Origin: Candidatus Enterenecus stercoripullorum
Lineage (GTDB): Bacteria; Bacillota; Clostridia; Oscillospirales; Oscillospiraceae
Direction of reading: 5' to 3'
NCBI GenBank assembly: GCA_018716015.1
Contig: DVKM01000057.1
Location: 1 to 64,000 of the forward strand
Length of the DNA stretch: 64,000 nucleotides
A program made the position numbers and the translations under genes. The notes under the pieces are model-generated. The model had not been told where the DNA came from and did not search any database. It saw nothing but the letters and a program-made list of their open reading frames with translations. This document shows, in pieces, positions 1-64,000 of this stretch (the first letter of the stretch is position 1; each line of letters opens with the position of its first letter).

Positions 1-168
1 GTGACCACCGGCATTACTCCCGGCTTGGGAACGGCGTCCCATGCCATCCTGATTATTTTGATGTACTTAGGCCGGGTGGGCTTTGTGTCCTTCTCCCTGG
101 CGTTCTTGGCCCAGAATCCTGCCAAGAGCAAGCTCAGCTACCCTGAGACCGATGTGATGATCGGTTGA
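1..168 (+). CDS. Trk/Ktr-type potassium uptake protein, C-terminal end (truncated by window start)
   Basis: Open frame from base 1: VTTGITPGLGTASHAILIILMYLGRVGFVSFSLAFLAQNPAKSKLSYPETDVMIG*, TrkH/KtrB-like C-terminus, directly followed by TrkA-like gene. Confidence 0.75.
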   Translation: MTTGITPGLGTASHAILIILMYLGRVGFVSFSLAFLAQNPAKSKLSYPETDVMIG

Positions 169-211
169 TCAAACATAAATCAAATATGCCGTCAGGCGAG
201 CGGAGGTAACT

Positions 212-859
212 ATGAAAAATTTTATCGTAATAGGACTGGGCCGGTTTGGAACGGCTGTGGCCAGAGAGCTGTATACTGTGGGCAAGGATGTTCTGGCCAT
301 GGATATTCGCAGCGAAAATGTGCAGAATATCGCGGATTATGTGACCCACGCCATCACAGGCGATGGACGGGATCCGGCGGTGCTTCAGGCCATCGGCGTG
401 CAGGACTATGACTGCGCTGTGGTCACTGTGGGTGACGATGTGGGCAGCAGTGCGCTGATCACCATGCGCCTGAAGGAGGCCGGCGTGCCCAAGGTGATCT
501 GCAAGGCCCAGAGCCATGTACATCAGCGGCTTCTGGAGAAGATCGGCGCGGACCTAGTTGTATTCCCCGAGCATGAGATGGGGATCAAAACGGCCCAGGG
601 CCTTGCGCGGTCCAACATTCTCAATTTCATAGAGCTGTCGCCGGAGTTTGCCATCGTGGAAGTGGACATCCCCTCTGGCTGGGCCAGAAAGACCCTTCGG
701 GACCTGGACGTCCGGGCAAAATACAAGGTGAACGTGATCGCCGTGCGCCGGGGCAGCGTGTTCAACGTGGCCCCCGGTGCGGATTGGGTCATGGCAGAGG
801 GGGACAAGCTCATCGTACTGGGCCGGGACGAGGACATCAGCGCCCTGTGCGGGAAATGA
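212..859 (+). CDS. TrkA/KtrA family potassium uptake regulatory protein (RCK)
   Basis: MKNFIVIGLGRFGTAVARELYTVGKDVLAMD Rossmann/RCK_N motif plus TrkA_C; follows TrkH-like end. Confidence 0.92.
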   Translation: MKNFIVIGLGRFGTAVARELYTVGKDVLAMDIRSENVQNIADYVTHAITGDGRDPAVLQAIGVQDYDCAVVTVGDDVGSSALITMRLKEAGVPKVICKAQSHVHQRLLEKIGADLVVFPEHEMGIKTAQGLARSNILNFIELSPEFAIVEVDIPSGWARKTLRDLDVRAKYKVNVIAVRRGSVFNVAPGADWVMAEGDKLIVLGRDEDISALCGK

Positions 860-1626
860 GCGTTGAGAAGATCACCAGCCGGAGCAATCCGCTGATTTCC
901 CGGGTGAAGCGGCTGCGGGATAAGCGGGCTGCGCGCAAAGCAGAAGGGCTTTTGATTGGCGAGGGTCCGAAGCTGCTGGAGGAGGCGCTGCGCTGGGATG
1001 CACAGTTGGATACAGTGCTTTATACCCGCGGCACACAGCTGCCTGAGTTGCCGGAGCAGCTCCGGGTTGTGGAAGTGCCTGAGGGTCTGATGCAGGCCAT
1101 CGCGGATACCAAGACCCCCCAGGGTGTGCTGTTTCTTGCAAAGGGAAAGCTGGAGCAGCTCCCGGAAAAACCAGCCGGAGATAAATTCTTGATCCTGGAC
1201 GGGGTGCAGGATCCTGGCAATGTGGGTACGATCTGGCGCACCGCGGATGCCTTTGGCGCGGATGGGCTGATCCTGTGCAACGGCTGCGCCGATCCGTGGA
1301 GCCCCAAGACGGTGCGCGCTACCATGGGGGCGGTATTCCGCCTTCCGGTTTATGAGGAGTTCCTCAGTGCGGTGGCCGCCAAGCTGACGGCTGCGGGGAT
1401 ACCCATCTATGCTACGGCGCTGGGCAATCCTTGCCTGGATGTGCGCGGGGTTGACCTCACCCGCTCGGCGGTGATTATCGGAAGCGAGGGGCAGGGGGTA
1501 TCCCAGCTGGCTCTAGAGCTGTGCGAAGGAACCCTTCGTATTCCCATGACTGGGCGGTGCGAGTCGCTGAATGCGGCCTGCGCCGCCGCGGTGGTACTGT
1601 GGGAAATGGGCCGGGACAAGCTGTAA
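856..1626 (+). CDS. TrmH/SpoU family RNA 2'-O-methyltransferase
   Basis: LDGVQDPGNVGTIWRTADAFGADG and IIGSEGQGVS motifs of the SPOUT class; start ATG overlaps trkA stop. Confidence 0.92.
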   Translation: MSVEKITSRSNPLISRVKRLRDKRAARKAEGLLIGEGPKLLEEALRWDAQLDTVLYTRGTQLPELPEQLRVVEVPEGLMQAIADTKTPQGVLFLAKGKLEQLPEKPAGDKFLILDGVQDPGNVGTIWRTADAFGADGLILCNGCADPWSPKTVRATMGAVFRLPVYEEFLSAVAAKLTAAGIPIYATALGNPCLDVRGVDLTRSAVIIGSEGQGVSQLALELCEGTLRIPMTGRCESLNAACAAAVVLWEMGRDKL

Positions 1627-1669
1627 ACAAGCTATAAGGACCAGAATCAATGGACAGGGAGGATATCCC

Positions 1670-2920
1670 ATGGCAAACCTGAAATACTGGCTGTGGCTGA
1701 CCACTCGCGTGGGGCTGGCTGGCCAGCACCTGATGGCGGTGCTCAACCACTTCGGTTCTCCGGAGGGCGCCTATTTTTCCGATGCGGCGGAGTACCGCCT
1801 GATTGAGGGGGTACCGGAAGGGGCATTGGAGTCCCTGGCGGACAAGTCCCTGGAAGGGGCGGACCGGATTTTGGGAGATTGCGACCGGCTGGGCATCCAA
1901 ATCCTGACCATGCAGGACGCTTTGTACCCCGAGCGCCTGGCAGCCATCCACCAGCCGCCCCCGGTATTGTATTGGAAAGGCCGGCCCATCGCCTTTGATG
2001 AAGAGGTGGCCCTGGCCATGGTGGGCACCCGCTCTGCCACGCCCTATGGCGTGCGCACAGCTACCCAGCTGGCCATGGATCTGACCCGGCAGGGCGCCCT
2101 TCTGGTGTCCGGCATCGCCCAGGGGATTGATACCGCGGCGGTGCGGGGCGCACTCCAGGCAGGCGGGACGGTGGTATCTGTGCTGGCGGGGGGTGTGGAT
2201 GTGATCTACCCCAAGGAGAACCGCTACCTGTTTGAGGACGTGGCGGCAGCCGGCGCGCTGATCTCGGAAAACCCTCCGGGGACAGAGCCGAAAGGGGCGC
2301 TGTTCCCCGTGCGCAACCGGATCATCAGCGGACTGTGCGTGGGGGTAATCGTGGTGGAGAGCCCCCGCTACGGCGGTACCCTGCACACCGTGGGGCATGC
2401 CCTGGAGCAGGACCGGGAGGTATTTGCTGTCCCCGGGCCCTGGGACGCCCCGGCCAGCGAGGGGACCAACCGGCTGATCCAGGAAGGGGCGGCCAAGCTC
2501 ATTCTCAGCGCGGAGGATGTATTGTGCGAGTTTGTGGACCGCTTTCCTCAGCGCCTGGGCAGCCGGGAGGCCATGGAACCGGAGGTGGCGCGGCAGCGGC
2601 TTGAGGGGGCCAGAATCTCCCGGGAGCAGCGGCCGGAAGCTAGGGTGAAACGGAGAGCGGCAGAGAAAAAAGAGGTTGACATCCAGGCCGGGGAAGCATA
2701 TATTGACTGGAAGGAATGCAGGGAAAAACTGACCGACGATCAACAGACTGTGCTGCGGGCGCTGCTGGAGCGGGCTATGAAAGCGGACGATGTGGTGGAG
2801 CAGACCCAACTGCCGGTGCGCCGGGTGCTGTCTGCGCTGACTATTCTGCAAGTGCAGGGCTATGTGCGGGAGGAGAGCGGAAAGCGCTTTGCTCTGGCGG
2901 TCAGATTAAAAATGGAGTAA
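1670..2920 (+). CDS. dprA: DNA-processing protein DprA/Smf
   Basis: VGTRSATPYG, VSGIAQGIDTAA, LAGGVDVIYPKEN, FPVRNRIISGL DprA Rossmann motifs. Confidence 0.95.
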   Translation: MANLKYWLWLTTRVGLAGQHLMAVLNHFGSPEGAYFSDAAEYRLIEGVPEGALESLADKSLEGADRILGDCDRLGIQILTMQDALYPERLAAIHQPPPVLYWKGRPIAFDEEVALAMVGTRSATPYGVRTATQLAMDLTRQGALLVSGIAQGIDTAAVRGALQAGGTVVSVLAGGVDVIYPKENRYLFEDVAAAGALISENPPGTEPKGALFPVRNRIISGLCVGVIVVESPRYGGTLHTVGHALEQDREVFAVPGPWDAPASEGTNRLIQEGAAKLILSAEDVLCEFVDRFPQRLGSREAMEPEVARQRLEGARISREQRPEARVKRRAAEKKEVDIQAGEAYIDWKECREKLTDDQQTVLRALLERAMKADDVVEQTQLPVRRVLSALTILQVQGYVREESGKRFALAVRLKME

Positions 2921-2928
2921 GTAACATT

Positions 2929-5232
2929 ATGGCAAAAACAAACTTAGTAATTGTGGAGTCTCCGGCCAAGGCCAAGACCATTGGGAAATATCTTGGACCT
3001 GAGTTTCAAGTGAAGGCCTCCATGGGCCATGTCCGGGATCTGCCCAAGAGTAAGCTTGGGGTTGACCTGACCACTTTTGAACCGGACTATCAGGATATCG
3101 ACGCGAAGGAGAGCACCATTTCTGAGCTGCGAAAGGCCGCTCAGGCCAGCGACAAGGTCTATCTGGCCACCGACCCTGACCGGGAAGGGGAGGCCATCTC
3201 CTGGCACCTTCAATCCGTGCTGGGGGTGCCCAAGGAAAAGACCTGCCGGGTGACCTTCAATGAGATTACCCGGAAAGTGGTCACTGACTCCATCGCGCAC
3301 CCCAGAGAGATCGACCAGAACCTGGTGGATGCCCAGCAGGCACGCCGGGTGCTGGACCGCATCGTGGGCTATCAGCTCTCCCCGTTGCTGTGGAAGAAGA
3401 TCCGCCGGGGCCTATCCGCCGGCCGGGTTCAGTCGGTGGCCACCAGGCTGGTGGTGGAGCGGGAGGAGGAGATCCGCGCCTTCCAGCCCAAGGAGTACTG
3501 GACCCTCACTGCGGACCTATCCCGTATCGCGCCTAATCTAGGCGGCTTCAAGGCTGACTTCTATGGGTGCGGGAAGAAGATGGAGCTGGGCAGCAAAGAG
3601 GAAACAGACGCTGTGGCAGAGGCTGTAAAGGCGTCTGACTTCCAGGTAATCTCCGTCAAGCGGCAGGATAAGAACCGCAATCCGGCCCCGCCCTTTATCA
3701 CCTCCACCCTCCAGCAGGAGGCGTCCCGCAAGCTCAATATGACCCCGCGGCGCACCATGTCCGTGGCCCAGCAGCTCTATGAGGGCGTGGACATTGAAGG
3801 GGAGGGCACCGTAGGCCTGATCACCTATATGCGTACCGACTCTCTGCGCCTGTCTGAGGAGGCTCTGTCCGCGGCCAAGACCTTTATCGTAGGGCGCTAT
3901 GGGGAAAAATACTATCCGGAAAAAACCCGCCGCTTTAAGGCCAAGGGCAACGCCCAGGACGCCCACGAGGCCATCCGCCCCTCCGATGTGAACCTGACCC
4001 CGGAGCAGCTCAAAAAGGATCTGACAGGGGAGCAGTACCGGCTTTACAAGCTGATCTGGAGCCGGTTTTTGGCCTGCCAGATGGCCTCTGCCGTCTATGA
4101 CAGCGTGTCCATCGAGGTGGAATCCGCCGGCTACCAGTTCCGGGCCAGCCACTCCTCCATCAAGTTCAACGGCTTCACCGCGGTGTACGAGGAGAGCCGG
4201 GACGACGAGGAGGAGGCCCCCCAGTCCCCGCTGCCTGACCTGAAGGAAGGGGAGACTCTGCGTCTGAACGGCCTGGACAGCGCCCAGCACTTCACGCAGC
4301 CCCCAGCCCGGTATACCGAGGCCACCCTCATCCGGGCGCTGGAGGAGCGGGGGATCGGCCGGCCGTCCACCTACGCCCCCACCATTTCCACCATCACCGA
4401 CCGGGAGTACGTGGTCAAGGAGGGCCGCCATCTGCGGCCTACCCCCTTGGGTGAGGTGGTCACCGGGCTGATGAAGGATAAATTCCCCGATATTGTGGAC
4501 CCGGATTTCACCGCCCAGATGGAGGGCGAGCTGGACAAGGTGGAGTCCGGCGAGGTGCGCTGGAAACAGCTGTTGGGCGGATTTTACAAGGATTTTGAGG
4601 CGGAGCTTCAGAAGGCGGAAAAGGACCTGGACGGCGAGCGCATCAAGGTGCCAGACGAGGTGACGGAGGAGATCTGTCCCCAGTGCGGGCGCAACTTGGT
4701 GGTCAAGTCCGGGCGGTTTGGCCGCTTTTTGGCCTGCCCCGGCTGGCCGGAGTGTAATTTTACCATGCCCCTGGTGGTGGAGATGCCGGGCAAGTGCCCC
4801 AAGTGCGGCGCCCGCCTGGTCAAGCGCACCGGTGTGAGCAAGAAGACCAACAAGCAGTACACCTACTACTGCTGCGAGCACCTGAACAGCAAGGACGAGT
4901 CCCGGCGGTGCGATTTCATGACCTGGGACGTGCCGGTGAAGGACAACTGTCCGGTGTGCGGCCAGACCATGTTCAAGAAGTCCGGCCGGGGGTTCAAGCG
5001 CCCCTTCTGCATTAACCCAGACTGCGCCAACTTCACCCCTGAGGAGAAGCGGGGCGGCTATGTGAAGAAGACGGCGGATTCCTCCGGTGAGAGTGAGGCC
5101 TCCGCGGAAAAGACGCCGGCCAAAAAGGCTGCGGCGAAAACCACCGGGAAGAAGACTGCTGCAAAGAAAACAACGGCCAAAAAGGCCGCCACCCGGAAGG
5201 CGGCGGCTGCCTCTGAGGCAACAAACGCGTAA
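2929..5232 (+). CDS. topA: DNA topoisomerase I with C-terminal zinc fingers and Lys/Ala-rich tail
   Basis: MAKTNLVIVESPAKAKTIGKYLG; TDPDREGEAISWH; three CxxC zinc-ribbon repeats; AKKAAAKTTGKKTAAKKTTAKKAATRKAAA tail. Confidence 0.97.
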   Translation: MAKTNLVIVESPAKAKTIGKYLGPEFQVKASMGHVRDLPKSKLGVDLTTFEPDYQDIDAKESTISELRKAAQASDKVYLATDPDREGEAISWHLQSVLGVPKEKTCRVTFNEITRKVVTDSIAHPREIDQNLVDAQQARRVLDRIVGYQLSPLLWKKIRRGLSAGRVQSVATRLVVEREEEIRAFQPKEYWTLTADLSRIAPNLGGFKADFYGCGKKMELGSKEETDAVAEAVKASDFQVISVKRQDKNRNPAPPFITSTLQQEASRKLNMTPRRTMSVAQQLYEGVDIEGEGTVGLITYMRTDSLRLSEEALSAAKTFIVGRYGEKYYPEKTRRFKAKGNAQDAHEAIRPSDVNLTPEQLKKDLTGEQYRLYKLIWSRFLACQMASAVYDSVSIEVESAGYQFRASHSSIKFNGFTAVYEESRDDEEEAPQSPLPDLKEGETLRLNGLDSAQHFTQPPARYTEATLIRALEERGIGRPSTYAPTISTITDREYVVKEGRHLRPTPLGEVVTGLMKDKFPDIVDPDFTAQMEGELDKVESGEVRWKQLLGGFYKDFEAELQKAEKDLDGERIKVPDEVTEEICPQCGRNLVVKSGRFGRFLACPGWPECNFTMPLVVEMPGKCPKCGARLVKRTGVSKKTNKQYTYYCCEHLNSKDESRRCDFMTWDVPVKDNCPVCGQTMFKKSGRGFKRPFCINPDCANFTPEEKRGGYVKKTADSSGESEASAEKTPAKKAAAKTTGKKTAAKKTTAKKAATRKAAAASEATNA

Positions 5233-5299
5233 GCCGTCCGGTTGGCCGGACCCTTTACAAATCAGAACAGCCTGCATGAGCAGGCACAGATAAAGGACA

Positions 5300-6607
5300 A
5301 TGACTATGCATGTAACCGTCGTCGGCGCCGGGCTGGCGGGCTGCGAGGCGGCCTGGCAGCTGGCCCAGCGGGGCGTTCCTGTTATCCTTCGGGAGATGAA
5401 GCCCCAGAAGATGAGCCCCGCCCACCACAGCGGGAACTTTGCCGAGCTGGTATGTTCCAACTCCCTGCGCTCCGACCAGCTGGAAAACGCGGTGGGGCTG
5501 CTCAAGGAGGAGCTGCGCCGCTGCGGCTCGCTGATCCTGCGCTGTGCCGACCAGACCCGGGTGGAGGCGGGGGGCGCCTTGGCGGTGGACCGGGAGGGCT
5601 TCTCCCAGACGGTCACCCAGGCGGTGCGGGAGCACCCCAATATCACGGTGGAGGAGAGTGAGGTGACGGACATCCCGGATGGGGATGTGGTCATCGCCAC
5701 CGGGCCTTTGACCTCGGACGCTCTGTCCCAGTCCATTGGGACCCTGTTTCCGGACAGCCGGTACCTGAACTTTTACGACGCCGCTGCCCCCATCGTCACC
5801 TTTGAGAGCGTGGACATGGACCGCGCCTGGTTCGGTTCCCGGTACGGCAAGGGCAGCGACGACTATATCAACTGCCCCATGAGCCAGGAGGAGTACCTGG
5901 CCTTTTGGCAGGAGCTGTGCCAGGCCCAGGAGGCCGAAGTCCACGGTTTTGAGGACAAGAATGTATTTGAAGGCTGTATGCCGGTGGAGGTCATGGCCCG
6001 CCGGGGGATGCAGACCTTGTGCTTCGGCCCCTTGAAACCCAAAGGGCTCACCGACCCCAAAACGGGGCGGGAGCCCTACGCCGTGGTGCAGCTGCGCCGG
6101 GACAACGCCCAGGGCACGCTGTACAATATCGTGGGCTTTCAGACCCACCTGAAGTGGGGAGAGCAGAAGCGGGTGTTCTCCATGATTCCAGCGCTGAAAA
6201 ACGCCCAATATATACGCTACGGGGTGATGCACCGTAACACCTACCTGGATTCTCCCCGTCTGCTGGACCGGTATTACCGGGTGAAAGGGAATGAGCGCAT
6301 TGTGTTTGCCGGGCAGATCACCGGGGTGGAGGGCTATGTGGAGTCCACTGCCTCTGGTTTCCTGGCCGGGGTGGAGCTGGCCCACCGGCTGTTGGGACAG
6401 CCGTCGGTGGACTTTCCACGCCAGACGGCCATCGGCGCGCTGGCCTGCTACATCAGCAACGAGAGCGTGGCGGACTTTCAGCCCATGAACATCAATTTCG
6501 GCATCATGCCCCCCCTGGACCAGAGGGTCAAGGGCAAGCGGGCCAAGAACGCTCTGCTCAGCCAGCATTCGCTGGAGATCGTGGAGGCGCTGAGAGAAAA
6601 GATTTGA
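5300..6607 (+). CDS. trmFO: Methylenetetrahydrofolate--tRNA-(uracil-5-)-methyltransferase TrmFO
   Basis: VTVVGAGLAGCEAAWQLAQRGVPVILREMKP; ITGVEGYVESTASG; NINFGIMPPL. Confidence 0.96.
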   Translation: MTMHVTVVGAGLAGCEAAWQLAQRGVPVILREMKPQKMSPAHHSGNFAELVCSNSLRSDQLENAVGLLKEELRRCGSLILRCADQTRVEAGGALAVDREGFSQTVTQAVREHPNITVEESEVTDIPDGDVVIATGPLTSDALSQSIGTLFPDSRYLNFYDAAAPIVTFESVDMDRAWFGSRYGKGSDDYINCPMSQEEYLAFWQELCQAQEAEVHGFEDKNVFEGCMPVEVMARRGMQTLCFGPLKPKGLTDPKTGREPYAVVQLRRDNAQGTLYNIVGFQTHLKWGEQKRVFSMIPALKNAQYIRYGVMHRNTYLDSPRLLDRYYRVKGNERIVFAGQITGVEGYVESTASGFLAGVELAHRLLGQPSVDFPRQTAIGALACYISNESVADFQPMNINFGIMPPLDQRVKGKRAKNALLSQHSLEIVEALREKI

Positions 6608-6622
6608 GGGAGGCTGGTTTTT

Positions 6623-7684
6623 TTGAAGATCATCGTGGATGCCATGGGCGGGGACAACGCGCCCCAGGCGCCGGTCAGGGGCGCCATACAGGCGATTAGG
6701 GAGCTGGGGGCGGAGGTCATCCTGGTGGGCCGCGGAGAGGAGATCCTTGAGGCGCTCCATGCCGACGGCATCGCCGAGCTGCCTGCGGGGCTGGAGATCA
6801 CCCACGCCGACCAGGTGGTGGAGATGTGCGACAATCCGGCCACCGCGTTCAAGGAGAAAAAGGACTCATCTTTGACCGTGGGGCTGAACCTGCTGAAAGA
6901 AGGGGCGGGGGATGCCTTTGTCTCCGCTGGTTCCACCGGCGCGCTGCTCTCCGCCGCCACCCTGCTGGTCAAGCGCGTTCGGGGCATCCGCCGGGCGGCG
7001 CTGGCCCCCGTGGTGCCCACCGGCAAGGGGGGCGCGGTGCTCATTGACTGCGGCGCCACGGCGGAATGCACCCCGGAGTTTCTGCTCCAGTTTGCCTTTA
7101 TGGGCAGCTATTACGCCGAGCGGGTGCTGGGCCGTCCAGAGCCCAAGGTGGGCCTTCTGAACATTGGGGCCGAGCCCTCCAAGGGCACCGAGCTGCAGCA
7201 GGAGACCTATCAGCTGCTGAAAAAGGCCGGAGCGGAAGGCCGGATCAATTTTGTAGGCAATGTGGAGGCCCGCGAGGCAGTGGAAGGGGCTGTGGACGTC
7301 ATTGTATCCGACGGCTACTCAGGGAATATTTTCCTGAAAACCATGGAGGGAACTGGGCTGTTCCTGGGCCGGGAGATCAAAAAAATGTTTCTGAAGAGCC
7401 TGAAGACCAAGATCGCGGCGGTGCTGGTCAAGGATGAGTTAAAGGCGTTCAAAAAACTCATGAGCGCCGACGAAGTGGGCGGCACCGCCCTGATCGGAAT
7501 TTCCAGGCCGGTGATCAAGGCCCACGGCTCCTCCGACGCCTATGCCCTGCGCAACGCCATCCGCCAGGCGATGGAGTTCAGCAAGTCCGGTATCATTGAG
7601 GACATCACGGAAAATGTGTCCCACATGCGCCTGCCGGTGCGCTCTGCCAGAAGCGACGAGAACACGGCTGGGAAAGAGATGTAA
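6623..7684 (+). CDS. plsX: Phosphate acyltransferase PlsX
   Basis: MKIIVDAMGGDNAPQAPVRGAIQA; VSAGSTGALLSAA; TTG start. Confidence 0.96.
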   Translation: MKIIVDAMGGDNAPQAPVRGAIQAIRELGAEVILVGRGEEILEALHADGIAELPAGLEITHADQVVEMCDNPATAFKEKKDSSLTVGLNLLKEGAGDAFVSAGSTGALLSAATLLVKRVRGIRRAALAPVVPTGKGGAVLIDCGATAECTPEFLLQFAFMGSYYAERVLGRPEPKVGLLNIGAEPSKGTELQQETYQLLKKAGAEGRINFVGNVEAREAVEGAVDVIVSDGYSGNIFLKTMEGTGLFLGREIKKMFLKSLKTKIAAVLVKDELKAFKKLMSADEVGGTALIGISRPVIKAHGSSDAYALRNAIRQAMEFSKSGIIEDITENVSHMRLPVRSARSDENTAGKEM

Positions 7685-7702
7685 ATACGGTCAAAAAGAC
7701 TA

Positions 7703-7731
7703 TTGACAGTGAAGATGATTCTCCCTATTAT
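7703..7731 (+). promoter_or_regulatory. Sigma-A type promoter for acpP
   Basis: TTGACA, 17-nt spacer, TATTAT just upstream of acpP. Confidence 0.75.
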
Positions 7732-7766
7732 GGTGTCAAAGCTAAGCTAAAAGGAGCTGCGTAAAA

Positions 7767-8000
7767 ATGTTTGAAAAATTGTGCGCGCTCATCGCCGAAC
7801 AGTTCGGCGTTGACGCGGATACCGTGACCGCCGAGACCGCCTTTGTGGATGATCTTGGCGCCGATTCTGTGGATCTGGTGGATCTCTCCATGGCCCTGGA
7901 AGAGGAGTTTGGCATGGAGGAGATGGAGGAAGAGGACATCAGCTCCATCACCACGGTGGGAGATCTCTACAAGTATATGCAGGATCATCTGGACATCTGA
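7767..8000 (+). CDS. acpP: Acyl carrier protein
   Basis: 77 aa with DLGADSVDLVDLSMALEEEF phosphopantetheine site (DSVD variant). Confidence 0.96.
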   Translation: MFEKLCALIAEQFGVDADTVTAETAFVDDLGADSVDLVDLSMALEEEFGMEEMEEEDISSITTVGDLYKYMQDHLDI

Positions 8001-8013
8001 ACGCAAGCATACC

Positions 8014-8045
8014 GGAAGCCCCGCATCAGGCGGGGCTTCCTTTTT
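8014..8045 (+). terminator. Rho-independent terminator after acpP
   Basis: GGAAGCCCCG-catcagg-CGGGGCTTCC followed by TTTTT. Confidence 0.85.
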
Positions 8046-8061
8046 CAGAGGAGATCATGAA

Positions 8062-8733
8062 ATGAAAAAACTGGAAGATAAACTGGGGTATCGCTTTCAT
8101 GACGCGGGGCTGCTGGAGCATGCCCTGACCCACAGCTCCTACGCCAATGAGCACCGGGGCACGGGGATCACCAGCAACGAGCGGTTGGAGTTTTTGGGGG
8201 ATTCCGTGTTGGGGCTGATCGTGGCGGAATACCTGTACCAGACCCATCCGGATATGCCGGAGGGGGAGCTGACCCGCACCCGGGCTGCCCTGGTGTGCGA
8301 GGACAGCCTTCATGAAGTGGCCCTCGCCCTGAATTTGGGGTCTTATCTGCGCCTGGGCAAAGGGGAGGCGGCGGGTGGCGGTCGGACCCGACCATCCATT
8401 CTGGCTGACGCCACCGAGGCCATGCTGGCCGCCGTGTATCTGGATGGAGGATTTGGCGCTGCCTGGGGGATCGTGCAGAACTTCATTCTGAATCAAGAAC
8501 GGGAAAAGGCGGTGGACCGGGACTACAAGACCGGCCTGCAAGAGTGCGTCCAGCGCACGCCGGGGAAGAACGTGACCTACCGCCTGGTGGAGGAGATCGG
8601 GCCTGACCATAATCGAATCTTTGTCATGGAGGCGGCGGTGGACGGCAAGGTTGTGGGACAGGGACGGGGCCGTACCAAGAAAGAGGCGGAGCAGCTGGCC
8701 GCCAAGACAGCCCTAGAACACATGGATTTCTGA
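8062..8733 (+). CDS. rnc: Ribonuclease III
   Basis: NERLEFLGDSVLGLIVAEYLY signature and C-terminal dsRBD. Confidence 0.96.
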   Translation: MKKLEDKLGYRFHDAGLLEHALTHSSYANEHRGTGITSNERLEFLGDSVLGLIVAEYLYQTHPDMPEGELTRTRAALVCEDSLHEVALALNLGSYLRLGKGEAAGGGRTRPSILADATEAMLAAVYLDGGFGAAWGIVQNFILNQEREKAVDRDYKTGLQECVQRTPGKNVTYRLVEEIGPDHNRIFVMEAAVDGKVVGQGRGRTKKEAEQLAAKTALEHMDF

Positions 8734-8758
8734 TGTGGAAAATTTTCTGAAAGCGCCA

Positions 8759-8795
8759 GGCAGAGCCGGCAGTTTGTTAAGCTGCCGGCTCTGCC
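8759..8795 (+). terminator. Probable terminator after rnc
   Basis: Perfect 14-bp stem GGCAGAGCCGGCAG/CTGCCGGCTCTGCC; weak T tract. Confidence 0.6.
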
Positions 8796-8947
8796 TTCCA
8801 ATACAGAAGGGGCCCTTTACCGGGTGGTCGTGCGCCCGCAGATCTGGAAGGAAAATATAGGAAAAATAGTAACCGGTCTGCCCCCTGCCACGGATGCGAG
8901 ACAGCCGGGGGGATGCCTGGCCAGGTAGCAAAGGTTGGCGTCGGGGG

Positions 8948-8976
8948 TTGTAAAACGGTTGTTATTTTGCTATAAT
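8948..8976 (+). promoter_or_regulatory. Sigma-A type promoter for scpAB operon
   Basis: TTGTAA, 17-nt spacer, TATAAT. Confidence 0.7.
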
Positions 8977-9020
8977 ACATTGGAAATTTGACGTGTTCAA
9001 CTGCGGCTGGGAGGTGTGCT

Positions 9021-9821
9021 GTGGAAGCTCCAATCTATCACCTGGAAAAGGTGGTCAAAGCCAAACAGGAGGATATGGAGGACTTCAACGGCCCGCTGGA
9101 CCTGATCCTGCACCTGCTGAGTAAAAATAAGATTGAGATCCGGGACATCCAGATCACCCTGCTGCTGGACCAGTACCTGGAGTGGATGGAGTGCCGGGAA
9201 CAGCTGAACCTGGAGGTGGCCAGCGAGTTTGTCACCATGGCGGCCCATCTGGTGTATATCAAGACCAGGATGCTGCTGTCCATCGAGGATGAGGAGGCCA
9301 TGAGCGAGATGGAGCAGCTCATGTCTGCCCTGGAGGAGCATCAGCGCCATGAGAGCTACCTGAAGATCAAGGTGGCGGCCCAGCCCCTGGCCCAACGCTT
9401 TGAATACGGCAGGGATTTTATGGTCAAGCGTCCGGAGACACTGAAGGGAGAGCGGGAATATCAGTATGTACACCAGCCGGGCGACCTCCTCACGGCGCTG
9501 AACGCGGCGTTGGAGCGGATCGGGAACAAGCTACCCCCTCCGGTACAGGCCTTTGAGGGCATCGTGGGCCGAGAGCCCTACCCGGTGGCGGACAAGGCCA
9601 GGGCCATCCTGCAGCGGCTGATTCAGTTTGGCGTCACCCGCTTTCGAGCCCTGTTCCGGAGCAGCCGCAGCCGCTCTGAGATGGTGGCTACCTTTTTGGC
9701 CATTTTGGAGCTGAGCAAGGCAAACCGTATTCACCTGGCTGGAACGGCGGAGGACTGCACGGTGACCAGCACCGGTCAGGATGCGGACAAGGAACTGAAC
9801 GTGACGGTGGACAGCTACTGA
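9021..9821 (+). CDS. scpA: Segregation and condensation protein A
   Basis: EDFNGPLDLILHLLSKNKIEIRDIQI; GTG start after GGGAGGTG. Confidence 0.94.
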   Translation: MEAPIYHLEKVVKAKQEDMEDFNGPLDLILHLLSKNKIEIRDIQITLLLDQYLEWMECREQLNLEVASEFVTMAAHLVYIKTRMLLSIEDEEAMSEMEQLMSALEEHQRHESYLKIKVAAQPLAQRFEYGRDFMVKRPETLKGEREYQYVHQPGDLLTALNAALERIGNKLPPPVQAFEGIVGREPYPVADKARAILQRLIQFGVTRFRALFRSSRSRSEMVATFLAILELSKANRIHLAGTAEDCTVTSTGQDADKELNVTVDSY

Positions 9822-9848
9822 AAAAGACCATGCAGGAGGTGAGACAGG

Positions 9849-10487
9849 ATGGAACTCAAGGAGCTGCAGGCGGCTATTGAAGGCATCCTCTTCGCTGCGG
9901 GCGATCCGGTGCCGGTGGAGCGTATCTGCCTGGCTTTGGAGCAGGACCGGGAGACGGTGGACGGCGTGTGCCAGCGCCTGGCCGACGAGTACAGCTATGA
10001 GCGGCGGGGAATCCGGCTGGTACGGCTGGAGAACAGCTGGCAGATGTGTTCCGCGCCGGAATATGCCTCCGGCATTCGAAAGGCCTTGGAGAGCCGAAAG
10101 CCCCCAAAGCTGTCTCAGCCGGCCCTGGAGGCGCTGGCCATCGTGGCCTACTTCCAGCCAGTGACCCGGGCCTATATCGAGCAGGTTCGGGGGGTGGACA
10201 GCTCCTATACGGTGGGCCTGCTGCTGGAACGGGGGCTGATCTGTGAGGCAGGACGGCTGAACGTCCCCGGCCGGCCCATGCAGTTTCGAACCACGAAGAC
10301 CTTCCTGCGCTCCTTTGGCCTGACCAGTTTGGAGGACCTGCCGGAGTTGCCCTCCTCCACCCAAGAGGGAGTCCAGATGACCATGGAACTGGAGTCCGCC
10401 ATCGACCGGCTGCAGCAGCAGGAAGCCCAGGCTGACGGCCATCAGGAGCCTGAGTTCGGGCAGGGAGAGGACGGGGAGTGTCCATGA
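9849..10487 (+). CDS. scpB: Segregation and condensation protein B
   Basis: AIEGILFAAGDPVPVERI; ALEALAIVAYFQPVTRAYIEQVRGVDS. Confidence 0.95.
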   Translation: MELKELQAAIEGILFAAGDPVPVERICLALEQDRETVDGVCQRLADEYSYERRGIRLVRLENSWQMCSAPEYASGIRKALESRKPPKLSQPALEALAIVAYFQPVTRAYIEQVRGVDSSYTVGLLLERGLICEAGRLNVPGRPMQFRTTKTFLRSFGLTSLEDLPELPSSTQEGVQMTMELESAIDRLQQQEAQADGHQEPEFGQGEDGECP

Positions 10488-11113
10488 GCTGGTGGCTCAT
10501 TGTCCTGATCATACTGCTCGCTCTGTTCCTGATTGGGCGGATTCGAATCGGGGCCAGGATCCGCTATGATACGAGGGGCTTGGCGGTGACAGTGATCGCC
10601 GGCCCGGCCCGGCTCCGGGTACTCCCGGCGAAGGAGAGGCCAGAGAAATCCGAACAGGAAAGGGAGAAATGGAAAAAGAAAAGGGCGGAAAAGGAGCGGC
10701 GGAAGGCGGCTGATAGGAAAGAGGGAAAACCGGGCACGTTGGCCCGGCTGATGGATCTGCTGCCAGTGCTGGCCGAGGCCGCCGGGGCGCTGCGCCGGAA
10801 GATCCTGATCCATTCCCTGGATCTGAAGGTGGTGTGGGGGGCGCCGGACGCGGCGGGCGCCGCCATTGGATTTGGCCGGGCCCATGCCATGATCGGTATG
10901 ATCTGGCCCTTTTTTGATCATAATTTTCGTGTGAGACGCCATGCCTTTCAGGTGGACGTGGACTATGAGGCGCACCACCCCGAGGTAGCTGTCGGCCTGG
11001 AGCTGACCATGACGATTGGACAGGCCCTGGCCTTTGTCCTGCGGTACAGCGGCAAGGCGCTGATAAAATGGAGCCGGAGCGGACAACGCTCCCAACGAAG
11101 ACAGGAGGCATGA
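10484..11113 (+). CDS. DUF2953-type membrane protein
   Basis: Single N-terminal TM then cytoplasmic domain; position between scpB and ytfJ typical of DUF2953. Confidence 0.65.
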   Translation: MSWWLIVLIILLALFLIGRIRIGARIRYDTRGLAVTVIAGPARLRVLPAKERPEKSEQEREKWKKKRAEKERRKAADRKEGKPGTLARLMDLLPVLAEAAGALRRKILIHSLDLKVVWGAPDAAGAAIGFGRAHAMIGMIWPFFDHNFRVRRHAFQVDVDYEAHHPEVAVGLELTMTIGQALAFVLRYSGKALIKWSRSGQRSQRRQEA

Positions 11114-11116
11114 GCC

Positions 11117-11530
11117 ATGAGCGAACAGAATCACCCCATCAATGAAGTGCTTCAGACCACGATGTCCAAGCTCCGGGAGATGGTGGACGCCAATACGGTG
11201 ATCGGACAGCCCATCGTCACCCAGGACGGCGTGACCCTGATCCCGGTGTCCCGGCTGTCCTTTGGATTTGCCACTGGGGGGTCTGACTTTGGAAAGACGC
11301 CCAACGTGGGCAAGAACTTCGGCGGCGGCGCGGGTGCCGGCGTCAATGTGGTGCCCGTGGCGTTCCTCATTGTGAAGGAGGGCAACGTAAAGCTGCTGCC
11401 GGTGGCCCCTCCCTCTGGGGACAGTGTGAGCCGGGCGGTGGAGCTGGTGCCTGAAATGTTTGACCGGATCACCGGCTATATTGACAAGAAAACAGGGGAA
11501 AAGAGCTGCCCGGAGGATAAGAAAGGTTGA
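11117..11530 (+). CDS. ytfJ: Sporulation protein YtfJ/GerW family
   Basis: GQPIVTQDGVTLIPVSRLSFGFATGGSDFG...GGGAGAGVNVVPVAFLIV. Confidence 0.92.
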   Translation: MSEQNHPINEVLQTTMSKLREMVDANTVIGQPIVTQDGVTLIPVSRLSFGFATGGSDFGKTPNVGKNFGGGAGAGVNVVPVAFLIVKEGNVKLLPVAPPSGDSVSRAVELVPEMFDRITGYIDKKTGEKSCPEDKKG

Positions 11531-11534
11531 ATAG

Positions 11535-11575
11535 GGTCATACTAACTCCCATCTGAGGTTTGGATGGGAGTGACC
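11535..11575 (+). promoter_or_regulatory. Stem-loop covering the ribosome-binding site of the downstream carboxypeptidase gene
   Basis: ACTCCCATC/GATGGGAGT plus GGTC/GACC; GGGAG SD lies in the 3' arm, GTG start at 11580. Confidence 0.5.
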
Positions 11576-11579
11576 TTTT

Positions 11580-12713
11580 GTGAAGCGACTGTTTGCAATG
11601 CTGGCCGCGGCGGCTATCGCCTTTTCTGTCCTTCCGGCGCAGGCCCGGGCGGTGAGTACCTCCGCCTCCTGCGCCATTCTCATGGATGCTGACAGCAGAC
11701 GGATCCTCTATGCCCAGAATATCCACGAAACCAGGTTGATCGCCAGCATCACCAAGCTGATGACCGCCCTGGTGGCGGTGGAGCAGGAGCCGGACTTGGA
11801 TCAGGTGGTGACCATCCAGCCGGAGTGGCTGGGCAGTGAAGGCTCCTCCATCTACCTGAAAGCGGGGGAGCAGATCACCCTGAAGGGGCTGCTCTACGGC
11901 TTGCTGCTCCAATCGGGCAACGACGCGGCCATGGCCATCGCCTACTTTGTGGCGGGGGATGAGGCGTCCTTTGTGGAGCTGATGAATCAGAAGGCCTGGG
12001 AGCTGGGGATGGATCACAGCAGTTTTGCCAATCCCAGCGGGCTCAATCACGAAAACCACTATTCCACCGCCTATGACATGGCGCTGCTGGCCTGCGCCTG
12101 TCTGGAAAACGAGACAGTGGCTGAGATCTGCGCCACCCGGTCCATCACCATCGGCAGCCGGACCTTCGCAAACCACAACCGGCTGCTGTATCAGTACGAG
12201 GGCTGCGTGGGCATGAAAACGGGCTATACCGAGCGGGCGGGCCGCACCCTGGTTTCAGCGGCCCGGCGGGATGGGCAGACTCTGGTGTGTGTGACCCTCA
12301 ATGACGGGAACGATTGGAAGGACCACAAAACCCTGCTGGACTATGGTTTTTCCACCTACCCAAGCTCCATTTTGTGCCAGGAAGGGCAAGTTTTTGGCAG
12401 TGTTGCGGTATCCGGCAGTCTGCTGCCCGCGGTGAAGGTGGTGGCGGTGGATGCGGTGAGCTTTCCCCTGAAGGACGGAGAGGAGCTGGAACTGGAAGTG
12501 GATCTGACGGACGTGGTCCAGGCGCCGGTGGCGGAAGGAGCCGTCGTGGGCACTGTATGGTGGAGTCTGAATGGCCAGGCTGTGGCCCATACCCAGCTGG
12601 TGTGCGCCGGCGGGGCAGGGGAGGACCTCTACCAGCCGGACAGCTGGTGGGACCGCCTGTGGGCCTCGCTTCGGGGGCAGGCGGAATACGGGTTTGGAGC
12701 CCAGATGATCTAG
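11580..12713 (+). CDS. D-alanyl-D-alanine carboxypeptidase (serine-type, DacF/DacB-like)
   Basis: SITKLMTALVAVE (SxxK), SGN, KTG (MKTGYTERAG) motifs; signal peptide. Confidence 0.94.
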   Translation: MKRLFAMLAAAAIAFSVLPAQARAVSTSASCAILMDADSRRILYAQNIHETRLIASITKLMTALVAVEQEPDLDQVVTIQPEWLGSEGSSIYLKAGEQITLKGLLYGLLLQSGNDAAMAIAYFVAGDEASFVELMNQKAWELGMDHSSFANPSGLNHENHYSTAYDMALLACACLENETVAEICATRSITIGSRTFANHNRLLYQYEGCVGMKTGYTERAGRTLVSAARRDGQTLVCVTLNDGNDWKDHKTLLDYGFSTYPSSILCQEGQVFGSVAVSGSLLPAVKVVAVDAVSFPLKDGEELELEVDLTDVVQAPVAEGAVVGTVWWSLNGQAVAHTQLVCAGGAGEDLYQPDSWWDRLWASLRGQAEYGFGAQMI

Positions 12714-12728
12714 AAGGAGAGAAAGCGC

Positions 12729-13418
12729 TTGGAGCAACGACTGCAAAAAATTCTATCTGCGGCTGGCGTCTGTTCCCGCAGAAAGGCGGAAGAGTACCTT
12801 CAGGCAGGCCGGGTGACGGTAAACGGCGTGGTGGCTGCCCTGGGGGACAAGGCAGACCCGGACTGGGACCAGGTGGCAATAGACGGCCGTCCCCTGTCCC
12901 GGTCCACCGGCCATACATACATCATGCTGCACAAGCCCAGGGGCTATGTGACCACGCTGTCTGACGAGAAAGGGAGAAGGACGGTGGCCCAGCTGGTTTC
13001 AGACTGCCCGGCCCGGGTATGGCCGGTGGGCCGGCTGGACATGGATTCAGAGGGGCTGCTGCTGCTCACCGATGACGGGGAACTGACCCAGGCCCTCACG
13101 CATCCCTCCCATTGGGTGGAGAAGGAGTACCACGTTCATGTGGGCGGAGATATCGCCGCGGCGATACCGGCCCTGTCCGTGCCCATGGAACTGGACGGGG
13201 AACTCTTGACCGCAGACCGGGTGGAACAGACCGGGCCGGGTTGCCTGAGTATTGTCATCCACCAGGGAAAGAACCGTCAGGTGCGCCGGATGTGCGACAA
13301 GGCCGGACTGACGGTGAAGCGGCTGATCCGAGTCCGGGAGGGAGGCCTTCTGCTGGGTGATTTGAAGGTGGGGACCTGGCGTTTCCTCAAGAAAGAAGAG
13401 CTTGCCCTGATGAAATAG
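12729..13418 (+). CDS. RsuA/RluB-family 16S/23S pseudouridine synthase
   Basis: S4 domain LQKILSAAGVCSRRKAEEYLQAGRVTVNG; VGRLDMDSEGLLLLTDDG. Confidence 0.94.
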   Translation: MEQRLQKILSAAGVCSRRKAEEYLQAGRVTVNGVVAALGDKADPDWDQVAIDGRPLSRSTGHTYIMLHKPRGYVTTLSDEKGRRTVAQLVSDCPARVWPVGRLDMDSEGLLLLTDDGELTQALTHPSHWVEKEYHVHVGGDIAAAIPALSVPMELDGELLTADRVEQTGPGCLSIVIHQGKNRQVRRMCDKAGLTVKRLIRVREGGLLLGDLKVGTWRFLKKEELALMK

Positions 13419-13461
13419 GGCACGACAGGTAAAAATTGCAAGGGCAAGGGTCAAACTTGCA

Positions 13462-13497
13462 AAAATGCTTGCATTTTGAGCGGAAACCAGCTATGAT
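13462..13497 (+). promoter_or_regulatory. Promoter with overlapping inverted repeat upstream of RpiR-type regulator
   Basis: TTGCAT-17-TATGAT; palindrome AAAATGCttGCATTTT overlaps -35. Confidence 0.6.
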
Positions 13498-13569
13498 AGA
13501 AGCCGTTGGCTTCTAAGCAAGCATCAGGGCGTATGCCCGTTACAGGACGCAGGAAATGGAAGTGTCGTC

Positions 13570-14442
13570 ATGAGCCGTGATATTCTTGTGGCCATTCAGA
13601 GCGGTATGGGGTCTTTTTCCAAAGGCCAGAAGCTCATCGGCCGGTATATTCTGGATAACTACGACAAGGCCGCCTTTATGACGGCGGCTAAGATGGGGCA
13701 GACGGTGAAGGTGAGTGAATCCACAGTGGTCCGCTTTGCCGCCGAGCTGGGGTATGACGGATATCCGGCCATGCAGCGGGCCCTTCAGGAGATGATCCGC
13801 AGCAAGCTCACTGCGGTGCAGCGCATTGAGGTGGCCAACGACCGCATCAGCGACGAGGACGTTCTGGCCAAGGTGGTACAGTCCGATATTGAAAAGATCC
13901 GGATGTCTCTGGAAGAGCTGAGCAGGGAGGAGTTCTCCGCGGTGGTGGACGCCATTGCCCGGGCTCGCCGTATCTATATTTTGGGGGTGCGGTCCTCCTC
14001 CACTCTGTCTGACTTCCTCACGTTCTATTTCAACCTGATTTTTGACAATGTGCGTCAGGTACAGAGTACCTTGGCCAGTGAGATGTTTGAGCAGATGCTC
14101 CGGGTGGGCCCTGAAGATGTGGTCATCGGCATCAGTTTTCCCCGCTATTCTACCCGAACCGCCCGGGCCATGGAGTTTGCCCGAGATCAGGGCGCCACGG
14201 TGGTGGCCATTACGGACAGTGAGCTGTCTCCGCTATACCAGACTGCCTCCCTGCGCCTGCTGGCCAAGAGCGATATGGCCTCCTTTGTGGACTCGCTGGT
14301 GGCGCCTTTGTCCGTGATCAACGCGCTGATTGTGGCTGTGGGCCGGAAAAAACTCACCGAGGTGACGGAAACCTTTCGGCGTCTGGAGCGTATTTGGGAT
14401 GAATACCATGTATATGAAAAATCGGGTGATACCACCGCATGA
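13570..14442 (+). CDS. MurR/RpiR family transcriptional regulator (HTH_6 + SIS)
   Basis: N-terminal HTH (VSESTVVRFAAELGYDGYPAMQRAL) and SIS domain (YILGVRSSSTLSDFL). Confidence 0.92.
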   Translation: MSRDILVAIQSGMGSFSKGQKLIGRYILDNYDKAAFMTAAKMGQTVKVSESTVVRFAAELGYDGYPAMQRALQEMIRSKLTAVQRIEVANDRISDEDVLAKVVQSDIEKIRMSLEELSREEFSAVVDAIARARRIYILGVRSSSTLSDFLTFYFNLIFDNVRQVQSTLASEMFEQMLRVGPEDVVIGISFPRYSTRTARAMEFARDQGATVVAITDSELSPLYQTASLRLLAKSDMASFVDSLVAPLSVINALIVAVGRKKLTEVTETFRRLERIWDEYHVYEKSGDTTA

Positions 14443-14548
14443 GCTCAACCTATGCCAATGATTCGGGTTTTCGGTCATCCGGGAATCCGAATTGTTTCCA
14501 AGGATTGTTCCAAAGATTGGTGTGATGTCATCAGGAAAGGACCTGATT

Positions 14549-15814
14549 ATGGGGCGGCCGGAAGACAATCAGATCATCGTGGCAGGGGGTGGCGCGGCCG
14601 GCATGATGGCCGCCGTCACCGCGGCGCGCTTTGGGGCGCCGGTCCTGCTGTTGGAGCCCAATGAAAAGCTGGGCAGAAAACTATATATCAGTGGGAAGGG
14701 CCGCTGTAACGTGACCAACTGGTGCGGTTTAGACGAGTTCTTATCCAATGTGCCCCGTAATGGAAAATTCCTTTACAGTTCTGTCTCCCGGTTTTTACCA
14801 CAGGACACCTGGAACTTTTTCGAGGAGCTGGGCGTGTCGTTGAAAGTAGAACGGGGGAACCGGGTGTTTCCCCAATCGGACCAGGCCGCCGATGTCGTGG
14901 ACGCACTGTTTCGGGAGCTGCGCCGGCGGAAAGTCGCGGTCTGTCAGGACCGGATCGAGGAACTGGATATTCAGAATGGCCGAGTGAAGGCGGTGCGGAC
15001 AGCCCGGGAGAAGCATCTGCTGCCCTGCGCCTGCGTGATTTTGGCCACCGGGGGAGCCTCCTATCCCAGAACGGGGTCTACTGGGGACGGCTACCGCCTG
15101 GCGGCCCGGGCGGGGCACACCATCGTACCGCCCAGGGGCTCTCTAGTGCCGCTGGAGTCGCAAGACCCCTGCTGCGGGCAGATGCAGGGGCTATCCCTCC
15201 GAAATGTGGAGCTATCGGTCAAGGATCAGCGGGGGAAGCGGGTCTATGGGGAGCAGGGGGAGATGCTGTTCACCCATTTTGGACTGTCCGGCCCGCTGAT
15301 CCTCTCCGCCTCGGCCCATCTTGACTTTTCAAAAAATCAGTATACGGCCCACATTGACTTGAAACCGGCGCTGAGCGAGGAAAAACTGGATGCGCGGCTG
15401 CTGCGGGACATTCAGGACAGAGCCAACCAGAATTTTTCCACCTTGCTGGGAGGCTTGGTGCCCCACTCCATGGTGCACGTCATGGTGAAGCGGACGGGGA
15501 TCCCGGGAGACGAGAAGGCGCGGGACCTGCGCCGGGAGCAGCGGCGAAAGCTGCTGGAGACCCTGAAGGACTTTACCGTTTCCATCAGCGGCCCCCGGCC
15601 GGTGGAAGAAGCCATTGTGACGGCCGGAGGGGTGAAGGTCAGCGAGGTCAATCCGGCCACCATGGAGTCAAAAAAGATCAAAGGGCTCTACTTCGCCGGA
15701 GAGCTGCTGGATGTGGACGCCTATACCGGTGGGTTCAATCTTCAGATCGCTTGGGCGACCGGGCATGCGGCAGGTTTGGCCGCCGCAGAGAGCCGGGAGG
15801 AGAGGGAAGCATGA
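14549..15814 (+). CDS. NAD(P)/FAD-dependent oxidoreductase, HI0933/YhiN family flavoprotein
   Basis: IIVAGGGAAGMMAAVTAARFGAPVLLLEPNEKLGRKLYISGKGRCNVTN; C-terminal GELLDVDAYTGGFNLQIAWATGHAAG. Confidence 0.93.
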   Translation: MGRPEDNQIIVAGGGAAGMMAAVTAARFGAPVLLLEPNEKLGRKLYISGKGRCNVTNWCGLDEFLSNVPRNGKFLYSSVSRFLPQDTWNFFEELGVSLKVERGNRVFPQSDQAADVVDALFRELRRRKVAVCQDRIEELDIQNGRVKAVRTAREKHLLPCACVILATGGASYPRTGSTGDGYRLAARAGHTIVPPRGSLVPLESQDPCCGQMQGLSLRNVELSVKDQRGKRVYGEQGEMLFTHFGLSGPLILSASAHLDFSKNQYTAHIDLKPALSEEKLDARLLRDIQDRANQNFSTLLGGLVPHSMVHVMVKRTGIPGDEKARDLRREQRRKLLETLKDFTVSISGPRPVEEAIVTAGGVKVSEVNPATMESKKIKGLYFAGELLDVDAYTGGFNLQIAWATGHAAGLAAAESREEREA

Positions 15815-16512
15815 GGAAACAATATTACAGCATTGCCATCGACGGCCCCTCCGGCGCGGGAAAGTCCACACTGTCTGAACGCCTGGCCAAAGAGCTTGGC
15901 TTCCTCCATGTGGATACCGGCGCCATCTATCGTACTGTGGGGCTGGCCGCCAGACGGCGAGGCATTGGCCAGGGGGATACCAAAGCCGTGGCGGCGATGC
16001 TTCCGCAGCTGAACGTGGAGTTGCGCTATAGCTCGGACGGCACCCAGCGGATGCTGCTCGACGGGGAGGACGTGACGCAGGCCATCCGGCATCACGAAAT
16101 CTCGGCTTGGGCCTCCATGGTCTCTGCCATCCCGGAGGTGCGGGATTTCCTCCTGGAGATGCAGCGAAAGCTGGCCCGGGAGCACAATGTGATCATGGAC
16201 GGACGGGATATCGGCACGGTGGTGCTGCCGGACGCGGATCTGAAGATCTATCTGACGGCGCAGCCGGAGGACCGGGCCAGACGCAGATACCTGGAGTTGA
16301 AGGAGCGGGGAGAACCGGCGGACGAGGCGCAGACCCTTCAGGACGTGATCGCCCGGGACCGGCGAGACATGGAGCGGAGCGTGGCCCCTCTGCGAAAGGC
16401 AGAGGATGCGGTGACTGCGGACACCACAGGAAGAAACCAGGAGGAGAGCTTTCAGCTGCTGCTGTCTCTGGTCCGTGACCACCTGGGCGAGCTTGGAGGC
16501 GGGAAATCATGA
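15811..16512 (+). CDS. cmk: Cytidylate kinase
   Basis: IAIDGPSGAGKSTLSERLAKELGFLHVDTGAIYRTVG; DGRDIGTVVLPDADLKIYLTA. Confidence 0.96.
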   Translation: MRKQYYSIAIDGPSGAGKSTLSERLAKELGFLHVDTGAIYRTVGLAARRRGIGQGDTKAVAAMLPQLNVELRYSSDGTQRMLLDGEDVTQAIRHHEISAWASMVSAIPEVRDFLLEMQRKLAREHNVIMDGRDIGTVVLPDADLKIYLTAQPEDRARRRYLELKERGEPADEAQTLQDVIARDRRDMERSVAPLRKAEDAVTADTTGRNQEESFQLLLSLVRDHLGELGGGKS

Positions 16513-17099
16513 ACAAGGTGTATGCGGCGCTGTTTCCGCTGGTCTGGATTTTTATGAGGATTTTCCATCCGTGGAAAGCGGTTGGCCGGGAGAATGTGCC
16601 CGATGGGAACGCTGTGCTGTGTGGAAACCACACCACCCTGGGCGACCCCGTGTATGTGGTGTGCGCGCTGGGGCGACGCTGTCAGACCCATGTGATGGCA
16701 AAGGAAGAGATCATGAAATGGCCGGTGATCGGATGGCTGCTGAAGAAGGCGGGGATCATCGGAATCAAGCGGGGCAAGGCGGATGTGACCGCAGTGAAAG
16801 AGAGCGTGCGGGTACTAAAAAAAGGGGAGAAGCTGCTGCTTTTCCCGGAGGGGACCCGGGTGAAGGAAGGGGAGGCCTCTGAGGCCCACACCGGAGCGGC
16901 CATGTTTGCCACCCGGACCGGCTCCCCCATCGTCCCCATTTACATCCAACCGAAGAAAAAACTTTTTCGCAGGACCACGGTGGTTTTCGGTCAGCCCTAT
17001 CATCCTGGATTTGAGGGGAGAAAACCGACGCCGGAGGATTATCAGCGGATCGCCGATGATATGATGGCGCGTATCCGCAATTTGGGTGGTGAGTTGTAA
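16509..17099 (+). CDS. plsC: 1-acyl-sn-glycerol-3-phosphate acyltransferase
   Basis: GNHTTLGDPVYV (NHxxxxD) and FPEGTR motifs. Confidence 0.93.
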   Translation: MNKVYAALFPLVWIFMRIFHPWKAVGRENVPDGNAVLCGNHTTLGDPVYVVCALGRRCQTHVMAKEEIMKWPVIGWLLKKAGIIGIKRGKADVTAVKESVRVLKKGEKLLLFPEGTRVKEGEASEAHTGAAMFATRTGSPIVPIYIQPKKKLFRRTTVVFGQPYHPGFEGRKPTPEDYQRIADDMMARIRNLGGEL

Positions 17100-19105
17100 T
17101 GGAAGTGATTTTGGCCAAATCTGCCGGATTTTGTTACGGCGTGCGGCGGGCGGTAGACCTGGCCGCAGCGGCGGCCGGCGAGGGAAGTGTATACCTGCTG
17201 GGACATATTACCCACAACGATCATGTGATCCGCGATCTGGAGGAAAAGGGCGCCATTACGGTATTCAGCCCGGAGGAGGTGCCCCAGGGCGCGGCGGTAC
17301 TGATCCGGGCCCACGGAGAACCCGATGAGGTATACCAGCGTCTGGCTGACCAAGGCTGTCGCATACTGGATGCCACCTGCCCCAATGTGGTCTGGATCCA
17401 CGATATCGTGCGGCAGGCGGAACTGCGGGGCCGGATCCCCATTGTAGTTGGAGAGCGGGAACATCCGGAAATCATTGGGGTTGTAGGCAGCACAAAGACC
17501 GGAATGGTGGTCAGCGGCTGGGATGAGCTGGAGAAAACGATCCAAAAACATCCAGAATTAGTCAATCAACCCTTGACCTTCGTGTGTCAAACCACGGCGA
17601 TTCGGGCTGTTTGGGAAAAAACCGTTGAAAACGCAAAAAAAGTGTGTACAAGCGCAGAATTTTTTGATACAATATGTGGTGCTACGTCCAAGCGTCAATC
17701 TGAAGCCGTTGAATTGGCCAAACGATGCGATGCCATGATCGTCATTGGTGATCCGAAGAGTTCCAATACCAGACGTTTGGCCCAACTGTGCCAGGCCAGC
17801 TGCCCTCTGGTGGTGCAGACAGAACGTGGGGATGAGTTCACTCGGAAGGACTTTCAACACGTCAAAACGCTTGGAATCACTGCCGGTGCATCCACGCCGG
17901 AGTGGATAATAAAGGAGGTCTACAACAAAATGAGCGATGAAATTATGGAGATTGAACAGTCCTTTGCCGAGATGTTGGAGGAGTCGTTCAAAACTTTGAA
18001 TAATGGGGATAAGGTCACCGGCACTGTCGTTGCCATCACTCCCACCGAGGTGCAGGTGGAACTGGGCATCAAATATCCTGGGTATATTCCCTTGTCGGAA
18101 CTGAGCGACGACCCCAACGCCAAGGTAGAGGACCTGGTCAAGGTGGGCGACGAGATCGAGGCGCAGGTGCTGCTGGTCAGCGACCGGGATTGCATGGTCA
18201 AGCTGTCCAAGAAGCGCCTGGACGCGGCCAAGAACTGGGAGATCATTGAAAACGCGGTGGAGAGCAAGGAAGTGCTGGAGGGCTATATCACCGAGGAGAA
18301 CAAGGGCGGGTTGGTCGCCAATGTCAAGGGCATCCGGGTATTCATCCCCGCCTCTCAGTCCGGCAAGCCCCGGGGCGCCGACCTGTCCGATATGGTCAAG
18401 ACCCAGGTTCAGCTGCGCATCACCGAGGTGAACCGGGCCCGCCGCCGTGTGGTGGGGTCCATCCGTGCGGTTCAGGCCGAGGCCCGTGCCGCCGCCGCGG
18501 CGGAAGTGTGGGCGAACATTGAGGTCGGTAAGCACTACACTGGCACTGTGAAGAGCCTGACCTCCTATGGCGCTTTCGTGGACATCGGCGGTGTGGACGG
18601 CATGGTTCACATCTCCGAGCTGTCCTGGTCCCGGATCAAGAACCCCGCCGAAGTGGTCTCCGTAGGTGATACTGTGGATGTATACGTGATCTCCTTTGAT
18701 CCGGAGAAAAAGAAGATCTCCCTGGGCATGAAGGACCATAGCCAGGAGCCCTGGGCTGTGTTCCTTGAAAAGTACTCCGTGGGTGATGTGGCTCCCGTGC
18801 GCATTGTCAAGCTGATGACCTTCGGTGCTTTTGCCGAGATCGTTCCCGGCGTGGACGGTCTGATCCATATCTCCCAGATTGCCGACCACCGCATCGACAA
18901 GCCCGGCGACGTCCTCACCGAGGGGGAGGCGGTGGATGCCAAGATCATTGCCATCGACAATGAAAATAAGAAGGTATCCCTCTCCATCCGGGCCCTGTTG
19001 GAGGACGTGCCTGTTGAAGAAGAGGAAGAAACCCCTGCTGAGGAGGAAGCCGACGCTCAGGCGAAAGAAGCTCCTGTTCAGGAGGATGCTCCCGCTGAGG
19101 AGTAA
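17099..19105 (+). CDS. ispH-rpsA: Bifunctional 4-hydroxy-3-methylbut-2-enyl diphosphate reductase (IspH) / 30S ribosomal protein S1
   Basis: Residues 1-277 IspH (AKSAGFCYGVRRAVD, DATCPNV, ICGATSKRQSEA) continuous with S1 repeats (VTGTVVAITPTEVQVELG, YTGTVKSLTSYGAFVDIGGVDGMVHISELSW). Confidence 0.95.
   Translation: MEVILAKSAGFCYGVRRAVDLAAAAAGEGSVYLLGHITHNDHVIRDLEEKGAITVFSPEEVPQGAAVLIRAHGEPDEVYQRLADQGCRILDATCPNVVWIHDIVRQAELRGRIPIVVGEREHPEIIGVVGSTKTGMVVSGWDELEKTIQKHPELVNQPLTFVCQTTAIRAVWEKTVENAKKVCTSAEFFDTICGATSKRQSEAVELAKRCDAMIVIGDPKSSNTRRLAQLCQASCPLVVQTERGDEFTRKDFQHVKTLGITAGASTPEWIIKEVYNKMSDEIMEIEQSFAEMLEESFKTLNNGDKVTGTVVAITPTEVQVELGIKYPGYIPLSELSDDPNAKVEDLVKVGDEIEAQVLLVSDRDCMVKLSKKRLDAAKNWEIIENAVESKEVLEGYITEENKGGLVANVKGIRVFIPASQSGKPRGADLSDMVKTQVQLRITEVNRARRRVVGSIRAVQAEARAAAAAEVWANIEVGKHYTGTVKSLTSYGAFVDIGGVDGMVHISELSWSRIKNPAEVVSVGDTVDVYVISFDPEKKKISLGMKDHSQEPWAVFLEKYSVGDVAPVRIVKLMTFGAFAEIVPGVDGLIHISQIADHRIDKPGDVLTEGEAVDAKIIAIDNENKKVSLSIRALLEDVPVEEEEETPAEEEADAQAKEAPVQEDAPAEE
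17645..17673 (+). promoter_or_regulatory. Candidate intragenic promoter within ispH part
   Basis: TGTACA-17-TACAAT with extended -10 (TGA) in an AT-richer patch. Confidence 0.35.
17911..17932 (+). promoter_or_regulatory. Internal ribosome-binding site and ATG for separate rpsA translation
   Basis: AAAGGAGG at 17911-17918, in-frame ATG at 17930 exactly at the IspH/S1 boundary. Confidence 0.6.
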
Positions 19106-19120
19106 GCGAGGCACTGAAGC

Positions 19121-19155
19121 GGCCCGCCGCAGAACATTCTGCGGCGGGCCATTTT
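19121..19155 (+). terminator. Terminator after ispH-rpsA
   Basis: GGCCCGCCGCAGA-acat-TCTGCGGCGGGCC then ATTTT. Confidence 0.8.
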
Positions 19156-19176
19156 GACGAAAACAGGGGAGATAGC

Positions 19177-20328
19177 ATGAAACCTGACGTATCCGTTGTG
19201 TCCTGCCCGGACTATGCCGAGGCCTCCGTCAAGCAGGCTCTGGGCCAGGCGCTGGCGCCCTTTGGCGGCCTGGACTGGGTTGAGCCCGGGATGCGCATCG
19301 TGATCAAGGCCAACCTGGTGTCAGCCATGCGGCCGGAGCGGAGTGCTACCACCCATCCCGCTCTGCTGTGCGCTCTGGTTCGGATGCTGATCCAGCGGGG
19401 GGCACAAGCCATCGTGGGGGACAGCCCAGGAGGGCTGTACCAGCCCTGGTATGTGGAGCGGGTCTATTCCGCCACGGGGATGGCCGCGGTGGAGGAGGTA
19501 GGCGGCTTGCTGAATCGGGATTTTTCCGAGGTGGACGCACGCAATCCACAGGCCAAGGTGTGCCGGAACTTTCGCTATACTGCCTACCTGGACCAGGCGG
19601 ACGCCATCATCAATTTTTGCAAGCTCAAGACCCATGGGATGATGGCCATGAGCTGCGGGGCAAAAAATATGTTTGGCGCAATTCCAGGCACAATCAAACC
19701 GGAATACCATTTTCGTTATCCGGATCCCCGGGACTTTGCCCGGATGATTGTGGATCTGGATGAATACTTCGCCCCCAGGCTCACCATTGTAGACGCTGTG
19801 GACTGCATGGAGGGCAACGGCCCCACCAGTGGGACGCCCCGGCACATGGGCGCGCTGGTGGCAGGGGAGAGCCCCCATAAGGTAGATTTATTCTGTGCTG
19901 GTCTCATCGGCCTGCGCCGGGATGAGGTGCCCACCCTGGAGGCGGCGCTGGAGCGCGGTTTGATCCCGGCCAGCGCAGAGGAACTGGCCGTCCTTGGCAA
20001 TCCCGGCCAGTTTGCCATTCCTGATTTTCAGCGGATCGCCACCGGCAACAGCCACCTGTTCAAGGGGGATGGGCGCAGTTTGGCCAAGCGCATCCGGGGA
20101 GAATTGCTTCAGCACCTGCTGTCCCAGCGACCGGCACTGAAGGCATCCAAATGTGTGGGCTGTGGGTTGTGCGGAGAGATCTGTCCGGCCAAGGCGATTG
20201 AAATGAAGGGAAAGCGCCCTCGGATTGACCGAGGCCAATGCATCCGCTGTTTCTGCTGCCAGGAATTCTGCCCCCATGGGGCAATGCGTGTCCACCGCAC
20301 TGCGATTGCGCGGATGCTGGATTCCTGA
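19177..20328 (+). CDS. DUF362 domain-containing protein with 4Fe-4S ferredoxin domain
   Basis: N-terminal DUF362-like region; C-terminal CVGCGLCGEICPAKAIEM...CIRCFCCQEFCPHGAM two [4Fe-4S] motifs. Confidence 0.9.
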   Translation: MKPDVSVVSCPDYAEASVKQALGQALAPFGGLDWVEPGMRIVIKANLVSAMRPERSATTHPALLCALVRMLIQRGAQAIVGDSPGGLYQPWYVERVYSATGMAAVEEVGGLLNRDFSEVDARNPQAKVCRNFRYTAYLDQADAIINFCKLKTHGMMAMSCGAKNMFGAIPGTIKPEYHFRYPDPRDFARMIVDLDEYFAPRLTIVDAVDCMEGNGPTSGTPRHMGALVAGESPHKVDLFCAGLIGLRRDEVPTLEAALERGLIPASAEELAVLGNPGQFAIPDFQRIATGNSHLFKGDGRSLAKRIRGELLQHLLSQRPALKASKCVGCGLCGEICPAKAIEMKGKRPRIDRGQCIRCFCCQEFCPHGAMRVHRTAIARMLDS

Positions 20329-20375
20329 AAAAAGCGAGCCCGTGTCCTGGATTTTCCGGGAAATGGGCTCAAATT

Positions 20376-20615
20376 TTAAGCCGCCAGAGTGAATAGAGAG
20401 TAGAAGTATTCCTTGGCGTCCATCAATTCCCGGTACCTTCCGATTTCCACGATCCTTCCGTCCTTCATCACGATGATTTGATCGTACTGCTCCATCAGCG
20501 CGGCGTCCAGCCGGTGGGTAACCACGATGCGGGTCAGCCCCTCCAGGTGTAGGATGGCGTCGGTGACGTCAAAGGCGGTCTGGTTGTCCAGGGCGGCGGT
20601 GGCCTCGTCCAGCAT
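20376..20615 (-). pseudogene. C-terminal remnant of an ABC transporter ATPase
   Basis: MLDEATAALDNQTAFDVTDAILHLEGLTRIVVTHRLDAALMEQYDQIIVMKDGRIVEIG: Walker B onward; Walker A and signature absent. Confidence 0.8.
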
Positions 20616-20736
20616 CGCCTTTCTCCCACTTGCTCACCGCCTGGGCCGACACTCCCACCAGCTGGCCCAGCTGCTCCTGGGTCAGGTTCCGGGCCTTCCT
20701 CAGTTCCGCAATGCGATCACTCCACAGATTCGCCAT
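20616..20736 (-). pseudogene. N-terminal remnant of an XRE-family HTH regulator fused out of frame to the ABC remnant
   Basis: MANLWSDRIAELRKARNLTQEQLGQLVGVSAQAVSKWEKG, then loses similarity at the junction. Confidence 0.75.
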
Positions 20737-20971
20737 GGAAACACCTCGTCTCATCTATTGGTTGTATTTTATCAAAAGCAGTAGTTGAAATCAACAAAGG
20801 TGAAATTGGATATATACAACCATTGATTGCGTTCCGGGGATGAGGTTTCCGGAGTGGGCCAGATTGTCTGACCTGCCACGGAAGGAATTTGATGAAATTT
20901 CAATTCTCCGCTTGCAAGTGCAGGGAGAAGCGGGTATGATGGAGACGAATCAAACGATTGAGGTGAAAGAT

Positions 20972-21637
20972 ATGGATATCAAACGGATTTTGGCTGCGGC
21001 AGACCACACTCTGCTGGCTCAGACCGCCACCTGGGACGAGATCCGGCAGATCTGTGATGACGGTGTGGCCTATGGATGTGCCAGCGTGTGTATTCCCCCC
21101 AGCTATGTCAAGCAGGCGGCGGACTACCTGGGGGACAAGCTCCCGGTTTGCACGGTGATCGGCTTCCCCAATGGCTACTCCACCACCATGGTAAAGGTGT
21201 TCGAGGCCAAGGAGGCCATCGCTAACGGGGCCAAAGAGATCGACATGGTGATCAACCTGGGCTGGGTGAAGGACCGGCTGTGGGGCCAGATTTTGGAGGA
21301 AATCCAGGCGGTGAAGCGGGCCTGCGGACAGCTGGTGCTGAAGGTCATCGTGGAGGCCTGTCTGCTCACTCAGGAGGAAAAGATCAAGCTGTGCCAGATC
21401 GTGTCTGAGAGCGGCGCGGATTACATCAAGACTTCTACTGGCTTTTCTACCGGCGGAGCCACCCGGGAGGATGTAGCGCTGTTCAAGGTCCATGTGGCCC
21501 CCCATGTGAAGATCAAGGCCGCCGGCGGCATCACCAGCCTGGAGGACGCGGAGGATTTCCTGAACCTGGGCGCGGACCGCCTGGGCACCAGCCGGATCGT
21601 GAAACTGGTGAAGGGCCAGCAGGCCACGGGGTATTGA
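20972..21637 (+). CDS. deoC: Deoxyribose-phosphate aldolase
   Basis: [72 protein letters not shown]. Confidence 0.95.
21607..21637 (+). repeat. 31-bp direct repeat, copy 1 (deoC 3' end)
   Basis: GGTGAAGGGCCAGCAGGCCACGGGGTATTGA. Confidence 0.95.
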
Positions 21638-21756
21638 CCAGTCCACGCTGTCCCGGGGCCCCACAAAACATCGTTTTGTGGGGAGAGGAGCCACAGCGGA
21701 GCGAGCGAGCTTTCGCCGTCAGGCGGAAGCGAGGAATGTGAAGCTTGCGGCGACGA

Positions 21757-21787
21757 GGTGAAGGGCCAGCAGGCCACAGGGTATTGA
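21757..21787 (+). repeat. 31-bp direct repeat, copy 2 (1 mismatch), offset exactly 150 bp
   Basis: GGTGAAGGGCCAGCAGGCCACAGGGTATTGA. Confidence 0.95.
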
Positions 21788-21848
21788 ACGCCGCAGGGAC
21801 ACCCTGGATTGCGGGGAATGTAAAATTCGTGGTTTGTGTAAAATTCCC

Positions 21849-21877
21849 TTGCAATTTCTTTGGAGACCTTGTATAAT
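21849..21877 (+). promoter_or_regulatory. Promoter for nucleoside ABC transporter operon
   Basis: TTGCAA-17-TATAAT. Confidence 0.75.
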
Positions 21878-22034
21878 GGTGTCGGTTAAGAGGAGTTACA
21901 AGGCATTGCGGACGGTATGGCGAGGATGTCGGTACTCCCTTTTCTTACGCATGGAAATCCAATCTGGAACTGTGGGTGCTTGCCCTTGCGATATTGGCCC
22001 CTGTTCATAAATAAAAGGAAAGGATGTAATTGCA

Positions 22035-23261
22035 ATGAAGAAGCTAGTTGCTCTGCTGCTGGCGCTGACCATGATGCTGGGTCTGGCCGCCTGTGGAAAC
22101 GGCGGCACAACCACCAGCCAGGATCCCGCCACCAGTGCCTCCCAGACCAGCGGAGAGAGCGAGAACCCCGAGACCAGCGATCCCGCCGGTGAAGAGGTGA
22201 GCGCCGATGACATTCCCGACACGATGACCTCTGAGGACGGCAAGTATCAGATCGCCTTTGTCACCGACGTGGGGCAGCTGAAGGACAAGTCCTTCAACCA
22301 GGGCACCTTCGACGGCGTGAAGCTGTACGCCAATGCAAACGGCCTGAGCTATAAGTACTATCAGCCCGCAAACAATGCGGACGCCACCGATGAGGACCGT
22401 TATAACGCTATGAGAGCCGCTGTTGAGGGCGGCGCGGAAGTGGTGGTGTGCGCCGGCTACCTTCAGGAGGCCGCTCTGCGTCGGGCCGCCATGGAGTTCC
22501 CCGAGGTCCCCTTTATCTTCATCGACGGCTATCCCATCACGGAGGATCCTGAGGACCCCGAGAGCGCCGTTCTGACCAACGTGGCGGGCATCTCCTTCAA
22601 GGAGGAGCAGGCCGGTTACATGGCCGGCTATGCCGCCGTGAAAGACGGCTTCACCAAGCTGGGCTTCTCCGGCGGCGGCGGCGGCTCCAACGATGCCTGC
22701 AACCGGTTTGGCTATGGCTATCTCCAGGGCATCAACGCCGCGGCTGCTGAAGATGGAATCACCGTGGACGTGAACTTCTCTTGGCTGTACGGTGCCAACT
22801 TCCAGGCCTCCAATGACCTGCAGACCATGATCTCCGGCTGGTACGCCAACGGCACTGAGATCGTGTTCGCCTGCGGCGGCGCCATGTTTAACTCCATTTC
22901 CAACGCTGCCGCTACCAACCAAGGCTATGTGATCGGCGTGGATGTGGACCAGTCTGCCGAGGGTGACTTTGTCATCACCTCCGCCATGAAGGGCCTGGCT
23001 GACGCTGTGCAGTGGGCTGTGGGCCATGTGTACGACGATACCTTCGACACCATCGGCGGAACCGGCACTTCCCTGGGGGTAAACGACAACGCCGTGGGCC
23101 TGCCCACCACTGACGAGGCTTGGCGCTTCGAGACCTTTACTGTGGAGGACTACGAGAACCTCTACCAGCAGATGGTGGACGGCACCCTAGTGGTGGACGC
23201 CGACTTCAACAACCAGGCTACCACCGAGTGGACCAACCTGAACCTGGAAGTGATCGACTAA
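22035..23261 (+). CDS. BMP family ABC transporter substrate-binding lipoprotein (nucleoside-type)
   Basis: Lipobox LGLAACGN; IAFVTDVGQLKDKSFNQGTFDGV BMP signature. Confidence 0.94.
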   Translation: MKKLVALLLALTMMLGLAACGNGGTTTSQDPATSASQTSGESENPETSDPAGEEVSADDIPDTMTSEDGKYQIAFVTDVGQLKDKSFNQGTFDGVKLYANANGLSYKYYQPANNADATDEDRYNAMRAAVEGGAEVVVCAGYLQEAALRRAAMEFPEVPFIFIDGYPITEDPEDPESAVLTNVAGISFKEEQAGYMAGYAAVKDGFTKLGFSGGGGGSNDACNRFGYGYLQGINAAAAEDGITVDVNFSWLYGANFQASNDLQTMISGWYANGTEIVFACGGAMFNSISNAAATNQGYVIGVDVDQSAEGDFVITSAMKGLADAVQWAVGHVYDDTFDTIGGTGTSLGVNDNAVGLPTTDEAWRFETFTVEDYENLYQQMVDGTLVVDADFNNQATTEWTNLNLEVID

Positions 23262-23278
23262 CCTGTATTTTTCTCCGA

Positions 23279-23310
23279 GGACGGAACGCGCTGCGTTCCG
23301 TCCTTTCTTT
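23279..23310 (+). terminator. Terminator/attenuator after BMP gene
   Basis: GGACGGAACGC-gct-GCGTTCCGTCC then TTTCTTTT. Confidence 0.75.
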
Positions 23311-23393
23311 TGGAAAGGAATAATTTTCTTGTCTTTTTTCTGTGCTTATTATATAATAAACGCGGAATAAACAGGGAGGGAGTGAGCGGAAGA

Positions 23394-24938
23394 ATGATGC
23401 ATACTGACAATGTCATTGAGATGCTTCACATCACCAAAGAGTTTCCCGGGATCATCGCCAACGACGACATTACCCTCCAGCTGCGGCGGGGGGAAATCCA
23501 CGCCCTGCTGGGGGAGAACGGCGCTGGTAAATCCACCCTGATGAGCGTGCTCTTCGGCCTCTATCAGCCGGAGGCGGGGGAGATCCGGAAGAACGGCCAG
23601 GTGGTGAAGATCCACAATCCCAATGACGCCACCGCGCTGGGCATCGGAATGGTCCACCAGCACTTCAAGCTGGTGGAGGTGTTCACCGTGCTGGACAACA
23701 TCATCCTGGGGGCGGAGACTACAAAGCTGGGATTTCTTCAGAAGAAGGAAGCCCGGCGCAAGGTGGAGGAGCTCTCCCAGCGCTACGGCCTGAAGGTGGA
23801 TCTGGACGCCAGGGTGGAGGACATCACCGTGGGCATGCAGCAGCGGGTGGAGATTCTAAAAATGCTCTACCGGGACAATGAGATCCTCATCTTTGACGAG
23901 CCCACCGCAGTGCTGACCCCCCAGGAGATTGATGAGCTGATGGCCACCATGAAGGAGTTTGCCAGGGAGGGGAAGAGCATCCTGTTCATTTCCCACAAGC
24001 TTAACGAGATCATGGCGGTGGCCGACCGGGTCACGGTGCTGCGCAAGGGAAAATGCATCGGAACGGTGGAGACCAAGGACACGGACAAGCAGTCCCTGTC
24101 CAACATGATGGTGGGCCGTCCGGTGCAACTGGAAGTGGTCAAGGAAAAGGCCAAGCCTGGGCAAACCGTGCTGCAGGTGGACGGGCTGTGCGTGCGATCC
24201 AGCACCCATAAGCGGGACGCGGTCCATAATGTGAGCTTTGAGGTGCGCGCCGGGGAGATTGTGTGCATCGCCGGTATCGACGGCAACGGCCAGAGCGAGC
24301 TGGTCTATGGGCTGACCGGCCTGGAAAAAAGTTCGGCGGGCAAGGTCACCCTGTGCGGCCACGACATCAGCCACGCCTCCATTCGCCGAAGGGGCCAGGA
24401 CATGAGCCACATCCCCGAGGACCGGCACAAGCACGGGCTGATTCTGGACTTCACCCTGGAGCAGAATTTGGTGCTCCAGCGCTTCCGGGAACCCCAGTTT
24501 GAGCACCTGGGCTTTATTAAAAAGCAAGCGGTACGGCAGTATGCCCAGCGGCTCATCGAGCAGTACGATGTGCGCTCCGGCCAGGGGCCGGTGACCATCG
24601 CCCGCTCCATGTCCGGCGGCAACCAGCAAAAGGCCATCATCGCCCGGGAGGTGGATCGGGATAAGGCGCTGATTGTGGCGGTGCAGCCCACCCGCGGCCT
24701 GGACGTGGGCGCCATTGAATATATCCACAAGCAGCTGGTGGCGCAGCGGGATGAGGGACATGCGGTGCTCCTGGTCTCCCTGGAGCTGGATGAGGTGATG
24801 AGCCTGTCTGACCGCATCCTGGTCATGTATGAGGGTGAGATCGTGGGTGAGTTGGATCCTGCGTCCACCAGCGTGCAGGAGCTGGGCCTGTATATGGCCG
24901 GCGCGAAACGGATGACGAAGGAGGGAAAGGGCGCATGA
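23394..24938 (+). CDS. Nucleoside ABC transporter ATP-binding protein (two ATPase domains)
   Basis: GENGAGKSTLMSVLFGLYQPEAG Walker A; second domain MSGGNQQKAIIAREVDRD. Confidence 0.94.
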   Translation: MMHTDNVIEMLHITKEFPGIIANDDITLQLRRGEIHALLGENGAGKSTLMSVLFGLYQPEAGEIRKNGQVVKIHNPNDATALGIGMVHQHFKLVEVFTVLDNIILGAETTKLGFLQKKEARRKVEELSQRYGLKVDLDARVEDITVGMQQRVEILKMLYRDNEILIFDEPTAVLTPQEIDELMATMKEFAREGKSILFISHKLNEIMAVADRVTVLRKGKCIGTVETKDTDKQSLSNMMVGRPVQLEVVKEKAKPGQTVLQVDGLCVRSSTHKRDAVHNVSFEVRAGEIVCIAGIDGNGQSELVYGLTGLEKSSAGKVTLCGHDISHASIRRRGQDMSHIPEDRHKHGLILDFTLEQNLVLQRFREPQFEHLGFIKKQAVRQYAQRLIEQYDVRSGQGPVTIARSMSGGNQQKAIIAREVDRDKALIVAVQPTRGLDVGAIEYIHKQLVAQRDEGHAVLLVSLELDEVMSLSDRILVMYEGEIVGELDPASTSVQELGLYMAGAKRMTKEGKGA

Positions 24939-26230
24939 ACGGCAAGATTTCCAACCTGTGGAAGAAGGATGGCACCAAGTCGGTAACTTCTTCTCTGATC
25001 TCCATTTTGATCGGTCTGGCTGTGGGCGCCGTCATCATCCTGATCATGGGGCTGACCAATTCCAACCTGGGCATGAGAAGTGCTTGGGAGGCCATCCGCC
25101 TGGAGTTTCTGGGGCTGTTCAGCACCGGGCGGAATTCTGCCGGAGCCCTGACCTTTGGCTTCAATCCGGTGAATATGGGGGACATGCTCTTCCGGGCAAC
25201 CCCCCTGATTCTCACCGGCCTTTCCGTGGCGGTGGCCTATAAGACGGGACTGTTCAACATTGGCGCCCCTGGTCAGTACCTGATGGGCACCGCGTTTACC
25301 TTGATGTTGGCGCTGGGCATCCCCACCGAAGTGGTCCCTGCCCCTGTGGTGTGGGTCATTGCCTTTGCGGGCGGCATTTTGGCCGGCGCCCTGTGGGGCT
25401 GTATCCCCGGCCTGGTAAAGGCCTTCCTCAATATCAACGAGGTGCTGGCCTGCATCATGACCAACTGGATTGCCGCCAATCTGGTGACCTGGATGTTTGA
25501 CGGCAGTGATTTCCGCAACCTGGTGGAGAGCACCAAGAGCGCCTATATCTATAAGACCAGCTACAACGGCGTTCAGACTGCCAAGATGGGGCTGGATGCC
25601 ATCTTTCCCAACTCCCAGGTCAACGGCGGCATTCTCATTGCCATCGTCATCGCCATCCTCATGTATGTTCTCATGAACAAGACCACCCTGGGCTATCAGC
25701 TCAAGGCCTGTGGGTCCAACCGACATGCCGCCCGGTATGCAGGAATTGCGGATAAGCGGAACATTGTGCTGTCCATGGCCATTGCCGGCGGGATGTCCGG
25801 TGCCGCCGCGGCGTTGTACTATCTGTCGGGTAACACGGAGTTTTTCTGGAACACCTATCAGTCCCTGCCTGCCACCGGCTTCAACGGAATCCCCGTGGCC
25901 CTGCTGGCGGTGAGCAATCCCATTGGCGTGATCTTTGCCGGCTGCTTCATGTCTATGCTGGACGTGGTGGGCCAGCAGATTACCAATCTGACCCCCTATA
26001 ACGAATATATCTCCGACGTGATCGTGGCCACCATCGTCTACCTCAGCGCCTTCTCTCTGGTGATCAAGATGCTGCTCAGCGGACGAAAAAGGAAGAAGCT
26101 GGCAGCGGTCGTCACGGAACCCACCGGAACCTCCGGGGCAGCTGCCACAGCTCCCGGCGCGGCTCCACTGGGAGATACGCGGCCGGTCCCTGAGACCGGA
26201 GAGGTGGGGAAAGGAGGCGACGAGGTATGA
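24935..26230 (+). CDS. Nucleoside ABC transporter permease 1
   Basis: Multi-TM, FNIGAPGQYLMG and LNINEVLACIMTNWIA motifs of BPD_transp_2. Confidence 0.93.
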   Translation: MNGKISNLWKKDGTKSVTSSLISILIGLAVGAVIILIMGLTNSNLGMRSAWEAIRLEFLGLFSTGRNSAGALTFGFNPVNMGDMLFRATPLILTGLSVAVAYKTGLFNIGAPGQYLMGTAFTLMLALGIPTEVVPAPVVWVIAFAGGILAGALWGCIPGLVKAFLNINEVLACIMTNWIAANLVTWMFDGSDFRNLVESTKSAYIYKTSYNGVQTAKMGLDAIFPNSQVNGGILIAIVIAILMYVLMNKTTLGYQLKACGSNRHAARYAGIADKRNIVLSMAIAGGMSGAAAALYYLSGNTEFFWNTYQSLPATGFNGIPVALLAVSNPIGVIFAGCFMSMLDVVGQQITNLTPYNEYISDVIVATIVYLSAFSLVIKMLLSGRKRKKLAAVVTEPTGTSGAAATAPGAAPLGDTRPVPETGEVGKGGDEV

Positions 26231-27258
26231 CATTCCTGATCCAACAAACGATGCTCTACGCCATCCCCCTGATGATCGTGGCCCTGGCCGGCGTCTTTGC
26301 CGAGCGCAGCGGTATTATCAACCTGGCTCTGGAAGGCATCATGATCTTCGGCGCCTTTATCGGAGTGCTGTTTGTCAACCTGGTGCAGCAGGCCGGGATC
26401 TTTGACGCGGCCTATGCTGCCGACAACTGGATCGCGCTGCAGGGCTTTGAACTGCTTGCCATGCTGGCGTCCGCCATTATGGGCGCGGTATTTTCCCTTT
26501 TGCTCTCCTTCGCCTCAGTGAATCTGAAAGCGGACCAGACCATTGGCGGCACCGCCCTGAACCTGATGGCGCCCGCTTTGGTGCTGTTCTTCATCCGTAT
26601 CATTGCCAACCAGAATACCTTGCAGATGGCCACCGGAAACGCGGCCAGCTGGTTCATGATCCAGAAGAGCTATTTTGGATATGGCCGCAACGATGAGATG
26701 GGCTTTTTCGGTTCCACATTCATCGACAGAACCTATCTGGCCTCCTATGTCTGTATTCTGGTTTTCATTTTCCTGGCAATCCTGCTCTATAAGACCCGGT
26801 TCGGCCTGCGCCTGCGCTCCTGCGGTGAAAATCCACAGGCCGCCGACTCCCTGGGTATCAACGTCTACAAAATGCGCTACGCCGGTACTACCATTTCCGG
26901 CGCTCTGGCCGGCATGGGCGGTTTTGTGTATGCGCTGACCACTGCCAACTGTACCGCTAACGGAGACGTGGCCGGATTTGGATTCCTGGCACTTGCCGTT
27001 ATGATCTTCGGCAACTGGAAGCCGCTGAACATTGCCGGGGCGTCCCTACTGTTCGGCCTGTTTAAGTGTATCGCCGCCTCCTACACCAGCATCGACATCA
27101 ATGGCGACGGTGTGTTCCTGCTCAAGGAACTGGGGATTAGCTCTCATTTTTACCGTCTGCTACCCTACCTGATCACTCTGCTGGTCCTGGCCTTTACCTC
27201 AAAGCGGTCCCGTGCGCCCAAAGCGGAGGGCATTCCCTACGACAAGGGACAACGCTGA
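26227..27258 (+). CDS. Nucleoside ABC transporter permease 2
   Basis: FAERSGIINLALEGIMIFGAF; LRSCGENPQAADSLGINVYKMRY. Confidence 0.93.
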   Translation: MTFLIQQTMLYAIPLMIVALAGVFAERSGIINLALEGIMIFGAFIGVLFVNLVQQAGIFDAAYAADNWIALQGFELLAMLASAIMGAVFSLLLSFASVNLKADQTIGGTALNLMAPALVLFFIRIIANQNTLQMATGNAASWFMIQKSYFGYGRNDEMGFFGSTFIDRTYLASYVCILVFIFLAILLYKTRFGLRLRSCGENPQAADSLGINVYKMRYAGTTISGALAGMGGFVYALTTANCTANGDVAGFGFLALAVMIFGNWKPLNIAGASLLFGLFKCIAASYTSIDINGDGVFLLKELGISSHFYRLLPYLITLLVLAFTSKRSRAPKAEGIPYDKGQR

Positions 27259-27270
27259 TTATGCTTTCAT

Positions 27271-27310
27271 AACATACGCCGCGACTGGGAAGCCTGTCGC
27301 GGCGTATGTT
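27271..27310 (+). terminator. Hairpin after transporter operon
   Basis: Perfect 15-bp inverted repeat AACATACGCCGCGAC/GTCGCGGCGTATGTT; no T tract. Confidence 0.55.
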
Positions 27311-27322
27311 ACAATGGACAAG

Positions 27323-27374
27323 GATGTCGGAAGATGTCGGAAAACAGAATATAAAGTTCTTTCCATTTTCGACA
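27323..27374 (+). promoter_or_regulatory. Cluster of 0A-box-like sites
   Basis: Tandem GATGTCGGAA GATGTCGGAA (10-bp phase) at 27323-27342 and TTCGACA (reverse complement of TGTCGAA) at 27368-27374. Confidence 0.5.
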
Positions 27375-27429
27375 AATTGCGATAGAATTGGATTAAGAAG
27401 AAAATGGGAGACTGGGGGGATATCTGCCG

Positions 27430-27792
27430 ATGAGGTATCCAAAGAACCTAAGGGTCATTGAGGGGGTTCTGCATACGCTGGGACTTTTGGGTTCCTCTAT
27501 TTCCATGCGGCAAATGGTGTGCGCGGTGGAACTTGCCCATGAGGACCAGAGTCTCCTGACCAACGTCTCAAAGGGATTATATGAAAGGGTGGCAAAGGAA
27601 TTCGGCAACACCAACAGCGCGGCGGTGGAACGGAATTTGCGGGCCCTTCGTGACAGGCAGTGGACCAAAGGGGATGTGGATCGCCTACGGGAGATGGCCA
27701 TGTACCATATGAAGGTGAAGCCATCCACGGGGGAGTTCATTGACATCATCCGGCATTACATGGAGGCAAACGACCTGTTTCCCGACTGCTGA
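27430..27792 (+). CDS. Stand-alone Spo0A C-terminal (DNA-binding) domain-like protein
   Basis: LLTNVSKGLYERVAKEFGNTNSAAVERNLRALRDRQWTKGD resembles Spo0A effector domain; no receiver domain in 120 aa. Confidence 0.75.
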   Translation: MRYPKNLRVIEGVLHTLGLLGSSISMRQMVCAVELAHEDQSLLTNVSKGLYERVAKEFGNTNSAAVERNLRALRDRQWTKGDVDRLREMAMYHMKVKPSTGEFIDIIRHYMEANDLFPDC

Positions 27793-27836
27793 TGAAAGGA
27801 AAGAAGCCGGCGACAGCCGGCTTCTTTCCTTTCATC
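27791..27836. terminator. Bidirectional terminator between convergent genes
   Basis: Perfect 21-bp inverted repeat GATGAAAGGAAAGAAGCCGGC-gaca-GCCGGCTTCTTTCCTTTCATC. Confidence 0.85.
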
Positions 27837-28701
27837 ACTTCCCGGCGCTTCTGCGTTGGGCTTTTTTCAGTTTCAGCGTGTCTTTCCGGCGCAAAAACTC
27901 CCTTCTTGCCGCCTCCGCTGCTGCCTTGATGTCCTCCGGGCGGACCACATAGCGCCCTACGGTTTTCATGTTGGCGTAGCGCTTCCGAAACCTGCGGCTC
28001 TGCCGCTCCAGCTTCGCGATCTGCTGGCGGTAGGATTCCTGGAGCGCGGCAACCTGCTCCCCGTATTTTTCCTTGAGCTGGGCTGAATGGGTCTCTAGCA
28101 AATTGCTCAATTCTGCTTTTCCCAGCGCGAATTGGAGCTGGAGTTCCTGGCCTGCGGCGGTCACTCCGGCAACCAGTTTGGACATTAGAGCCAGATGCCG
28201 TACAGTCAGCACCGTATCCACCAGCAGGATGGTCAGCAGGACCGCGCATAGGGCGTTTACAAGCCAATGCGGTATGAGCCAATAGAGCCGCTCGATGGGG
28301 GGGTGGATCCAAAAGATCACCACATAAGACAGCACACCCCACACCAGCGCAACCCAAAGGCAGACGCGCCCCTTGAGATTGAAACGGAAATGGGAATAGT
28401 CCCAATACTTCACGTGGGTGGTGACCTCCAGCAGCCAGCCGACAAAGTATTCCCAGGTACTCATCACCACAACGGCCACCACATAAAAAAGCGGCAGATT
28501 CCCTTTCAGCGGCGTGAAGAAGAGGATCATCAGCAGCACCCCTGTGCCGTAGATGGGGCAGATTGGGCCGTACAGAAAGCCGCGGGGAACCAATCGGTGC
28601 TGCAAGATGGAGCAATAGCAGGTTTCCATAAGCCAGCCCAGGAAGGAATAGAGGATAAAATAGAGAAACAGTTCCGTGATTGGATGGCCTAGGATCGTCA
28701 T
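27835..28701 (-). CDS. Putative ABC transporter permease-type membrane protein (CmpB-like)
   Basis: FILYSFLGWLMETCYCSILQHRLVPRGFLYGPICPIYGTG plus coiled-coil C-terminus. Confidence 0.75.
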   Translation of the reverse strand: MTILGHPITELFLYFILYSFLGWLMETCYCSILQHRLVPRGFLYGPICPIYGTGVLLMILFFTPLKGNLPLFYVVAVVVMSTWEYFVGWLLEVTTHVKYWDYSHFRFNLKGRVCLWVALVWGVLSYVVIFWIHPPIERLYWLIPHWLVNALCAVLLTILLVDTVLTVRHLALMSKLVAGVTAAGQELQLQFALGKAELSNLLETHSAQLKEKYGEQVAALQESYRQQIAKLERQSRRFRKRYANMKTVGRYVVRPEDIKAAAEAARREFLRRKDTLKLKKAQRRSAGK

Positions 28702-29243
28702 GCGGTTCCGCCTTTCTGCTGGCCATCCGTGAGCAGCACGCCCAAAACACCATTGTAAATTCGGTCAGGATGGTCTACAAAGCGCTGTACAATTTGCTCT
28801 CCGTCCTCCCGGGTGGAGGCCAGCAGAGATAGGGAGAACAGGCTGCCATGGTCATCGTCCAGGTCCAGGCATACCCGATAGGTTTCATCTGGGAGCTCTT
28901 CCACATGCCCGCGTACCTGGGTCTGCCGTTTCAGGGCGGCATTGAGAGGGGCCAGCCGCTGGTCACAGCGCTGCCGAATGACAGGGGACAGGCTGCTCTC
29001 CCCATCGGCGCAGGCCCTGCGTCCCTTATCTGTGATGGCATAGTGTTCTTTATCCTGAGTGATATGGCCGCTGTCCAAAAGCTCCGGGACCGCTTCGGCA
29101 TATAAGAAGTAGTCCACACCCTCATCACACATACACAGATCGGTCAGTGTGGCAAAATCGATGGGGGCGGATACCCGCGCCAAAATATACAGGATTAAAA
29201 GTTTGATATCCAGCTTCCCGTGTATGAAACCAAATCTGGCCAA
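28698..29243 (-). CDS. DUF4364 family protein
   Basis: FGFIHGKLDIKLLILYILARVSAPIDFATLTDLCMCDEGVDYFLYAEAVPELLDSGHI; TTG start after AAGGAGGAG. Confidence 0.8.
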   Translation of the reverse strand: MARFGFIHGKLDIKLLILYILARVSAPIDFATLTDLCMCDEGVDYFLYAEAVPELLDSGHITQDKEHYAITDKGRRACADGESSLSPVIRQRCDQRLAPLNAALKRQTQVRGHVEELPDETYRVCLDLDDDHGSLFSLSLLASTREDGEQIVQRFVDHPDRIYNGVLGVLLTDGQQKGGTA

Positions 29244-29395
29244 AAGGCTCTCCTCCTTAGCAGTCCCGGCAGATCTGATCTGGCCGATCCGGCCGGGGCA
29301 GTGAAGATACACTGCATATTATACCGAAAACCATCAGATCTTACAAGGACAAAGTAGGCAAAGACAGAATCCAGTCTGACAGTTATCCCATTCTG

Positions 29396-29968
29396 TCAGG
29401 GCAAGTCCCCGCCTGCTGGGGAGACCGCCGGCCCGTCGTGTGCGGAACGGGCGTCCCGCACGACATACGCGTGATAGAGCCGGGTGAGGTATTCCCAGCT
29501 CGCCCGGTCCAAGTTCCCTGTCTCAGGAAGACCGGCCAGGCGCTGAAGCAAAAGAAGATTTTCCTGGGTAGTGCCCTGATTGATCAGGTCGCTTTCACAC
29601 GGTCCAAAATTGACCAGGGAGGCAGACAGGGCACAAAACAGCGCCTGGGCAATCCGGACCGGCTCGCTGGATTCTCCCGCTCCGGTGCTGAACTCTCCGT
29701 CAGGGAGTACCAGAAGGGGAGAGGGCGCGCCATAGTGCAGCAGGTCATCCCGGTAGGCGTCCACAATGGCGTACCAGCTGTCATGGTCTACCACGCCTGT
29801 AACCGGCAGGCCGAAATCCCGCTGAAAGATCATCACGGCCTCCAGGGTGAGCTCGTCAAAAATGCCGGTTTCCACCAGCCTGGGCAGCTGAGAATAGCGC
29901 TGGGACAGGCGGTCCAACATATGTTGAAGATCTCGGATGGATGCAGCGGTGTTGCTATCTCGTTTCAT
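29396..29968 (-). CDS. Peptidoglycan-binding domain protein (two PGB-like repeats)
   Basis: IRDLQHMLDRLSQRYSQLPRLVETGIFDELTLEAVMIFQRDFGLPVTGVVDHDSWYAIVDAY; second degenerate repeat. Confidence 0.8.
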   Translation of the reverse strand: MKRDSNTAASIRDLQHMLDRLSQRYSQLPRLVETGIFDELTLEAVMIFQRDFGLPVTGVVDHDSWYAIVDAYRDDLLHYGAPSPLLVLPDGEFSTGAGESSEPVRIAQALFCALSASLVNFGPCESDLINQGTTQENLLLLQRLAGLPETGNLDRASWEYLTRLYHAYVVRDARSAHDGPAVSPAGGDLP

Positions 29969-29986
29969 ATGGGAGGATCCTTTCTC

Positions 29987-31162
29987 CTACAGGGCGTAGG
30001 TGAGATTGTAGCCGGGGAACTGCCCGGAGAGCACCTGCTCTTCAATTTCTTCGGGGGTGAGAGGAAGATTCTGGCTAGCCAGCAGGGTACGGGCTACGCT
30101 GGTATAGGCATCGTAAAGGGCCATCCAGGTTTGATCATCCACCACGCCGGTGGGCTCCAGACCCAGATACCTCTGGGCGTCCATCACCGCCTGTCTGGTG
30201 TTCGGCCCAAAGATCCCGTCAATGTTCAACGTAGGGAAGTTATACAGAACCTGCCCCAGTACGGTGATGAAAAATTGCAGCGCGGAAACCGCGGGACCGG
30301 TGCTGCCCTCCTGAAGGGTGACGCCGGAGGCGGGCGCCTGCACCTGGGTAAAGGTCTGTCCCTCGCTGGTCAGCTCGGACAGCCGGGTGACGCCCACATA
30401 GAGGGACACCAGCTTATACCAGGTGGCCTGGCCGACAACGCCGTCCACGCTCAGATTGAAGATTCGCTGAAATTCTCGCACGGCCCGCTCTGTCTGAGGA
30501 CCGAAGATCCCGTCCACCGGGTTGATCCTGGGAATAGCAGGGTAGTTGCGCGCGACCCGGTTGAGCATGGTTTGCAGTACGACTACATATTCCCCGGAGG
30601 AGCCGTTTCGCAGCGGGTATCCCGGATAGGAATTGGTGAGCTGCTGTACAGGCGCGGAGGTGACCAACTCAATATCGTCTCCATAATAATAGCGCAGGAT
30701 TTCCATCGCGTTATATCCCTGTCGGGCGAGGGCCTCGCTGCCCCACTGGGAGAGTCCGTCGCAGGTGACGGTAGTGCCGTTGCAGAAGCGGGCGGACAGC
30801 GGTTCCACGTACCCCTGCCGCCGGATGTAAGAGGTAAACAGCTCATCCACCAGCCGGTCCACGTTCTCAAAGGTGCTTCGGCCCTTGATAAATTTCTGGT
30901 CGTTGACAGGGGAGGAGGTGATGTCAAAATCATACCCTCTGCTCCTGTAATATTCTGTGTAGATACGGTTCAGGGCAAAGGAAATCTGCGCGAGAATATT
31001 GGCCCGCAGCGCCTCCTCCGGCCAGGTGGGATAGATCTCGCTGGAGGCGACGTTCTTGATATAATCCGAGAAGGAGACGGTGACGTTCTCCGCCGCTTGA
31101 TCCGCGGGGGCCAAATGTACGGTGATGTATTGTGGGATATAGGGGGTAACATTGAAGGGCAT
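29987..31162 (-). CDS. SleC-like protein: SpoIID-like region plus two peptidoglycan-binding domains
   Basis: CDGLSQWGSEALARQGYNAMEILRYYYGDDIEL (SpoIID-like) then two PGB repeats (DGIFGPQTERAVREFQ, DGIFGPNTRQAVMDAQ). Confidence 0.75.
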   Translation of the reverse strand: MPFNVTPYIPQYITVHLAPADQAAENVTVSFSDYIKNVASSEIYPTWPEEALRANILAQISFALNRIYTEYYRSRGYDFDITSSPVNDQKFIKGRSTFENVDRLVDELFTSYIRRQGYVEPLSARFCNGTTVTCDGLSQWGSEALARQGYNAMEILRYYYGDDIELVTSAPVQQLTNSYPGYPLRNGSSGEYVVVLQTMLNRVARNYPAIPRINPVDGIFGPQTERAVREFQRIFNLSVDGVVGQATWYKLVSLYVGVTRLSELTSEGQTFTQVQAPASGVTLQEGSTGPAVSALQFFITVLGQVLYNFPTLNIDGIFGPNTRQAVMDAQRYLGLEPTGVVDDQTWMALYDAYTSVARTLLASQNLPLTPEEIEEQVLSGQFPGYNLTYAL

Positions 31163-31180
31163 TGGAAAACCTCCTGTAAT

Positions 31181-31561
31181 TTACAGCGGTTGAGGGGTCA
31201 CGATGGTCACGCCGTTTCCAGTCCCTTGGGTTTCCAGGGGGACCATGGGGATATCTTGCACGGTTTGAACTCCCGGGAAAATCTGAAGATCCAGGAAGGT
31301 TGCAAGTTCATATCCGGGATGCTCCACTAAGAGAATATAGTTGGAAAAAGGATTGGCCAGGTCTGGGCTCAGGCTGGAGCTCACGTCTGGCGCAGGCAAT
31401 TCAAAGGGCCCGGCAATGCCGCTCTCATCGGTGATGCGCACGGCCAGGATTTTTTGCCTGCCGTCCGCAGTGGGAACCGCCACAACCGCAGTGGCTCCGG
31501 GGATTGGAATTTCTGCCCTGGATACAAAGGTGCGTACAAGTAAGGAACCGGTTTGCGCCAT
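31181..31561 (-). CDS. Small Ig-like/carboxypeptidase-regulatory-like protein of the SleC-like cluster
   Basis: GSLLVRTFVSRAEIPIPGATAVVAVPTADGRQKILAVRITDESGIAGPFELPAPD; immediately upstream of SleC-like ORF. Confidence 0.6.
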   Translation of the reverse strand: MAQTGSLLVRTFVSRAEIPIPGATAVVAVPTADGRQKILAVRITDESGIAGPFELPAPDVSSSLSPDLANPFSNYILLVEHPGYELATFLDLQIFPGVQTVQDIPMVPLETQGTGNGVTIVTPQPL

Positions 31562-31653
31562 GAGACATCATCCTTCCTGCTTCAATTCCTTTCAGTATAT
31601 GTAGCCGCCCATAAAAAATTGCAGATCAGGTATAGGCCGGATCGTTAAAAAGT

Positions 31654-31682
31654 TTGACAAGTTGTCCCTGATGCAGTACAAT
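31654..31682 (+). promoter_or_regulatory. Promoter of rex
   Basis: TTGACA-17-TACAAT; Rex-like half sites TCGTTAA/TTGACAA overlap -35. Confidence 0.75.
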
Positions 31683-31726
31683 ACAGACATTAAGTTACAA
31701 ATCATAATAGCTTTGGTGAATGGAAC

Positions 31727-32365
31727 ATGAAGAAAGACAAGATATCATCAGCAGTCATACGCAGGCTTCCGAGATATTACAGGCACTTGGACGATTTACA
31801 TCGGAACGGCACCGTGCGTATCTCCTCCGGCGCGCTGGCGAAATCCATGGGGCTGACCGCCTCCCAGATCAGGCAGGATCTGTCCTGCTTTGGCGGGTTT
31901 GGGCAGCAGGGATATGGATATAATGTGGAACGGTTGCGGGGCGAGGTGGCGGATATTTTGGGAATGAATCGCTCCCACACGGTGATCATTCTCGGCGCGG
32001 GCAACCTGGGCCGCGCATTGATTGAGAACTTTCCCTTTCGTGCCAATGGGTTTCGTTTGACCGCGGCTTTTGACGTAGATCCGGTGCTCGTTGGGACTCG
32101 TCTGGGCGGTGTACCGGTATACCACACACAGATACTGGAGTCCTATATGCAGGAGCATAGAGTGAACGTGGGAGTGCTGACTGTTCCGGGGCCGGTGGCG
32201 GTGGAATCTGCACACCGGCTTTATACCTGCGGTATCGAAGGGATTTGGAACTTCACCAACATCGAACTGCCGGAGCAGGAGATGGAGGGGGTCAAAGTGG
32301 AGAATGTTCACTTTGCAGACAGCCTTTTGACCTTGAGCTACATGATTTCAGAGGAGCAGTCATGA
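31727..32365 (+). CDS. rex: Redox-sensing transcriptional repressor Rex
   Basis: RLPRYYRHLDDLHRNGTVRISSGALAKSMGLTASQIRQDLSCFGGFGQQGYGYNV; ILGAGNLGRALIENF. Confidence 0.96.
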   Translation: MKKDKISSAVIRRLPRYYRHLDDLHRNGTVRISSGALAKSMGLTASQIRQDLSCFGGFGQQGYGYNVERLRGEVADILGMNRSHTVIILGAGNLGRALIENFPFRANGFRLTAAFDVDPVLVGTRLGGVPVYHTQILESYMQEHRVNVGVLTVPGPVAVESAHRLYTCGIEGIWNFTNIELPEQEMEGVKVENVHFADSLLTLSYMISEEQS

Positions 32366-33462
32366 AGAAAAGAGCGATTTGCCTTGCTGTTGCCGCCGCG
32401 CTGGCCCTTTCCCTGGGAGGGGCGGCCCTGGCGTCCTCGGGGACGCAGGAGGGATCCCTGATTTCCCAGAGCTATCTGGAAGGAACGTTTTTCCAGAACC
32501 TGAGGCAAAAGATTGAGGGGTGGGCGGGAGCACTGTTGTCTCCCGTATACCAGCAGGCTCAGGAAAAGCTGGATAGTCTGGCGCAAGGCTATCTCTCCGG
32601 CCTTGGGGCCGGCGGAGTTCCCATTCCCAACGGTTGGAACGGAAGCGACCAGTTTACCCCACAAAGCGGACAGGCCGGAGATTGTGTTACGCTCTTTGAG
32701 GGCTCTGGAATATTCTGGGCCTCTGGGGATGCCGTTTGCAGCGCCGTGTTGGTAGATGTCACACAGGGGACTGAGTTGGCATCAGGTGGGACGCTGCAGG
32801 CCAATCATCGGTATTTGGCTGTGGAGCAGGTTACGATTACGGTATCTTCCCAATCTGCATCCTGGTCTGTAGAGGGGATCTGGACCGCCGACGATGGGGG
32901 AGACCCTGCAGCCCAACTTCCCTTCGAGGATGTGGCGCAGGGTTCCTGGTATTATGAGGCCGTACGGTATGTCTATGAAAACAAGTTGTATCTGGGCACC
33001 AGCGATACTACCTTTTCCCCCGCAGAGCCAATGGCGCGCAAGATGATTACGACGGTGCTCTACCGCCTGGACGGAAGCCACGCCGTTGCGTATGCACCGC
33101 TTTTCAGAGACATTCCGGACAATATGTGGTATACCGACGGGACCGTTTGGGCTGGGCAGAACGGCATTGTATCTGGGGTCGGGGATCAGTTGTTTGCACC
33201 TGACGACCCGGTGGTGCGTCAGCAGATCGCAGTGATTCTGTACAACTATGCCGAGTTCGTGGGCGCGGATACCTCTGGCCGCGGGGATCTGTCTGCCTTT
33301 GCGGATCGAGGGGAAATCGCCTCGTGGGCGCAGGAAGCGGTGTCCTGGGCGGTATCGGTGGGGATTTTGCGCGGAGCGAGCGGAAATGTGTTCCCCACAC
33401 AGCAGGCCACGCGGGCAGAGGTGGCAGCCATGCTGCAGCGTTTTGCCGACTGGCTTGGGTGA
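32362..33462 (+). CDS. S-layer homology (SLH) domain protein
   Basis: Signal peptide; three SLH repeats (FEDVAQGSWYYEAVRYVYENKLYLG..., FRDIPDNMWYTDGTVWAGQNGIVSG..., FADRGEIASWAQEAVSWAVSVGILRG). Confidence 0.9.
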   Translation: MKKRAICLAVAAALALSLGGAALASSGTQEGSLISQSYLEGTFFQNLRQKIEGWAGALLSPVYQQAQEKLDSLAQGYLSGLGAGGVPIPNGWNGSDQFTPQSGQAGDCVTLFEGSGIFWASGDAVCSAVLVDVTQGTELASGGTLQANHRYLAVEQVTITVSSQSASWSVEGIWTADDGGDPAAQLPFEDVAQGSWYYEAVRYVYENKLYLGTSDTTFSPAEPMARKMITTVLYRLDGSHAVAYAPLFRDIPDNMWYTDGTVWAGQNGIVSGVGDQLFAPDDPVVRQQIAVILYNYAEFVGADTSGRGDLSAFADRGEIASWAQEAVSWAVSVGILRGASGNVFPTQQATRAEVAAMLQRFADWLG

Positions 33463-33471
33463 GTGCGTATC

Positions 33472-33505
33472 AAAATTGGACCCGCATCTGCGGGTCCAAT
33501 TTTTT
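33472..33505 (+). terminator. Terminator after SLH gene
   Basis: AAAATTGGACCCGCA-tc-TGCGGGTCCAATTTTTT. Confidence 0.88.
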
Positions 33506-33569
33506 CTGGAAAACCTCTTGCATTTTCTTTTTATTTGTGCTATCATAATTAAGCTATTTAAAACAGTAT

Positions 33570-33646
33570 GCGGCTGTAGCTCAGTTGGATAGAGTGTTTG
33601 GCTACGAACCAAAAGGTCGGGGGTTCGAATCCCTTCAGCCGTACCA
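33570..33646 (+). tRNA. tRNA-Arg (anticodon ACG)
   Basis: Cloverleaf GCGGCTGTAGCTCAGTTGGATAGAG...CTACGAA...GGTTCGAATCC...CAGCCGTACCA, CCA encoded. Confidence 0.93.
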
Positions 33647-33686
33647 GCGCGTGGCAAGCGTCATTTCGCTTGCCACGCGCTTTTTT
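33647..33686 (+). terminator. Terminator after tRNA-Arg
   Basis: Perfect 14-bp stem GCGCGTGGCAAGCG/CGCTTGCCACGCGC then TTTTTT. Confidence 0.92.
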
Positions 33687-33890
33687 ATTTCATTACAAAG
33701 CGCTTCGCCCGCTCATTTTGCCGCTCCCTTCTTCCAGCTGCGCCAGGGTTGCGTTGGGCTTCGGTTTGGTGTGCCGCCCCTTGAGCGTGATTTTCTGGTT
33801 ACCCGGGAAATATTGATTTCAACTTTCCCCTCTTAAGAAAGGACATCCTGATGGATGTCCCTTCTTTTTTATCAAAGTTGAATCAAACAC

Positions 33891-33922
33891 TTGACAGATC
33901 TGTTTATACTGTATATACTGTA
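33891..33922 (+). promoter_or_regulatory. Promoter of GntR-ABC operon with tandem operator-like repeat
   Basis: TTGACA-17-TATACT; perfect tandem (TATACTGTA)x2 at 33905-33922. Confidence 0.75.
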
Positions 33923-33949
33923 CATGAACAGAAGAAGGGCGGTGAGGCT

Positions 33950-34327
33950 TTGAATATCCTGATTGACAATAAGAGCGGTGCGCCGATTTACGACCAGATC
34001 TATGCGCAGATCAAGTCGCAGATCATCAGCGGGGCGCTGAAGGAGGATGACATGCTGCCATCTATCCGGAACCTGGCCAAGGATTTGCGCATCAGCGTCA
34101 TCACTACCAAACGGGCCTATGATGAGCTGGAGCGGGAGGGGTTCATCTATACGGTGGCAGGGAAGGGCTGCTTTGTGGCGGCCAAAAACGTGGAGCTGCT
34201 CCGGGAGGAAAACCTGAAAAAGATCGAGGAGCATATGGAGCAAATCGTCAAGCTGGCGGCTTCCTGCAACCTGAGTCGCGAGGAGCTTATCCGTATGCTC
34301 CGATATATCATGGAGGGATCAGAATGA
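33950..34327 (+). CDS. GntR family (YtrA-like) transcriptional regulator
   Basis: APIYDQIYAQIKSQIISGALKEDDMLPSIRNLAKDLRISVITTKRAYDELEREGFIYTVAGKGCFVA; TTG start. Confidence 0.93.
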   Translation: MNILIDNKSGAPIYDQIYAQIKSQIISGALKEDDMLPSIRNLAKDLRISVITTKRAYDELEREGFIYTVAGKGCFVAAKNVELLREENLKKIEEHMEQIVKLAASCNLSREELIRMLRYIMEGSE

Positions 34328-35166
34328 ACGCGCTGGAACTGAGAGACTTGAGAAAAACATTTGGAGATTTCACCCTTGGCCCCCTCAACCTGACGTTGCC
34401 CAGCGGCTGCATCATGGGGCTGATCGGGGAGAACGGGGCGGGGAAGAGCACCACCATGAGACTGATTCTGGACATAATCTCCCCGGATCAGGGCGAGGTG
34501 TTCATCCTGGGACAGGATGGACGGAGCCATATCCGGGATTTGAAGGAGGACATGGGTGTGATGCTGGATGAGGTGGGCCTCCCCGGCTACCTCACCCCCG
34601 GCCAGGTGGGTAGGATTATGGCCTCCGCATTCCGAAACTGGGATTCGGAGGTCTATGAGGGCTATCTGCGTCGGTTTGGACTGCCGGAGAACAAGCGGTT
34701 CAAGGAGTTCTCCCGGGGTATGAAGATGAAGCTGGGCATTGCGGTGGCCCTGTCCCATCACGCCAAACTGCTGTTGCTGGACGAGGCCACCAGCGGCCTG
34801 GACCCGGTGGTGCGGGACGAGGTGGTGGAACTGATCATGGAGTTCACCCGCCAGGAGGACCATTCGGCCCTGATTTCCTCCCACATCGTCAGCGACTTGG
34901 AAAAGTGTTGCGATTACATCGCGTTTCTCCAAAAAGGGAAACTGCTGCTGTGCGAGGAGAAGGACCGTCTGAAGGAGCGCTACGGAGTGCTGCGATGTAG
35001 CAGGGAGCGGCTGTTGGAGTTGGACGGAACTGTGGTCCTCGGGAAGCGGGAATCTCCCTATGGGGTAGAGGCCATCGTAGACCGGGCCAAGGTCCCCGCC
35101 GGTCTGGAACTGGGCCCGGTGGATATTGGACAGCTGTTTATCGTTATGGCAAAGGGGGAGATGTGA
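34324..35166 (+). CDS. ABC transporter ATP-binding protein
   Basis: GENGAGKSTTMRLIL Walker A; LLLLDEATSGLDP Walker B. Confidence 0.94.
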   Translation: MNALELRDLRKTFGDFTLGPLNLTLPSGCIMGLIGENGAGKSTTMRLILDIISPDQGEVFILGQDGRSHIRDLKEDMGVMLDEVGLPGYLTPGQVGRIMASAFRNWDSEVYEGYLRRFGLPENKRFKEFSRGMKMKLGIAVALSHHAKLLLLDEATSGLDPVVRDEVVELIMEFTRQEDHSALISSHIVSDLEKCCDYIAFLQKGKLLLCEEKDRLKERYGVLRCSRERLLELDGTVVLGKRESPYGVEAIVDRAKVPAGLELGPVDIGQLFIVMAKGEM

Positions 35167-35167
35167 C

Positions 35168-35788
35168 ATGAAAGGACTGCTTCTGAAAGACTTCTATTTG
35201 ATGATCCGGTACTGCAGGAGCTTTCTTCTGGTGTCGGCGGTATTCATTGGGTTGTTTGTCGTAGAGCCATCCAATTTCTTTTTTCTGCTGATGCTGTGCA
35301 TTATGTTGGGGATGCTGCCCACTACGCTGCTCTCTTATGATGAAAGGGAGCAATGGAATGTATACAGCCAGGTCTTTCCCATTTCGAAGGCCCAGTATAT
35401 ATCCGTCAAATATCTGATTGGTCTGCTGTGCAGCGTTTTGGTGGTGGTCGTGGTGGCGGCGATCTGCCTGGTCCGCTTTAGAGCCGCAGTACTGATTCCG
35501 CTGCTGTGCATATCCCTGGTGTGCAGTTTGATTCCGGCGGCGCTGCTCCTGCCCTTGAGCTTTCGGTTCGGCACGGAGAAGGCCAGATACCTGTACTTTG
35601 TATTCATGTCCTTGGCTGCCTTTGTAGGTGCCTTTCTCATTACTGGGGGAGAGGGGATTACTGGGGGCTCTGCGCATATCTCGGTGGCACTGACTTGGAC
35701 GCTTCCGCTGCTGTGCGCGGGCGCAGCAGTGGTCTATGGATTGTCCTGGCTGCTTTCCATCGCGTGGTACCAACGCCGGGAACCCTAA
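35168..35788 (+). CDS. ABC-2 type transporter permease
   Basis: MKGLLLKDFYLMIRYCRSFLLV..., six hydrophobic segments, coupled to ATPase. Confidence 0.85.
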   Translation: MKGLLLKDFYLMIRYCRSFLLVSAVFIGLFVVEPSNFFFLLMLCIMLGMLPTTLLSYDEREQWNVYSQVFPISKAQYISVKYLIGLLCSVLVVVVVAAICLVRFRAAVLIPLLCISLVCSLIPAALLLPLSFRFGTEKARYLYFVFMSLAAFVGAFLITGGEGITGGSAHISVALTWTLPLLCAGAAVVYGLSWLLSIAWYQRREP

Positions 35789-35791
35789 ACG

Positions 35792-35824
35792 AAAAAGAGG
35801 CGGCTTCGAAAGCCGCCTCTTTTT
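35792..35824. terminator. Terminator between ABC permease and rubrerythrin
   Basis: AAAAAGAGGCGGCTT-cg-AAGCCGCCTCTTTTT. Confidence 0.88.
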
Positions 35825-35846
35825 GATGATCATAGATGGTATAAAA

Positions 35847-36380
35847 TCAATAGTTCTGGGCCTTGCGCTCGAAGTAGGAGCCGGGATGGGCGCACACAGG
35901 GCAGACCTTGGGGGCGTCCTTACCCACATAGACGTGGCCGCAGTTGCGGCACACCCAGATAGTCTCCTCGCCGGCGGAGAACACCAGGTCGTTCTCCACG
36001 TTGCCCAGCAGCTTCAGGTAGCGCTCCTCATGCTCCTTCTCGATGGCGCCCACCCTCTCAAAGAGGGTGGCGATGCGGTCAAAGCCCTCGGCCCGGGCGG
36101 TCTCCGCCATTTCCTTGTACATGGAGGTCCATTCCTCGTTCTCTCCGGCGGCGGCAGCCTTCAGGTTCTCGGCGGTGGTTCCGATACCGCCCAGCTCCTT
36201 GAACCACATCTTGGCGTGCTCCTTCTCGTTGCTGGCGGTTTCCTCAAAGATGGCGGCAATCTGCTCATAGCCATCCTTTCTGGCTTTGCTGGCAAAATAG
36301 GTGTACTTGTTGCGGGCCTGGCTCTCGCCGGCAAAAGCGGTCCACAGGTTGGCTTCAGTCTTGCTTCCTTTGAGTTCCAT
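35847..36380 (-). CDS. rbr: Rubrerythrin
   Basis: ELKGSKTEANLWTAFAGESQARNKYTYFASKA; C-terminal rubredoxin CRNCGHVYVGKDAPKVCPVC. Confidence 0.95.
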   Translation of the reverse strand: MELKGSKTEANLWTAFAGESQARNKYTYFASKARKDGYEQIAAIFEETASNEKEHAKMWFKELGGIGTTAENLKAAAAGENEEWTSMYKEMAETARAEGFDRIATLFERVGAIEKEHEERYLKLLGNVENDLVFSAGEETIWVCRNCGHVYVGKDAPKVCPVCAHPGSYFERKAQNY

Positions 36381-36552
36381 ATGTATTCCTCCTTTTTTAA
36401 TTAACAATAATAATTCTTATTTATTATGAAGTGATCATATCACAACCCAGAAGGGAATGCAAGGGTTTTTGCAAAATTTTTCAGCTTATTTTTTCAATAT
36501 AGTCACATACTAATCCCGGTGAAGCTGAAACTGTTTTGCGAGGAGGATAGCC

Positions 36553-36933
36553 ATGAAAGCAAACCATTTTACTGTGCTGGCAGCAGCCATTTTGGCGGCT
36601 GCTCTGCTGACCGGATGCAGCGCAGACCAGAACGGGGAAGCGCATACCCAGGATGTCAGACCAAGCGGCACCTTGCGGGTCAGCGATGATCCGGAACCCA
36701 GCGTGTCCAACGACGCCATGGAAGGCGGCGGGGCAGGCGGCACCAATGACACAGACAATGACGGCCAGCCCGACGCCAGCCCGGACCACAGCGGCCGGGT
36801 GAGCGGGGACGGCCCCTTAGAGGACATCGGCGACGCAGCAGGCGACCTGATTGAAGGCGCGGGCGACGCAGTGAAGGACGCAGGCGACGCGGTGGGCAAA
36901 GCAGCCGACCGGGCCGGCAATGCCATGAAGTAA
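36553..36933 (+). CDS. Small lipoprotein, unknown function
   Basis: Lipobox LLTGCSA; Asp/Gly-rich middle; GDAAGDLIEGAGDAVKDAGDAVGKAADRAGNAMK tail. Confidence 0.75.
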   Translation: MKANHFTVLAAAILAAALLTGCSADQNGEAHTQDVRPSGTLRVSDDPEPSVSNDAMEGGGAGGTNDTDNDGQPDASPDHSGRVSGDGPLEDIGDAAGDLIEGAGDAVKDAGDAVGKAADRAGNAMK

Positions 36934-36961
36934 TTGTGACCCATTGTTTTATCAGGAGAAA

Positions 36962-36995
36962 ACCGGCAGGGGAGCGCTAATTTTCCCCTGCCGGT
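36962..36995. terminator. Bidirectional-looking terminator
   Basis: ACCGGCAGGGGA/TCCCCTGCCGGT with T tract on the minus strand. Confidence 0.75.
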
Positions 36996-37015
36996 CCCGT
37001 CATGGGACGCAACGG

Positions 37016-38176
37016 TTATCCCAGTACATATCCAATATATCGTTCCATGGTGTCCAGATGGCCGATACCTCCGGATTCCTCTCCCACTTTATAAAAGCTG
37101 TGGCTCTGGTAGAACTGTTTGGCCCGGTTATTTTCGGGGGCGCACCGCAGACGGATGTACTGCCGTCCCCGATTCCGGAAGGCGGAGATGGCCTGACCCA
37201 GCATCTGAACGCCCAGCCCTTGGGAGCGGTACTCCGGCATGATGTAGAAAAAAGGGACGCGCCCAATTTTCCGCTCAGCCTCCTGCTGGAAGTCCATCTG
37301 AAGAATGCCCACAGGGGAATCGCCAGCCATGGCAAGCAGTACGCTGGCAGGGTCAAAATCGTGGTTGCGCTGGGCTGTGGCGAGAAAAGCGGGACCGTCG
37401 AAGTTGTCCATGGTCCCGTGGCTGGTCAGCCAGCCCTCTTGGCGGGCGGAGAGATAGCGATCCTTTTGCTCGGGTAGCCGCAGCGGGATGAAATAGAGAG
37501 AGATGGCGGCCAGATCCTTCGCCTTCGTATCCCCGGAGCCGTCGCCCCGGCGGGGGCTTCCGGCAAGGTCTCCCAGGTGGCTGGCATCGTTGTAGTAGCA
37601 CACCTTGCAGGAGCCGCCTTCAAATTCCAGCTTGGCCACGCTGGTGTTGTCACCCAGGGGTAGCTCTCCCATGCGCTCCAGTGGAAGGCCCAACCAAAAC
37701 GCCAGTCCGGAGCGAATGGCGCTGCCGTGGGCGAACACCGCCACGGTCTGATCCGGGTGGCTGGCCGCGATACGCTCTACGGCGGTATGTATGCGCTGCT
37801 GCAGTTCCGGATAGGTCTCGCTGCCCGTGACATGCCAGGCGGGGTCGCAGCGCAGGAAGGCCAGCATGCGCTCCTGGTCCCGGCGCAGCAGTTCCCCCCA
37901 GGTGTGATCCTCCCAGCAGCCGCCGCCAATCTCCCGCAGCTGGGGATCCACCCGGAGGGAGAGATTCCGGGTGTGGAGAATGGCCCGGGCGGTGGTCATG
38001 GTGCGAAACAGGTCACTGGAGTACACCGCGTCAATATGCACATCCTGAAAACGTACGGCCAGAGCGTCAATTTGGCGATATCCCTTCTCTGTGATCAGGC
38101 CGTTGTACCAGCCATGGCAGCGGCGGTAGAGATTGCCCTCTGCCTGGGCGTGGCGGATGAGATAAACTGTGGTCAT
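37016..38176 (-). CDS. Histidine phosphatase (phosphoglycerate-mutase-like) fused to GNAT acetyltransferase
   Basis: MTTVYLIRHAQAEGN (RHG-type motif, here RHA) N-terminal; C-terminal MPEYRSQGLGVQMLGQAISAFRNRGRQYIRLRCAPENNRAKQFYQSHSF GNAT. Confidence 0.88.
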   Translation of the reverse strand: MTTVYLIRHAQAEGNLYRRCHGWYNGLITEKGYRQIDALAVRFQDVHIDAVYSSDLFRTMTTARAILHTRNLSLRVDPQLREIGGGCWEDHTWGELLRRDQERMLAFLRCDPAWHVTGSETYPELQQRIHTAVERIAASHPDQTVAVFAHGSAIRSGLAFWLGLPLERMGELPLGDNTSVAKLEFEGGSCKVCYYNDASHLGDLAGSPRRGDGSGDTKAKDLAAISLYFIPLRLPEQKDRYLSARQEGWLTSHGTMDNFDGPAFLATAQRNHDFDPASVLLAMAGDSPVGILQMDFQQEAERKIGRVPFFYIMPEYRSQGLGVQMLGQAISAFRNRGRQYIRLRCAPENNRAKQFYQSHSFYKVGEESGGIGHLDTMERYIGYVLG

Positions 38177-38201
38177 AGGAACGCCTCTTCCTTCCTTTTT
38201 G

Positions 38202-39119
38202 TCACCAGGGCCGAACCGCGCCGGTGAGCTGGGATACGCTGGACAGCCCCTGCCGGGCCGCAATCTCCCGCAGCCCGTCCCGCACATGGATGGGGGCGTA
38301 GGGATCGGCAAAGCAGGCGGTGCCCACCGCCACAGCGCTGGCACCGGCCAGCATGAGCTGGGCGGCGCTGTCGCCGTCGGACACGCCCCCCATGCCCAGA
38401 ATGGGCAGGCCCACGCTGGACACCTCCCACACCATGCGCACCGCAATGGGCAGGACAGCGGGGCCGGACAGGCCGCCGGTGTTCATTTTCAGAATGGGGC
38501 GGTGGGAATGGACGTCGATGCGCATGCCACGCAGGGTGTTGATGAGGGACAGGGCGTCCGCGCCGGCGTCGGCCACCGCCCGGGCGATCTCCACAATTTC
38601 GGTGACGTTGGGGGAGAGTTTGACCATGACGGGCACTTTGCCCGCATGGGCCTTGGCCATACAGGTGACCTCGGCGGCCAACTCCGGACGGGTGCCGTAG
38701 GCAAGGCCACCGGCCTTCACGTTGGGGCAGGAGATGTTGACCTCAATGAGGTCCACCCCGGCGTCCGAGAGCTTCTGGCACATCTCGCCGTATTCCTCTG
38801 GAGTATTGCCGGAGATGTTGGCGATCACCTTCACATCATACCGGCGCAGGAAGGGAAGCTCCGTCTGGATAAAGGTGTCCACGCCAGGGTTCTGCAACCC
38901 CACACTGTTGAGAATCCCCATGGAGGTTTCCGCAATGCGAGGGGGAGGGTTGCCCTCCCGGGACGTGGCGGTAAGTCCCTTAACACAGATGCCGCCCAGT
39001 TCAGACAGGTCATAGAACTGTCCATACTCCCGGCCAAACCCAAAGGTGCCCGAGGCCACCACCACCGGGTTTTTCAGCTCCACGCCGGCCAGATCGACCG
39101 CCATAGACGGATTAGTCAT
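38202..39119 (-). CDS. pyrD: Dihydroorotate dehydrogenase B catalytic subunit
   Basis: VDLAGVELKNPVVVASGTFGFGREY; EVNISCPNVKAGG; SVGLPILGMGGVSDGDSAAQLMLAGASAVAVGTA. Confidence 0.95.
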   Translation of the reverse strand: MTNPSMAVDLAGVELKNPVVVASGTFGFGREYGQFYDLSELGGICVKGLTATSREGNPPPRIAETSMGILNSVGLQNPGVDTFIQTELPFLRRYDVKVIANISGNTPEEYGEMCQKLSDAGVDLIEVNISCPNVKAGGLAYGTRPELAAEVTCMAKAHAGKVPVMVKLSPNVTEIVEIARAVADAGADALSLINTLRGMRIDVHSHRPILKMNTGGLSGPAVLPIAVRMVWEVSSVGLPILGMGGVSDGDSAAQLMLAGASAVAVGTACFADPYAPIHVRDGLREIAARQGLSSVSQLTGAVRPW

Positions 39120-39885
39120 TCCAGTCCACCTCCTGAGCAGAAAATACAGGGCCGTCCTTGCATACGTGCATATAATGCCCCTGGGTATTTTTACAGGCGC
39201 ACACCAAGCAGGCCCCTACGCCGCAGCCCATGCGCTCCTCCATGGAGACCTGGCAAGGGACTCCTTTCTCCGCGCACACCGCGGCGACAGACTTCAGCAT
39301 GGGCTTGGGGCCGCAGGCCAACACGCCGTCGCAGCCGGCATGCTCCGATAATTCCTGCCGCACCAGGGCGTCCACAAAGCCGTGATGGCCCAGGGAACCG
39401 TTGTCGGTGGCCAGGCGCACGCCCCCGGGGCAGGCCTGGCCGAACTCCTCCAGCAGCATGGTGTTCTGGGCGCTGCGAAAGCCCAGTACTGCGGCACAGA
39501 CGCTGCCACCATGCACCGCGCAGCCCAACATGGGGGGCACGCCGATGCCGCCGCCCACCAGCAGGTATTTCCCATCCGGTTTCATGGAAAATCCGTTGCC
39601 CAGGGGGCCCAGCACGTCCAGACTGTCGCCCACCTGTCGCTGAGAGAGCCACCGGGTGCCCTCGCCCCGCGCTTCAAAGACAATCCGGATCAGGTCCCGC
39701 TGCGCGGACCAGTTGCAGATGGAGATGGGGCGGCGCAGCAGCTGGCTGTCCCCGCACTTGATGTGGAGAAACTGCCCTGGCGCTGAAATCTGCGCCGCGA
39801 TGCCCTTGCTCTCCAGCGTCATAGACCAGCCGCCGGAGGACAACTGGGTCAATTCCAAGATCTTACACTGTGTTTCTACTCTCAT
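39112..39885 (-). CDS. pyrK: Dihydroorotate dehydrogenase electron transfer subunit
   Basis: FAD/NAD binding region; C-terminal ERMGCGVGACLVCACKNTQGHYMHVCKDGPVF [2Fe-2S] motif. Confidence 0.94.
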   Translation of the reverse strand: MRVETQCKILELTQLSSGGWSMTLESKGIAAQISAPGQFLHIKCGDSQLLRRPISICNWSAQRDLIRIVFEARGEGTRWLSQRQVGDSLDVLGPLGNGFSMKPDGKYLLVGGGIGVPPMLGCAVHGGSVCAAVLGFRSAQNTMLLEEFGQACPGGVRLATDNGSLGHHGFVDALVRQELSEHAGCDGVLACGPKPMLKSVAAVCAEKGVPCQVSMEERMGCGVGACLVCACKNTQGHYMHVCKDGPVFSAQEVDWND

Positions 39886-40018
39886 CTTTCACAGTCCTTT
39901 ACTGTCATCTGCATTCCTTCTGTTTGTGAAAATGTTCCCGGCAGGGAACGTTCCCGCCATGAAAATGGACGGGCATTGGCAGTTGAGAAACCGCAAGGCG
40001 GGTTCTTCACAGGCAGGA

Positions 40019-40942
40019 TTATAGGATCGTAATGTATTGCTTCAGCTCTTCCCGCATCTGGATGGCGGCGTCACGGGCGGCCTGCTGGTAGTCCAGGCCG
40101 TCCTTGCCGGTTTTTTTCCAGGCGCACATGATGGAGCGGGAGGCGTTGACGATGGCGCCCCGGCCCAGCTCGTCAAAGGCGTAGCGCACATCGGCGGCAG
40201 TGCCGCCCTGGGCGCCGTAGCCGGGCACCAGGAAGAAGGTGCGCTCCAGGCGGCGGCGCATTTCCTTGAGCACGGAGGGGTGGGTGGCGCCAATCACGGC
40301 CCCCAGGGCCTGATAGCCGTACTTTCCGGCGGTATCCTTGCCCCAGCGCTCGATGAGATCTCCCATGACCGTATAAACCAGCCGGTCTCCGGCCACCATA
40401 TCCTGCAGCTCCACAGAAGAGGGGTTGGAGGTCTTGGCCAGCACAAAGGCGGACTTGTTCCGAGCTGTGCACTGGTCCAGGAAGGGCTTGATGGCGTCAG
40501 AACCCATGTAGCCGTTGAGAGTGACGCAGTCGGCGTCAAAGACCGGGCACTCTGTCTGGCCTACTTTGGTTGCGCCCAGCCAGGCGTCGGCATAGGCGGA
40601 TGCGGTGGATCCGATATCCCCCCGCTTGATATCGGCGATGACGTACATGCCCTTTTCCTTGGCATACCGGATGGTCTTTTCCATGACCGCCATGCCGGCC
40701 CAGCCCAGATTTTCATAATAGGCGGACTGGGGCTTGACGGCAGGGACAATGTCACACAGCGCGTCAATCAGGCCCATGTTGAACTCCCAGATGGCGTCTG
40801 CCGCCCCCGCCAGGGTTTCGCCGTGGACCTCAAAGCTCTTTTTTTGAATATGGGCGGGCACATATTCGATGCGGGCATCCAGCCCCGCCACGGTGGGATT
40901 TTTCATCTCCCGAATTTTATCCTGCAGCATATCAAACGACAT
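40019..40942 (-). CDS. pyrF: Orotidine 5'-phosphate decarboxylase
   Basis: VIADIKRGDIGSTASAYADAWLG; long PyrF subfamily. Confidence 0.95.
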   Translation of the reverse strand: MSFDMLQDKIREMKNPTVAGLDARIEYVPAHIQKKSFEVHGETLAGAADAIWEFNMGLIDALCDIVPAVKPQSAYYENLGWAGMAVMEKTIRYAKEKGMYVIADIKRGDIGSTASAYADAWLGATKVGQTECPVFDADCVTLNGYMGSDAIKPFLDQCTARNKSAFVLAKTSNPSSVELQDMVAGDRLVYTVMGDLIERWGKDTAGKYGYQALGAVIGATHPSVLKEMRRRLERTFFLVPGYGAQGGTAADVRYAFDELGRGAIVNASRSIMCAWKKTGKDGLDYQQAARDAAIQMREELKQYITIL

Positions 40943-40944
40943 AG

Positions 40945-42219
40945 TCAATCCTCCCGATAAATAACGGTTCCCTCAGAAATGGTATACTTCACCTTGCCTC
41001 GAACAGTAAATCCATGGAAAGGGGTATTCCTGCCTTTGGACACAAATTCATTCCGATCAATGGTCCATTCCTCATCTGGGTCGAAGATTACCAGATCTCC
41101 ATCACTGCCCTCGGCAATGCGGCCTTTCTCCAGGCCCAGAATGGCGGCGGGGGAGGAGGACATAAGGCCCAAAACCCTGGACAGGGGCAGCAACCCGGTG
41201 TGGTATAGCCCGGTCAGGGCCAGGGCCAGCGAGGTTTCCAGCCCCACCATGCCGCTGGGTGCTTCGGGCAGAGGCTTTTCCTTTTCCCATTGACAGTGGG
41301 GGGCATGGTCCGTGACGATGGCGTCAATGGTTCCATCCACCAGGCCGTCCAGAATGGCCTGACGGTCCTCGATCGTGCGCAGGGGAGGGTTGACCCTGGC
41401 CATAGTGCCCTGCCGCAAAATTTCCTCTTCCGTCAGGGTGAAGTATTGGGGGCAGGTTTCGCAGGTGATGGATATCCCTCGGGCCTTGGCCCGGCGGACG
41501 ATGTCCACCGCCTTCCCCGAAGAAATATGGCAGATGTGCACATGGGCGCCGGTCTCCTCGGCCAGCATGGCGTCCCGCATGACCTGAAGCTCCTCGGCGA
41601 TGGCAGGGCGGCCCGGCAGGCCCAGTTTTTCAGAAACCGCGCCCTCATTGACCGCATAGTTACGCACCATATCCCGGTCCTCGCAGTGATCCAGCAGGGG
41701 AATGCCCAGATTTTTTGCGGTCTGCAACGCCTGGCGCAGCAGGGCCAGGTTCTGGACCGGGACCCCGTCATCGGTCACCGCTGGCGCCCCGGCTGCGTGC
41801 AGCGCGGTAAAGTCGGTGAGAACCTCACCCTTTTGGCCCTGGGTAACCGCCCCCGCCGGGAATACGTGGATGCCGGTGGAGACCGCCTTTTCCCGGACCA
41901 GGCGGATCAGCTCAGGACAGTCAGTGGTCGGGCGGGTATTGGGCATGGCCACCAGGGTGGTCACGCCGCCCCGGGCTGCGGCGGCGCAGCCGGTAGCCAC
42001 CGTTTCCTTCTCCTCAAAGCCTGGCTCCCGCAGATGGACGTGCATGTCCACCAGGCCTGGAGCAACCACCAGGCCTGAGGCGGAGACCGTCTGCACGTCT
42101 GGGCTATCCAGGTCAGAGCCCAGCTGGAGAATCCGCCCGTTTTCTATCAGTAAGTCGGATGTTTGGTCCATCCCGCTGGCCGGATCTACTACTCGCCCGC
42201 CTTTGATCAGCAGTCTCAA
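40945..42219 (-). CDS. pyrC: Dihydroorotase
   Basis: GLVDMHVHLREPGFEEKET; TDHAPH; TTG start after AGGAGG. Confidence 0.95.
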   Translation of the reverse strand: MRLLIKGGRVVDPASGMDQTSDLLIENGRILQLGSDLDSPDVQTVSASGLVVAPGLVDMHVHLREPGFEEKETVATGCAAAARGGVTTLVAMPNTRPTTDCPELIRLVREKAVSTGIHVFPAGAVTQGQKGEVLTDFTALHAAGAPAVTDDGVPVQNLALLRQALQTAKNLGIPLLDHCEDRDMVRNYAVNEGAVSEKLGLPGRPAIAEELQVMRDAMLAEETGAHVHICHISSGKAVDIVRRAKARGISITCETCPQYFTLTEEEILRQGTMARVNPPLRTIEDRQAILDGLVDGTIDAIVTDHAPHCQWEKEKPLPEAPSGMVGLETSLALALTGLYHTGLLPLSRVLGLMSSSPAAILGLEKGRIAEGSDGDLVIFDPDEEWTIDRNEFVSKGRNTPFHGFTVRGKVKYTISEGTVIYRED

Positions 42220-42255
42220 GCAAACACCTCCTGACGAAGTATGATATTCGAAGAT

Positions 42256-42284
42256 ATTATATCGGAGAACCGGGGGGAAGGCAA
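42256..42284 (-). promoter_or_regulatory. Promoter of pyrCFKD operon
   Basis: Reverse strand TTGCCT-17-TATAAT. Confidence 0.65.
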
Positions 42285-42390
42285 GGAAAAATGGGGAAAA
42301 TCAAAATAATATCCCAATGTGTTATGGTCATGAACCGGACAGGAGTGGGAAGTGCGTATCAGCGCCGCACCAGCAGAGAAGTGGGCGTGG

Positions 42391-42424
42391 AAAAAGGCCC
42401 GAGTCCGTTGCCGGATCGGGCCTT
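42391..42424 (-). terminator. Terminator of rnpB
   Basis: Reverse strand GGCCCGATCCGGCAACGGACTCGGGCCTTTTT. Confidence 0.75.
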
Positions 42425-42428
42425 TGGG

Positions 42429-42886
42429 GCGAGCAAGCCTGTAAGCCGGGTTCTGTCTTTTAAGACAGCCATCTATCTAGACGTGCCGTTGCCGACACGT
42501 TCCAGCCACCTCCTAAACGCAGCCGGGCCGGCCTGTTGCGTTACCACGGTGTTGCTCCGGATAGAGTTTACAGCGATGAGCAGTTCCCAGTCATCGGGCG
42601 GGTGCTTATCTCCGCCTTTCCACCCTTACCATCCATTGCCTGTCAATGATTTCGACTATTTTATAAGTCTACCCATAAATAAGGCGGGCATAGCCGACAT
42701 TTTACGTCGGCTGCGGCCACGGGAATGTCAACCTCATTGACAGGCAATGGATGGCGGTATATCTCTGTTGCACTTTTCCTGAAGTCGCCTTCGGCGGGCG
42801 TTACCCGTTATCCTTGCCCTGTGGAGCCCGGACTTTCCTCATAAGCGGCCTTTCGGCCTGCCCACGCGGCTGTCCAGCTTACTCGC
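42429..42886 (-). ncRNA. rnpB: RNase P RNA (bacterial type A-like)
   Basis: Reverse strand GAGGAAAGTCCGGGCTCC ... AAGTGCAACAGAGATATACCGCC ... GGTAAGGGTGGAAAGG ... GACAGAACCCGGCTTAC; P1 arms GCGAGTAAGC/GCTTGCTCGC. Confidence 0.95.
42629..42754. repeat. 126-nt segment bounded by perfect 21-bp inverted repeat inside rnpB P12
   Basis: CCATCCATTGCCTGTCAATGA (42629-42649) / TCATTGACAGGCAATGGATGG (42734-42754); internal AGCCGAC/GTCGGCT hairpin. Confidence 0.9.
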
Positions 42887-43070
42887 GAAAAAGATTTTAC
42901 TTCAACTTTCAGTGATTGTCAAATGAGACTTGTTGCGGTATAATATCTCCTTGAAACTGGAGGAATGTGTAGGCAATCAGCCTGTCCGCGAAGAAAAGGA
43001 AGCGGGAGTTTTGCCTGATGGGGTCGATCAGGCGGGATATCTCAATTCAAAACAGGAGGCATTTAGACTC

Positions 43071-44453
43071 ATGCAGTCAATCTTGCAGGAATATATCCAC
43101 ACGCTGAAAGGGAAACGGGTGGCCGTCATCGGTATCGGCGTATCCAATACCCCGCTGATTGAACGGCTTTTGGACAGCGGTGTGCACGTTCTGGCCTGTG
43201 ATAAACGGGACCGGAGCAGTTTCAACGGCCTGATCGAGGCACTGGAACGCAAAGGACTGGAGGCGTGCCTGGGTACAGGGTATCTGAAGAACCTGGACGG
43301 CGTGGATGTGATTTTTCGCACGCCGGGTCTTCGGCCGGACGTACCACAGATTGCCACGGCGGTGGCCAACGGCGCCCAGCTCACCTCGGAAATGGAGACG
43401 TTTATGGCCCTGTGCCCCTGTCAGATCATCGCTGTGACCGGGTCTGACGGCAAAACCACCACCACCACCATCATCGCCGGCCTGCTCAAGGCCGCCGGTT
43501 ACCGCACCTTTGTGGGCGGCAATATCGGCCACCCGCTGCTGTGCGAGGTAGAGGAGATCCGCCCGGATGACTATGTGGTGCTGGAGCTGTCCTCCTTTCA
43601 ACTGCTGACCATGAAGCAGAGTCCCAGCGTGGCGGTGATCACCAATATTTCTCCCAACCATTTGGATATACACAAAGACATGGCGGAGTATGTGGCGGCG
43701 AAAAAGAATATCTTTGCCTATCAGGATGATGGGGACAAAGTGGTGCTCAACGCGGACAATGAGATCACCGCTGCCTTCGCCAAAGAGGCGAGAAGCCAGG
43801 TTACTTTGTTCAGCCGCCGCAAGATTTTGGACCGGGGTGTGTGCGTCCGGGATGAGATGATCGTCAACAACAACCGCCCCGTGATGGCGGTTTCCGATAT
43901 TCGCCTGCCTGGGGTGCACAATCTGGAGAACTATCTAGCGGCCATTGCCGCGGTGGACGGTCTGGTATCCAATGAGACCATCCGAAGTTTTGCCAAGAGT
44001 TTCGGCGGTGTGGAACACCGCATTGAGCTGGTGCGGGAACTGGACGGTGTACGCTGGTATAACGACTCCATTGCCTCCAGTCCCACCCGTACCATCGCAG
44101 GCCTGCGCTCCTTTCCGGAAAAGGTGATTCTCATTGCGGGCGGATATGACAAACAGATCCCCTATGATATCTTAGGGTCTGAAATTACAGCGCATGTGAA
44201 GGACTTAATCCTAACAGGAAAGACTGCCGACAAAATTGAGGCCGCCACCCTCGCCGCCCCGGACTATCAACTGGGTCACCCGGAAATCTACCGTTGTGTA
44301 GACCTTCACGGCGCGGTGAATCAGGCTTACCAGATCGCCCGGCCGGGGGATGTGGTCATCCTCTCTCCGGCCAGCGCCTCCTTTGACCAATTCAAAAATT
44401 TCGAGGAGCGGGGCAGCACGTTTAAAAAATATGTGATGGAACTTCAGCCATAA
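43071..44453 (+). CDS. murD: UDP-N-acetylmuramoylalanine--D-glutamate ligase
   Basis: VAVIGIGVSNTPLIERLLDSG; ITGSDGKTTTTTIIAGLLKAAG-type motif (VTGSDGKTTT); GGYDKQIPYD. Confidence 0.95.
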   Translation: MQSILQEYIHTLKGKRVAVIGIGVSNTPLIERLLDSGVHVLACDKRDRSSFNGLIEALERKGLEACLGTGYLKNLDGVDVIFRTPGLRPDVPQIATAVANGAQLTSEMETFMALCPCQIIAVTGSDGKTTTTTIIAGLLKAAGYRTFVGGNIGHPLLCEVEEIRPDDYVVLELSSFQLLTMKQSPSVAVITNISPNHLDIHKDMAEYVAAKKNIFAYQDDGDKVVLNADNEITAAFAKEARSQVTLFSRRKILDRGVCVRDEMIVNNNRPVMAVSDIRLPGVHNLENYLAAIAAVDGLVSNETIRSFAKSFGGVEHRIELVRELDGVRWYNDSIASSPTRTIAGLRSFPEKVILIAGGYDKQIPYDILGSEITAHVKDLILTGKTADKIEAATLAAPDYQLGHPEIYRCVDLHGAVNQAYQIARPGDVVILSPASASFDQFKNFEERGSTFKKYVMELQP

Positions 44454-44467
44454 AAGGAGTTGAATGA

Positions 44468-45508
44468 TTGGTGGAAACTTATGATATGCTGGAGCGGCTG
44501 TGCACCCAGTGCGGCCCTTCCGGCTATGAACGTTCCGTGGCTTCCCAAGCCAAAGCGCTGCTGGAACCGCTGATGGACGAGGTGTGGACAGACCGGCTGG
44601 GCAATGTGATTGGCGTGCGCCGCTGCGGAAAGCCCCGCGCAAAGAAGCTGCTGCTGGATGCCCACCTGGATGAGATCGGCCTGGTGGTCACCGGAATCAA
44701 GGACGGTTTCCTCCGGTTTGGCACCATCGGTGGGGTGGACCCCCGCATGCTCCCGGACCGGGAGCTGACCATTCTGACCGAGCCGCCTATGTTTGGTGTG
44801 GTGGCCTGTCTTCCGCCCCATGTGCTGTCTGCGGAGGAGCGGGAGAAAGCGCCTCCCATCCAGGGTTTTTATGCGGACACTGGCCTGAGCCAGGAGGAGG
44901 CGGAAAAGCGGATTCCAATCGGCACGCCCATAGTGTTTCGCGCCTCCTTTTTCAGGCTGGGGGAGCGGCAGGTCTGCGGTAAAGCTATGGATGACCGGTC
45001 CTGCTTTGTGACCCTGCTGCGGGCGGCCCAATTGCTGAAGGGCAAGCAACTGGATGTGGACCTCTATATAATGGGCAGTGTTCAGGAAGAGGTGAACTCC
45101 GCAGGCGCTATTACGGGAACCCAGGCGCTGAAGCCGGATTATTGTGTGGCGGTGGATGTCACTCACGGCAGAACCCCGGACAGCGGCCAGGCTCAGGCCT
45201 TTGTGATGGGCGGCGGCCCGGCGGTGGGCATTGGGCCCAACATGACCCGCTGGATGACCCAGCGGCTGCTGGATCAGGCGAGCGCTCTGGAGATCCCGGT
45301 ACAGAAAGAAGTCATGGGTGGCAGTTCCGGCACCAATGCCTGGAAAATGCAGATTTGCAACGAGGGCATTGCCACCGCCGTGGTCTCTCTGCCGCTGAAG
45401 TATATGCACACGCCGGTGGAGACGCTGGATCTGGAGGATCTGGAGCACACCGCAAGGCTGCTGGCGGCCTTTGTAGAAGGACTCGGAGAGGAGGGCGGCG
45501 TACAATGA
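44468..45508 (+). CDS. M42 family metallopeptidase, paralog 1
   Basis: LERLCTQCGPSGYERSV; LLLDAHLDEIGLVVT; AMDDRSCFVTLLRA; VQEEVNSAGA. Confidence 0.93.
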   Translation: MVETYDMLERLCTQCGPSGYERSVASQAKALLEPLMDEVWTDRLGNVIGVRRCGKPRAKKLLLDAHLDEIGLVVTGIKDGFLRFGTIGGVDPRMLPDRELTILTEPPMFGVVACLPPHVLSAEEREKAPPIQGFYADTGLSQEEAEKRIPIGTPIVFRASFFRLGERQVCGKAMDDRSCFVTLLRAAQLLKGKQLDVDLYIMGSVQEEVNSAGAITGTQALKPDYCVAVDVTHGRTPDSGQAQAFVMGGGPAVGIGPNMTRWMTQRLLDQASALEIPVQKEVMGGSSGTNAWKMQICNEGIATAVVSLPLKYMHTPVETLDLEDLEHTARLLAAFVEGLGEEGGVQ

Positions 45509-46530
45509 TTGAGGTATTAAAGACGCTGTGCGCCCTGTCCGGCGTCTCCTCCTTTGAGGATGAGGTGCGGGATTATATCAAAGGCCGGATTACGCCCTAC
45601 GCCGATGACATTCGCGTGGACGCCATGGGCAACCTGATCGTGTTTAAGAAGGGCGCCAAATCCACCGGCAACAAGCTGATGCTGTGCGCCCACATGGACG
45701 AGGTGGGGCTGATCATCCGGTCCATCACGGAAGAGGGCTATCTGAAATTTGCCTGCGTGGGCGGCATTGACCGCCGGGTGCTGCTGGGCAAGCAGGTAGT
45801 TGTGGGGGAGAGGAAGGTGCCTGGCATTATCGGGCTCAAGGCCATCCACCTGACCACGGCAGAGGAACGGAAAAATGTGCCCCGCCTGGAGGAATATTAT
45901 ATTGACATCGGCGCCAAGGATAAAGCAGAGGTGGAGGGCCTGGTCAGCCTGGGCGACTGCGGCGTGTTTATCAGCGACATTGTGGAGTTCGGCGACCGGA
46001 TGCTCAAGGCCAAGGCCATCGACGACCGGGTGGGCTGCGCCGTGCTGGTCAAGCTGCTGGAAGAGGAACTGCCCATGGACTGCACCTTCGTCTTTACGGT
46101 GCAGGAGGAGGTGGGCACCCGGGGGGCCTTCGGCGCGGCCTTTTCCGTGACCCCGGAGATCGCTCTGGTGCTGGAGGGCACCACCGCCGCGGATAACCCT
46201 GCCCTGGAGGAACACACCCAGGTGTGCTGGCCGGGGAAGGGGCCGGTGATCTCCTGGATGGATGGCAGCGCCATCTACGACCGGGAGCTGTTCGAGCTGT
46301 TGCGGGGCCTTGCCCGGGACAACGACCTGCCCTGGCAGATGAAGCACTATCTGGCCGGAGGCACCGACGCCGGCGCCATCCAGCGCACCAAGGCCGGCGT
46401 GCGGGTGACCGGGATCTCCGCCGCCGTGCGGTATCTCCACGCGCCCAGCAGCGTGGCCAGCATCTCTGACATGGAACATATGCTCACCCTGGCCCGGCTG
46501 TTTATCCGGGCTATGGCGGATCGAAGCTGA
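45505..46530 (+). CDS. M42 family metallopeptidase, paralog 2
   Basis: LCALSGVSSFEDEVRDYI; LCAHMDEVGLIIRSI; VQEEVGTRGAFGAAF. Confidence 0.94.
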   Translation: MIEVLKTLCALSGVSSFEDEVRDYIKGRITPYADDIRVDAMGNLIVFKKGAKSTGNKLMLCAHMDEVGLIIRSITEEGYLKFACVGGIDRRVLLGKQVVVGERKVPGIIGLKAIHLTTAEERKNVPRLEEYYIDIGAKDKAEVEGLVSLGDCGVFISDIVEFGDRMLKAKAIDDRVGCAVLVKLLEEELPMDCTFVFTVQEEVGTRGAFGAAFSVTPEIALVLEGTTAADNPALEEHTQVCWPGKGPVISWMDGSAIYDRELFELLRGLARDNDLPWQMKHYLAGGTDAGAIQRTKAGVRVTGISAAVRYLHAPSSVASISDMEHMLTLARLFIRAMADRS

Positions 46531-46544
46531 CGGGAGGAACGAAT

Positions 46545-47552
46545 GTGATGGAATTGGTAAAAATTTTGGAGCGGCTCACCGACGCTTATGGGCCCTCCGG
46601 TCAGGAGCAGGAGGTCTCTCAGGTCATTGAGGAACTGGCCGCCCCCTATTGCGACAAGATCAAGCGGGATACCATGGGCAACCTGATCTGCCGGAAGAAG
46701 GGGAAGGGGCCCAAGGTGATGTTCTCCGCCCACATGGACTCCATCGGCCTGGTGGCCACCCACATAGATGAGCACGGCTATGTCCGGGTGGGAGCCGTGG
46801 GCGGCATTTCCCCGGCAAAGGTGCTCCACACCCCTGTCCGCTTTGCAAGCGGCCAGGGCGGCGTGGTGAGCGCCCAGGCAGGGGTAGAGCTCTCCAAGCT
46901 GAAGATCTCCGACTTGTTTATCGACGTGGGCGCTTCCAGCCGGGAAGAGACGGAAAAGCTGGTCCAGATCGGCGACGCGGCCGTATTTGACACCAGACTG
47001 TTCCAAGTAAGCAACCGGGTGAGCGCGCCCTATCTGGACAACCGGGCCTCCTGCGCGGTGCAGCTCATGGTCATGTCCCAGCTGGGGCAGACAGACAACG
47101 ACCTGTACTTTGTCTTCTCCGTTCAGGAGGAAGTGGGTACTCGTGGGGCCAAGACCGCTGCCTGGGACATCGACCCGGACTATGGCATCGCGCTGGATGT
47201 GACCCCCGCCGACGACGAACCGGGCTCCAAGCACTTGGTAAGCAGCGTACTGGGGGGCGGCGCCGCGGTAAAGGTGATGGACGGTTCGGTGATCTGCCAC
47301 CCCTGGATGGTGGAAAAACTGATGACCTTAGCGGAAGAGCAGGGCATCCGTGCCCAGCGGGACGTGATCCGCGCTGGCGGCACCGACGGCGGGCCCATCC
47401 ATCTTACCCGGTCCGGTGTGCCCACCGGCGGCATCTCCATCCCCTGGCGCTATGGCCACAGCCCCATGGAGCTGGTTGATCTGCAGGATATGCAAAATTG
47501 CGCCGCCCTGGCCAAGGCCTTTGCGGAATGCAAGTTAGAGAAAGAGTGTTAA
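46545..47552 (+). CDS. M42 family metallopeptidase, paralog 3
   Basis: LTDAYGPSGQEQEVSQVI; FSAHMDSIGLVATHI; VQEEVGTRGAKTAAW. Confidence 0.94.
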   Translation: MMELVKILERLTDAYGPSGQEQEVSQVIEELAAPYCDKIKRDTMGNLICRKKGKGPKVMFSAHMDSIGLVATHIDEHGYVRVGAVGGISPAKVLHTPVRFASGQGGVVSAQAGVELSKLKISDLFIDVGASSREETEKLVQIGDAAVFDTRLFQVSNRVSAPYLDNRASCAVQLMVMSQLGQTDNDLYFVFSVQEEVGTRGAKTAAWDIDPDYGIALDVTPADDEPGSKHLVSSVLGGGAAVKVMDGSVICHPWMVEKLMTLAEEQGIRAQRDVIRAGGTDGGPIHLTRSGVPTGGISIPWRYGHSPMELVDLQDMQNCAALAKAFAECKLEKEC

Positions 47553-47557
47553 GATAA

Positions 47558-48808
47558 ATGCCTTTACAGATTTCAGGACGTGTGCGCGCTCTGGCAGCCC
47601 AGGCGGAGGGGGCGCTGAAGGAACAGTTTGCCCGGATTGATTCCATCGCACAGTACAACACCCAGCGGGTGCTGGCCGCATTTCAGGAGCACCGGGTGGC
47701 GGAGGGATACTTCGCCGGAACCACCGGCTACGGCTACGACGATCTGGGCCGGGACCAGTTGGATCAAATCTATGCCCAGCTTTTTGGGACGGAAGACGCG
47801 CTGGTGCGCATTGGGTTTGTCAACGGCACCCATGCCATTGCGGCGGCACTGTATGGGGCGCTGCTGCCGGGAGATGTGCTGTTATCCGCCGTGGGCGCGC
47901 CCTATGACACCCTGCTGGGGGTCATTGGCGTTACAAATAAAGGCAGGGGCTCCCTGAAGGATTACGGGATCGAATACCGGCAGGTGGAGCTGACAAAAGA
48001 GGATACCCCTGACCTGGAGGGGCTGGCCAAGGCCGCTGCCGATCCCAGGGTCAAGGCGGTGCTCATTCAGCGCTCCAAGGGTTACTCCACCCGGGCCTCC
48101 CTTTCCGTGGATGAGATCGGGGAGATGTGCGCCATTATCCGCCGGGTCAACCCGGACACGGCCATCCTGGTGGACAACTGTTACGGCGAGTTTGTGGAGG
48201 AACAGGAGCCCACCCATGTGGGGGCCGATCTGGTGGTGGGCTCTCTTATCAAGAACCCCGGCGGCGGGCTGGCCCCCACGGGCGCCTATCTGGCCGGACG
48301 GCATAACCTCATTGAAGGGGCGGCCATGCGCCTGACCTGTCCCGGGATCGGCCGAGAGTGCGGCTCTACCCTGGGCAATAACCGGCTGCTCTATCAGGGG
48401 CTGTTTTTGGCCCCACACACGGTAGCTCAGGCTCTGAAAACCGCTGTATTCGGGGCCAAGATCATGGAGCTGCTGGGCTATGAGACGCAGCCCAGATCTG
48501 ACATGGTACGCCATGACATCATTCAGATGATCCATCTGGGTGATCCGGAAAAGGTCAAGCGGTTCTGCAAGGGGATCCAGTCGGGGGCTCCGGTGGACTC
48601 CTATGTGACGCCAGAGCCCTGGGATATGCCTGGCTATGACTGCCAGGTGATCATGGCGGCGGGCGCCTTCATTCAGGGTGCGTCCATCGAGCTGTCTGCC
48701 GACGCACCCATGCGGGAGCCCTATACGGTCTACCTTCAGGGCGGACTGACCTATGAGTCCGGCAAGGCGGGCATCATGCTGGCTGTGGAGGAACTGCTGG
48801 GCGCATAG
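47558..48808 (+). CDS. Methionine gamma-lyase family protein (YnbB / aluminium-resistance-like PLP enzyme)
   Basis: GTTGYGYDDLGRDQLDQIYAQLFGTEDALVRIGFVNGTHAIAAALYGALLPGD; SLIKNPGGGLAPTGAYLAG. Confidence 0.9.
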   Translation: MPLQISGRVRALAAQAEGALKEQFARIDSIAQYNTQRVLAAFQEHRVAEGYFAGTTGYGYDDLGRDQLDQIYAQLFGTEDALVRIGFVNGTHAIAAALYGALLPGDVLLSAVGAPYDTLLGVIGVTNKGRGSLKDYGIEYRQVELTKEDTPDLEGLAKAAADPRVKAVLIQRSKGYSTRASLSVDEIGEMCAIIRRVNPDTAILVDNCYGEFVEEQEPTHVGADLVVGSLIKNPGGGLAPTGAYLAGRHNLIEGAAMRLTCPGIGRECGSTLGNNRLLYQGLFLAPHTVAQALKTAVFGAKIMELLGYETQPRSDMVRHDIIQMIHLGDPEKVKRFCKGIQSGAPVDSYVTPEPWDMPGYDCQVIMAAGAFIQGASIELSADAPMREPYTVYLQGGLTYESGKAGIMLAVEELLGA

Positions 48809-48851
48809 GCCGAGCTGTCCGGCGCATACAGTTTCCCATGGAGGCGATGGT

Positions 48852-51615
<2,764 letters not shown>

Positions 51616-51630
51616 AACAGAGAAAAGGGA

Positions 51631-52815
51631 ATGAATAACAAGATGAAGATTCAAAGCGCGACGCGGATGGAAAACTTCCGACCCGGTATCTTCAATGTGC
51701 TGGACGAGCGGAAAAAGGAGCGTCAGGACCAGGGGAAACGGGTATATAACCTGTCGATCGGAACGCCAGACTTTCTTCCTGAGCCCCATGTGGTGGAGGC
51801 ACTGTCCAAAGCGGCGGCGGATCCCCGTAATTACCGGTACTCCCTCAGCGAGACCCCGGAGCTGGTGAAGGCTGTCCAGGATTGGTATCAGCGCCGATAT
51901 GGGGTAACGCTGGAGCAGGATGAGCTGATGGCTATCTACGGATCCCAAGAGGGGCTGACCCATATCGGCTGGGCGCTGTGCGACCCCGGCGATGTCGTGT
52001 TGGTTCCCAATCCCGGATATCCCATTTTCGAGGTCGGCCCTTTCTTGTGCGGGGCGCGCTGTGTCGGGTATGAGCTGCGGGCGGAAAATGGATTTTTGCC
52101 TGACCTGGCCCATTTTGACCCGGAACTGGCCAGAAAGGCCAAATTTATAGTGGTGTCCTATCCGGCAAATCCACTGTGCGTCACCGCGCCGGATACCTTC
52201 TATGAAGAACTGATCGCTTTCGCGAGGCGGTATGAGATCATCATCATCCACGACAATGCCTATTCAGAGATCATCTATGACGGCAGGGAGGGGAAATCCT
52301 TCCTTTCTTACTCTGGGGCCAAGGAGGTGGGCGTGGAGTTTAACTCCCTGTCCAAAACCTATAATCTCACCGGCGCCAGGATTTCCTTCGTGCTGGGCAA
52401 TCGGGAGATTATAGGATGCTTCCGCCGGATTCGCTCCCAGATCGACTACGGCATTTTCCTGCCGGTACAGAGCGCCGCTGTGGCGGCACTGAACGGCTCC
52501 CAGGACAGCGTTGCCCGCAACCGGATGGAGTATCAGGCCCGCCGGGACGCCCTGTGCGGTGGGCTACGCGCCATCGGCTGGAACATACCGGACAGTGAGG
52601 GGAGCATGTTCGCCTGGGGGCCGCTGCCTGAGGGCTATCACAGCTCTGTGGAATTCTGCTATGAGCTTCTGGATCGAACGGGGCTGCTTTGTACCCCTGG
52701 TTCCGCCTTTGGCTCCCTGGGAGAGGGCTATGTGCGCTTTGCTTTGGTGCAGCCGGTCCCGGTCATGGAGGAAATCGTCTCCACCGTGGCTGCCAGCGGC
52801 ATAATCCATAGGTAA
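51631..52815 (+). CDS. Class I/II PLP-dependent aminotransferase (LL-DAP-aminotransferase-like)
   Basis: YNLSIGTPDFLPEPHVVEAL; VSYPANPLCVTAP; SLSKTYNLTGARISF. Confidence 0.92.
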   Translation: MNNKMKIQSATRMENFRPGIFNVLDERKKERQDQGKRVYNLSIGTPDFLPEPHVVEALSKAAADPRNYRYSLSETPELVKAVQDWYQRRYGVTLEQDELMAIYGSQEGLTHIGWALCDPGDVVLVPNPGYPIFEVGPFLCGARCVGYELRAENGFLPDLAHFDPELARKAKFIVVSYPANPLCVTAPDTFYEELIAFARRYEIIIIHDNAYSEIIYDGREGKSFLSYSGAKEVGVEFNSLSKTYNLTGARISFVLGNREIIGCFRRIRSQIDYGIFLPVQSAAVAALNGSQDSVARNRMEYQARRDALCGGLRAIGWNIPDSEGSMFAWGPLPEGYHSSVEFCYELLDRTGLLCTPGSAFGSLGEGYVRFALVQPVPVMEEIVSTVAASGIIHR

Positions 52816-52830
52816 AAGGGGGCGGGGCGA

Positions 52831-53697
52831 ATGAATTCAAAACGTTCCCTGGCCGCGCTTCTATGGTCGGTATCTCTCCTCCTGGCCCTGCTGTGTGGCT
52901 GCCAGGGCCTTCTACCCGCTCAGGATAGCCATCAACTGGAGGACATCCCCGGATACTCCGGTGAGCCCTATGTCATTTTGGCCGACAATCAGCCTGATTT
53001 TGACCTGGAGGATTTCACCACCGACGCCTTTGAATCCTATAGCCAGCTGGACTATTTAGGGCGGTGCGGTGTGGCCTACGCCAATGTGGGGCTGGAGACC
53101 ATGCCTACCCAGGACCGGGAATCCATCAGCGAGGTGGAGCCCACCGGATGGATTAATGCGCAGTATGAGTTTGTGGATGGAGGATATCTTTACAACCGGT
53201 GCCATCTCATTGGGTTTCAGCTCACCGGGGAGAACGCCAACGAGCGCAATCTCATCACTGGTACACGGTACATGAATGTGGAGGGGATGCTTCCCTTTGA
53301 AAACATGGTGGCCGATTACGTCAGCGAGACGGGAAACCATGTGCTCTACCGGGTGACGCCCCTATTCGAGGGGGCCAACCTTCTGGCCAGCGGGGTGCAG
53401 ATGGAGGCCATCTCCGTGGAGGATGAAGGGGAGGGCGTCTGCTTCAACGTCTACGTTTATAATGTTCAGCCTGGGGTAGAGATCAACTATGCCACAGGGG
53501 CAAATCAGCTGGATGAGTCTGCTTTTGAGAGTGGGGAAACACAACACTACGTTCTGAATACCAGCAGCAAGCGCTTCCATTTGCCAGACTGTTCCAGCGT
53601 TGCGGACATGAATGAGTCAAACCGCCAGGACTATGAGGGCGCCAGGGAACTGCTGATCGCCCAGGGGTATCAGCCCTGCGGGAATTGCAATCCTTGA
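52831..53697 (+). CDS. Secreted DNA/RNA non-specific endonuclease lipoprotein (DNA-entry-nuclease-like)
   Basis: Lipobox LLCGCQ; YNRCHLIGFQLTGENANERNLITGTRYMNVEGMLPFENMVADYV; C-terminal FHLPDCSSV...CGNCNP. Confidence 0.88.
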   Translation: MNSKRSLAALLWSVSLLLALLCGCQGLLPAQDSHQLEDIPGYSGEPYVILADNQPDFDLEDFTTDAFESYSQLDYLGRCGVAYANVGLETMPTQDRESISEVEPTGWINAQYEFVDGGYLYNRCHLIGFQLTGENANERNLITGTRYMNVEGMLPFENMVADYVSETGNHVLYRVTPLFEGANLLASGVQMEAISVEDEGEGVCFNVYVYNVQPGVEINYATGANQLDESAFESGETQHYVLNTSSKRFHLPDCSSVADMNESNRQDYEGARELLIAQGYQPCGNCNP

Positions 53698-53712
53698 GTT
53701 AAACTTTACAGG

Positions 53713-53760
53713 AAAAACATCCTTGGCGGCCCCAGAAGAAGGGCCGCCAAGGATGTTTTT
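53713..53760. terminator. Bidirectional terminator between nuclease and lacZ
   Basis: Perfect 20-bp inverted repeat AAAAACATCCTTGGCGGCCC/GGGCCGCCAAGGATGTTTTT. Confidence 0.92.
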
Positions 53761-53777
53761 TCGGAAGCGGGAAAATT

Positions 53778-56735
<2,958 letters not shown>

Positions 56736-56919
56736 TTATCCTTGCAATATTGTGAGGAAAATGGGCCATGGCTGAATTCTCCTCATTATATCCTGTGAAA
56801 AGGATCCCGTCAACGCAAACGTATGTGTCCTCCCGCTGCCAAACTCCATGGCTGTCACGTGGCGCCCGCTCCGCATAGACTGGGATGACAGTTTCTGTCA
56901 AACCTTTCGTGAGGAGGCA

Positions 56920-57387
56920 ATGTGTTTGTATTCCGACACCGCACCCAATTCCCGTCCCTGCGAAGATGGACAGGGTAGTCTATCACCCTGCGCCCCGCTG
57001 GCGGTTCCTTTTGTACCCTTTCAGCAGAAGGGGAGTAAAAAATATGATCAGACGGAAGCTTTGGCCAACGGGACCCTGTTCCCCGGGCTCAATCTCCCGT
57101 TCCATGTAAAAGCCCAGGCCGGCTCCCTTCCTGAGGGGGCTGCCGCAGAGCTGCAGGCCCTGAACTTTGTGGTCACCGAACTGGGCCTCTATTTGGATAC
57201 CCATCAGGACGACGCGGAAGCGATCCAGCTGTTTGAGCAGTATACCCGGCTTGCCCAGGAGGGCAAACGCCGCTACGAGGCCATGTACGGACCGCTGACC
57301 CAGCAAAGCGCCATTCAAAACGGCGTCTATACCTGGCTGAATGATCCTTGGCCATGGGAGTATCGCAAAGAGGGAGGGGGAAAATAA
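56920..57387 (+). CDS. cotJA-cotJB: Fused spore coat proteins CotJA-CotJB
   Basis: N-terminal CAPLAVPFVPFQQKGSKKYDQTEALANGTLFPGLNLPFH (CotJA), C-terminal ALNFVVTELGLYLDTHQDDAEAIQLFEQYTRLAQEGKRRYEAMYGPLTQQSA...YTWLNDPWPWEY (CotJB); start could be ATG 56920 or TTG 56926. Confidence 0.82.
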   Translation: MCLYSDTAPNSRPCEDGQGSLSPCAPLAVPFVPFQQKGSKKYDQTEALANGTLFPGLNLPFHVKAQAGSLPEGAAAELQALNFVVTELGLYLDTHQDDAEAIQLFEQYTRLAQEGKRRYEAMYGPLTQQSAIQNGVYTWLNDPWPWEYRKEGGGK

Positions 57388-57984
57388 ATGTTTGTCTATG
57401 AGAAGAAATTGCAGTATCCGGTCAGAATCAAAAACTGCAACCCCAAACTGGCGGCGGTCATCATCTCCCAATATGGGGGACCTGACGGAGAGCTGGGCGC
57501 CTCCCTGCGCTATCTCAGCCAGCGGTACGCTATGCCCTATCCGGAGCTGAAGGGGCTTCTGACCGATATCGGCACCGAGGAGCTGGGACATCTGGAGATG
57601 ATCGGCGCCATCGTACACCAGCTAACCAGAAAGCTCAGCGACGATCAGATTAAAACCGCCGGTTTTGACGCCTATTTTGTGGATCATACCACCGGCGTCT
57701 ATCCCACCGCCGCGTCTGGCTGGCCCTATAACGCGGCCTCTATGGCAGTCAAGGGCGATGTAATCTGCGACCTGACGGAAAACCTGGCCGCAGAGCAGAA
57801 GGCCCGGGTTACCTATGACAACATCCTGCGCCTGTCCGACGACCCCGACGTCAACGACGTCATTCGCTTCCTGCGGGAGCGGGAGATCGTCCATTTCCAG
57901 CGCTTCGGCGAAGCCATCGAGCTTGCCAAAGAGCGGATGAACCAGAAGAATGTCTACTATATGAATCCGGCGTTTGATCGTTGA
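57388..57984 (+). CDS. cotJC: CotJC, manganese-catalase-family spore coat protein
   Basis: MFVYEKKLQYPVRIKNCNPKLAAVIISQYGGPDGELGASLRYLSQRYAMPYPELKGLLTDIGTEELGHLEMI. Confidence 0.95.
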   Translation: MFVYEKKLQYPVRIKNCNPKLAAVIISQYGGPDGELGASLRYLSQRYAMPYPELKGLLTDIGTEELGHLEMIGAIVHQLTRKLSDDQIKTAGFDAYFVDHTTGVYPTAASGWPYNAASMAVKGDVICDLTENLAAEQKARVTYDNILRLSDDPDVNDVIRFLREREIVHFQRFGEAIELAKERMNQKNVYYMNPAFDR

Positions 57985-57997
57985 GCACCGGATTCTG

Positions 57998-58023
57998 GGG
58001 GGCCGCCCTTGTGGGCGGCCCCC
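57998..58023 (+). terminator. Hairpin after cotJ operon
   Basis: GGGGGCCGCCC-ttgt-GGGCGGCCCCC; no T tract. Confidence 0.45.
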
Positions 58024-58218
58024 GCTGTATTTACGCAGGTGTGCCATGGGGGAGAGAAGGACTGCGGTATGATTTGGAAAAACTGCCGCTTTATAAAGTT
58101 TGGATTTTGTAGTATAATGATCCTGCTCAAGTGGACTGCCCGGTAATTTTTTCGGTGTGAGCTGCGGGGGATCCTGCCGCATCCTGATTCTGGAGCGAAG
58201 GGGGGGCGCTGCCTTTCC

Positions 58219-58977
58219 ATGAAGATAATCATTTCACCAGCCAAGAAAATGAAGGCAGACGGGGACACTCTTCCCTGGCGGGACTTACCCAGGTTTCTTC
58301 CTCAGGCAAAAGTCCTCTACGACAAGCTGCGGTCTATGCCCTTTGACGCGTTGCAAAAGCTCTGGAGGTGCAATGACCGGATTGCCGCGCTGAATGTGGA
58401 ACGGTTGAAAATGAGCGGCCTTCAGCACCCCTTGGCCCCTGCGATCCTGGCCTATGAGGGCATTCAATACCAATATATGGCACCCAATGTGTTTACCCAG
58501 GAGCAGTTTGATTACGTTCAGGAGCATTTGTACATTCTGTCCGGGCTTTATGGGGTGCTTCGGCCCTTTGACGGTGTAATTCCCTATCGTCTGGAGATGC
58601 AGGCTAAGTTGGAGGTTTCAAATTGCAAAGACCTCTACGAATATTGGGGTGGGGTGCTTTCTGAGGAGGTCTGCCGCAATACGGATTGTGTGGTCAACCT
58701 GGCGTCCAAGGAGTACAGCGTCTGCATTTCCCGGTACCAAAAGCCTGGAGTACGCCTGATCACCTGCGTTTTTGGGGAGGAAGAGCATGGACGAGTTGTG
58801 GAAAAAGGCACTTTGTGTAAGATGGCGCGGGGGGAAATGGTGCGATTTATGGCGGAGCACCGCATTGTAAGGCCGGAGGATCTGAAAGAATTTTCGGGGC
58901 TGAACTATGCATTTTCCCGCAAACATTCCGACGCGGCAACATATACGTTTCTTCTAAAGCGCGCAAAGCAAATTTGA
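58219..58977 (+). CDS. yaaA: Peroxide stress protein YaaA (UPF0246)
   Basis: MKIIISPAKKMK; GLYGVLRPFDGVIPYRLEMQAKL; FSRKHSDAATYTFL. Confidence 0.94.
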   Translation: MKIIISPAKKMKADGDTLPWRDLPRFLPQAKVLYDKLRSMPFDALQKLWRCNDRIAALNVERLKMSGLQHPLAPAILAYEGIQYQYMAPNVFTQEQFDYVQEHLYILSGLYGVLRPFDGVIPYRLEMQAKLEVSNCKDLYEYWGGVLSEEVCRNTDCVVNLASKEYSVCISRYQKPGVRLITCVFGEEEHGRVVEKGTLCKMARGEMVRFMAEHRIVRPEDLKEFSGLNYAFSRKHSDAATYTFLLKRAKQI

Positions 58978-59038
58978 TCCCCCAAAAGTCTTACAAGGCG
59001 CCTTCGCCAACGGCAGAGCAGATGCGATAAAGTAAAAC

Positions 59039-59067
59039 TTGAAATATTGTCCAAAATATGCTATGAT
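59039..59067 (+). promoter_or_regulatory. Promoter of scfA
   Basis: TTGAAA-17-TATGAT. Confidence 0.7.
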
Positions 59068-59098
59068 AAAACAAAGTAAAAGAATGGAGGGAGAGCCC

Positions 59099-59242
59099 AT
59101 GACCCACGTTAAGACGTTGAACGGCGCCACTTTGAAAAACAGCGCGGCCCACGGCGGCTGCGGCGAGTGTCAGACTTCTTGCCAATCTGCCTGCAAAACC
59201 TCCTGTACGGTTGCCAATCAGAAGTGCGAGAATCAGAACTAA
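59099..59242 (+). CDS. scfA: Six-cysteine ranthipeptide precursor SCIFF
   Basis: 47 aa MTHVKTLNGATLKNSAAHGGCGECQTSCQSACKTSCTVANQKCENQN, six Cys; directly followed by radical SAM maturase. Confidence 0.95.
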   Translation: MTHVKTLNGATLKNSAAHGGCGECQTSCQSACKTSCTVANQKCENQN

Positions 59243-59261
59243 CAGCAAGGGAGCTCCGGAA

Positions 59262-59288
59262 AGGGTGGGCGCACGTCCCACCCTTTTT
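59262..59288 (+). terminator. Terminator between scfA and scfB
   Basis: AGGGTGGG-cgcacgt-CCCACCCT followed by TTTT. Confidence 0.8.
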
Positions 59289-59323
59289 CTGTGTAAAAAG
59301 CGATAGAAGGAGAATTGATCCCC

Positions 59324-60697
59324 ATGGTTCATACATTTCAGTGTCTCGGTGTTTATATCGCCGTAGATGTGTACAGCGGAGCTGTACACATTCTGGACAA
59401 GACCGCTTACGACCTGCTAAATCTGCTGGACGAGACGCTTCTGACCAGAGACTGCCCTGACTGGGTATTCGAAAAGCTGGGCGACCACAGCAGGGAAGAG
59501 ATCGAAGCTGCCTGGGCAGACCTGCAGGAGCTACAGCGCGGTGGGCTGCTGTTTACGGATGACAGCTATCTTGACCCCGATGCTGCGGTGCTCATGCAGC
59601 AGGACGCCCCGGTCAAGGCCCTGTGCCTTCACGTCTCCCATGACTGCAACCTGAGGTGCCAGTACTGCTTTGCCTCCACCGGTGATTTCGGCACCGGAAA
59701 GCGCATGACAATGGATATCGACACCGCGAAAAAGGCCATTGATTTCGTCGTCCAACGCTCCGGAAAACGCAGAAATATCGAGATCGACTTTTTCGGCGGA
59801 GAGCCGCTGATGGCCATGGACACCGTAAAGGCTGCCGTGGACTATGCCCACTCCCTGGAGAAAGCCCATGATAAGAGTTTTCGCTTTACCATTACCACCA
59901 ACGGTGTGCTGCTGGATGACGAAAACATCGCATATATCAATCGGGAAATGTACAACACTGTATTGTCCCTGGACGGGAGGCCGGAAGTCAACGACGCCAT
60001 GAGAGAGACGGTTGCCGGCACCGGAAGTTATGATGTGATCCTTCCCAAATTTCAAAAGCTGGTGGCCGGCAGGGGAGATAAGGACTATTACCTGCGTGGC
60101 ACCTTTACCCGCCGCAACCGGGACTTTGCCGCTGATGTGATCCACATCGCGGATCAGGGCTTCCGCCATGTCTCCGTGGAGCCCGTGGTTGGCAGCCCAG
60201 ACTGTGACTACACCTTCCGGGAGGAAGACCTTCCGGTGATTTTGAAGGAATATGAGACGCTGGCGGAGGAGCTTCTGAAGCGGGACGACGTGAATTTCTT
60301 CCATTTTAACGTGGATCTGTCCCAGGGGCCGTGCGTCATCAAACGGCTGCGAGGTTGCGGCGCGGGGTGTGAGTATGTGGCCATTACCCCTGACGGAGAT
60401 ATCTACCCCTGCCATCAGTTCGTGGGAAATGAGGATTATCGGATGGGAAACGTCTGGGATGGCACTTTTGACATGGAGCTGTCCCGCGAGTTTGCTGGGC
60501 AGAATATTTACAGCCGGCCGGCCTGCCAGGATTGCTGGGCCAAATTCTATTGCAGCGGCGGCTGCTCCGCCTCCAACCTGCTGGTCAATGGGGATATCAA
60601 GGAACCAAATGAGTTCGGTTGTCAGCTGCAGCGCAAACGACTGGAATGTGCCATCGCCATGAAAGCGCGGCGAGAAATTAGCAAAAAAGAAGAATAA
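59324..60697 (+). CDS. scfB: SCIFF radical SAM maturase
   Basis: SHDCNLRCQYCFAS CxxxCxxC; SPASM region CGAGCEYVAITPDGDIYPCHQFVGNEDYRMGNVWDG...CQDCWAKFYCSGGCSASN. Confidence 0.95.
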   Translation: MVHTFQCLGVYIAVDVYSGAVHILDKTAYDLLNLLDETLLTRDCPDWVFEKLGDHSREEIEAAWADLQELQRGGLLFTDDSYLDPDAAVLMQQDAPVKALCLHVSHDCNLRCQYCFASTGDFGTGKRMTMDIDTAKKAIDFVVQRSGKRRNIEIDFFGGEPLMAMDTVKAAVDYAHSLEKAHDKSFRFTITTNGVLLDDENIAYINREMYNTVLSLDGRPEVNDAMRETVAGTGSYDVILPKFQKLVAGRGDKDYYLRGTFTRRNRDFAADVIHIADQGFRHVSVEPVVGSPDCDYTFREEDLPVILKEYETLAEELLKRDDVNFFHFNVDLSQGPCVIKRLRGCGAGCEYVAITPDGDIYPCHQFVGNEDYRMGNVWDGTFDMELSREFAGQNIYSRPACQDCWAKFYCSGGCSASNLLVNGDIKEPNEFGCQLQRKRLECAIAMKARREISKKEE

Positions 60698-60724
60698 AGC
60701 ACAAATTTATCTATTTTTATGGAA

Positions 60725-60764
60725 ACAAGAGGCGCCTCACAAGATTTAGTGGGGCGCCTCTTGT
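60725..60764 (+). terminator. Hairpin after scfB
   Basis: ACAAGAGGCGCCTCAC/GTGGGGCGCCTCTTGT, one G-U wobble. Confidence 0.65.
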
Positions 60765-60976
60765 GATTTCTCAACATCAAGTGCCTCATAGGGGATTTGT
60801 TGACAGATTTACATAAAACATTTTACATAATATCAGATAATAAAAAATTTTAAAGGCAAAATTCCGCAAAAACACTTGCGTTTCCCGAGAAAGTGGGCTA
60901 TATTAATTGTTACCGTTAACCGTGAAAAGGAATAGAGCCATCTTGTCTGGCATACCTTGTTCACGGGGTGATCACC

Positions 60977-61603
60977 ATGATGGGGCGTTTTGCAAAAAGA
61001 CCAATGGTGAGCCGTACTGAGGGAGACGGCGAACTGTTTTCTCTTTTGATTTTGGGAGTCTGCTTCTTTCTGGGCTTGTTGTCTGGTTTACTTTTTGCCT
61101 CGTTGGGGCAAGCCAGTCCAGAGTTATCCGCTTATTTGCAGGATTACTTTCAGGCTGCGGGGGCAAGCGGCGGCTGGAGGCCGGCCATCTGGACCGTGAT
61201 TTGGGATTTGGTCCGATGGCCTCTGGCGGCACTGGTATTTGGGTTTACCGCATTGGGCGTTTTTTGTGTCCCCGCGCTGCTGCTGGCCCGGGGGTTTTTA
61301 CTCTCCTATTCCGTTTCCCTGTTTTTACGCCTGTTCGGCGGCGGAGGGCTATTGGCGGCGTTGGCTGCATTCGGCGTGACTGCCTTGTTTGTTTTGCCCG
61401 TATTATTTGCGGTAAGCTGCGATGCGTTTCGGTCCTCGCTGGGCAAGGTGGGGAACCATGGCGATATTGTGATTTTCCCCCTGCATCAGAAATTGGCCAT
61501 GCTGATTCCGTCTGCCGGGCTGATTGTCGCCGCAACGGCATTGCAGTGGGTGGTCATGCCGGTGCTGTTGGATGCGGTCTGTGCCCGTTTTTTTGTTTCG
61601 TGA
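60977..61603 (+). CDS. SpoIIM-like (stage II sporulation protein M family) membrane protein
   Basis: Multi-TM, LGVCFFLGLLSGLLFASLGQASPELSAYLQDYF and LLARGFLLSYSVSLFLRLFGGGG. Confidence 0.72.
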   Translation: MMGRFAKRPMVSRTEGDGELFSLLILGVCFFLGLLSGLLFASLGQASPELSAYLQDYFQAAGASGGWRPAIWTVIWDLVRWPLAALVFGFTALGVFCVPALLLARGFLLSYSVSLFLRLFGGGGLLAALAAFGVTALFVLPVLFAVSCDAFRSSLGKVGNHGDIVIFPLHQKLAMLIPSAGLIVAATALQWVVMPVLLDAVCARFFVS

Positions 61604-61626
61604 GAGAAGAGAGAGGTAGTGAGCAT

Positions 61627-62505
61627 ATGGATTATCTGGCTGGCTATGAAGCGTGGTTGAGCTATGAAAAAAAGGCCGCGGCAAACACGCTGTGTTCATA
61701 TACGAGAGATGTCCGCCAGTTTTCCCAGTGGATGGAGGGTGAGCGGCTGGAGCTTTCCCAGGCGACCCAAGCGGATATCAAGCGCTATGCGCTCTACCTT
61801 GGAAAACATGGCAAGTCCGACGCCACCATTGTCCGGTCTGTGGCGGCGCTGAAATCCTTCTATGGATACCTGCAAAGCATCCATGTCGTTCCCGTCAATC
61901 CCGCCAAAGGCTTTACCCCCACCAAAATCGAGCGGAAGCTGCCTGCAATTCTGAACAGTAAAGAGGTAGACCTGTTTCTGGATCAGCCGGATCCTTCCGA
62001 TGCGAAAGGCTGCCGGGACAAGGCGATGCTGGAGGTGCTTTACGCTACTGGGATCCGCGTGTCTGAACTAATTGCGCTAAACATCCAGGACGTCAATCTG
62101 CCGGTAAGCTTTCTTCGCTGTGCGGGCAAGCGCAAAGAGCGTATTGTTCCACTTTACCGGGGCGCTGTCAAGGCGTTGGAGGCCTATATCAAGGAAGTGC
62201 GGCCACAGCTTCTGGAGGATCCTCAGGAGACCGCGCTGTTCGTCAATATGAACGGTGAACGGATGAGCCGCCAGGGTTTCTGGAAAATCGTCAAGCATTA
62301 TCAGGAGAAAGCTGGGATCAGCAAAGATATCACGCCCCACACCCTCCGGCACTCCTTTGCCGCGCATTTGCTGGAGAACGGCGCGGATCTGAAATCCATT
62401 CAGGAAATGTTAGGTCATGCGGATATCTCTTCCACGCAGATCTATACCCAAATCGTCAGTCAAAAGCTGAAGGATGTGTACATCAAGGCCCACCCCAGGG
62501 CCTGA
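61627..62505 (+). CDS. xerD: Tyrosine recombinase XerC/XerD
   Basis: LYATGIRVSELIALNIQDVNL; TPHTLRHSFAAHLLENGADLKSIQEMLGHADISSTQIYTQI. Confidence 0.94.
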   Translation: MDYLAGYEAWLSYEKKAAANTLCSYTRDVRQFSQWMEGERLELSQATQADIKRYALYLGKHGKSDATIVRSVAALKSFYGYLQSIHVVPVNPAKGFTPTKIERKLPAILNSKEVDLFLDQPDPSDAKGCRDKAMLEVLYATGIRVSELIALNIQDVNLPVSFLRCAGKRKERIVPLYRGAVKALEAYIKEVRPQLLEDPQETALFVNMNGERMSRQGFWKIVKHYQEKAGISKDITPHTLRHSFAAHLLENGADLKSIQEMLGHADISSTQIYTQIVSQKLKDVYIKAHPRA

Positions 62506-62515
62506 GCAGGATGCC

Positions 62516-62554
62516 ACGGCAAGTCTGCCTTCCATGGTCAGGCTTGCCGTTTTT
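62516..62554 (+). terminator. Terminator after xerD
   Basis: ACGGCAAG...CTTGCCGTTTTT stem-loop. Confidence 0.7.
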
Positions 62555-62556
62555 CC

Positions 62557-62585
62557 TTGCCATGGCAAGGGCGGTATGGTAAAAT
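62557..62585 (+). promoter_or_regulatory. Promoter of ruvC with -35 inside a perfect palindrome
   Basis: TTGCCA-17-TAAAAT; CCTTGCCATGGCAAGG at 62555-62570. Confidence 0.6.
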
Positions 62586-62610
62586 GTTTAAATAGGCAGG
62601 AGGGAATAGC

Positions 62611-63117
62611 ATGCTGATTTTAGGAATCGATCCGGGCTACGCCATCGTCGGTTTCGGGGTAGTGGAAAGTTCCGGAGGAAAGCAGCGTCTGGTCAGCTGC
62701 GGCGCGATCAACACGCCTGCCGGCATGGCCCTTCCTGCCCGGCTGCTTCAGATTGCGTGGGATATGGAAGCGCTGATCGGACGGTTTCACCCCCAGGCCA
62801 TGGCTATCGAGGAGCTGTTTTTCAATCATAACGTGACCACGGGAATCGGGGTCGCCCAGGCCAGGGGAGTCATCCTGATGACGGCTGAGAAGCTGGCAGT
62901 TCCGATCTATGAGTACAACCCGTCTCAGGTCAAGCAGGCTGTGGTAGGCTATGGGAAGGCAGAGAAGCGGCAGGTCATGGAAATGACCAAACGGCTGTTG
63001 GGCCTATCTTCCGTCCCAAAGCCAGATGACGCTGCGGACGCGGTGGCCATCGCCCTGTGTCATGCCCGTTCCGCTACCTCTTTATTAAAAGTATATCACC
63101 GATCATCCGAACATTAA
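62611..63117 (+). CDS. ruvC: Crossover junction endodeoxyribonuclease RuvC
   Basis: MLILGIDPGYAIVGFGVVE; AIEELFFNHNVTTGIGVAQARG; KPDDAADAVAIALCHAR. Confidence 0.96.
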   Translation: MLILGIDPGYAIVGFGVVESSGGKQRLVSCGAINTPAGMALPARLLQIAWDMEALIGRFHPQAMAIEELFFNHNVTTGIGVAQARGVILMTAEKLAVPIYEYNPSQVKQAVVGYGKAEKRQVMEMTKRLLGLSSVPKPDDAADAVAIALCHARSATSLLKVYHRSSEH

Positions 63118-63136
63118 CGCCAAAGGAAGCTGATCC

Positions 63137-63742
63137 ATGTTTTACTATGTCCAAGGCACTGTTGCCTACATCGGGCCCTACCTGGCTGTGATGGACTGCG
63201 GCGGGGTGGGCTATGCCTGCCGTACCACCAATCACACCATCGCCGCTCTGACCCGTGGGAAGACGGCCAGGCTGTATACATACCTCCATGTCAGGGAGGA
63301 AGTATTTGAACTTTACGGCTTTGTCTCAGAAAACGAGCGGAGCTGTTTTGAAATGCTGATCGGGATTTCCGGTGTTGGGCCCAAAGCGGCCTTGGCCATT
63401 CTTTCCTCCAACACGCCGGAGGGATTGGCTTTGGCCATTGTGTCCGGCAACGAAAAGGCATTGACCTCCGCCCCGGGGGTCGGGAAAAAGATCGCCCAGC
63501 GGATCATTCTGGAGCTGAAGGACAAACTGGCCAAGGGCCAGCTGCCTGCCGGCAGCGGAGAGAGCTTTGCAGGGGGCGTTACGGTCATCCCGGAAAATAA
63601 GGCCAGCGAGGCCGCCGCCGCTCTGGCGGTGCTGGGATATACCCAGGGGGAGATCAGCGCAGCCCTCAAAGGCATCGACGTGGACGCCCTGTCGCTGGAG
63701 GATGTGATCAAGCAGGCCCTTAAAAAGATGGTGAAGGGGTGA
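63137..63742 (+). CDS. ruvA: Holliday junction DNA helicase subunit RuvA
   Basis: MFYYVQGTVAYIGPYLAVMDCGGVGYAC; LIGISGVGPKAALAILS; APGVGKKIAQRIILELKDKL. Confidence 0.96.
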   Translation: MFYYVQGTVAYIGPYLAVMDCGGVGYACRTTNHTIAALTRGKTARLYTYLHVREEVFELYGFVSENERSCFEMLIGISGVGPKAALAILSSNTPEGLALAIVSGNEKALTSAPGVGKKIAQRIILELKDKLAKGQLPAGSGESFAGGVTVIPENKASEAAAALAVLGYTQGEISAALKGIDVDALSLEDVIKQALKKMVKG

Positions 63743-63841
63743 GCGGGATGTGCCTTCAGGGGCGACTCACCTTTTGGAATATCTTCTGATTCTGGATTGC
63801 GGTCACAATGTCGGTATCGTTTCTCAACGCCACGGTGATCC

Positions 63842-64000
63842 ATGATCCCCTGGCTGCTCAGCAGCCTGGTGCGCAGCGGGGTAGGGATCACCCTCCTGCT
63901 CTCTCCCAGATACCCGCCCAGCTTTACTATGCGCTGGGGTGAGAAAAAGAGCAGGGCGATCATCCGGCTTGTGGCGGCCCTTGAAACTGTCTTCTCCTTT
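63842..64000 (+). CDS. Uncharacterised protein, N-terminal part (runs off window end)
   Basis: Open frame MIPWLLSSLVRSGVGITLLLSPRYPPSFTMRWGEKKSRAIIRLVAALETVFSF to the last base; no family recognised. Confidence 0.4.
   Translation, partial: MIPWLLSSLVRSGVGITLLLSPRYPPSFTMRWGEKKSRAIIRLVAALETVFSF

Follow-up and report, generated by a model that had tools for sequence, protein, structure and literature searches.

The window analysed here is a 64-kb stretch of DNA from a genome (G000) of 1.83 Mb that is 87% complete. Its reverse strand carries rnpB, the gene for RNase P RNA, the near-universal RNA enzyme that trims tRNAs. The gene product is a class A bacterial RNase P RNA, scoring 251.6 bits against the RF00010 gathering score of 100 and aligning over its full length; the match (42885-42426) corrects the previously proposed RNA length of 458 nt to ~460 nt. 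Within the gene lies a long arm, hereafter ARM1, and the features of the locus are as follows.

42426..42885, minus strand: rnpB, class A RNase P RNA gene, 460 nt (RF00010, 251.6 bits, E 8.7e-81, model 1-367 complete).
42629..42754, minus strand: ARM1, the P12 arm, a 21-bp perfect stem plus an 84-nt branched core (from sequence, fold, RF00010 insert and homologues in rnpB of G161 and G119).
42734..42754, minus strand: 21-bp P12 stem, 5′ strand in rnpB sense (from sequence).
42629..42649, minus strand: 21-bp P12 stem, 3′ strand in rnpB sense (from sequence).
42735..42750, minus strand: sequence-conserved 16-bp block, 5′ strand CCAUUGCCUGUCAAUG, identical across three species.
42633..42648, minus strand: 16-bp block, 3′ strand CAUUGACAGGCAAUGG, with one change in three species.
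42652..42656, minus strand: inner 5-bp stem, 3′ strand (partner 42727-42731), pairing kept in three species.
42692..42712, minus strand: 9-bp covarying apical hairpin AGCCGACGU-AAA-AUGUCGGCU, in which G161 and G119 have double changes (A-U/G-C, U-A/C-G).

Positions 42629-42649 (CCATCCATTGCCTGTCAATGA) and 42734-42754 (TCATTGACAGGCAATGGATGG) are perfect reverse complements separated by a spacer of 84 nt, confirming the original prediction of a perfect 21-bp inverted repeat. Given the base composition of the 64-kb window, the chance expectation for such a repeat with a spacer of up to 200 nt is ~5e-6, and this one ranks as the second longest in the window. The longest (22 bp, 27790-27837) and third longest (20 bp, 53713-53760) are perfect short-loop hairpins and likely terminators. 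In the full-length RF00010 alignment ARM1 forms an insert in P12, between ACCGCC and GGTAAGGGTG, which supports the helix assignment made previously, and the second hairpin that had been noticed inside the core is real, with a stem of 9 bp.

ARM1 is a real RNA structure. Its predicted fold has an energy of -67.3 kcal/mol compared with a mean of -30.65 for shuffled sequences (z = -10.15), and in the fold of the whole RNase P RNA, a check proposed at the outset, the arm stays folded on itself; across the stretch spanning J11/12 through the 3′ side of P12, just two bases find partners elsewhere in the molecule. Covariation was assessed in an alignment of the three ARM1 sequences that are known (G000, G161 and G119). 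Compensatory double changes occur at 5 of the 43 pairs and maintain the structure, and 98.4% of cells are paired; shuffled alignments reached this level in 5 of 500 cases, while slid controls were at most 49% paired. Because only three ARM1 sequences are known, the covariation rests on five pairs. Among the outer pairs, AUCC/GGAU in G000 corresponds to GGCC/GGCC in G161.

Between G000 and G161 the arm has changed at 18/127 positions, faster than the rnpB core (9/321) and slower than the fourfold sites of the neighbouring murD (69/214, 32%). These changes are unevenly spread, as the 16-bp block of the stem differs from G000 at 0/32 positions in G161 and 1/32 in G119, compared with 14/84 and 23/83 for the 84-nt core (Fisher p 0.01 and 0.004, respectively); against the apical hairpin, with 6/18 positions changed, the p value is 0.001. 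Since the block is nearly unchanged while the core diverges, it seems to be held in sequence, beyond the need for pairing. With three sequences this conservation is suggestive and no proof, and a specific role for the block, for example as a protein site or an RNase III site, is possible. Each strand of the ARM1 stem is also a quasi-palindrome on its own.

The distribution of the arm was determined in a genus sample of 42 genomes, mostly incomplete assemblies. ARM1 was found only in rnpB and only in three of ~40 congeners: G000, G161 (88% match) and G119 (75% over most of the arm). A search with the 126-nt unit found no second copy in the 87%-complete G000 assembly, and neither DNA search nor R1, a covariance model of the three arms, gave a convincing copy outside rnpB in the 42 genus genomes. 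Beyond the genus, DNA search detected no copy in 395 other genomes of the order, while the R1 model found only weak chance hairpins in 400 other genomes of the family and nothing in 387 other genomes of the class; the family, order and class samples, of 388-401 genomes, overlap partly. A very diverged copy could escape, because only a few candidates from each genome are scored in searches of this size. BLAST returned no match to ARM1 in plasmids or phages, and the palindrome pattern had no match among IMG/VR viral contigs.

Several candidate matches were rejected. A single 16-nt half of the palindrome matched 32 viral stretches once each, as chance predicts, with the second half in none. Weak R1 matches in G060, G726 and G069 proved to be simple hairpins or unrelated folded sequence, and a 28-nt match in G112 represents one stem end alone, its partner arm missing. 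At loose thresholds the sole Rfam family reported for ARM1 was MIR5512, an implausible identity at 27.5 bits against a cut-off of 139.

A MurD tree places G000 and G161 as sisters, followed by G119 and G160. A single clade of ARM1 carriers is compatible with this tree (not rejected, p-AU 0.36). G160 has an rnpB core that is 96% identical and a P12 of 17 nt unrelated to ARM1, and the other congeners also have unrelated P12s, of 14-54 nt. Gradual growth of the helix is disfavoured because no intermediate between these short P12s and ARM1 was found among the congeners. The patchy distribution, with three carriers and an unrelated 17-nt helix in the sister species G160, bears out the earlier preference for abrupt gain over slow growth; judged from these comparisons, ARM1 made a sudden appearance in a single small group of species.

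Six other congeners (G106, G107, G104, G115, G128 and G162) carry a second, unrelated P12 arm of ~120 nt that also covaries. This arm is a copy of a dispersed structured repeat of ~111 nt, here named R2, with double changes at 15 of 33 pairs. R2 is absent from Rfam, where even loose thresholds gave nothing credible. A covariance model for R2 identified up to ~49 copies per genome within the genus and 22 in G000, including one in the window:

21653..21758, plus strand: R2 copy (covariance model R2, 92.6 bits, E 1.9e-19), downstream of a deoC-like ORF and between 30-nt near-identical direct repeats.

The 30-nt end of the deoC-like ORF (GTGAAGGGCCAGCAGGCCACRGGGTATTGA) recurs directly after this copy, as if a target had been duplicated by insertion. 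Direct repeats also flank a copy in G134 (45 nt, exact) and a copy in G128 (18 nt), while at most other copies examined none were found. The best score of the R2 model over ARM1, with filters off, was 1.4 bits, so ARM1 was rejected as an R2 copy. A region with strong hairpins at 33645-33763 (minus strand) of the window, directly after a tRNA gene (33570-33643), gave a very weak R2-like score of 8.8 bits. In another family of the order, P12 of the rnpB at L040 (G141) contains a tandem pair of R2-related units totalling 285 nt.

P12 arms differ even between species with nearly identical rnpB cores. The rnpB cores of G106 and G066 are identical at 323/323 positions, with a 121-nt R2 arm in one and a 14-nt P12 in the other; those of G107 and G130 match at 318/320 positions, with an R2 arm against an unrelated 53-nt P12 region. 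On the MurD tree, the presence of R2 in P12 requires at least six changes. Because the short P12s of G163 and G113 resemble deletion remnants of R2, both gains and losses are probable, and if R2 had been ancestral in P12 and deleted many times, part of the turnover would be losses and not gains. As far as the compared sequences tell, P12 in this genus is a site of turnover. Two assemblies each gave two rnpB matches (G105:C24 and G105:C3; G158:C13 and G158:C6), perhaps reflecting contamination or a second copy.

Taken together, we think it rather probable that ARM1 is a lineage-specific, cassette-like domain that abruptly replaced the distal P12 of a class A RNase P RNA, folds on itself and is one instance of recurrent P12 replacement in the genus. 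The arm would have entered abruptly, probably in a single event, in the ancestor that G000, G161 and G119 share, with G160 either having lost it later or having branched first; its source would be one with no copy detectable now. The tip of P12 points away from the catalytic core and tolerates self-contained hairpins, so a self-folding insert rising from the helix base could persist. Such replacement would have recurred in the genus, involving no fewer than two unrelated arms (ARM1 here, R2 elsewhere); because close relatives have another repeat, one found genome-wide, in this position, P12 resembles a place where foreign RNA hairpins land time and again. ARM1 is presumably transcribed and retained in RNase P RNA, where it would chiefly be carried along as a tolerated passenger, under constraint to fold by itself. 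The 16-bp block, with 0/32 and 1/32 changes, is nevertheless more conserved than a mere passenger helix predicts, and it may additionally bind something. A bolder version, to which we give little weight, makes P12 a genuine hot spot into which mobile cassettes of structured RNA insert, with ARM1 being one of them, kept for its 16-bp stem as a processing or binding site and possibly yielding a two-piece RNase P RNA.

The original prediction regarded ARM1 as a MITE-type element domesticated in the RNA. As regards the site this idea has merit, as a dispersed repeat, R2, does occupy P12 in relatives, and the perfect 21-bp terminal repeats around a non-symmetric core, together with the sudden appearance of the arm, are what a mobile palindromic element would leave. 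MITEs also occur in multiple copies in a genome or its relatives, whereas ARM1 is represented only by its rnpB copies: the proposed search with the 126-nt unit recovered homologues in rnpB of G161 and G119 and nothing elsewhere in its own genome, the genus, or the order, family and class samples, nor was the arm detected in plasmids, in phages or, as a palindrome, in IMG/VR. Additionally, comparison of the flanks ATACCGCC and GGTAAGGG shows no adjacent direct repeat in common that would mark a target-site duplication. It had been reasoned that a mobile origin would be wrong if all relatives had a P12 of similar length with covarying, diverged sequence and no copies elsewhere. The comparison of rnpB among relatives indeed found diverged, covarying arms in G161 and G119, which together with the lack of other copies weakens the mobile reading, but a similarly long P12 is not present in all relatives, so that reading stands unrefuted. 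We therefore regard a domesticated MITE-like copy, its other copies lost or residing in genomes outside the sample, as unlikely. At the opposite extreme, P12 could have grown slowly through slippage and correction by template switching, all without foreign sequence. Template switching can produce perfect palindromes and concerted changes, such as the AUCC/GGAU to GGCC/GGCC difference in the outer pairs, and P12 length does vary elsewhere in the genus; however, no relative has a homologous intermediate and the 84-nt core is not composed of stem repeats, making this route very improbable.

Two further explanations concern what the arm does. It could behave like the intervening sequences of rRNA, in which case RNase III would cut the stem of at least 21 bp, the arm would be removed, and the two pieces of RNase P RNA would be held together by structure. 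The long perfect stem of a size suited to RNase III, the branched core and the sporadic occurrence in three of ~40 congeners all resemble such sequences, and the conserved 16-bp block would suit a cleavage site; in Coxiella, RNase III excises the intervening sequence of 23S rRNA, whose terminal stem measures 28 bp (PMC4990558). However, a part that is excised and degraded would not need compensatory changes in its inner hairpin, the core shows no ORF, and R2 arms at the same site lack a comparably long perfect basal stem. Excision of this kind seems decidedly unlikely. Alternatively, ARM1 could have a specific function, for example through binding of a protein or RNA to the 16-bp block, or through kissing loops (CCUGU/ACAGG) if the strands form their own CAUUG/CAAUG hairpins. 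The contrast in divergence between block and core and the quasi-palindromic nature of either stem strand point in this direction. Against this, the alternative hairpins, at -2.5 and -3.3 kcal/mol, are weak relative to the long stem, and ARM1 is clade-restricted and lost or absent in G160; a dedicated function appears doubtful.

Among known systems, natural variation in P12 length (RF00010) involves the same helix of the same gene; no universally conserved nucleotide lies in P12, and some RNase P RNAs can do without this helix or lack it (PMC2858038). ARM1 differs from such variation in being a branched 126-nt domain with a stem conserved in sequence, and in this genus the identity of P12 switches between near-identical rnpB cores. 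ARM1 resembles the 23S rRNA intervening sequence in that both occur sporadically, have a long terminal stem and sit in a helix where a structured RNA tolerates insertion (PMC4990558), but the host of ARM1 is RNase P RNA, and ARM1 has no visible ORF. With bacterial MITEs and palindromic repeat elements it shares terminal inverted repeats and a short non-coding core, but not multiple copies or a target duplication; R2, for its part, is dispersed and has no long perfect terminal repeats. Vioque reportedly described, in 1997, STRR repeats inside rnpB of heterocyst-forming cyanobacteria. STRRs are short, dispersed tandem repeats, whereas ARM1 is a single copy, not tandem and without dispersed relatives, and R2 is a structured element of ~111 nt. 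We read ARM1 as a cassette-like replacement because P12 is a natural site for arms and because repeats in rnpB have been reported in cyanobacteria.

The case shows a whole arm of a near-universal ribozyme being replaced on the time scale of species whose rnpB is otherwise identical, and the pairs G066/G106, G130/G107 and G160/G161 offer natural material for probing the role of P12. The analysis also brought to light R2 itself, a dispersed structured repeat outside Rfam that lies in RNase P RNA and between tRNA genes. In three species (L174 in G129, L186 in G108 and L188 in G130), R2 copies were located inside a Gly-Arg-His-Gln-Lys tRNA cluster or next to it. Finally, in G107 a further copy (L173, 1501-1612) lies directly upstream of an apparent tmRNA 5′ end (GGGGGCGTACTGGTTTCGACGGGGATG), at a position where ARAGORN called no tmRNA.
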